From a virus, in the IMG/VR virus record IMGVR_UViG_3300022188_000052, positions 1 through 25,327 of that record: 25,327 nt of DNA; one strand, given 5' to 3'. The translations under genes and the position numbers were made by a program. Of the stretch, positions 1 to 25,327 are shown one piece after another. Positions within the stretch are counted from its first letter, which is position 1. Every line of letters begins with the position of its first letter. Under the pieces are notes generated by a model that did no database searches, was not told where the DNA came from, and worked only from the letters and a program-made list of their open reading frames with translations.

Positions 1-92
1 AATAACGCCAGACCCATTATCCACAATGGCATTCTACGCTTAATGCGATACTTGAAATTCCTTCGCATCCACTCGACGTCAATAGTGACCAT
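1..92 (-). CDS. Partial gene, N-terminus of unknown protein
   Basis: An open frame starts with ATG at 92 and runs off the left edge of the window after about 30 codons. AAGGTGATGT lies a few bases upstream of the ATG and overlaps the end of the preceding gene. The visible protein begins MVTIDVEWMRRNFKYRI; it is strongly basic (RR, KRR) and then turns hydrophobic (PLWIMGLAL), so a membrane-proximal or DNA/RNA-contacting protein is possible. The family is not recognised. It continues the tight head-gene operon, with a 12-base gap from its neighbour. Confidence 0.6.
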   Translation of the reverse strand, partial: MVTIDVEWMRRNFKYRIKRRMPLWIMGLAL

Positions 93-104
93 TATACATC
101 ACCT

Positions 105-422
105 TCAAACATCTATAACATTACACGGTCTTCCAATATGATTACCACAGAAATGCAACTTATACGCAATAGCATCTGGATATATCTGCTTAACATACTC
201 TATGGCTTGATTAATTTCCTCATTCGATAAGCCAGTAACGTCTATTCTATTAATCTCGATAATTGGTATTGTCATATCACCCTCTACTTCCTCACCAACC
301 TTTACATGAGCCTCGACGAATAGCAAATATCCACTATAAAAATTCTCCAACATACATTCCCAATCTCCATCGGCACACGTGGGTTGAACTTCCTCATAAA
401 AATATATCTCTTCCTCAGCCAT
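105..422 (-). CDS. Small acidic protein of the head operon, unknown
   Basis: 105 residues, not recognised. The first half is acidic (a run of EEE near the start). The second half is probably helical (LSNEEINQAIEYVKQIY), followed by a short tail with two Cys (FCGNHIGRPC). Two more Cys sit near residues 15 and 24, so metal binding or disulphides are possible. I chose the ATG at 422, not the TTG at 428, because AAGGTGG sits at normal distance from the ATG; the previous stop is 2 bases away. Position downstream of the capsid genes suggests a minor head or head-completion role (inference from context only). Confidence 0.65.
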   Translation of the reverse strand: MAEEEIYFYEEVQPTCADGDWECMLENFYSGYLLFVEAHVKVGEEVEGDMTIPIIEINRIDVTGLSNEEINQAIEYVKQIYPDAIAYKLHFCGNHIGRPCNVIDV

Positions 423-424
423 AT

Positions 425-673
425 TCAACCACCTTCATCAATTACCTTTTGTTTAACCTTAACCATTTTCTTACCTTTACCAACAAGTAGCTTCAATAGT
501 GCACCAATAGCTTTTGCCTTTAAAACATCACCTACTGGCAAATCATATTTAAACTTTGGTTCAGTAATGGCATGTTCCCAAAATCTACCAGCACTCCTTA
601 CGATTTCATCTTTTCTCTTAACTATATCATCTTTCACATCAATCTTATATTCAAACTCGTATACTTTAGCCAT
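425..673 (-). CDS. Small basic protein downstream of capsid genes
   Basis: 82 residues, unknown family. The N-terminal third is charged and likely helical (KIDVKDDIVKRKDEIV). The middle has aromatic residues. The C-terminus is Lys-rich with a short hydrophobic stretch (AIGALLKLLVGKGKKMVKVK). The ATG at 673 follows GAGGTG with 6-base spacing; a GTG at 682 would place the ribosome site inside the gene. It may bind nucleic acid or be a connector protein, but nothing in the sequence settles this. Confidence 0.65.
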   Translation of the reverse strand: MAKVYEFEYKIDVKDDIVKRKDEIVRSAGRFWEHAITEPKFKYDLPVGDVLKAKAIGALLKLLVGKGKKMVKVKQKVIDEGG

Positions 674-697
674 AGCAAACACCTCAATAAGTTATAT

Positions 698-716
698 GAG
701 GGGCATCAAGCCCCTC
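698..716 (-). other. Stem-loop over a stop codon
   Basis: A perfect 7-base-pair inverted repeat, GAGGGGC-ATCAA-GCCCCTC, straddles the stop codon of the 95-residue gene. No U-tract follows, so it is not a classic intrinsic terminator. An mRNA 3'-end stabiliser or processing site, or a brake on readthrough, is more likely. Confidence 0.6.
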
Positions 717-993
717 TATATAGTGCTACGTCATACTTAACAACCACGTCTTTATCAGAGCCACCAGAATTACTTACCTTTACGGTGAATTCATTAAGCC
801 CACCATAAAGCAATTCAACAGATGCATCTGCAGTTTCAGTCCACACTTTGGGCATACCAAGCATAATATACCCATCACCAAATGATATTGTTTCTACTTT
901 TTCTCCACCAGCTGGAACAGAACTTACAGTATGCTCTTCACTCTCTCTTATTTCCAGACCTTTTAATGGATGAAAAATCCCTTCGACTCCCAT
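706..993 (-). CDS. Probable minor head or decoration protein
   Basis: 95 residues, immediately downstream of the major capsid gene. The composition is beta-rich with Gly/Ser/Val turns (GGEKVETISFGDGYIM; FTVKVSNSGGSDKDVVV) and no Cys, as in small capsid-decorating proteins. The ATG at 993 follows GGAGGTG with ideal spacing. The decoration role rests on position and size, not on a recognised domain; a neck protein is the main alternative. The gene ends in a strong hairpin, as does the capsid gene before it. Confidence 0.6.
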   Translation of the reverse strand: MGVEGIFHPLKGLEIRESEEHTVSSVPAGGEKVETISFGDGYIMLGMPKVWTETADASVELLYGGLNEFTVKVSNSGGSDKDVVVKYDVALYRGA

Positions 994-1027
994 TAATTAC
1001 ACCTCCGTGATAAAAGTAATAAGGGAA

Positions 1028-1047
1028 AGCCGAGACATCACTCGGCT
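1028..1047 (-). other. Stem-loop over the capsid gene stop codon
   Basis: AGCCGAG-ACATCA-CTCGGCT is a perfect 7-base-pair stem with a 6-base loop that contains the stop codon of the major capsid gene (1038-1040). Together with the similar structure at 698-716, it marks the two genes expected to be most highly expressed. Confidence 0.6.
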
Positions 1048-2225
1048 ATATCTCTAATCTTAGCTTGTCCCGCAAGTCTCCTACCGATTAATTCGCCAGC
1101 CATTCTGTAAACACCGACGAGAGCAAACTTATTAGTAATGATTGGGTTGTTAATCTCCCAATATTCAACTGGTCTAAGAACTGACACACCAAGTCTTGGA
1201 AGACCATATCCTTCAACGTCTGTTGTATCGAGCAGATACATTCTATTAAGCGTTCCATCACCGTCGTTTGGTATATCAACTGCTTGGATTATTGGAATTC
1301 CATAAACGCTTGCAACTTTCATTCCAGCGTCTACACCCTCTGCTGTCTTAACTCCACCAACATCGAACTGAACTCCTGTTTCTTGCATCGGTAGGAAGTT
1401 CATGAATACCTCATACAGACCAAGTATTTTCGCATAAGTATCGTAACCAGTAACGAACACATTTGGATTTGCACCAGCCTTAAGGCTCTCTTTATATGCG
1501 TTTCTAATTCTCTCAACAAGCAATGGCTGTGGGTCTCCAACACTCATATCGACATATGCATTAGCCCATTCCGCTGTGCTTCTATCGATACCGTAGATGT
1601 TAGCCGCTGTTGGTTTACCAACTGCAACTGCTTCCTCGTAACTTGAAACAATTCTATCAAGTGCTTCAAACATTAGCCCAGCACTCGCCTCAGTATCGCT
1701 ACCATCAGCCGCACTACCAAGTGCCTTTCTACTAATCATCTGGTTTACTTTCTTAGCGAAGAATATTGCTTTTTGCTTTCTCAGTATTTCTGCATTTACT
1801 GCAATATCTTCATCTGTAACTTCAGCCAGTGCCTCTGCAATATCTGAAATCTCAAACTTGTCCACGACCTGTTTTGGCTCAGCTTTGTATGCCTCTATTG
1901 GCATATATGTCGCATCTGGTAATGCTCCAGTTTCACCAATAGCCATTGAACTATAGTCACCATCCATTCCAGTAATTACACGCCAACCCCTTCTTGGAAA
2001 TGTGCTCTTTGGAAGTATTCCCCAAAGGTTGCTCTCAAGGTTCAGCTGTGCCCATGCAAGAGCACCGTATTTTGGATTATAGAAACCTGTTCCCAAGTCA
2101 GAAGTAACAGCACCTGTTGCCTTCTGTAGCTCGACAAGGTCTCTTGCACTCAGAAACGGGTTTGCTTGTCCAAGATAGAAGTTCTCAATATCTTCGGCTT
2201 TCAATATCTGTGCAAATATTCCCAT
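1038..2225 (-). CDS. Major capsid protein (HK97-fold type)
   Basis: 395 residues, the usual length for an HK97-type major capsid protein without its own scaffolding domain; a separate scaffold gene lies just upstream. The N-terminus is helical and polar. The middle is typical of capsid proteins: PKYGALAWAQLNLESN, then a long helix (AVNAEILRKQKAIFFAKKVNQ), then a region of short strands with DDGDG-type turns near the C-terminus. Assignment rests on length, Ala/Gly/Val-rich composition and position after portal, protease and scaffold. The ATG at 2225 follows GAGGTG. The protein would form the icosahedral shell around the portal encoded at 3623-5269. Confidence 0.8.
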   Translation of the reverse strand: MGIFAQILKAEDIENFYLGQANPFLSARDLVELQKATGAVTSDLGTGFYNPKYGALAWAQLNLESNLWGILPKSTFPRRGWRVITGMDGDYSSMAIGETGALPDATYMPIEAYKAEPKQVVDKFEISDIAEALAEVTDEDIAVNAEILRKQKAIFFAKKVNQMISRKALGSAADGSDTEASAGLMFEALDRIVSSYEEAVAVGKPTAANIYGIDRSTAEWANAYVDMSVGDPQPLLVERIRNAYKESLKAGANPNVFVTGYDTYAKILGLYEVFMNFLPMQETGVQFDVGGVKTAEGVDAGMKVASVYGIPIIQAVDIPNDGDGTLNRMYLLDTTDVEGYGLPRLGVSVLRPVEYWEINNPIITNKFALVGVYRMAGELIGRRLAGQAKIRDIAE

Positions 2226-2235
2226 TTTCTACACC

Positions 2236-2688
2236 TCAAATTGTCTTCATAAATTCATCAATACCAATTTCTCTTCTAAGAACCTTACGTAATGCCTTAG
2301 CAAATTCATCCCCCTCATCAACAAATGGCTTAGCCCTCTTGTGTTCATCGCTCTCTGGTGTAGGTGTTTCTACCGCCTTTGCAATATCGCTTTCCTCGCT
2401 GTGTTTAACACCATCTTCCCCAGCGGGAACAGACGGCTTAGGCTCTTCAGCTGGCTCTTCATTATCGCTCTCCTTCTCTTCCATAGCATCAGCCAGCTCC
2501 CTCTCTTTCTCTTTGTGCTCATCCATATCCACAGGTGGCTCAACTTGCTTTCTAATAACTTCAACCATTGCTTTCTGGACTTCCATACTTGACTTCACTA
2601 CTTCAGTCAAACTCATTATTTCCTCAGATAGCTGTTTAATCAAAACCTCTATTTGCTCAATCTTTTTCTCAATTTCTCCATCACCCAT
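2236..2688 (-). CDS. Capsid scaffolding-like protein
   Basis: 150 residues. An N-terminal coiled coil (about residues 5-55: IEKKIEQIEVLIKQLSEEI and onward) is followed by a very acidic, Pro/Glu-rich disordered middle (EEPAEEPKPSVPAG) and a short basic helix at the C-terminus (FAKALRKVLRREIG). This coil-linker-basic-helix plan is typical of phage scaffolds, whose C-terminal helix binds the coat protein. Placement between prohead protease and major capsid gene fits. The ATG at 2688 is preceded by TTGGAGGTG; an upstream GTG at 2715 lacks such a site. The protein is presumably removed by the neighbouring protease during maturation. Confidence 0.7.
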   Translation of the reverse strand: MGDGEIEKKIEQIEVLIKQLSEEIMSLTEVVKSSMEVQKAMVEVIRKQVEPPVDMDEHKEKERELADAMEEKESDNEEPAEEPKPSVPAGEDGVKHSEESDIAKAVETPTPESDEHKRAKPFVDEGDEFAKALRKVLRREIGIDEFMKTI

Positions 2689-2711
2689 TACATACACCTC
2701 CAATAAAAATA

Positions 2712-3623
2712 TCACCTTCCAGCACTTGCACCATACTTTCTACGAGCTATCTCAGCACATATCTTACGTGCTGATTCTTCCGATTTACCTTCGCATACGG
2801 AGAAATACTTTACGCAATTCTCGAACCTTTCACCAGTTCCAGCTCTGCCTTTAAAATGTCCCTCTTCATAGTTATAATATCTCTCTTTACATTTATCTCT
2901 TGATTTAGCCTTCTTATATTCATCGAAGATTGTCTCAACGATAATCTTTTTCTCGAATTCGCATAAATCATTAAACCCTTTCTCGAATATCTCTTTAGCA
3001 TAATACTCTGCAAGTAGCGTAATAGTGTCTGCGATACCCATCTCAAGCTTAGCCAATAGCACCTCCTTCTCGAAGTCTTCAACACATTTTCTAAGTTCCT
3101 CGAAGTGCTTAATAAACCCTTTGGCTAAGTCATTATAATCCTCGATTATCGCTTTCTCATTAGCTGGATGTTCCACAATACTTATCTCCTTCAATATGAT
3201 ATCAGTAACTTTCTTCACAACCTCAGACGTCCCATCATCTTTCTTAATGATATCATCCACTGGCTTACCATATCCACCAATACTGAAACCAGTAATGACA
3301 CCAGACTTTACCAACTCCCAAACTCTATCTTGGATAACATTAGTATTGCCAATCTGTGCAACTATATATACACCAAGTTCTCCAGTATCCTCATGTTTTC
3401 TCAAATCCCAATATATAACTTTACCAACTGGCGTATTGGTATGTCCATATAGTATAATGCCACCATCTGCCATATATGAAATCATTGCCTTAACCAAATC
3501 AATAGCTGATACTACATGTCCTTCTACATCTTTTATCTGAACACTTGCCCAACCAGATACAATTCTAAGTCTATCATTCACAATCTCAACAACTTCCCCA
3601 TTATCAAACTTAACTTTAACCAT
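2712..3623 (-). CDS. Prohead maturation serine protease (XkdF-like)
   Basis: 303 residues. The N-terminal 150 residues fit the phage serine protease family: SGWASVQIKDVEGHVV near residue 23, His in LYGHTNTPVG (H61) and Ser in TGFSIGGYG (S114), a His/Ser catalytic pair, followed by KEISIVEHPAN. The C-terminal 130 residues are helical and end in ENCVKYFSVCEGKSEESARK...ARRKYG, a Cys-containing tail motif often seen in phage capsid proteases and related proteins. It would cleave the scaffold and possibly the capsid protein during head maturation. The ATG at 3623 overlaps the portal stop (TGATG), implying translational coupling. Confidence 0.8.
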   Translation of the reverse strand: MVKVKFDNGEVVEIVNDRLRIVSGWASVQIKDVEGHVVSAIDLVKAMISYMADGGIILYGHTNTPVGKVIYWDLRKHEDTGELGVYIVAQIGNTNVIQDRVWELVKSGVITGFSIGGYGKPVDDIIKKDDGTSEVVKKVTDIILKEISIVEHPANEKAIIEDYNDLAKGFIKHFEELRKCVEDFEKEVLLAKLEMGIADTITLLAEYYAKEIFEKGFNDLCEFEKKIIVETIFDEYKKAKSRDKCKERYYNYEEGHFKGRAGTGERFENCVKYFSVCEGKSEESARKICAEIARRKYGASAGR

Positions 3624-5269
3624 CAAATACCACCCTCTATCGTTTGTGCATCCTTACGCTTCTTACGTGGTTTATCTGGCTCGCCTTCAAACATATCCTC
3701 ATTAGACGCAACTCTACCATGCTCTGGTTCATCTTCATATCTCTCACCTGTTTCTTTAACCTTTGGTCTCCTTCTACTTACGGCTGGTTGCTCATATATA
3801 ATTGGCTCTCCCACATACTCATATTCGAAATCAATACCATCATCCCTCTCAACCATTATTGGCTTATAGCCCATAGCCGCAAGTTCTTTAGCTATCTTTA
3901 TTCTTGTGAGTATTCTTTCATACCTCGCCATGAGGTCTTTCTCTTCTGGGTGCACAAGCTGAACAATCCAATCAGACCATCCATACTGTTTCATTATCCA
4001 CGGGAGTATCTTTTCGTTAAATATCGTCTGTTCGAACTCTACTGCCCTATTAGTGACCGTAAGTTGAAGCCCCTCGTTGCTCAAGCCCGCACCAACGCTT
4101 ACATCGGCTTGGAAGATTGGAGAGACCCCATACATCGCACCAACAGTTTTTCTAAGCTCTTGTCTAAATTGTATGAAATCGATATCATCAGCTTTATAAC
4201 TTAAGTCAATATATTCAACAAACTTCTTATCACCAATAGCATCGGGAACTGCAATAGGCACAACCGTATATGGATTAATCCTCGCCTCCTCTTTAGCCGC
4301 TTTCCACGCTCTCGCAATATCTTCCTCTCTACCTTTAATGAACAATAAACCATACGGTGAACGCTGTAAGTGATATGCCCATAATATGAACATATCCATC
4401 TTGATAAGTATCATCAACTTAGCCCATAGCGTAAATGGAGCAGGATATCCATAACCAATACCATGAGTAAATTTCTTAACATGCAATACTTCACCCTTTG
4501 TATAGTAAACTCTCTTCCCACCACGCTCAGCCATATAGTAAGCTGGAACTAATTTCTTCCCGCATATATGACATCTTGCTTCCCCTCTCTCAAACACCTC
4601 TTTTGGAACACTTTCAGCATAGTCCCTATGTTCTAAACAAAATGCAACAACATTACCGTTATCATCTCGTCCAAGCCTACCTTCTTTATCCATTACAATA
4701 TTCATCATTAACGGGGATGCTCTAAGAAGTTCTATTGGTTCAGCTCCTATTACATCACCACTGTCATTAAAGTAATACTTCTTTCTAATTAGCACATACG
4801 CATTATCGAACAGATTCAAATCATAATCAATATCAATAAGCACATCCTTTAAGCTTTGCCCATTAAGATTAACTTCTTTCATCCAATCCAACATTTTATA
4901 CTTAACACTTTCGAGAGGAGAGACTAACTTATCACTCCCACACACTGGACATTTATCAACAGTAACATCATATTCTGTCTTACATACAGCACATTTCTTC
5001 TTATATGCAGGTTTAATCCACAATCCATTTCTGAAAGTCTCTTTAACCAATTTATCGATAACCATACGCAATATGTCGCTGTTATTGTATAAGTCATAAA
5101 CCGTCTGTAAACCCAACGGGTAAAACGGTATTTTTGCTAAGTCCCGTGTTCCAGTAGATACATATCCATCAATGGGTCTAAGCTCACCAACACTTGGCAT
5201 ACCATAATTGACTTGAGTGCTGGTAACATAACTATCTCGCTTAAACCACTGTTTAACAAATTCAAACAT
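3623..5269 (-). CDS. Portal protein with two zinc-ribbon insertions
   Basis: 548 residues, normal portal length. Portal features include the N-terminal region (RDLAKIPFYPLGLQTVYDLY), a long mid region ending in KKFTHGIGYGYPAPF, and the helix-loop segment FRQELRKTVGAMYGVSP followed by GAGLSNEGLQLTVTNRAVEF, characteristic of siphovirus portals. Unusual features are two Cys clusters: C93-xx-C96...C107-xx-C110 and C211-xx-H214...C233-xx-C236. Each has the shape of a zinc ribbon and lies in the peripheral half of the protein. The C-terminus is charged and disordered (RKKRKD). It forms the 12-mer DNA channel at one capsid vertex. Start at 5269 chosen because AGGTGA lies 5 bases upstream. Confidence 0.85.
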   Translation of the reverse strand: MFEFVKQWFKRDSYVTSTQVNYGMPSVGELRPIDGYVSTGTRDLAKIPFYPLGLQTVYDLYNNSDILRMVIDKLVKETFRNGLWIKPAYKKKCAVCKTEYDVTVDKCPVCGSDKLVSPLESVKYKMLDWMKEVNLNGQSLKDVLIDIDYDLNLFDNAYVLIRKKYYFNDSGDVIGAEPIELLRASPLMMNIVMDKEGRLGRDDNGNVVAFCLEHRDYAESVPKEVFERGEARCHICGKKLVPAYYMAERGGKRVYYTKGEVLHVKKFTHGIGYGYPAPFTLWAKLMILIKMDMFILWAYHLQRSPYGLLFIKGREEDIARAWKAAKEEARINPYTVVPIAVPDAIGDKKFVEYIDLSYKADDIDFIQFRQELRKTVGAMYGVSPIFQADVSVGAGLSNEGLQLTVTNRAVEFEQTIFNEKILPWIMKQYGWSDWIVQLVHPEEKDLMARYERILTRIKIAKELAAMGYKPIMVERDDGIDFEYEYVGEPIIYEQPAVSRRRPKVKETGERYEDEPEHGRVASNEDMFEGEPDKPRKKRKDAQTIEGGI

Positions 5270-5274
5270 TAACA

Positions 5275-5541
5275 TCACCTAAACATTTTATCATCATTAT
5301 CGCCAAATAACTGGTTGAATATATATGCTCTTATCTTATCTTTCAGCCCTAAGTGTGCAATTTCATACTCTATCTGTAACACTTCTGCAATATGCAGTGC
5401 ATCTTTCATCAATATTTCGATTGAACACTCGTTCTCAATCTCAAACACAACACTATCCCTAACCAAGTCATTATGCTTCACATATACAGCCAACTTCTTA
5501 CCATCAACACCATCAACTGCAACTACTGGTGTTATCATCAT
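5275..5541 (-). CDS. Small protein before portal, unknown
   Basis: 88 residues, unknown family. It starts with a beta-type segment (MMITPVVAVDGVDGKKLAVYV) and ends in an amphipathic helix (LQIEYEIAHLGLKDKIRAYIFNQ split by charged residues). The ATG at 5541 overlaps the TGA of the preceding gene (ATGA) and has GAGGT 6 bases upstream, so translation is coupled to the metallophosphoesterase gene. It lies where many phages carry terminase or head accessory genes, but it is too small to be a terminase. Confidence 0.6.
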   Translation of the reverse strand: MMITPVVAVDGVDGKKLAVYVKHNDLVRDSVVFEIENECSIEILMKDALHIAEVLQIEYEIAHLGLKDKIRAYIFNQLFGDNDDKMFR

Positions 5542-6323
5542 ACTTCAACCTCTTTTGCAAACTCTATTTTATTCTTACGTGATACACCAAAATACCAAAA
5601 CTTAGTCTGTGGTTTCAAACCAAGCTTCTCAGTATAGTCATCACCAGTCAATAGTGTTCCGTTGCAAAATATTGAAATGTTATTCCAATCAAATCTAAAG
5701 AACGTATGAAAATGTCCAAGAACAACTATGTCAAACTGTTCATTAAGTCCGCCAGTATACCACCGCATAGCTTTCTGTATTATTCCATACGTGGGTATAT
5801 TCTGATACATATATATTTGGTCACCATGTATAAGTAAGAACCTCCATCCTCTTATATCAGCAATATATTTCCAATCACCAATATATATCTCAACATCTTC
5901 TATCATCGAGAACCTATCTTTAAGACGCTTATAGAATATTATATCCCAATTCGTTCTTCCTCTACGATTAGCTTTACCATGATTACCAGCAACGCCGTAT
6001 ATATAAACTCTCTCAAACCTATCCATTAATCGGGTAATCTGTGCAGTAAAGATATCCAATGCTCTATCCATTGCCTCATCAACGATAAGTTCAACATCAT
6101 AACCTTGTCCAGCATATATTTCCTCACCGTCAAGAATGTCACCGAGGAACATGAGATGAACATCTGGCATTCTATAACTTCTATTTATAACACCTTTGAA
6201 ATCTAACATTTTATCAAACATTAATTTAATTCTCTCTTCAAACACATTTATATCAAATGATTTTGTTCTTTTACCAACATGAGTATCACTTATTAAAAAC
6301 ACACTGCTTATTTCCCTTACCAC
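5538..6323 (-). CDS. Calcineurin-like metallophosphoesterase
   Basis: 261 residues with all metallophosphoesterase motifs in order: SDTHVG (D13, H15), LGDILDG, AGNHGK, LIHGD and GHFH. These residues bind the two metal ions that hydrolyse phosphodiester bonds. The family includes SbcD/Mre11-type nucleases and smaller phosphodiesterases. A GTG at 6323 is preferred because AAGGTGAT sits 5 bases before it; the frame stays open to a TTG at 6350. It sits in the head operon between a HExxH protein and the portal; DNA processing during packaging, or defence against host nucleotide signals, are possible roles (inference). Confidence 0.8.
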   Translation of the reverse strand: MVREISSVFLISDTHVGKRTKSFDINVFEERIKLMFDKMLDFKGVINRSYRMPDVHLMFLGDILDGEEIYAGQGYDVELIVDEAMDRALDIFTAQITRLMDRFERVYIYGVAGNHGKANRRGRTNWDIIFYKRLKDRFSMIEDVEIYIGDWKYIADIRGWRFLLIHGDQIYMYQNIPTYGIIQKAMRWYTGGLNEQFDIVVLGHFHTFFRFDWNNISIFCNGTLLTGDDYTEKLGLKPQTKFWYFGVSRKNKIEFAKEVEV

Positions 6324-6327
6324 ATTA

Positions 6328-6657
6328 TCACCTTCCATATATTCGAGCAACTTTATTTTCGAATATTTTTCTCAATTCGATATATCTCTTCCAGAACATA
6401 TCGTCATGTTCTTTCCAATTCTCGTAACCTTCGTCCCTAAGAGTTTTATGTGCCATTTCATGTATTATAATTTCCCATAGTGCCCAACGCATTAGTGCTG
6501 GTTTATTATATTTCAACACAAATACACTATGACCATTAGAGCTTTCTGGCATATACCCAGCTTCTGGAAATTTCTTTCTATTATTCTCCAATTGAACAAT
6601 ATCGACAGAACCACCAAGTTCTTTGAAAATCTTTCTTATTTCATTGTAAATATCCAC
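6328..6657 (-). CDS. Small HExxH zinc metalloprotease-like protein
   Basis: 109 residues. It contains IIIHEMAHKTLRDEG (H66-E67-xx-H70) and a downstream His in WKEHDDMFW (H84), the arrangement of SprT-like or minigluzincin-type zinc peptidases, with the C-terminal helix after the third ligand. There is no signal peptide or membrane segment. The start is probably the GTG at 6657, with GGTGAT 5 bases upstream; the same 12-base GGTGATAATGTG context precedes the next gene. Possible roles are processing of a virion protein or of host proteins; the substrate is unknown. Confidence 0.65.
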   Translation of the reverse strand: MDIYNEIRKIFKELGGSVDIVQLENNRKKFPEAGYMPESSNGHSVFVLKYNKPALMRWALWEIIIHEMAHKTLRDEGYENWKEHDDMFWKRYIELRKIFENKVARIYGR

Positions 6658-6661
6658 ATTA

Positions 6662-6970
6662 TCACCTACCAACTAATTTAAATATATAATTCATAATGGC
6701 TGATATAAATGCAATAAACACACCAAGCTTAGTATACCACATATAATCATCCTCACGTTCAGTTTCCAAACGCTGTTCCAATTTCGATACCCTTACATTC
6801 AAATCCCCATACTGAGAGACTGAACTTATCTGGTTACTGTGTATCTCTTCAATGAACTTGTCTAATTTCTCTGATATACCAACAATCAAGTCCTTGTTGT
6901 ATGCCACTGCTTCTTCAAGCCTCGCTATCCTCTCTATTATTTTCGTCTCGTCAATGGCATCGCTGGGCAA
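6662..6970 (-). CDS. XhlA-like coiled-coil membrane protein (holin-like)
   Basis: 102 residues. A coiled coil with heptads spans about residues 9-75 (KIIERIARLEEAV, then SKLEQRLETERED), followed by one hydrophobic segment at about 78-99 (YTKLGVFIAFISAIMNYIFKL) at the C-terminus. This is the layout of XhlA-type proteins encoded beside phage lysis genes, where they help holins permeabilise the membrane. The start appears to be TTG at 6970; no in-frame ATG is nearby and GGGGTGA lies upstream. It is the first gene behind the promoter at about 7010 and may be linked functionally to the Cys-His protein encoded next to it. Confidence 0.65.
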   Translation of the reverse strand: MPSDAIDETKIIERIARLEEAVAYNKDLIVGISEKLDKFIEEIHSNQISSVSQYGDLNVRVSKLEQRLETEREDDYMWYTKLGVFIAFISAIMNYIFKLVGR

Positions 6971-7004
6971 TATTACTCACCCCAATATATATTACTACTT
7001 TAAG

Positions 7005-7018
7005 ATTTATAAACTTTA
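7005..7018 (-). promoter_or_regulatory. Archaeal TATA-type promoter for the head unit
   Basis: On the minus strand the sequence reads TAAAGTTTATAAAT, a purine-rich BRE-like start plus TATA box, about 40 bases before the TTG of the XhlA-like gene and in the only sizeable gap (6971-7040) of the long leftward gene array. It lies within a 22-base stretch (7007-7028) identical to 22548-22569. Confidence 0.65.
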
Positions 7019-7040
7019 TTATTAATAATCATATATGCAA

Positions 7041-7535
7041 TTACCCCCATATAATATATTCTGGCTCATACTCCCAGTTGCCTATTCTACCAGATTTGTA
7101 TGTTGTAAACTTGCCAGTCTGTGGTTCATACATATATAGACATGGTTCACCATTACTCTTCATTGCAACAAAAACATTCCAAGCATGATACCCTACATAT
7201 CCATTATCATCGGTTACCTTGCCAACTGCAATACCTACACTGTTTATCCCATAAACGTATGGTATTATCCCAGCAAACGTTATCGCAAAATTATCACAAT
7301 CATAATTCTCTACTCGGTATTCGTGCCACTTAACCATATCACCCTTGATTATTCTTAGCATTACCTCAAAATCCGTAAATTTATATATGCCATCCCAGAG
7401 TATGATATCCTGCACCGTGTCCCTACTTCTTAACATACTCAAAAGCTCAAATCCCTTTATCTCATATACACTCTTTACAATTACCCTTTGAAAAATTTTA
7501 ATAAAAAATCTAAGTAGAGCCTTCATTAGAAACAT
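7041..7535 (-). CDS. Transglutaminase-like Cys-His protein (peptidase or lysin candidate)
   Basis: 164 residues. The C-terminal 100 residues contain a Cys-His-Glu arrangement of the papain/transglutaminase-like fold: C80 in YDCDNF, H117 in GYHAWNVFV and E137 in YMYEPQTGKF. The N-terminus (FLMKALLRFFIKIFQRVIV) is hydrophobic and basic, so it may anchor to the membrane. Pseudomurein endoisopeptidases of methanogen viruses use a similar fold, but no pseudomurein-binding repeats are present. Placement between the radical SAM genes and an XhlA-like protein allows two readings: host envelope lysis, or proteolytic processing of the modified repeat proteins. The start is ambiguous between ATG at 7535 and 7526; it overlaps the preceding gene. 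Confidence 0.6.
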   Translation of the reverse strand: MFLMKALLRFFIKIFQRVIVKSVYEIKGFELLSMLRSRDTVQDIILWDGIYKFTDFEVMLRIIKGDMVKWHEYRVENYDCDNFAITFAGIIPYVYGINSVGIAVGKVTDDNGYVGYHAWNVFVAMKSNGEPCLYMYEPQTGKFTTYKSGRIGNWEYEPEYIIWG

Positions 7536-8091
7536 CTCTCCCCTTCTCCTTATTCACTGAACGAATTGCCTTGTTTGGGTAATCACAAATCTCTTCTCCA
7601 TTCTCAAGCTTCTTCCACACAATATCAACAAAGTGTCTACTCACTCCATATGCAGGTGGCTCAAGCTTCAAATACCTCTCTGCTCTACTAAGCAAATTCC
7701 TCAATACGTCATTCGCTTCCATTATTGTCAAGTATGAACTTACTATCGCTTTAATCGCATCAACCATAATATCCAAATCGAAGTTGTATCCCAATTCTTT
7801 GTTCCACAAACTTACTAAACTAACATACACTAAAACAAAATCAACTGCAAATTTCGAAAGTCTATGATATATTACAAACTCCATTACAGTTTTTGTTCCA
7901 TCAGTCACATTATTCATCATGTTCTGACCTACACCAGTTCTCCCACCCTTAGCAACTATATCCAAACTCTTTATCATGGTGTCTACCGCAACCTTAATAT
8001 TATTACCCTTTCCAAAATGTCTTCTAAACTCCTGAGAATTCAACATTCTCAATATCTTATTTCTAACATCTAAATACTCATTTCTGTCCAT
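7510..8091 (-). CDS. Helical protein of unknown function
   Basis: 193 residues, family not recognised. It is probably all-helical, with a mildly hydrophobic core (FAVDFVLVYVSLVSLW, then AIKAIVSSYLTIMEAND) and a charged C-terminus. A central GGRTGVGQNMMNNVTDG loop is Gly/Asn-rich. The ATG at 8091 has GGGGGTG upstream, and the radical SAM gene stop is 3 bases away, so the two are probably co-translated. It could serve the neighbouring radical SAM enzymes as a partner, or belong to the lysis set; neither can be shown from sequence. Confidence 0.55.
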   Translation of the reverse strand: MDRNEYLDVRNKILRMLNSQEFRRHFGKGNNIKVAVDTMIKSLDIVAKGGRTGVGQNMMNNVTDGTKTVMEFVIYHRLSKFAVDFVLVYVSLVSLWNKELGYNFDLDIMVDAIKAIVSSYLTIMEANDVLRNLLSRAERYLKLEPPAYGVSRHFVDIVWKKLENGEEICDYPNKAIRSVNKEKGRDVSNEGST

Positions 8092-8094
8092 ACA

Positions 8095-9414
8095 TTACAC
8101 CCCCAAAGCTTCCTCAATCCTTCTCCAAACTATCTGTCTTTCTAAACGTAATTCATTCACAATATCATCATATACACCAATATCCTTAGTTGCCTTTATT
8201 ATTCTCCTAATTTTCTCATGCTCTAACGCACATACCGTTGGTATCGGTGTAAATAAATCTCCAGTAAACTCATACTGTGCCCCAAGACAACCATGACTAC
8301 ATACCTCTTTAATTACACACTGTTCACAATATGGCTGGTTCTCTGCAACAAAGCTATATACTGCATTCAATAATTCTATATTCTTAGCTTCCACTCCTAC
8401 TATTTTATCATTCTCAGTCTTAAAATAACCATACACAAACTCATCGTAACTCGTTCTATGACAAGGCACTATCGCTAAATCTGACAATCTAACATACAAC
8501 ATTGCTTGAATACTACAACCCAATCCTCTACCAGTGCTACTAAATGGATTTAATATATTATACCCTCTCAATTTAAATGTGAAATTAACATATTTACGCA
8601 CATTCTCTCCAAGTCTATTTTTAAATGTCCACTTCACCAAGAAATCAATAAAATCCCCAAACTCCCTTATCTGTTCTCTCGTCCACTCTGGGTTTCTGAC
8701 CTCTAACAAATATATACTCCACCATGGTATTCCATGCTTATCGAACATGTTCTGAAACCATAAGAAATTCTTCTTCCACAAACCAATACCGTTTGCATAT
8801 ATCATAGGATGAAAACCAAATCCATACTTCTTGTTAAATTCAAACAATGTATCATACCAGTTATCATCTCTCGGGTCTTTCTCTGGATTACTAATTAGTG
8901 GTCTATTTATAGTTTCCAAATACTTACCATCTATACTGGCACTTAGAGCAAGTCTAACTCTACTTTTCTTTAAATATTCTTCCATCTTATCAGTCCAATA
9001 CTCGCTTAGCAAGAACGAATAATTACTCGGAACAACTACCGAAATCTCTTTAGCCCTATCTCCAAACACTTCTTCGATAGCGTCCAATATCCCATAAAAC
9101 TCTGACTTTACGGTAACTTCCCCACCAAATATATCAATGCCCTTTGGCACTACACCCTTTTCATAATACAACCACTCAAATAACATCTTAGCATTTTTAA
9201 CATACTCCTCGGGGTTCTTTAGCTTTACTGGATATAAATATTTATCATGTTTCGGGTTGTTATAGTAGCAATAGCGACATGCTAATGTGCACCTCGTATC
9301 CAACATTAGCTCTAACCTATCCCAGTTCGGAAATTTTTTCCCATATCCCTCAATAAACGTCTTTTCGATGAACATCTCCATAAACTTATCATTTTCTTCC
9401 TGAAACCTTACCAT
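8095..9414 (-). CDS. Radical SAM/SPASM peptide-modifying enzyme
   Basis: 439 residues. CTLACRYC (C42-x3-C46-x2-C49) binds the SAM-reducing 4Fe-4S cluster, and GIDIFGGEV matches the GGE motif that contacts SAM. The C-terminal SPASM domain has a full seven-Cys set (C300, C318, C363, C366, C372, C376, C395), including PCHR and CEQCVIKEVCSHGC, which in characterised members holds two auxiliary clusters. SPASM enzymes modify ribosomally made peptides or proteins (thioether or carbon-carbon links, formylglycine). A 30-residue N-terminal extension is polar and helical. The gene follows the second radical SAM gene directly (stop and ATG adjacent) and lies downstream of two repeat proteins that are candidate substrates. 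Confidence 0.85.
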   Translation of the reverse strand: MVRFQEENDKFMEMFIEKTFIEGYGKKFPNWDRLELMLDTRCTLACRYCYYNNPKHDKYLYPVKLKNPEEYVKNAKMLFEWLYYEKGVVPKGIDIFGGEVTVKSEFYGILDAIEEVFGDRAKEISVVVPSNYSFLLSEYWTDKMEEYLKKSRVRLALSASIDGKYLETINRPLISNPEKDPRDDNWYDTLFEFNKKYGFGFHPMIYANGIGLWKKNFLWFQNMFDKHGIPWWSIYLLEVRNPEWTREQIREFGDFIDFLVKWTFKNRLGENVRKYVNFTFKLRGYNILNPFSSTGRGLGCSIQAMLYVRLSDLAIVPCHRTSYDEFVYGYFKTENDKIVGVEAKNIELLNAVYSFVAENQPYCEQCVIKEVCSHGCLGAQYEFTGDLFTPIPTVCALEHEKIRRIIKATKDIGVYDDIVNELRLERQIVWRRIEEALGV

Positions 9415-10752
9415 TCACAACACCTTATTTCTCTTATACATCCTATACGTATCCCTTACTATCCACTCAAATGCACCATTACCCAAATACCTCAAAATAC
9501 TCACTGGGGTTAAGTGCACGCTACCAGTATTTAATAAATTTTCCATTGGACAACTAAATGCAGAATTAACAAAATATGCAAACAATAATGTGTAATCTTC
9601 ATCTTCCAAAAATCTTTTCTCTGCTTGTCCAGCCAGTGCCAACATCCTTATCATATTTACAGTATATCCAATTCGAAATCTCCAAAAATCATGATAACCA
9701 CGCATTACGTAATATACTCTCCACATCTCAAATTCATCATCATACGGAACTATGTAATATTTATTAATCTCTCTCAACCTTCCTTCCTCTATTACTGAAA
9801 CATCCCAGTTTTTATACTTATCCATACTCATTACCGCTTTGATATACTTATCTTTGTTGAAATAATACGTCCTATGACACAAATGAACCGCACCCTCATC
9901 ATCAAATCCAAATTGACTATCCATTGCAGAACATGTGAACATCCTCGCTTTATGTAACTCATGTGCCCAATCCAATAGCCTCATCAATCTATACGTATAA
10001 TTGTTCGGATAGCCAAATTTATACAAATACTCAAAAAACTTAGCCAATATTTTACCATCCTCACTCGTATATTTACCCGGAACTACCAACGTCCCACCTG
10101 CAAAACTCTTTATAATAACATTCTTCTTTTTATTCATACTTCTTAACTCACTAATTAAATTATCAAAAAATTCAAACACTTCATGTATCAACTCTGGATT
10201 TTCAACCATTTGTCTAATGTTATCAATACTCCACGTTGCCTTAAAACTAATCTCAAAATATGTATCAAAGTCAATTTTATTTAACTCATTAATCAACCAT
10301 TTCGTATTTTCAATAATTGTCTTCGTGCTCCCACCCTTTCTGTTTTTGTCGGTAATCCATTCACAACCATCTAAACTAATCTGATTTTTTATCGATATTC
10401 CTAAATCTTTTGCCTCTTTAACTTTCTCAACTACTGGGACAGGCTTTAACATCATACTTGTTGAATATACAAACGTCTTTAACTCTGGAAATTCTTTTTT
10501 CCATTCCCTTAAATCAATATATCTCATTGTCAATAAAGGTTCAGTTCCCCAAGCACCCAAATGTTCAAGTCTAATTCCATACTTCTTTTTCATTTCTTTC
10601 ATTTTTTCAATCCTATTTCTTGTCTTCAACTCTTTAATAATCTCCAAATGCAAATTCTTCATCTCTTCTGTCTTGGGGATGTAACAATAACTGCATTGAA
10701 GTTGGCACCATCCAGAGGTTAAAATTTCACTTGCTACCAACATACTCTTCAT
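9415..10752 (-). CDS. Radical SAM enzyme with reduced SPASM-like domain
   Basis: 445 residues. CQLQCSYC (C16-x3-C20-x2-C23) is the cluster motif, and GAWGTEP (69-72) replaces the usual GGEP. The C-terminal half has only three Cys (C274, C292 in HLCHRTYY, C401 in SCPMENL), too few for two auxiliary clusters, so it has at most one cluster (Twitch-like) or a degenerate SPASM fold. C292-H-R aligns with the PCHR of its neighbour, indicating common ancestry. The ATG at 10752 follows GGAGGTG. It is the first enzyme after the two tetrapeptide-repeat genes, 17 bases downstream of one of them. The pair may act in sequence or as a heterodimer on those proteins (inference). Confidence 0.8.
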   Translation of the reverse strand: MKSMLVASEILTSGWCQLQCSYCYIPKTEEMKNLHLEIIKELKTRNRIEKMKEMKKKYGIRLEHLGAWGTEPLLTMRYIDLREWKKEFPELKTFVYSTSMMLKPVPVVEKVKEAKDLGISIKNQISLDGCEWITDKNRKGGSTKTIIENTKWLINELNKIDFDTYFEISFKATWSIDNIRQMVENPELIHEVFEFFDNLISELRSMNKKKNVIIKSFAGGTLVVPGKYTSEDGKILAKFFEYLYKFGYPNNYTYRLMRLLDWAHELHKARMFTCSAMDSQFGFDDEGAVHLCHRTYYFNKDKYIKAVMSMDKYKNWDVSVIEEGRLREINKYYIVPYDDEFEMWRVYYVMRGYHDFWRFRIGYTVNMIRMLALAGQAEKRFLEDEDYTLLFAYFVNSAFSCPMENLLNTGSVHLTPVSILRYLGNGAFEWIVRDTYRMYKRNKVL

Positions 10753-10769
10753 ACCTTAGCACCTCCACA

Positions 10770-11615
10770 TCACACAAACCCACTATATTCAACCTTATTA
10801 TATGTGCCATTATGTGTTCCATCATCACCCGAATTATATGCACCATGCTCACTTGTCATATCAACATTATTTTCACCATTGTTATAATCCGAATCATAAC
10901 CTGAATTATACGTTCCATGCTCATTACTATCATATGTTCCATTATCGCCTTTATCTACACTACTATAATATACACCATCATCCGAACCACAATATGTCGA
11001 ATTCTCGCCACTTTTTACATTAACATCCTCATCACTATAATATGTTCCATAATCAGACTTATCAACATTGCTATAGTATGTTCCATATTCGCTACTATCC
11101 GCTGTTGCATCTTCACTATCACAATAACTCTCATTATCTGAACTATCATCATCGCTATAATAAGAAGTATTATCCTCTTTATCGTTCTCATAGTGTTGTG
11201 CACAATATGTAACATCCTCGGTGCTATTTACCTGAGCATAATCACCTTCATCGTTAGTATCATACACGGTGCTATCATTAGTTGCTAAATTTGACGCTTT
11301 TTCCAAATCATCAACCACACTACAATATGGGTTATCTTCACTCGAATTGTAACCACCATCGTCCCCATCATATACAGTTACGTTATATGAAGTATCATCT
11401 CCCGAATTATATGAATCACAATATGACGCTTGAGCTGAACCCAAATCTGATAAATAATTATCAAGATATGCAAACGAATGTTCATGCTTATTATAATCAG
11501 AGTAATTTGCAACACATTTCGTGTCATCAATATTGTCTACATTACCTCGCATCTCATCAATATGCCTCTTCTGTATCAAATCCCCTCTGTTCAAAGTAGA
11601 CCACACAAATGACAC
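10770..11615 (-). CDS. Tetrapeptide-repeat acidic virion protein B (radical SAM substrate candidate)
   Basis: 281 residues. The N-terminus (MSFVWSTLNRGDLIQKRHID) is a phage tail-appendage anchor motif and is paralogous to the upstream gene. From residue 35 to the last residue the chain is four-residue units: 28 units (35-146), one 3-residue slip (147-149), then 33 units (150-281). The unit is about [S/G/K][T/S/G/N][Y/D/E/V][D/N/Y/H], for example GTYY, SDYN, SGYD. All six Cys (34, 66, 98, 138, 165, 209) fall on the last unit position, five as Tyr-Cys; the first three are exactly 32 residues apart. Net charge is very negative. GTG at 11615 is chosen for the GGGGTGA 5 bases upstream. Probably a fibre; modification by the downstream enzymes is inferred. 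Confidence 0.7.
   Translation of the reverse strand: MSFVWSTLNRGDLIQKRHIDEMRGNVDNIDDTKCVANYSDYNKHEHSFAYLDNYLSDLGSAQASYCDSYNSGDDTSYNVTVYDGDDGGYNSSEDNPYCSVVDDLEKASNLATNDSTVYDTNDEGDYAQVNSTEDVTYCAQHYENDKEDNTSYYSDDDSSDNESYCDSEDATADSSEYGTYYSNVDKSDYGTYYSDEDVNVKSGENSTYCGSDDGVYYSSVDKGDNGTYDSNEHGTYNSGYDSDYNNGENNVDMTSEHGAYNSGDDGTHNGTYNKVEYSGFV
10773..11513 (-). repeat. Repeat-coding tract, 12-base units (protein B)
   Basis: Sixty-one tetrapeptide units encoded by degenerate 12-base units, rich in NAT codons (Tyr, Asp, Asn, His) at unit positions 3 and 4. The DNA repeats are diverged, and only short near-identical blocks remain (for example around 10832 and 10901), so the periodicity is preserved mainly at protein level. 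Confidence 0.8.
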
Positions 11616-11626
11616 ATTAATCACCC

Positions 11627-12700
11627 CTAATGACCATCATATACTGTCCCATCATCTGTTCCATCGTATCCAGAATCATATGTTCCATCATCACCTGAAT
11701 TATATACATCGTTGTATCCAGAATCATAGGGATTATCTTCGTTATAGTTATAAGAACTATCATATCCATAATCATAAGAACTATCGTATCCACTATCATC
11801 GCCACTGCATGTGCCCGCAACCGAATTCTCATCACTAAAATTAGTATCATAATCACCAGATAAATTAGTGGAATTTTCACCAGAATTATAAGTGCTATCG
11901 TCATTTGCATAGTATGTTCCATAAAATGAACTATCATCTGATACGCCATAATCAATATGTTCCGTTGCAAAATGAACATCACAAACATTTGTATCGTGTC
12001 CACTATCATCTCCTACATAATAACCCGAATTATATCCACTATCCACACCAGAGTTATCAGCAGATTTCTCACCGCCATAATACGTAGAATTCTCAGCATC
12101 ATAAACCGTTCCACAATATGAAAAATTGTGCCCATCATCATCATCACTATTGTGTCCACTATATGCGGATGAATCATCCCCACTGCAAGCACCATCTGCA
12201 CTATATACCGAGCTATCCTCACCATCATTAGCAGTATAATATTCTGAACTATCATCCATTCCATCGTGTTCACTATTAACATCAGAGTCGTAACCCGAAT
12301 TCACAATATTGTCCACCGTGTCATCGTTTCCCGACAACTCATTATTATTATATGTATCATTATATCCAGTATCCTCGGTTGTATTATCAACCGAATTTGC
12401 AGAACTATAATCAGTTGAACAATACCCATCCTTCGCTAATGGACAAGCGGCTTCATTCTCATAAGAGTTAAACGAACTACAATCATTACACTTTATTGTA
12501 TCCAAATCATCAATAGACCGCCTCAATGCGACAAGTCTCACATACTCATACATATGAAGGCGTTTTGCAAACTCATTATAATCCCAATTTAGTCCTTTAT
12601 CCAAATCATTAAGTATATTATCCATATTACTCTTAATCTCATCAATATCATCTTTCTTTGGTATATCACCTCTGTTCAAATTTGACCAAGTAAACCCCAT
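11627..12700 (-). CDS. Tetrapeptide-repeat acidic virion protein A (radical SAM substrate candidate)
   Basis: 357 residues. N-terminal anchor MGFTWSNLNRGDIPKKDDID is followed by a helix to about residue 70. From 75 to 354 the protein is tetrapeptide units such as SGYD, GTYY, STYN, SGDD. The register is broken only by two hexads, SADGAC (167-172) and SVAGTC (293-298), both followed by SGDD and separated by exactly 30 units. Seven of eight Cys (74, 86, 94, 172, 196, 240, 298) end a unit; only C71 does not. After residue 100 there is one Lys and no Arg. The ATG at 12700 follows GAGGTG. It is paralogous to protein B, and precedes two radical SAM genes in the same operon. It is likely a tail fibre; N-glycosylation is an alternative modification, since several N-x-S/T sites exist. 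Confidence 0.7.
   Translation of the reverse strand: MGFTWSNLNRGDIPKKDDIDEIKSNMDNILNDLDKGLNWDYNEFAKRLHMYEYVRLVALRRSIDDLDTIKCNDCSSFNSYENEAACPLAKDGYCSTDYSSANSVDNTTEDTGYNDTYNNNELSGNDDTVDNIVNSGYDSDVNSEHDGMDDSSEYYTANDGEDSSVYSADGACSGDDSSAYSGHNSDDDDGHNFSYCGTVYDAENSTYYGGEKSADNSGVDSGYNSGYYVGDDSGHDTNVCDVHFATEHIDYGVSDDSSFYGTYYANDDSTYNSGENSTNLSGDYDTNFSDENSVAGTCSGDDSGYDSSYDYGYDSSYNYNEDNPYDSGYNDVYNSGDDGTYDSGYDGTDDGTVYDGH
11639..12478 (-). repeat. Repeat-coding tract, 12-base units (protein A)
   Basis: About 69 tetrapeptide units in three register blocks (residues 75-166, 173-292, 299-354), joined by two six-residue units ending in Cys. The coding DNA is diverged between units, which argues that the four-residue period is maintained by selection on the protein and is not recent slippage. 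Confidence 0.8.
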
Positions 12701-12712
12701 TATTACACACCT

Positions 12713-13738
12713 CTATACATATACTGGCAATAGTCCAGCAAACTTACTTACTTTCAAATATCTTACCCTATGCTCATTATTCGAAGCACTCGTCCTTGCA
12801 CCAATTCCCATTAACATTCCACTTAAATCCCTTTGTATATCGGTGAAGTCTAACTGTAATACCCCATCAACCCACACTCTAATTCTCCTTTTTTCAAAAA
12901 CAACAAAAACTTTATGCCATTGCCCATCATCAATCTGATACGTCGGCGTAGCGTATGCAAGCTTACTACCATTATATAATACCTGAACCTCTCCATCACC
13001 CTCATCCAGAGCAATAACATATCCACCAGTCGCACTATCCTCACTTATAGGCGTCTCCTCACAATATACATACAGATATATCGCATTAGCACCATCACCA
13101 AGTCCAGCATAATACTCAAACTCAGCAAACCAAGATGACATCGGATTTATCTGATACTCCAATTGACCATTTTGATTATCAACTGCCTCAGTCAATACTA
13201 AATAGTCATTATCGCTATCATAATATGAATCTCCTTTCAACGTTCCACTCGGACTTACCTTAAAATCCTCATATACCATTAATGGGTCAAACATAAAATT
13301 ACCAACACCACTCACTCTAATATCCTTAATATCATCACTAACAAAACTCGATACGCCATCATCTACCACAACTAATGCCAAAGGAATATCATCATCCTCT
13401 GGTCTTGGGAATACTGGTATCTCAACATCACCGATTACTGCATACCCACTACCTTGTCTAACGACAACACCTTTAGTTCCATAGTTCCATACTATCAAAT
13501 CCCCTCTTACATGCCCACTACTATTAGAAGATATTGAAACAGTAATCGAAGAAACATCATGAAACTCACCAGCATAATAAACAATACCAGAATTTACAAT
13601 TAAATCAAGTCCACTACTCGGAACAACATCACAACCATTTACTACATATCTACCTCTAATAGCCTGTAATAGCGACAATATGTGCCCACTATATAACGGG
13701 TCACCATCATTAATACTCTTCATCCAATCCAACGTCAT
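12713..13738 (-). CDS. Tail fibre/adhesin with C-terminal lectin-like domain
   Basis: 341 residues. It begins with a short W-x4-N-x-GD anchor (DWMKSINDGDPLYSG), comparable with the two following repeat proteins. Residues about 35-150 match the usual phage appendage N-domain (VNSGIVYYAG, RGDLIVWNYG, then PRPEDDDIPLALVVV and IKDIRV). Residues about 160-335 look like a concanavalin/L-type lectin jelly roll, with GGYVIALDEGDGEVQVLYNG, WHKVFVVFEKRRIRVWVDG and DLSGMLMGIGA. It would bind host surface glycans as a receptor-binding protein. The ATG at 13738 has GGTGAT upstream; the gap from the previous gene is 5 bases. Confidence 0.75.
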   Translation of the reverse strand: MTLDWMKSINDGDPLYSGHILSLLQAIRGRYVVNGCDVVPSSGLDLIVNSGIVYYAGEFHDVSSITVSISSNSSGHVRGDLIVWNYGTKGVVVRQGSGYAVIGDVEIPVFPRPEDDDIPLALVVVDDGVSSFVSDDIKDIRVSGVGNFMFDPLMVYEDFKVSPSGTLKGDSYYDSDNDYLVLTEAVDNQNGQLEYQINPMSSWFAEFEYYAGLGDGANAIYLYVYCEETPISEDSATGGYVIALDEGDGEVQVLYNGSKLAYATPTYQIDDGQWHKVFVVFEKRRIRVWVDGVLQLDFTDIQRDLSGMLMGIGARTSASNNEHRVRYLKVSKFAGLLPVYV

Positions 13739-13743
13739 TCATA

Positions 13744-14133
13744 TCACCACAGCTTCACCTTTACGTCAATCGTTTTCTCAATCGTATTAGACTTTAGCTC
13801 TGGACTACTAAATACAACCCTCAGTAGCATTTGACCACCCATCTTACTATTAAAAATTCCAACTTCATAGATATTTACACTACCACTCTCGCCATTAAAT
13901 TCATTATACCTCAGCTTACACTTAAATATTATATTTTGTCCATCAAACAAAACATCTTCGACACGTTTTCTATATATACCAGTTCCTTTTTGCCACTCTA
14001 TAGGCGAAAAGAGGTCATTAGTCGGGGTGCTTTCATCCACATTACTTGTTCCAACAGCAAAATATGGATAATGCTCCTTAACATAATCCATTATAGCCTT
14101 AGCTATTTCAATTCTTCCTTGCTCAGTTATCAT
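13744..14133 (-). CDS. Tail fibre/baseplate accessory protein
   Basis: 129 residues from the ATG at 14133, which has GGTGGGGTG upstream; a GTG at 14160 has no such site. The start MITEQGRIEIAKAIMDYV and then YFAVGTSNVDESTPTNDLFS is the pattern found in phage tail fibre N-domains (a short helix, then an a-VGTg...T.td.L element). The rest is beta-rich and ends in KTIDVKVKLW. Probably part of the tail tip between hub and fibre. The fibre family match is by motif resemblance only. Confidence 0.6.
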   Translation of the reverse strand: MITEQGRIEIAKAIMDYVKEHYPYFAVGTSNVDESTPTNDLFSPIEWQKGTGIYRKRVEDVLFDGQNIIFKCKLRYNEFNGESGSVNIYEVGIFNSKMGGQMLLRVVFSSPELKSNTIEKTIDVKVKLW

Positions 14134-14134
14134 G

Positions 14135-14260
14135 TCACACCCCACCAAGTTGCTCTCCACATAAACTCTTCCCGATTACGAAACCACCGACTTTTCCATC
14201 TTTAGCAACCACGCTCACATCAAATAGCAAAGACAAAGAGCTGTCACTCACCTTTGCCAT
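14135..14260 (-). CDS. Small ORF, 41 residues, between hub and fibre genes
   Basis: An ATG at 14260 opens a 41-codon frame (MAKVSDSSLSLLFDVSVVAK, then DGKVGGFVIGKSLCGEQLGGV) ending in TGA one base before the ATG of the next gene. It exactly fills the only 110-base gap in a tail operon whose other gaps are near zero, and its C-terminal half has a regular beta/Gly pattern. Its start overlaps the hub gene by 13 bases out of frame. An AAGGTGA inside the start region would suit a shorter version beginning at an internal TTG. No homologue is recognised. Confidence 0.45.
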   Translation of the reverse strand: MAKVSDSSLSLLFDVSVVAKDGKVGGFVIGKSLCGEQLGGV

Positions 14261-16251
14261 CTGGGTGTAAAAAAATTCTCATCCCCTGCTGTTTCTAATT
14301 GTCTAACTCTATGTTCGACTAACGCACTCCACTTATATATATCAACGGAAGACTCAGCCACATTCAGCTCGGCTATTCCATTCTTATACTTTATCCTATT
14401 AATGAGCATTACTCCATTAACTTCATGCAACCTATCAGATATAAACACCAATTGTCCGACTTCTATGCCATTCTTAACTATATAATAATCAGGCGATACA
14501 ACATTACCTTTATACTTAGGCTCTCTATACTCTTGTAAATACTTACTTGCAATCAATGTTGCAGTATCAAAATCCTTAATCCAATCCAATTTCAATTCTG
14601 CACTTACTCTACCATATTTTTCAATACTCGGATAGTCCTGCATGTTGGCATATATTGGAACGATAAAATTGTATCTAACCTCAACGTTGTAGCTCGCATG
14701 TAGCTCTCTTGAACCTATACTAACATTTGAACCATCGAAGTATACATCTGCACAATATACACCGTTAGCCAAAACCACATAGCCGCCATCTTGCTCCTCA
14801 GTGACCCCATTCTCATCCTTTTTATAACCAACATTAAACGATGGTTCAGATGATACAATATTCAACCCAATGTGCTTATTTGAGTCATTACCCTGCTCAT
14901 ACCAATATACCCATAAACTATGAGTTCCCTTGGGTCGTGCAATTACGTTCACTTGACCACGCTCACTCGAATCATCCCATTGATTAACCACAACATTTAT
15001 ATATGCACGTCTCTGGCTAAGCCTAACATAATACTCCATGTCCACATCTGGTGCTCCAATCCAATACGTCTCTATATTCCACTTATTCGCATCTAATTCA
15101 CCATCATAATTAAAATCATCAACCACACCAAATACGTCGTCATATTCATACGACGGCATCATAGCAGATGAATATCCATAGAAAATATAAAATTCGTAAT
15201 CGTCACCATCATTTATAGTTATATCATCCAACTTTGTTGCTAATACAATATTTCCATCTTCATCTGTTCCAAGATGAACCCATGGAAATTCAACCCCATC
15301 AATAGTCCCAAAACGTATATCTGATAAATCACCATTAACGCTACCAAAATCGAAGTTCCCACTATTGAGCCTCAATAATACAACTGGATTTGAAACACTT
15401 GAACCACTATTATTTGTAACTACAATCTTACGTCTCCAATGAAAGTTTGTGAATTTACTTACCGTAACTGTCTTTGAAGGTGGTGCTGTCTTAAATCTAA
15501 TCACTTGATTATCTTTATCAATTTCATACTCCTCTGAACCTATTTCATTCCCCTCTACGAAAACTCGAATATTACCACTTGGTATGTAACTTAATTTAAA
15601 TTCTGTGGTTGTCCCATCACCAACAAAATAGTCAGTTGCTTGATACTCTAATCTTGCACCAAAAACATGGACATCATTGGCTAATTTATCTGATATAATT
15701 TCCCAATCCTCAAACCTAACATCAGTATTCGATATTGTAATGTTGTAAGACCTATTTTCTGGTGGTTTGAAATAGAATTTCCCATCCTTTACATACCATA
15801 TATAACCGACAGTATCTGCGAACCTATTCAACACATTCGAAATTTTATCACTTAGAACAGACTTCTTCACTTTGTATCCAGTATCCACTACCGTTGTATC
15901 ATCATATGTATAGTTACTATAGTTATCAACTAACCATCTAACAACATCACTAATATCCATCTTATCCTCTTTACCAACCATCTCAGGAACAATCTTAACT
16001 CTTACAAATTGTCTCTGAAAAGAATCTTCCTCACCGACACCATATAACTCATAGAGTGCTATAGCAATCTTCTTAAGATATCTCACGATAGCTCTCTTGA
16101 CTTTTTTACCATATAAATAGACATCAATACAGTCCCCAACATCAAATATCACACTCTCTTCTATGGGAACTTTCACCTTCACATATCCAATGTCTGAACC
16201 ACTCGTATTAACGACTTCATATGTAGTTACATTAGTTGCAATATATACCAT
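14248..16251 (-). CDS. Tail hub/tip protein with inserted DUF2341 and lectin-like block
   Basis: 667 residues. Residues 1-200 and about 540-650 look like the two halves of a siphovirus tail hub: DVGDCIDVYLYGKKVKRAIV at the start, ISNVLNRFADTVGYIWYVKDGKFYFKP, then TATLIASKYLQEYREPKYKG and VGQLVFISDRLHEVNGVMLINRI at the end. Between them lie a phage-type GDGTTTEFKL beta-sandwich (about 205-265), a DUF2341 domain (about 271-363, WRRKIVVTNNSG to YEFYIFYGYSSA) and a concanavalin-like domain (about 374-520, starting VVDDFNYDGELDANKW). The inserted block probably contacts the host surface while the hub closes the tube. ATG at 16251 with AAGGTGA upstream. Confidence 0.75.
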   Translation of the reverse strand: MVYIATNVTTYEVVNTSGSDIGYVKVKVPIEESVIFDVGDCIDVYLYGKKVKRAIVRYLKKIAIALYELYGVGEEDSFQRQFVRVKIVPEMVGKEDKMDISDVVRWLVDNYSNYTYDDTTVVDTGYKVKKSVLSDKISNVLNRFADTVGYIWYVKDGKFYFKPPENRSYNITISNTDVRFEDWEIISDKLANDVHVFGARLEYQATDYFVGDGTTTEFKLSYIPSGNIRVFVEGNEIGSEEYEIDKDNQVIRFKTAPPSKTVTVSKFTNFHWRRKIVVTNNSGSSVSNPVVLLRLNSGNFDFGSVNGDLSDIRFGTIDGVEFPWVHLGTDEDGNIVLATKLDDITINDGDDYEFYIFYGYSSAMMPSYEYDDVFGVVDDFNYDGELDANKWNIETYWIGAPDVDMEYYVRLSQRRAYINVVVNQWDDSSERGQVNVIARPKGTHSLWVYWYEQGNDSNKHIGLNIVSSEPSFNVGYKKDENGVTEEQDGGYVVLANGVYCADVYFDGSNVSIGSRELHASYNVEVRYNFIVPIYANMQDYPSIEKYGRVSAELKLDWIKDFDTATLIASKYLQEYREPKYKGNVVSPDYYIVKNGIEVGQLVFISDRLHEVNGVMLINRIKYKNGIAELNVAESSVDIYKWSALVEHRVRQLETAGDENFFTPRWQR

Positions 16252-16260
16252 ATAATCACC

Positions 16261-16728
16261 TTAGATAACTTTGCCACCATATAACGAAATCCTACCCGTT
16301 ATAAGATACTTTTCACCAGCTTTTATAGTCAAATCCACATTCTTCAACACGACCTCTCTACTCCTATCCCCAACCCAGTTAAACTCATCAACCTCAAGAA
16401 TTAGCTTCTCCATCACCGTTATTGTAGAGAAGAAAATGTCTATATCCGAATAGTCATTGTTCGCATCAACACTATTGCTATAAGGTATTATAAAATCTAT
16501 ATTATACTCAATCTTAGTTCCACCACTATCGAATATAATCGAAGCACTATCTGGGTCACCTTCAGTTTCACCACCAGATAATGGCATTGCTTGTGAAAAC
16601 CTACCTATACTATGCCTAAATCTCTCAACAATATTAAAACTACAAACTTTACCATCTGAACTAACCGATAGCTCGCCATTACCCAGAGGTGTTCCCATAC
16701 TCACCTGCCTAATTATTCTCACTGCCAT
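16261..16728 (-). CDS. Distal tail-like protein
   Basis: 155 residues, between tape measure and hub, where siphoviruses encode the distal tail (Dit) protein. It is beta-rich, with a possible N-terminal strand set (RIIRQVSMGTPLGNGELSVS), a central loop (PLSGGETEGDPDSASIIF) and a C-terminal strand pair (LTIKAGEKYLITGRISLYGG). No motif gives a firm family match, so the role rests on position. ATG at 16728 is preferred, with GGTGG upstream formed by the last codons of the tape measure gene. Confidence 0.55.
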   Translation of the reverse strand: MAVRIIRQVSMGTPLGNGELSVSSDGKVCSFNIVERFRHSIGRFSQAMPLSGGETEGDPDSASIIFDSGGTKIEYNIDFIIPYSNSVDANNDYSDIDIFFSTITVMEKLILEVDEFNWVGDRSREVVLKNVDLTIKAGEKYLITGRISLYGGKVI

Positions 16729-16729
16729 C

Positions 16730-19303
16730 TCAACCACCGTATCTAATCATTTCTCTATATATTCTTCTACCAACTTCTTCGGCAATCCTATCTATGTCTA
16801 CATCACTACTAACATGGTCTACATTAATTGACACGTCAATATTCACAGTTTGCTCTATTGGTCTCATAACATGAGACACATTCTCACTACGGATAATAGG
16901 GAGTTCAACTGGTAACATCTCTACTGGTTCTATACGCTCCCATGAACCAAGCTTATTCCTCAATATATCAGCTATCTCAAATGCATGTTCACGTGGAACT
17001 ACATATTCACCTTCATGAACAATAGCCAAACCCGTCTCAGTAACCCAACCACCAGATTGATACATCTTTATGTTCTCACGAACCGAACCGCCGCCACCAC
17101 CAGCAGTCGGTATTGATAAGTCAAATGCTATTGTTCTCCTCGCTTCATCAATCGCTCTGACAATAGCTGTATGCAAACCCGACGCCTCACTAACTAAATC
17201 ATCACCGTGTTTAATCCAATAATCAGTTGCCTCAGATACTGGAGTATTTATATTCTTAAACAAATCTACGATGTTTATTTTTACTTTATCACCATACTTA
17301 TTTGCCTCTACTCCTGTTGTTGCAATATTGTTCGAAAAATCACCAAACTCTTGCTCAAATTTTGTAACGTTTTCAATAATCATATCAAACTCAGACGTAT
17401 CAATATTTTCTGACAACTTCTGAAGCTCAATAAGTTCTTCATCACTTGGATAATACTTTGCCATAGCCTCCCAACGCTTACCAACAATATCTTGATACTC
17501 CTCCATAGATTTATATACTATCTCCTCTGGACTACTGACCTCTGGATACAAATTATGAACACCAAATGGGTCAAATTTCCATTGCCTCTCTATCTTAGCC
17601 TCTCTCTCTATATCAAATTCGCCTTTCAGATATGACTTCGTTAATTCGAACAACTCATAAAAACCAAGTAATACAGTGCTCAAATATGCAAATGATGCTA
17701 CAACAGAACCAATAGAAGCAACCAATGACTTAAACGCAACATTACTCGCTAATGCATTCTTTGCCACTGCACCCCTCGTTAGAACCATAGCCTTACCAAA
17801 TTCCACTGTGGTCTTCGTAACTTTAGCGATTGATTTACCGAAGACTTCAACCATCTTAACGGTAGTCTCTGGAAATCCAAGAAATCCACCACCAAGCATC
17901 TTACTCATCAACGGAAATATTGCCATACCCGACAAAGCTCTCGCAAATCCACTCTTTTGATTTGCAAAATACGTCGCCATCATTGGAACTAATGCCCCAG
18001 CAAATGCACCACCGACACCACCTTGATACAATCCAGTTAATGTAGTCGCAATCTGCACGGCAGTAAGCTCTGGTCTCTCTTTCGTCGCCTTCATCCACGT
18101 AGAGAAAACTTTATTCCAATTCTTCAATATTGGTGTTAAAACTTTAAACATCAACAATAATATTGGCAATACCATAGAACCGATAATATCAGCAACTGGC
18201 TTAATGCTCAATTGTGTTATCGTAGTAAGCAGTTTTAATGATGCACTCATCACTCCGCTATACCCAACCATCTTTTCCATTACTTCATAAATCTTCTTAA
18301 GAATGACACCAATAATACCAATTTTAGCCGTTAAGCTTGAAAAACCAACGGATAAATTTGTAATCAAACCCTGAGCCAAACCAGTTCTAAACTGAGATGA
18401 TAATTCTAACTCTTTCCCACCTCTTAATGCCAAATCACGAATGACCTTTAATGGGTCTACACCAACACTAATACCCTTAGTCGCACCAGATTTATCCTTT
18501 ATATAATCAGCCTCAGTAACCTCAACACCAAACCTCTTCATATATTCAGCAAAAGCTTTCTCATTTCCACCAAAGACTGTTTTAAGTAGCATTAGATAGA
18601 ATTGCTCTGGTTTTACTGCCATCCCAGCAAGACGTCTACCAACCGTAATCTCATTAATCTCCGATTGAGCACTACCCATCGCTCTACTAAGATGTTCATC
18701 AAATGCTTCCATTATTCCTTCGAAAATACTCGCTGTAAACAATTGCAAATTCTTATCCATACGTGTTGCTTTAGTGCTCTTTAGAGTATCATAAACAGTC
18801 TTAAGCTGTTTATTACTCTCCTCTATGGTATATACAACACCTTCCTTAATTGGTTTACCTTTAGTTAGCTTATATGTATCAACAATCCTACTACGTCTTT
18901 CTGCAAGTCGATTAAGTCTCTCTTCATAATAATTTATCCTCTTAACCAAGTTCTTTATCTTCCTCTCAGCATCCTCTGTAGAAATATCAACAGACTTACC
19001 CTTTGACGCCTCTTGAAGCTTTTTATTCCACTCCCATAACTCTCCCCGTGTATCACTTATTCTATCCTTTAGACGTTTATATGCTCCCTCCAAACTACTT
19101 AGCTCTTTACGATACACCTCAACATCTTCTGCAATGCTATCAGTAGTCTTATCAAAAAGAATATAACCAGATTTAAGCTTTTTCTCAACATCCCTAAATT
19201 CATGTAATGCAGAATTAACTTTTTCCCTTAGTTTATCCAAGTCTTTGAGTGCTTTCTCAATATCAACGTTTACTTCTATTTCAATGTTCATCTTATCATC
19301 CAT
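16730..19303 (-). CDS. Tail tape measure protein
   Basis: 857 residues, the longest gene of the window. The N-terminal 170 residues are coiled coil (IEKALKDLDKLREKVNSAL and onward). The centre holds several long hydrophobic segments (KIGIIGVILKKIYEVM, IIGSMVLPILLLMFKVL, GGVGGAFAGALVPMMATYF, VASIGSVVASFAYLSTVLLG). The C-terminal part has a Gly-rich linker (TAGGGGGSV) and the tape-measure motif TETGLAIVHEGEYVVPREHA. At about 1.5 angstrom per residue this predicts a tail near 130 nm (family rule, not measured). The ATG overlaps the preceding stop (TAATG), and the gene follows the frameshifted chaperone pair as in other siphoviruses. Confidence 0.9.
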   Translation of the reverse strand: MDDKMNIEIEVNVDIEKALKDLDKLREKVNSALHEFRDVEKKLKSGYILFDKTTDSIAEDVEVYRKELSSLEGAYKRLKDRISDTRGELWEWNKKLQEASKGKSVDISTEDAERKIKNLVKRINYYEERLNRLAERRSRIVDTYKLTKGKPIKEGVVYTIEESNKQLKTVYDTLKSTKATRMDKNLQLFTASIFEGIMEAFDEHLSRAMGSAQSEINEITVGRRLAGMAVKPEQFYLMLLKTVFGGNEKAFAEYMKRFGVEVTEADYIKDKSGATKGISVGVDPLKVIRDLALRGGKELELSSQFRTGLAQGLITNLSVGFSSLTAKIGIIGVILKKIYEVMEKMVGYSGVMSASLKLLTTITQLSIKPVADIIGSMVLPILLLMFKVLTPILKNWNKVFSTWMKATKERPELTAVQIATTLTGLYQGGVGGAFAGALVPMMATYFANQKSGFARALSGMAIFPLMSKMLGGGFLGFPETTVKMVEVFGKSIAKVTKTTVEFGKAMVLTRGAVAKNALASNVAFKSLVASIGSVVASFAYLSTVLLGFYELFELTKSYLKGEFDIEREAKIERQWKFDPFGVHNLYPEVSSPEEIVYKSMEEYQDIVGKRWEAMAKYYPSDEELIELQKLSENIDTSEFDMIIENVTKFEQEFGDFSNNIATTGVEANKYGDKVKINIVDLFKNINTPVSEATDYWIKHGDDLVSEASGLHTAIVRAIDEARRTIAFDLSIPTAGGGGGSVRENIKMYQSGGWVTETGLAIVHEGEYVVPREHAFEIADILRNKLGSWERIEPVEMLPVELPIIRSENVSHVMRPIEQTVNIDVSINVDHVSSDVDIDRIAEEVGRRIYREMIRYGG

Positions 19304-19551
19304 TACTTCATCACCCTCTTCAACAATCTCTCACTCATAGCACCACTCTCATTACCCTCACGTATTAATTCGACCATATATAATAGCACTTTATACGGTA
19401 GCTTGTCCACTTGCTCTGGTGTCCACCCAAACCTCTCTGCAAATAGATAGTATATCATTATGTCTCTGATTTCATGCTCTATGTCTATATCGGTCTTTAC
19501 TTTCTGTCCATGATATGCTCTCTTAATTAGGCTACGTTCTTCACCCCTCAA
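19303..19551 (-). CDS. Tail assembly chaperone, -1 frame part (gpGT-like)
   Basis: 82 codons open from a TTG at 19551, but this part lacks a ribosome site before the TTG. It is most likely reached by a -1 frameshift at CCCTTTA from the upstream gene. The protein contains AERFGWTPEQVDKLPYKVLL, a pattern common in the downstream half of phage tail assembly chaperones. The fused product would be about 181 residues. Such fusions bind the tape measure and recruit tail tube subunits; only the short and long forms in the right ratio give normal tails in lambda. The stop overlaps the tape measure ATG. Confidence 0.75.
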   Translation of the reverse strand: MRGEERSLIKRAYHGQKVKTDIDIEHEIRDIMIYYLFAERFGWTPEQVDKLPYKVLLYMVELIREGNESGAMSERLLKRVMK

Positions 19552-19847
19552 GCCATTAAAGGGTTCATCAACATAGCCTCACGTGCAACAATAATAATTA
19601 ATGGGTCTGGCAATCCCTCAATCGCCTTATAGAACTTATTAATATCCTTCTTCAAGCTAACATCAAGTATATCTTCAGGTTCGACTTTCTCGATACTGTA
19701 TGTCAATAGCCAATGCTCAGCTTCAGTATAATCAAGTCCATCTTTATTCATAGCTTTCTTAAGTATCTTTTTTCTCTCACCATAGGTAATATACCTTAGA
19801 TAGAACACATACTTCTTACCTTCAAACTCAACCTCAACCTTCTTCAT
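19548..19847 (-). CDS. Tail assembly chaperone, zero frame (gpG-like)
   Basis: 99 residues. It starts KKVEVEFEGKKYVFYLRYIT, a beta hairpin common at the start of siphovirus tail chaperones, and continues with helices (TEAEHWLLTYSIEKV, INKFYKAIEGLPDPLI). It lies between tail tube and tape measure, the conserved place of this gene. ATG at 19847 follows GGGGTGAT. Near its end is the slippery heptamer C-CCT-TTA, three codons before the stop, which shifts ribosomes into the downstream frame. It is not a virion component in known cases. Confidence 0.75.
   Translation of the reverse strand: MKKVEVEFEGKKYVFYLRYITYGERKKILKKAMNKDGLDYTEAEHWLLTYSIEKVEPEDILDVSLKKDINKFYKAIEGLPDPLIIIVAREAMLMNPLMA
19557..19563 (-). 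promoter_or_regulatory. -1 ribosomal frameshift site CCCTTTA
   Basis: On the minus strand the zero frame reads AAC CCT TTA ATG GCT TGA. C-CCT-TTA is a perfect X-XXY-YYZ heptamer. A -1 slip gives CCC TTT AAT GGC TTG, which is exactly the frame of the downstream chaperone part and open from there on. Only a weak GGCT/AGCC stem is visible downstream. Confidence 0.75.
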
Positions 19848-19869
19848 TTAAATCACCCCAATACTAACA

Positions 19870-20703
19870 TCATGAAATAACAACTTTCTTACCAATATAT
19901 GTCAGTGTTGCGTATACCTCAGTATTTGGCTCAATCGGTTCAGCTACACTATCAAGATACGCACCTTCAACCTTAATCGTCATTGTTGTCTCACCAACAG
20001 ATACAGTAAGCGTTATATCAACGGCAGTCTGTGTATCTGCCAAAATTTTATCAAGCATACTTTTATCTATAATTGCCTCTATCGTAGTTTCAACCTCAAT
20101 TTGCTTAGGAACAACAGCCTTAGCAAATCTGCTATGTAGTCCCCATTTTAGTTCATTGTTTAGATTTACTCTAATCGTAGCAGACCTAACCTTAACATTT
20201 GTCACACCATCTACATCGGTGATACTTGCATTTATGTGTGTTGGATATACCGCACTCGGTTCAGTAGACGAAACATCATAACCAGTTAATTCCTCCTCCT
20301 TAGCGAATACACCATCAGCAGAAACCCTAACCAATTCATCTTCCCTAATACTAACCTCAACTCTTTGAGGAACGAAATCATTTAGAACCCTAACAAAACT
20401 CGGATACTGAATAACCAAATCACCAAATGGCACAGACGTCAATAAATCACTTAAGAAATTCTTGTCATACAATGGCATATCAATACCGACACTACCTTCG
20501 AACTTCTGCACTATCGCATCCTTCATATATCTATCGCCAAGACTATACAATCTTCTAATGTTCGTATTAACAGTAAGTGTTCCTATCCTTGTGTCATCTG
20601 GAAACTGCTCAAATGAAAGCGTAGGTGGTGACGCACCATCATCTCTGCTTGTTAGCTTTCCAGCCTTTACATCCTTTCCAGTTAAAATTACTTCAAGTGT
20701 CAT
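19870..20703 (-). CDS. Major tail tube protein
   Basis: 277 residues, beta-rich throughout, positioned directly before the tail chaperones. Segments such as GKDVKAGKLTSRDDGASP, VVPKQIEVETTIEAIIDKSM and the C-terminal VSVGETTMTIKVEGAYLDSV followed by TEVYATLTYIGKKVV are consistent with a tail tube fold made of two beta-sheets. No sheath gene is adjacent, so the tail is non-contractile. The ATG at 20703 follows GAGGTGA. It polymerises into hexameric rings around the tape measure. Assignment is by position, length and beta composition. Confidence 0.75.
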   Translation of the reverse strand: MTLEVILTGKDVKAGKLTSRDDGASPPTLSFEQFPDDTRIGTLTVNTNIRRLYSLGDRYMKDAIVQKFEGSVGIDMPLYDKNFLSDLLTSVPFGDLVIQYPSFVRVLNDFVPQRVEVSIREDELVRVSADGVFAKEEELTGYDVSSTEPSAVYPTHINASITDVDGVTNVKVRSATIRVNLNNELKWGLHSRFAKAVVPKQIEVETTIEAIIDKSMLDKILADTQTAVDITLTVSVGETTMTIKVEGAYLDSVAEPIEPNTEVYATLTYIGKKVVIS

Positions 20704-20714
20704 TCTTTTTCACC

Positions 20715-21332
20715 TCATAAATACGCTCTAACCTCTATATCTATTAATCTACGATATAAGTTCCTTCTCTTATCGCTTCTATTTTCATCACCCACGACTT
20801 GGGTGTAATATATTATACCTTCCGCACCAAACAACGTTAGAACCACACCATCAACCTTCCACACATACATATATCTCTCAACACCATCTGGATAGATAAC
20901 TTTTACAGTATCACCAACGTTAATCGTTGGGTCTTCTTCAACCAGTGTTAGAATAGTAACATTCTCACCATAGTCAATAATGCTCTCTGCTTCCGTTGCT
21001 AAATTGATACCAATAGCATTATCCTTATCAAATGTAAACTCAAAATAGTTGTTACCTTTAAACGTATCCAAAATCTTTCTCGACATTATCTTCAAGTCAC
21101 GGACATTATTGGTTCTAACATCGCATCTAATAATTGCCCTCTGCTTAGTTCTTTCACCACCCAACCCAGCATTCTTAGATACAGTAGCCTCTGGCTTTAG
21201 AAGTATATAATTTTCAAATTCAACATTTGGATTTTTCTGTTTCCATATTGGCTTTATGACTATTGGTTTAGATAACGTTACTCCATCGAAGGCATCAATA
21301 ATCCTCAGATAGATATAATCAAGGACTTCCAT
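20715..21332 (-). CDS. Probable tail terminator/neck protein
   Basis: 205 residues between a gp10-like gene and the tail tube gene, the usual place of the tail terminator. It has an N-terminal helix (LDYIYLRIIDAFDG) and central strands with a long polar loop (LGGERTKQRAIIRCDVRTNN). The second half (DPTINVGDTVKVIYPDGVER, YMYVWKVDGVVLTLFGAEG) looks like a small beta-barrel. At 205 residues it is longer than a typical terminator, so the extra C-terminal barrel may be a fused domain. ATG overlaps the preceding stop (TAATG), so translation is probably coupled. Confidence 0.5.
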   Translation of the reverse strand: MEVLDYIYLRIIDAFDGVTLSKPIVIKPIWKQKNPNVEFENYILLKPEATVSKNAGLGGERTKQRAIIRCDVRTNNVRDLKIMSRKILDTFKGNNYFEFTFDKDNAIGINLATEAESIIDYGENVTILTLVEEDPTINVGDTVKVIYPDGVERYMYVWKVDGVVLTLFGAEGIIYYTQVVGDENRSDKRRNLYRRLIDIEVRAYL

Positions 21333-21874
21333 TATAAGCTCTCTCCTTTAATTATTATCTTCTTCAGTTTCTCTTTTTCTATACCAAACCACAACTTTGT
21401 ATTGATAACCGCTGGTTCAAAGAACGGATGCGGATAATGTCCCTCTGTCTCCAACACGCTAACAATCTTAAAGGCAACATCTTTAGCAAACTTCCCGCTA
21501 TATCCAAATTTCATCCTCACCCAATCTTCTATTGCAAACGGATTAACATTCTGCTGAGGGTCTGGTATTACTCCATCGCCACGTGCACCTCTACCATGCT
21601 CAACCACTGGTGCATACGGTGCTTCCACCTCAACAACATATCTTCCCTCATCAACTCTCCTCTTAATGATACTCTCAACCAAAGTGTATGTTACAATACT
21701 ATCCTCCCTACGTAAGTTCTTAACCATTTCATTAATGAGATGCTCTGATACTTCATCAGCTAACTTATCTACATCTATCTTTTTTACCTTACGAAATATC
21801 AAATCCTTTAATTTCCTCTTAAACCAGCTATCTGTATATTTATAGTTATCAATAGTTGCTCTCAACAATATCAC
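21332..21874 (-). CDS. HK97 gp10-like tail completion protein
   Basis: 180 residues. It has the hallmarks of the gp10-like family: N-terminal helices (DKLADEVSEHLINEMVKNLR), strand pair with YVVEVEAPYAPVVEHGRGARG, a proline-bearing linker, and near the C-terminus HYPHPFFEPAV followed by a basic helix. Such proteins sit at the head-tail junction. The start is uncertain: GTG at 21874 overlaps the previous stop (GTGA) and has GGAGAG about 10 bases upstream, whereas TTGs at 21868 and 21865 follow GGTGAT closely. Coupled to the terminator-like gene downstream. Confidence 0.75.
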   Translation of the reverse strand: MILLRATIDNYKYTDSWFKRKLKDLIFRKVKKIDVDKLADEVSEHLINEMVKNLRREDSIVTYTLVESIIKRRVDEGRYVVEVEAPYAPVVEHGRGARGDGVIPDPQQNVNPFAIEDWVRMKFGYSGKFAKDVAFKIVSVLETEGHYPHPFFEPAVINTKLWFGIEKEKLKKIIIKGESL

Positions 21875-22497
21875 CGATACTTATCTCTCCAAAATACCCA
21901 AGCCCTTCTATCAAACATATCCATTTCAGTTATATACTTAGTATTCCCAGTAAGCCAATACAATCCCCAATGAGGTTTCTCACCATTATATCTATGGAGC
22001 AGTATCGTATGTATTGCATCCTTTACATCATTAATGGGCAATTTATCGAAAGCTTTAACATGGGACATTAATGTCAGCAACTCAACAAACTCATCACTTT
22101 CATTCCATTTGACTTCCATATACATGTTCTCAAACCATTTCTCCACGTCATCCAATATAATCTTCTTCTTAGCATTACCGATAGTCCCCAAATCCTCATC
22201 AGAATATAGTATCAAGAACCATATTTTCTCTTTAATGTCATATGCATCAAAATCGATATCTCCCTCTTTCAATAAGAAGTGCCTCACAAAACCAACAGTG
22301 TATTTATCGATAATCTCATGTGCCATATATCTAAAATGGTTCGATAACGTGATATCCCCGATAATTCTCTCAAGAACATAAATACCATATAACAAATCCT
22401 CAATAAAATCTTCAACAGAATAGATACCAGCAACAGCTTCATTATACTTACGAAGCAAACCTTTAGTTATAGCAAAGACTAACATATTTCTATCCAT
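21871..22497 (-). CDS. Unknown protein heading the tail operon
   Basis: 208 residues, family not recognised, mostly helical with several Trp in the second half (WFLILYSDE, VEKWFENMYMEVKWNESDE, PHWGLYWLTG, RAWVFWRDKY). No Cys motif or membrane segment. It is the first gene behind the promoter at about 22550 and directly precedes the gp10-like gene, so a head-tail connector or adaptor is plausible by position. ATG at 22497 is chosen because GGAGTGTGA lies just before it; a GTG at 22512 has no site. Confidence 0.55.
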   Translation of the reverse strand: MDRNMLVFAITKGLLRKYNEAVAGIYSVEDFIEDLLYGIYVLERIIGDITLSNHFRYMAHEIIDKYTVGFVRHFLLKEGDIDFDAYDIKEKIWFLILYSDEDLGTIGNAKKKIILDDVEKWFENMYMEVKWNESDEFVELLTLMSHVKAFDKLPINDVKDAIHTILLHRYNGEKPHWGLYWLTGNTKYITEMDMFDRRAWVFWRDKYR

Positions 22498-22537
22498 TTT
22501 ATCACACTCCACTTACTGACTACTATAATATATTATA

Positions 22538-22768
22538 TCACTTCTCCTTATAAACTTTATTATTAATAACTATATCGTGTATTCTCGTGAATAACATACT
22601 TGCTAAGAATACCTCTTTTGGGTCATTATATTTCTCTATTATTTTCGGTGGTATTTCAGTAATGTCATAGCTTGTGTAAAACATTAAGTTCTCTACAAAT
22701 TTCGTTATTTCATCCACTTTCTCTTTATCAATATCTAATATTTCATATATCATCATTTCACGAACCAT
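22538..22768 (-). CDS. Small unknown protein
   Basis: 76 residues, helical and charged (DIDKEKVDEITKFVENLMF; NDPKEVFLASMLFTRIHD). No recognised family. The ATG at 22768 follows GGAGGT with 8-base spacing and overlaps the end of the preceding gene by 11 bases. Its last codons contain the promoter box for the next gene. Possibly regulatory, because it lies close to the control region, but no helix-turn-helix is visible. Confidence 0.55.
   Translation of the reverse strand: MVREMMIYEILDIDKEKVDEITKFVENLMFYTSYDITEIPPKIIEKYNDPKEVFLASMLFTRIHDIVINNKVYKEK
22546..22559 (-). promoter_or_regulatory. Archaeal TATA-type promoter for tail genes
   Basis: TAAAGTTTATAAGG on the minus strand, about 50-60 bases before the ATG at 22497, inside the 3' end of the preceding gene. 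It belongs to a family of at least four near-identical boxes in this window and lies in the 22-base perfect repeat shared with 7007-7028. Confidence 0.6.
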
Positions 22769-23189
22769 TATAGACAACCTCCTTAACGATTTTATCTACC
22801 TTATCAATAAAGGTGTGGTTATCAATATAGTGTTTCCTTATATCATCTAACCCATTAATGGGTGTATCCACAAATAAGTCAATAAGTTCTTCATCATTAT
22901 AGCTTGTTCCAGTAATGCACAATACATATGTCCCCATAGTTGTTCTTATCATTATTGGACTGCCATTATTGTCAGTAACAACACCAATAATGTTAAACAC
23001 TTTATCTAATGAATAACTACCATTACTGTCCTCATCTATAATAACATCTTTAGCTAATTCGTAGACGTCTGATATATGTATTGGCACTACATTATCTATA
23101 ACATACCAAAAACCATCAATATCGGCTACTATTGTTATAATATATAACCTCCCATTATTGTCCTTAGCTATATCCTTATACTTTAACAT
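22758..23189 (-). CDS. Unknown protein beside the control region
   Basis: 143 residues, unknown, beta-rich. It carries recurring D/E-N/S-NG turns (KDNNGRLY, TDNNGSPI, EDSNGSYS), which at DNA level appear as repeated CCATTATTG words. AGGTGA lies 5 bases before the ATG at 23189. It is the first leftward gene after the palindrome-rich region, and its start lies about 35-50 bases from the 16-base GTTACC palindrome, so it is probably controlled by that operator. Possibly an early gene; no DNA-binding motif is visible. Confidence 0.6.
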   Translation of the reverse strand: MLKYKDIAKDNNGRLYIITIVADIDGFWYVIDNVVPIHISDVYELAKDVIIDEDSNGSYSLDKVFNIIGVVTDNNGSPIMIRTTMGTYVLCITGTSYNDEELIDLFVDTPINGLDDIRKHYIDNHTFIDKVDKIVKEVVYNGS

Positions 23190-23213
23190 TCTAATCACCT
23201 TACTATATTATTA

Positions 23214-23405
23214 CATTAATGGTTACCATATGGTAACATTATTGGTTACCCATTATTGTTATATACTATATAGTATAATACTATTACTATTATTTATTAT
23301 ACTTATTGACCATTAATGTCCCCCATTAATGTTACCATATTATACTACATTACTAAACCATTAATGTTATACTATATTATTACTATACACAAGGTATCAT
23401 TAATG
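23214..23405. repeat. Five CATTAATG palindromic iterons
   Basis: The palindromic octamer CATTAATG occurs at 23214, 23311, 23324, 23359 and 23398. Two of them continue into GTTACC. Single copies occur elsewhere in coding DNA, but five in 192 bases is a cluster. Candidate binding sites for a replication initiator or repressor. Confidence 0.6.
23222..23237. promoter_or_regulatory. 16-base operator-like palindrome
   Basis: GTTACCATATGGTAAC is a perfect palindrome lying 33-48 bases before the ATG at 23189, where an archaeal TATA box or transcription start would be. Related half-sites GGTTACC (23244-23250) and GTTACCATAT (23331-23340) follow. A dimeric regulator binding here would block the leftward promoter. 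Confidence 0.6.
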
Positions 23406-23409
23406 GGGT

Positions 23410-23496
23410 GTGTTAATGTTTATATTATATATTATTCTATACTATATATATTATTACTATATACTATATATTATACTATTTATTATTATATTATAG
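23410..23496. other. Extreme A/T tract (unwinding-element candidate)
   Basis: About 85 bases made almost entirely of A and T (TATATTATATATTATTCTATAC-type), far more AT-rich than the rest. It borders the iteron cluster on one side and the inverted repeat on the other, as DNA-unwinding elements border initiator sites in many replicons. Confidence 0.45.
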
Positions 23497-23523
23497 TCCC
23501 AAGTATTTCAAGTGTTTTTCGGT

Positions 23524-23589
23524 TTACATTTGTAATGGTTGAACCACTATTATTATGGCGATAAACATAGTGTCCACTAACCCTCTCAT
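23524..23589 (-). CDS. Possible 21-residue hydrophobic micropeptide
   Basis: AAAGGAG lies 4 bases before an ATG at 23589 that opens a 21-codon frame, MRGLVDTMFIAIIIVVQPLQ plus Met, ending TAA. The core FIAIIIVV is a possible short membrane segment. A TATA-type box on the same strand lies about 70 bases upstream (23657-23672). It could be a leader peptide, a toxin-like micropeptide or chance; the good ribosome site and promoter are the only support. Confidence 0.3.
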   Translation of the reverse strand: MRGLVDTMFIAIIIVVQPLQM

Positions 23590-23618
23590 TATGCTCCTTT
23601 CGCTAATGACCCATGAAA

Positions 23619-23632
23619 GTTGGTGCACCAAC
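23619..23632. promoter_or_regulatory. 14-base palindrome near the centre of the control region
   Basis: GTTGGTGCACCAAC is a perfect palindrome about 30 bases downstream of the minus-strand TATA box at 23657-23672, that is, at the expected transcription start. It is near the midpoint of the enclosing inverted repeat. Likely a regulator binding site, or an RNA hairpin at the 5' end of the transcript. Confidence 0.5.
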
Positions 23633-23656
23633 CTCTAATAATATATACGTCATTAC

Positions 23657-23672
23657 CCTTTATAAACTTTAC
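23657..23672 (-). promoter_or_regulatory. Leftward TATA-type promoter
   Basis: The minus strand reads GTAAAGTTTATAAAGG, 16 bases identical to the plus-strand promoter at 24542-24557. It would start a leftward transcript near 23635 through the palindrome and the small hydrophobic ORF, possibly continuing to the gene at 23189. Confidence 0.6.
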
Positions 23673-23699
23673 GTTTTTTCAAGTTTTTTGCAAAATAAA

Positions 23700-23715
23700 T
23701 ACCCACATTTGGGTA
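23700..23715. other. Short inverted repeat TACCCA-CATT-TGGGTA
   Basis: A perfect 6-base-pair inverted repeat with a 4-base loop, 42 bases upstream of the rightward promoter box. Together with the other palindromes it suggests several protein binding sites in the control region. Confidence 0.4.
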
Positions 23716-23756
23716 ATAACTACTGGTAATATTTTTGCAATAATGTTATAAAACCG

Positions 23757-23765
23757 AAAGTTTAT
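23757..23765 (+). promoter_or_regulatory. Rightward promoter box AAAGTTTAT
   Basis: AAAGTTTAT, preceded by AAACCG, lies about 45 bases before the ATG at 23808, the same spacing seen at the other boxes of this family. The right arm of the inverted repeat (23770-23785) falls between box and start codon. Confidence 0.5.
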
Positions 23766-23807
23766 TTGTAATACTTGGGACTATATATTATAGTGGAGGT
23801 ATTCGTG

Positions 23808-24545
23808 ATGAGAATGTTATTGCTTAGTGATTTGCATTTTAGTGGGAACATTACTGATGTCCAGCAGTTCATGTTATTTGAACTTATTAAGCAAATCAGA
23901 CCCGATATTGTCATCCATGCAGGCGATTTAAATCTCTGCGATATGAAGGTCTTAATGATGATTGATAGCGATTATTTCTTCAAAGACGTCCTCTCTGGTG
24001 TCCCGTTCTATACTGTATATGGCAACCATGATAGCGATGCAATATTTGATATCACCAATCTTGATGGGACACCGATACTGCTTAAGGATGGAATGAACGA
24101 AATAATGGGACTAAAGGTGTTTGCCTTTAATGGGATTTTTGGTTTTACCAAGAAGAATTGGTATCACAGAAGCTTAGATGATGCAGTAAAGTTGGCATTT
24201 AAACACGGTAATGCTGAACCAGATATAATGGTAACACATGAAGTTCCATACGGTAAGTGGTCTGAGAAAATTAACATATGGAAGTATCATAATGTGCTAA
24301 ACTTTATGGTCGATTTCGTTAAGCCAAAGCTCTATCTATTTGGACACTTGCATACCGAACCACCATATAATGCTACTATGTTCGACAATACATACGTCAT
24401 TAGAGTTGATAGTTCACCGAGACACCAGACATTCGCAGTTGTTGAATACGATAACGGTGTTAAGACAATCGATATATATAAGTTCGAGGACTTCTTTACA
24501 AAGAGAGATATTGGTAGAGCAACTACAGCTGGTAGTAAAGAGTAA
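23808..24545 (+). CDS. Calcineurin-like metallophosphoesterase (second copy)
   Basis: 245 residues, with the motifs SDLHFSG (D8, H10), HAGDLNLCD, YGNHDSD, VTHEVP and FGHLHTEP, the full two-metal phosphodiesterase set. It differs clearly from the copy at 5538-6323, so it is not a recent duplicate. GGAGGT at 23795-23800 sits 7 bases before the ATG at 23808; the frame is open to a TTG at 23775, but that would lie before the ribosome site. First gene of the rightward, probably early, transcript. Possible roles: DNA repair/recombination nuclease, or a phosphodiesterase that removes host nucleotide signals (inference). GHLH is followed by a beta-rich C-terminus. Confidence 0.8.
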   Translation: MRMLLLSDLHFSGNITDVQQFMLFELIKQIRPDIVIHAGDLNLCDMKVLMMIDSDYFFKDVLSGVPFYTVYGNHDSDAIFDITNLDGTPILLKDGMNEIMGLKVFAFNGIFGFTKKNWYHRSLDDAVKLAFKHGNAEPDIMVTHEVPYGKWSEKINIWKYHNVLNFMVDFVKPKLYLFGHLHTEPPYNATMFDNTYVIRVDSSPRHQTFAVVEYDNGVKTIDIYKFEDFFTKRDIGRATTAGSKE

Positions 24546-24557
24546 AGTTTATAAAGG
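24542..24557 (+). promoter_or_regulatory. TATA-type promoter for the 164-residue gene
   Basis: GTAAAGTTTATAAAGG begins within the stop codon of the preceding gene and lies about 45 bases before the ATG at 24593. Identical over 16 bases to the leftward box at 23657-23672. Confidence 0.65.
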
Positions 24558-24592
24558 ATAAAGTCGTATATAAATATAGGGAGGGATGTTGT

Positions 24593-25087
24593 ATGGCAGT
24601 TGGGTATGATGTTATCGTTAGAAGCGTTGGTGATGTTTGGAAGGATAGTTTGTTTGTTGTTGTCGTTACCAAGAATGGCATAAACCTACATGATAAAGAC
24701 GGGAATGTTATAACAAGAGTGTTGTATCCACATCTGAGACTTAAAGTTCTTAAGATTCTTGAGCATAAGCCATTTATTCGAATTTATAGTGGAAATTCAT
24801 ATCAGACGTTGGAATATGAGTCACTTAGTGATGCCAAAGATGCTTATAGGCTATTTAGGTTGGCTATTAAAAATAGTAAAAACAGCTATGCCGAACAGAG
24901 CAGTAGAATACTGCCAGTAGATTCAACAGTTGTAGATAGAGATGTGAATGAGACAATATTTAGAACACGCTTGCATCTGAAGGCAGACAATATCGATATT
25001 ATTTTTATACCTTTGGAGCAAGTATGTGTTATTGAAGATTGGGCATATGAGAAGATTAATGAGACGTTTTATGAAGTTGTGTGGTGA
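24593..25087 (+). CDS. Unknown rightward protein
   Basis: 164 residues, not recognised. The first half alternates strands and Gly/Asn turns (YDVIVRSVGDVWKDSLFVVV, then NGINLHDKDGNVITRVL). A helical middle follows (SLSDAKDAYRLFRLAIKNSKN), and then strands with acidic turns. This could be a PH-like or KOW-like small beta fold, but I see no diagnostic motif. GGGAGGGATG precedes the ATG at 24593. Its stop overlaps the next gene (TGATG), so the two are probably co-translated. Confidence 0.6.
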   Translation: MAVGYDVIVRSVGDVWKDSLFVVVVTKNGINLHDKDGNVITRVLYPHLRLKVLKILEHKPFIRIYSGNSYQTLEYESLSDAKDAYRLFRLAIKNSKNSYAEQSSRILPVDSTVVDRDVNETIFRTRLHLKADNIDIIFIPLEQVCVIEDWAYEKINETFYEVVW

Positions 25088-25092
25088 TGAAA

Positions 25093-25327
25093 ATGGTGTT
25101 TGAAAACGTAATATATGTTGAAGTAGATGGTGAAGCATATTGGGATATTGTAGACAAGATGCCATACTATACGGACACAGTAAGTCTATACAATGTAGCA
25201 GGCGATGAAGTTGGTATCATGGTCATATCGGATATTGATGAAGTTGCAAAATTATTGCATGAAAATGGATACATAGAGTGTAGTGAATGGAAGCTTGTTG
25301 CTGAAGAGTATAGCTACGTGCTTATAG
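25093..25327 (+). CDS. Partial rightward gene, unknown
   Basis: An open frame with ATG at 25093 (GGTG six bases upstream; an alternative ATG at 25087 overlaps the previous stop) runs off the right edge after 78 codons. The visible protein begins MVFENVIYVEVDGEAYWDIV and is acidic, alternating strands and helices (DIDEVAKLLHENGY). Family not recognised. Confidence 0.6.
   Translation, partial: MVFENVIYVEVDGEAYWDIVDKMPYYTDTVSLYNVAGDEVGIMVISDIDEVAKLLHENGYIECSEWKLVAEEYSYVLI

What the first reader, a model, noticed from the sequence alone, without database searches (positions are those of the whole stretch)
8095..12700. Two tetrapeptide-repeat virion proteins in one operon with two radical SAM proteins: a possible radical-modified viral fibre
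The sequence shows two paralogous proteins with a tail-anchor N-terminus and long Tyr/Asp/Cys-rich repeats, followed without a gap by two radical SAM proteins, one with a full seven-Cys SPASM domain. SPASM enzymes are known to act on ribosomally made peptides next to which they are encoded (established for RiPP pathways). A structural virus protein with 60-70 repeated acceptor sites would be an unusual substrate. Cys residues in a fixed register, many as Tyr-Cys, could be sites for thioether or aryl cross-links, giving a heat-stable fibre. The enzyme-substrate link is inferred from gene order only.
Basis: partly seen in the sequence, partly recalled or inferred. Interest (0 to 1): 0.92.

Follow-up and report, generated by a model that had tools for sequence, protein, structure and literature searches.

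The report
Viral repeat proteins with radical-SAM pair
A tailed virus, probably of an archaeon, carries in its tail-gene block two long Tyr/Asp-rich four-residue-repeat proteins followed at once by two enzymes of the radical-SAM peptide-modifying type; a sister virus has the same set and other relatives lack all of it, so the virus may chemically modify its own tail appendage, though no modification has been shown.

Summary
The genes are real. Repeat proteins A (357 aa) and B (284 aa) are followed by rSAM1 (445 aa) and rSAM2 (439 aa, full seven-Cys SPASM), in an operon downstream of the tape measure, hub and a LamG-type tail protein. The four-residue periodicity is strong (z 5-10.5), consensus [GTS]-[YDEVH]-[DNYC]-[SG]. 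All 14 array cysteines in the two viruses sit at position 3. The co-occurrence test was run: one sister virus has LamG-A-B-rSAM1-rSAM2-p193 in the same order; five other lineages of this virus group lack A, B and both enzymes. rSAM1 and rSAM2 are the most constrained proteins compared (dN/dS about 0.08). Both score best, far below cut-off, against peptide-maturase models, PapB above all.

Corrections: each array holds only 4-5 Cys, so Cys cannot be 60-70 acceptor sites. Cys-X3-Asp is not enriched. The 'tail anchor' has no significant homologue, so virion status rests on gene position. The sister's rSAM1 carries a 7-bp frameshifting duplication. No close relative of rSAM2 was found in about 860 archaeal genomes.

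Best reading: a virus-encoded maturation cassette acting on A and/or B; modest confidence, chemistry unknown. The two carriers may reflect a single gain.

The parts
12713..13738 (-). LamG-type tail protein (341 aa), upstream neighbour of the cassette
   Evidence: Pfam Laminin_G_3 E 3.9e-7 and related; 81% identical in the sister virus; N-terminal 145 aa 31% identical to a 782-aa protein at the same place in G421
11627..12700 (-). Repeat protein A (357 aa): helical N-terminal segment plus about 65 tetrapeptide units
   Evidence: sister orthologue 63% identical
11630..12415 (-). Tetrapeptide array of A (residues 96-357), consensus [GTS]-[YDEVH]-[DNYC]-[SG], 4 Cys all at position 3
   Evidence: periodicity z 10.5, 0 of 2000 shuffles
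10770..11624 (-). Repeat protein B (284 aa), paralogue of A
   Evidence: sister orthologue 60% identical
10773..11426 (-). Tetrapeptide array of B (residues 67-284), 5 Cys, all as Tyr-Cys at position 3
   Evidence: periodicity z 6.9, 0 of 2000 shuffles
9415..10752 (-). rSAM1 (445 aa): radical-SAM enzyme with a reduced auxiliary-cluster domain
   Evidence: Pfam PF04055 35.9 bits, over cut-off; best NCBIfam PapB E 1.3e-9, below cut-off
10684..10707 (-). CX3CX2C motif of rSAM1 (C16, C20, C23)
8095..9414 (-). rSAM2 (439 aa): radical-SAM/SPASM enzyme
   Evidence: best NCBIfam PapB E 5.9e-13 (48.7 bits, cut-off 340); SPASM domain TIGR04085 28.8 bits, over its cut-off of 27
9268..9291 (-). CX3CX2C motif of rSAM2 (C42, C46, C49)
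8230..8517 (-). Seven-Cys SPASM region of rSAM2 (C300 to C395)
   Evidence: all seven Cys conserved in the sister virus
7510..8091 (-). p193, predicted all-helical protein of unknown function, present only where the cassette is present
   Evidence: no PDB fold match at E <= 0.001

Best explanation
The block A-B-rSAM1-rSAM2 (probably with p193) is a virus-encoded maturation cassette placed between the LamG-type tail protein and the papain-like protein of a tailed virus related to the archaeal HVTV/HCTV group. A and B are most likely long, very acidic appendages at the tail tip. Before or during tail assembly the helical N-terminal segment would serve as the enzymes' handle, and rSAM2 (full SPASM), helped or followed by rSAM1, would install radical-chemistry bonds at positions 2-3 of some tetrapeptide units, where Tyr, Asp, Asn and the few Cys sit. 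Shown: gene order, periodicity, enzyme motifs, strong constraint on the enzymes, presence or absence as a block. Inferred: that A and B are virion parts, that they are the substrates, and the role (stiffening or protecting the appendage, or altering its binding surface). The chemistry is open; a Cys-to-Asp/Glu thioether at the few Cys is the best-precedented option.
For: Same genes, same order in the sister virus. A, B, rSAM1, rSAM2 and p193 are absent together from G421, which has the LamG-type tail protein, papain-like protein, MPE and portal around an otherwise different slot, and from L132/L134, L136 and L137; A, B and the enzymes were not found in any other of about 85 related viral loci and rSAM2 in no other of 48 whole records. 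rSAM1 and rSAM2 have the lowest dN/dS of the genes compared (0.079, 0.076). The best models of both enzymes are peptide or protein maturases: PapB, QhpD, HxsB, SCIFF, CXXX-repeat target. Precedents: TvgB acts on TVGG tetrapeptide repeats (PMC9062424), PapB joins Cys to Asp/Glu in CXnD with n = 0-6 (PMC9413430), QhpD joins Cys to Asp/Glu in an enzyme subunit encoded in its operon (PMC7876137).
Against: Two carriers may be one gain, so block inheritance says little about function. No virion or modification data. The N-terminal segment has no significant homologue. CX3[DE] is not enriched and Cys are few. No RiPP recognition element was detected by family scans in the enzymes or p193, and p193 is predicted all-helical. 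The sister's rSAM1 is frameshifted by a 7-bp duplication, which if real suggests rSAM1 is dispensable there.
Confidence: 0.5

Rival explanations
1. The enzymes act on something else: a host peptide or surface component, a small molecule, or another viral protein (LamG protein, p193, hub). The repeat proteins are unmodified adhesive tail proteins that share the operon and were acquired with them.
For: The substrate link is gene order and joint presence only; arrays drift (60-63% identity) while the enzymes stay at 88-89%; radical-SAM genes unlinked to fibre genes exist in Campylobacter phages (PMC3322345).
Against: Enzymes and arrays are adjacent, with 17 bp and 0 bp between genes, inside a structural block, and no other gene is confined to the carriers except p193 and the close LamG form.
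Confidence: 0.3
2. A and B are not tail parts but secreted or intracellular acidic proteins, for example RiPP-like precursors or decoys, made late and modified by the two enzymes.
For: No virion homology; net charge -67 and -50; N-terminal segment plus variable repeats resembles leader plus core.
Against: Position directly behind the tail genes in both viruses; no transporter or processing gene specific to the carriers was recognised.
Confidence: 0.14
3. rSAM1 and rSAM2 are viperin-like or counter-defence enzymes.
For: Weak match of both to the prokaryotic viperin model pVip, E 6-8e-5, confined to the radical-SAM core.
Against: Such a match is expected for any radical-SAM core; the SPASM domain and peptide-maturase models score better; late tail operon.
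Confidence: 0.06

Closest known systems
PapB/PapA ranthipeptide system (freyrasin)
   Same: Best NCBIfam model of both enzymes; substrate with several Cys and Asp, maturase encoded beside it
   Different: Scores 48.7 and 37.8 bits against a cut-off of 340; CX3D not enriched here; the proteins here are 284-357 aa and viral
QhpD, quinohemoprotein amine dehydrogenase maturase
   Same: Distant match of rSAM2 (E 6.9e-9); acts on a protein subunit encoded in its operon, not on a small secreted peptide (PMC7876137)
   Different: Single host-enzyme substrate with a leader; no repeats; rSAM2 far below the model cut-off
TvgA/TvgB (TVGG tetrapeptide repeats, cyclopropylglycine)
   Same: Radical-SAM enzyme modifying a tetrapeptide-repeat substrate at each unit (PMC9062424)
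   Different: TVGG unit with Val as target; here Val is only one of several residues at position 2; relationship of the enzymes not tested
HxsA/HxsB/HxsC (His-Xaa-Ser repeats with two paired radical-SAM enzymes)
   Same: Two radical-SAM enzymes beside a repeat protein; rSAM2 matches HxsB at E 2.5e-8
   Different: Tripeptide His-X-Ser repeats are absent here; score far below cut-off
Radical-SAM proteins of Campylobacter phages (CP220 group)
   Same: Distant relatives of rSAM2 in tailed phages (22-23% identity, E about 1e-4)
   Different: In the one region inspected the gene lies beside a DNA-polymerase clamp-loader gene and no repeat or fibre gene is annotated next to it

Membership tests
Radical-SAM superfamily | CX3CX2C cluster motif and Pfam PF04055 | tested here: met
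   rSAM1 35.9 bits, over cut-off; rSAM2 21.2 bits, below the cut-off of 29.5 but with the motif and a SPASM domain
SPASM-domain enzymes | TIGR04085 and seven auxiliary-cluster Cys | tested here: met
   rSAM2: 28.8 bits, cut-off 27; seven Cys present and conserved. rSAM1: only three further conserved Cys, so not met for rSAM1
PapB ranthipeptide maturases | NF047865 score above cut-off | tested here: not met
   48.7 and 37.8 bits against 340
PapB ranthipeptide maturases | Substrate with repeated Cys-X3-Asp/Glu | tested here: not met
   A 2 of 4, B 3 of 5 array Cys; not above register-preserving shuffles (p 0.48, 0.17)
RiPP pathway | Precursor encoded beside its modifying enzyme | tested here: met
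   Adjacent in both carriers; that A/B are precursors is an inference
RiPP pathway | RiPP recognition element | tested here: not met
   No PqqD-like or other such domain in family scans of rSAM1, rSAM2 or p193; some radical-SAM pathways lack a detectable one
RiPP pathway | Post-translational modification of the precursor | not testable with these tools
   Needs mass spectrometry
Archaeal tailed viruses (HVTV/HCTV-like Caudoviricetes) | Homologous portal and major head protein | tested here: met
   Portal 25-26% identical to HCTV-1, HCTV-5 and HVTV-1, E about 1e-33; PHROG head and portal families
Tail fibre or virion structural proteins (A and B) | Homology to known tail proteins | tested here: not met
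   No significant family match; best phrog_21048 E 0.011, unknown function; no profile match to the LamG tail protein
Tail fibre or virion structural proteins (A and B) | Presence in virions | not testable with these tools
   Needs virion proteomics

The most novel reading that the evidence does not exclude
A virus builds a tail appendage from ribosomally made tetrapeptide-repeat proteins and converts it with two of its own radical-SAM enzymes into a heavily modified or cross-linked fibre, by a chemistry on Tyr/Asp/Asn/Cys tetrads that is not yet described: RiPP-type chemistry used for virion architecture.
Probability: 0.3. Interest if true: 0.92.

Novelty: new variant of a known kind. Interest (0 to 1): 0.72.

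Why it matters
Peptide-maturing radical-SAM enzymes are known from bacterial and archaeal peptide pathways and a few enzyme subunits. A virus that uses them on its own tail appendage would be a new use of this chemistry and a new kind of virion protein modification. Full-text searches of the held library (partial: open-licence papers only) found no virus-encoded example. The set is small, four or five genes, so it can be tested directly by co-expression and mass spectrometry.

Tried and rejected
(1) Cys thioether bridges as the main event: rejected as stated, because the arrays have 4-5 Cys each and CX3[DE] is not enriched over register-preserving shuffles. (2) Recent recombination of the cassette, suggested by its high identity: four-fold-site identities overlap between cassette genes (0.40-0.68) and the other genes (0.41-0.57), so not claimed. 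(3) Repeats elsewhere: a DNA pattern for the array in IMG/VR gave none, but it fixes some codons and would miss diverged arrays; a composition and period scan of the fetched viral loci turned up no array-type protein outside the window and the sister. rSAM2 then gave 0 of 398 genomes in the phylum of a Metallosphaera genome, 0 of 345 in that of a Methanolliviera genome, and 10 of 115 weak matches (21-28% identity) in that of a Thermococcus genome; the first two had no positive control within them. rSAM1 was not searched in these genomes. (5) Structure: AlphaFold of A gives only N-terminal helices, array pLDDT about 25-30; p193 has no PDB fold match at E <= 0.001. (6) Radical-SAM genes in other relatives: QueE-like, NrdG-like or other proteins, not this pair. 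(7) Viperin or defence: core-level match only. (8) Campylobacter phage radical-SAM neighbourhood: no repeat or fibre gene annotated beside it. (9) Solved-structure profile search with the rSAM2 pair: nothing at E <= 0.01.
Full report
WHAT IS THERE. The window is a 25,327-bp IMG/VR virus record. Its late genes run on the minus strand: tape measure, hub, a LamG-type tail protein, repeat proteins A and B, rSAM1, rSAM2, p193, a papain-like protein (my reading of the Lectin_C_term match), a metallophosphoesterase, portal and major head protein. The portal matches archaeal tailed viruses: haloviruses HCTV-1/HCTV-5/HVTV-1 at E about 1e-33 and a Methanomassiliicoccales virus at 6e-19. The host is not known, and I found no evidence on temperature.

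THE REPEATS. A and B (34% identical to each other) have a four-residue period. Mean self-identity at lags 4, 8, 12 and 16 is 0.216 for A and 0.175 for B against 0.115 and 0.103 in shuffles, with none of 2000 shuffles as high; the sister orthologues behave alike. A four-state register model gives position 1 G/T/S, position 2 Y/D/E/V/H, position 3 D/N/Y/C, position 4 S/G, with one or two breaks per array. All 14 Cys of the four arrays fall at position 3. In B every array Cys follows Tyr. Cys-X3-Asp/Glu pairs occur, but no more often than the register gives by chance. Both proteins are very acidic (net -67 and -50). AlphaFold predicts helices in the N-terminal segment of A (residues 16-68, pLDDT about 55-71) and nothing in the array; with four sequences in the alignment this says little.

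THE ENZYMES. rSAM2 has the radical-SAM motif and a complete seven-Cys SPASM domain; rSAM1 has the motif and a reduced auxiliary domain. Both find NF047865 (PapB) as best NCBIfam model, well below its cut-off, with QhpD, HxsB, SCIFF and other maturase models behind it. The sister proteins give the same picture, with CefB (Cys-every-fifth) just ahead of PapB for rSAM1. They are therefore of peptide- or protein-modifying type, but not members of a named family.

THE SISTER VIRUS. One IMG/VR contig, IMGVR_UViG_3300005099_000473 (57,952 bp), has the same genes in the same order. Identity: rSAM1 89% (5' part), rSAM2 88%, LamG protein 81%, p193 74%, papain-like 66%, A 63%, B 60%, MCP 49%, portal 48%. 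dN/dS (Nei-Gojobori, one pair, synonymous sites near saturation) is lowest for the two enzymes, 0.076-0.079, against 0.21-0.25 for A and B and 0.26-0.31 for portal and MCP. So the enzymes are strongly constrained while the arrays drift and gain or lose stretches. In A all seven aligned Cys are kept; in B three of five. The sister's rSAM1 is interrupted by a 7-bp tandem duplication; the part behind it is still 87% identical to the window's, so the break is recent or an assembly error.

THE CO-OCCURRENCE TEST. Scans with portal and MCP alignments brought in about 85 related viral loci. Against these, tblastn finds A, B, rSAM1, rSAM2, p193 and the close LamG form only in the window and the sister. 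Searches of 48 whole records find rSAM2 only in the sister; other radical-SAM genes are QueE-like, NrdG-like or other proteins. Records are fragments, so absence is judged mainly where the slot is in view. G421 has the hub, a 782-aa protein homologous to the LamG tail protein, then unrelated genes, papain-like protein and MPE, with portal and MCP following. L132/L134 (one lineage), L136 (G417) and L137 (G418) have the hub or tail-to-portal region without the cassette. G419 (60.5 kb) has hub next to MPE and portal and no radical-SAM gene. The limit is that two carriers may stem from one gain.

INTERPRETATION. The simplest reading is a small maturation cassette attached to the tail-tip locus. 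Shown: periodic arrays, intact enzyme motifs in the window, constraint, block-wise presence. Inferred: virion location, substrate relation, function. The N-terminal 'anchor' is not supported by homology. The idea of 60-70 Cys acceptor sites is wrong in number; if each unit is a target, the target must be Tyr, Asp, Asn or another common residue. Published tetrad motifs I compared (CX3D of PapB, Aro-X-X-Asn and TVGG in PMC9062424) do not describe this register. Precedents for parts of the scheme: TvgB on TVGG repeats (PMC9062424), PapB on CXnD (PMC9413430), QhpD on an enzyme subunit in its operon (PMC7876137). The main rival is that the enzymes serve another substrate.

NOVELTY. Enzyme type and genetic logic are known; their use by a virus beside long acidic tetrapeptide proteins was not found in the held literature. 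I rate it a new variant of a known kind, with interest 0.72: surprising and directly testable, but with enzyme-substrate link and virion status unproven.

Noticed in passing
L004 2964-4311 (IMGVR_UViG_3300005099_000473): The sister virus's rSAM1 is split by a 7-bp tandem duplication (frameshift) although both halves remain 87-89% identical to the window's protein.
   Followed up: partly
G001 32097-39656 (L011/L012): The sister virus carries what read as 7-deazaguanine pathway genes: QueE-like radical-SAM, QueD-like, FolE-like and QueC-like proteins and tRNA-guanine transglycosylase-like proteins; QueE-like genes recur in other related records. Assigned by eye, not by profile.
   Followed up: partly
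L004 9058-10314; L136 2-1081; L137 11794-13038: An ATP-grasp-like protein (by eye) lies near the portal in the sister virus and in two other lineages but not in the window.
   Followed up: no
window 7041-7535: Protein matching the C-terminal domain of the Marasmius-type lectin (Pfam Lectin_C_term, E 6.8e-8), conserved in several related viruses beside the tail genes.
   Followed up: partly
window 11627-12282, other minus-strand frames: Because of the 12-base periodicity, alternative frames inside the arrays are open for 89-130 codons and appear as ORFs; they are most likely artefacts of composition.
   Followed up: no
window 8095-9414: The only relatives of rSAM2 in the GenBank phage collection are in Campylobacter phages (22-23% identity), which are reported to carry six radical-SAM genes of unknown role (PMC3322345).
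   Followed up: partly

Follow-up and report, generated by a model that had tools for sequence, protein, structure and literature searches.

The viral contig IMGVR_UViG_3300022188_000052 (the window, i.e., the whole 25.3 kb stretch of DNA analyzed here) carries head and tail modules, with nearly all genes on the minus strand (Table 1). Two of these genes encode the tetrad-repeat proteins A and B, and lie after the tape measure, hub and fibre genes, which is the position expected of tail fibre or tail-tip proteins. They are followed by two genes for radical-SAM proteins, rSAM-1 and rSAM-2. From A to rSAM-2, the genes occupy one strand with intergenic gaps of 0 to 17 bases; 17 bases separate the end of B from rSAM-1, and rSAM-2 abuts rSAM-1 with no gap. 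The laminin-G-like protein (LamG) encoded directly upstream of A also gives a weak tail-fibre PHROG match, and beyond the tape measure the PHROGs matches include tail-completion and minor tail proteins. The original prediction had placed A and B at the tail tip, and the fibre-like, hub-like and tape-measure-like neighbours fit this setting. The N-terminal domain of A, probably a docking or leader part, opens with a start motif that is common to A, B and the orthologs of both in a related virus. On the far side of the enzymes, the agglutinin C-terminal similarity (PF18022) is one that we take to be papain-like. Regarding the host, the portal protein matched 11 entries among 50,697 annotated phage records, all of them archaeal viruses (Haloarcula, 8; Methanomassiliicoccales, 2; Methanofastidiosa, 1), and the related contig IMGVR_UViG_3300005099_000473 (57,952 bases) encodes an archaeal-type primase large subunit and a family B DNA polymerase. 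The host is therefore taken to be an archaeon, and the virus a head-tailed one.

Table 1. Features of the window that bear on the tetrad-repeat proteins and their neighbours.
Feature	Coordinates	Strand	Basis or remark
Major head protein	1038-2225		
Portal	3623-5278		
Agglutinin C-terminal-like protein	7041..7535	-	PF18022, 33.3 bits, above cut-off
193-aa protein directly after rSAM-2, possibly within the cassette	7510..8091	-	same place in the related virus
rSAM-2, radical-SAM/SPASM protein, 439 aa	8095..9414	-	TIGR04085, cysteine motifs
rSAM-1, radical-SAM protein, 445 aa	9415..10752	-	PF04055, cysteine motifs
Protein B, 284 aa	10770-11624	-	last codon ends at 10773
B tetrad-repeat region, residues 35-284, ~62 units, one three-residue slip	10773..11522	-	
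B N-terminal non-repeat domain, 34 aa	11523..11624	-	
Protein A, 357 aa	11627-12700	-	residue 75 starts at 12478
A tetrad-repeat region, residues 75-357, ~70 units, two six-residue interruptions	11630..12478	-	
A N-terminal non-repeat domain, ~74 aa, starts MGFTWSNLNRGD	12479..12700	-	
Tail-fibre-like protein, laminin-G/concanavalin-like domain, directly upstream of A	12713..13738	-	PF13385, PF00054 above cut-off
Baseplate-hub-like protein (weak), further upstream, same block	14248..16251	-	phrog_196, E = 0.00098
Tape-measure-like protein, tail-module marker	16730..19303	-	phrog_1535, E = 6.3e-7, and others

The four-residue periodicity of A and B is real and strong. Identity autocorrelation against 2000 shuffles gave z = 4.8, 6.6, 6.3, 3.6, 4.2 and 3.3 for A at lags 4, 8, 12, 16, 20 and 24, and z = 1.3, 3.3, 6.3, 4.2, 3.5 and 4.0 for B at the same lags, and no lag up to 23 that is not a multiple of four exceeded z = 0.74 in either protein. 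The peak at lag 4 that the original prediction proposed as a check is thus present in A and at the later multiples in both proteins, but lag 4 by itself is not significant in B (230 of the 2000 shuffles were as high), because adjacent units are often unlike each other. When fitted to A alone, a four-state cyclic model recognized B (z = 16.9 against 200 shuffles) and the B protein of the related virus (z = 15.2, likewise against 200 shuffles), and with rare slips allowed, its in-sample gain across the four proteins was 440 nats relative to an unstructured model. When 13 periods (2-12, 16 and 18) were compared on held-out data in both directions, period 4 had the highest gain each way (+74.8 and +97.6 nats). 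Periods 8, 12 and 16 gained less than 4, and therefore nothing points to a superperiod beyond four residues; a 12-residue coil, considered for the high lag-12 autocorrelation, was rejected on the same comparison. The remaining periods ranged from -22.6 to +14.8 nats, with negative values for 3, 5 and 9. The fitted model independently recovered the register reported in the original prediction, placing the two six-residue units of A at residues 167-172 and 293-298 and the single three-residue unit of B at 150-152, with B in register from residue 35 to its last residue. The proposed total of about 130 units was reproduced as well, and the span first given for them, 10773-12478, agrees with the starting and ending codons listed in Table 1. 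The word "strict" holds for the register and fails for the residues, as 191 distinct units were found among the 241 complete tetrads of the four proteins.

The composition of the unit was counted over A, B and the two orthologs, with phases assigned by the fitted model and 249-253 residues per position. At the first position, Ser (105) prevails, followed by Gly, Asp, Ala and Asn, and position 2 is Gly (68), Thr (50) or Ser (48). Position 3 favors Tyr (70), Asp (47), Glu (40) and Val (35), then Ala, His and Asn. Position 4 holds Asp (70), Asn (62), Tyr (53), Cys (20), Lys (12), His (10) and Leu (9), so that Asp, Asn, Tyr, His, Cys or Phe make up 218 of its 249 residues; Ser, Thr, Gly or Ala account for only 3 of 249 there, compared with 66% small residues at position 1 and 73% at position 2. 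All 20 Cys residues of the four repeat regions fall at position 4, a count to which the fitted slips contribute by placing the Cys of the six-residue units. Trp is absent from the repeat regions and Pro is hardly found. Couplings between phases across units were considered as a possible trace of bonds and dropped as evidence; they are weak, and mostly do not recur in the second virus.

Comparison with the orthologs revealed purifying selection on the repeats, with a dN/dS of 0.268 at a dS of 1.1 for A and of 0.197 at a dS of 1.6 for B. Synonymous sites are near saturation at this distance, and the register is intact. Within the tetrad, dN falls from 0.60 and 0.61 at position 1 and 0.39 and 0.46 at position 2 (A and B, respectively) to 0.18 and 0.20 at position 3 and 0.16 and 0.17 at position 4; the last two positions are thus the most constrained, and at position 4, Tyr, Asn and Asp, and also His, interchange between orthologs. 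The large internal gaps of the ortholog alignments, 36 residues in A and 28 in B, both correspond to whole units, as far as two events can tell.

Neither A nor B had a family match in Pfam (E 0.05), NCBIfam or PHROGs, and no solved chain matched B in a sequence search of the structure database; known repeat families were rejected for both proteins on this ground. A match to a known repeat family of another period, which the original prediction named as a refutation, was thus not found, and the remark that no named fold with such a tetrapeptide comes to mind is likewise supported. AlphaFold produced no fold for B (pLDDT 30, pTM 0.13), which is weak evidence given an alignment of two sequences, and which would fit a chain that becomes ordered only once it is modified or assembled. 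Among the 50,697 annotated phage records, no relatives of A, B or rSAM-1 were found by a search that would miss distant ones, and rSAM-2 matched 15 Campylobacter phage records at 22-23% identity and had no relatives among plasmids. A few short rSAM-1 and rSAM-2 patterns found no relative in 84,980 genomes, a scan that would also miss distant relatives. Scans of viral contigs for further relatives recovered only IMGVR_UViG_3300005099_000473; one more match, in a GC-rich contig, was taken as chance, with no radical-SAM gene seen at the match. Both known tetrad viruses are metagenome-derived viral contigs.

The two adjoining radical-SAM genes, which the original prediction does not mention, alter what the repeats in A and B are likely to mean. 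rSAM-1 has the cluster motif CX3CX2C at residues 16-23, a Twitch-like CX12GX4C at 274-292 and C401, and no CX2CX5CX3C. The Twitch domain is characterized by CX9-15GX4C and a further Cys, without CX2CX5CX3C. rSAM-2 has CX3CX2C at 42-49, C300, C318, CX2CX5CX3C at 363-376 and C395; in SPASM maturases, the first stretch is, as we understand it, usually CX9-15GX4C, and that Gly is absent in rSAM-2. The CX3CX2C motifs of both enzymes are present also in the related virus, and outside the cluster motifs, the two enzymes are hardly alike. Against PF04055 (gathering score 29.5), rSAM-1 scored above the threshold (35.9 bits) and rSAM-2 below it (21.2 bits). The SPASM model TIGR04085 (cut-off 27) was passed narrowly by rSAM-2 (28.8 bits; 27.8 bits for the copy of the related virus). 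The top NCBIfam match of both enzymes is NF047865, the model for PapB, a ranthipeptide maturase of peptides with thioether bridges, at 48.7 bits for rSAM-2, 45.1 bits for rSAM-2 of the related virus and 37.8 bits for rSAM-1, all far below the cut-off of 340. Weaker matches, also below cut-off, include the Twitch model NF033640 for rSAM-1 (26 of 170 bits), and TIGR03978 and TIGR04115 for rSAM-2, with HxsB and a CXXX-repeat maturase among them. In the PDB, no solved chain matched rSAM-1; the top sequence match of rSAM-2 was 8vpo (E = 2.8e-4), titled TigE, followed by 5wgg, which we take to be CteB. TigE makes cyclopropanes in a repeated motif. The predicted structure of rSAM-2 is of low confidence (pLDDT 41.6, pTM 0.42), and the fold search with it returned mostly generic barrels, with viperin and TigE in the first eight and none at E < 0.001; it was not used as evidence for a subfamily. 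Judging from motifs and profile scores, rSAM-1 and rSAM-2 appear maturase-like, that is, of the kind of radical-SAM enzyme that modifies repetitive peptides.

The gene order LamG, A, B, rSAM-1, rSAM-2 and the 193-aa protein is common to the two viruses, and the related contig continues with an agglutinin-C-like protein, further genes and then the portal. Identity between the viruses is 80.9% for LamG, 63.2% for A, 60.5% for B, 88.9% and 88.7% for the two pieces of rSAM-1, and 88.4% for rSAM-2; downstream, it is 73.6% for the 193-aa protein and 66.5% for the agglutinin-C-like protein. Outside the cassette, the portal and the major head protein are 47.9% and 48.8% identical, respectively, and a gene that lies between them 34.5%. 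The block from LamG to rSAM-2 therefore looks as if it had been inherited or swapped as a unit. The enzymes are its best kept part (dN/dS of 0.076 for rSAM-2) and the repeats its fastest, which has the look of an enzyme with a broad, register-reading substrate; shared inheritance may account for part of the pattern. In the related virus, a frameshift located at a short tandem duplication divides rSAM-1 in two; this is either a sequencing or assembly error or a real loss.

The reading that we favor, with somewhat more confidence than doubt, is that A and B belong to the tail tip or tail fibre of an archaeal virus, and that both radical-SAM enzymes modify their repeats post-translationally. The period, its conservation, the gene order and the cysteine motifs of the enzymes are observed, whereas the place of A and B in the virion is suggested by the neighbouring genes, and the pairing of rSAM-1 and rSAM-2 with A and B by adjacency and shared inheritance. 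In the proposed mechanism, the short N-terminal domain of each protein would dock it or serve for recognition, and would be followed by a C-terminal shaft of 62-70 tetrads, which rSAM-1 and rSAM-2, produced from the next two genes, would modify after translation, unit by unit; the four-residue step would then be dictated both by enzyme recognition and by the repeating nature of the product. The target would most likely be position 4 (Asp, Asn, Tyr, Cys or His), because nearly every residue there has a β-CH2 beside a carbonyl, ring or sulfur, and because the position is constrained. Such a β-CH2 is the carbon from which maturases of this kind abstract hydrogen. Ser, Thr or Cys nearby could be bond partners. 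The outcome may be a stiff, covalently braced, acidic fibre that binds the host in a harsh place, but the target position, bond type, stiffness and habitat are guesses. More specifically, the tail shaft might be a covalent ladder, in which the enzymes bond each tetrad to its neighbour via position 4 over 62-70 units per chain; this is a tentative idea, which we would sooner expect to fail than to hold.

Modification of the repeats is supported by the maturase-like best NCBIfam matches, the SPASM/Twitch cysteine sets, the TigE match of rSAM-2, the fixed gene order with its short gaps on one strand, the high identity of the block between the viruses, the tail-gene neighbours, the composition and constraint at position 4, and the precedent of TvgB, which is described below. 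Against it, only two viruses are known to carry the cassette, so that the linkage in the tail block could be incidental; the Lys (12 of 249), Leu (9 of 249) and Tyr/Asn/Asp swaps at position 4 are loose for an enzyme target; the PapB match of both enzymes is far below the curated cut-off; and if the rSAM-1 frameshift is real, the enzyme is dispensable in the related virus. Cys-based bonds cannot be the general rule, because Cys is not kept everywhere between orthologs. A PapB-type Cys-Asp bond as the organizing rule was rejected: Asp stands at +4 of 5 of the 12 repeat-region Cys residues in A and B and of 1 of the 8 in the orthologs, and Glu at +4 of none.

The least credible alternative, to which we give almost no weight, holds that recent tandem duplication of 12-base units produced the period as a side effect, with no selection involved. 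Tandem Repeats Finder detected five short arrays with a period of 12 or 24 bases, and some local duplication is therefore fairly recent; unit duplication still feeds the array, and most of the array has diverged. However, the arrays cover only 181 bases of the A and B genes, and same-residue in-phase units share codons no more than expected from the codon use of each residue (at lag 4, 26 observed versus 27.3 expected pairs in A, and 18 versus 15.3 in B). Together with an intact register at near-saturated synonymous divergence, this codon sharing led us to reject duplication without selection. The original prediction had held that the DNA of the units is diverged and that selection on the protein keeps the period. 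Both statements are upheld: the absence of excess synonymous codon sharing between in-phase units indicates that the period is kept by selection at the protein level, and the dN/dS values and the gaps in multiples of four agree. Such strong protein-level conservation of register would also be required by a fold, and the tetrads may be purely structural, forming a fibrous or solenoid fold not described before, in which each step takes four residues and no modification is needed; the radical-SAM enzymes would then act elsewhere, on another virion protein or a host molecule. The small residues at positions 1 and 2 and larger ones at positions 3 and 4 do resemble a stacked repeat. We regard this as an unlikely explanation that nevertheless deserves attention; AlphaFold gave no structure for B, a point weakened by the shallow alignment, B matched no solved chain, and two adjoining maturase-like enzymes would be left unexplained.

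A more doubtful proposal is that the repeats form a highly acidic, Tyr/Asn/Asp-rich, disordered or loosely ordered tether that binds calcium or host glycans, the register being a matter of spaced ligand groups. The repeat regions are indeed strongly acidic, with 65 Asp plus Glu to 2 Lys plus Arg in A and 56 to 8 in B, and both the lack of a predicted fold for B and the interchange of Tyr, Asn, Asp and His at position 4 suit a loose chain. Loose tethers, however, as a rule do not keep a period over 60-70 units with whole-unit gaps and a dN/dS of 0.20-0.27, and no RTX-type calcium repeats were detected in A or B with Pfam. It is less probable still that the radical-SAM genes are viperin-like or metabolic host-altering genes unrelated to the repeats. 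PADLOC returned weak prokaryotic viperin matches for both enzymes (E about 7e-5), and a metabolic role has been suggested for the numerous radical-SAM genes of Campylobacter phages (PMC2853527). The PADLOC matches, however, cover part of the shared radical-SAM core only, both enzymes have further auxiliary-cluster cysteines and score higher against PapB, and the genes lie inside the tail block in both viruses.

Cassettes that pair a repeat with radical-SAM enzymes are already known; what is new here is that the presumed substrate is a viral tail protein, and that its four-residue repeat is degenerate. In Halomonas, TvgB acts along the TVGG repeats of TvgA and forms cyclopropylglycine there, in a system chosen for study partly for its repeating core (PMC9062424). 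TvgA/TvgB thus shares with the present locus a four-residue repeat encoded beside a radical-SAM enzyme, which in that case modifies the repeat; in contrast to the fixed TVGG of TvgA, the repeats of A and B are degenerate, contain no TVGG, extend over ~250-280 residues and lie in a viral tail block. PapB links Cys to the β-carbon of an Asp four positions later and accepts a wide range of spacings (PMC9413430). This four-residue reach and the top NCBIfam match of both enzymes recall PapA/PapB, but the scores fall far short of that family, and A and B do not follow the repeated CX3D/E pattern of its substrate. HxsA/HxsB/HxsC combines a short-period repeat (His-Xaa-Ser in HxsA) with two radical-SAM maturases, as here, and the CXXX-repeat maturase family, weakly matched by rSAM-2, likewise acts with a short-period repeat; however, rSAM-2 is below the cut-offs of these models, and A and B have neither an HxS nor a C-every-fourth pattern, nor any NCBIfam match. 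Phage tail fibres and spikes with collagen-like or triple beta-helix repeats also have a shaft after an N-terminal docking part and are encoded after hub and tape-measure genes, but A and B differ in their period of four and in having no Pfam or PHROGs match. Collagen-like repeats in particular do not describe A and B, which match no Pfam family and have a negative held-out gain at period 3. Pentapeptide-repeat and RTX proteins are similar in their short repeats of constrained register; the original prediction had set them apart by period, and periods 5 and 9 indeed fit A and B worse than no period at all, again without a Pfam match.

In a limited search of the open-access literature, judged by titles and the first lines of abstracts, no virion protein matured by radical-SAM enzymes was found. 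If the covalent ladder were true, A and B would, within that search, be the first virion proteins matured by radical-SAM peptide chemistry, and their fibre, with its step of four residues, would be of a new architecture. Modification of the repeats, if right, would mean that radical-SAM enzymes mature not only small peptides but also large structural proteins of virions. The system would then allow tests of how enzymes act repeatedly on a single chain of degenerate units, and would hint at a way for archaeal viruses to build fibres that are stiff and resist proteases. Should the repeats prove unmodified, a tetrad register kept over ~130 units with no known fold would still pose a structural question of its own.

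Regarding possible other pairings of repeat proteins with radical-SAM enzymes, Campylobacter phage vB_CjeM_WX1 (OP654737.1; locus L012) encodes a 231-aa protein with a cysteine at about every third residue (L012:15542-16237), the gene of which is directly preceded by the portal gene. Searches of Pfam and NCBIfam with this protein returned no match. The phage also encodes a PapB-like radical-SAM protein (L012:7983-9086), with a below-cut-off match (E = 5e-38) to NF047865, the NCBIfam model of the peptide maturase PapB. Relatives of this phage carry 11-12 radical-SAM genes (PMC2853527). vB_CjeM_WX1 is possibly a second phage case of such a pairing.

In the related virus (contig IMGVR_UViG_3300005099_000473), rSAM-1 is split into two frames where a short tandem duplication lies (about L003:3810-3840), reflecting either a pseudogene or an assembly error. 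The cassette retains a gene (window 7041-7535) whose product matches the papain-like Agglutinin C-terminal domain and contains a DCDNFA...YHAW pattern. This protein may act in lysis, as a lysin, or in processing, as a protease.

Modified DNA is known in some haloarchaeal viruses. The related virus encodes a deazaguanine gene set, including a radical-SAM protein resembling QueE, which suggests that its DNA is modified.

Deazaguanine genes of the related virus
Product	Position
Radical-SAM protein, QueE-like	L009:18098-18799
QueD-like (PTPS) protein	L010:1232-1693
GTP cyclohydrolase I	L010:1774-2376
QueC	L010:5857-6657

Its family B DNA polymerase (L009:11849-14479) also matches PF14890, a domain for intein splicing, at E = 2.5e-16.

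At window 23001-24000, the GC content falls to 0.288 and the gene direction reverses, with the GC skew switching sign just after; a divergent promoter or an origin probably lies here.
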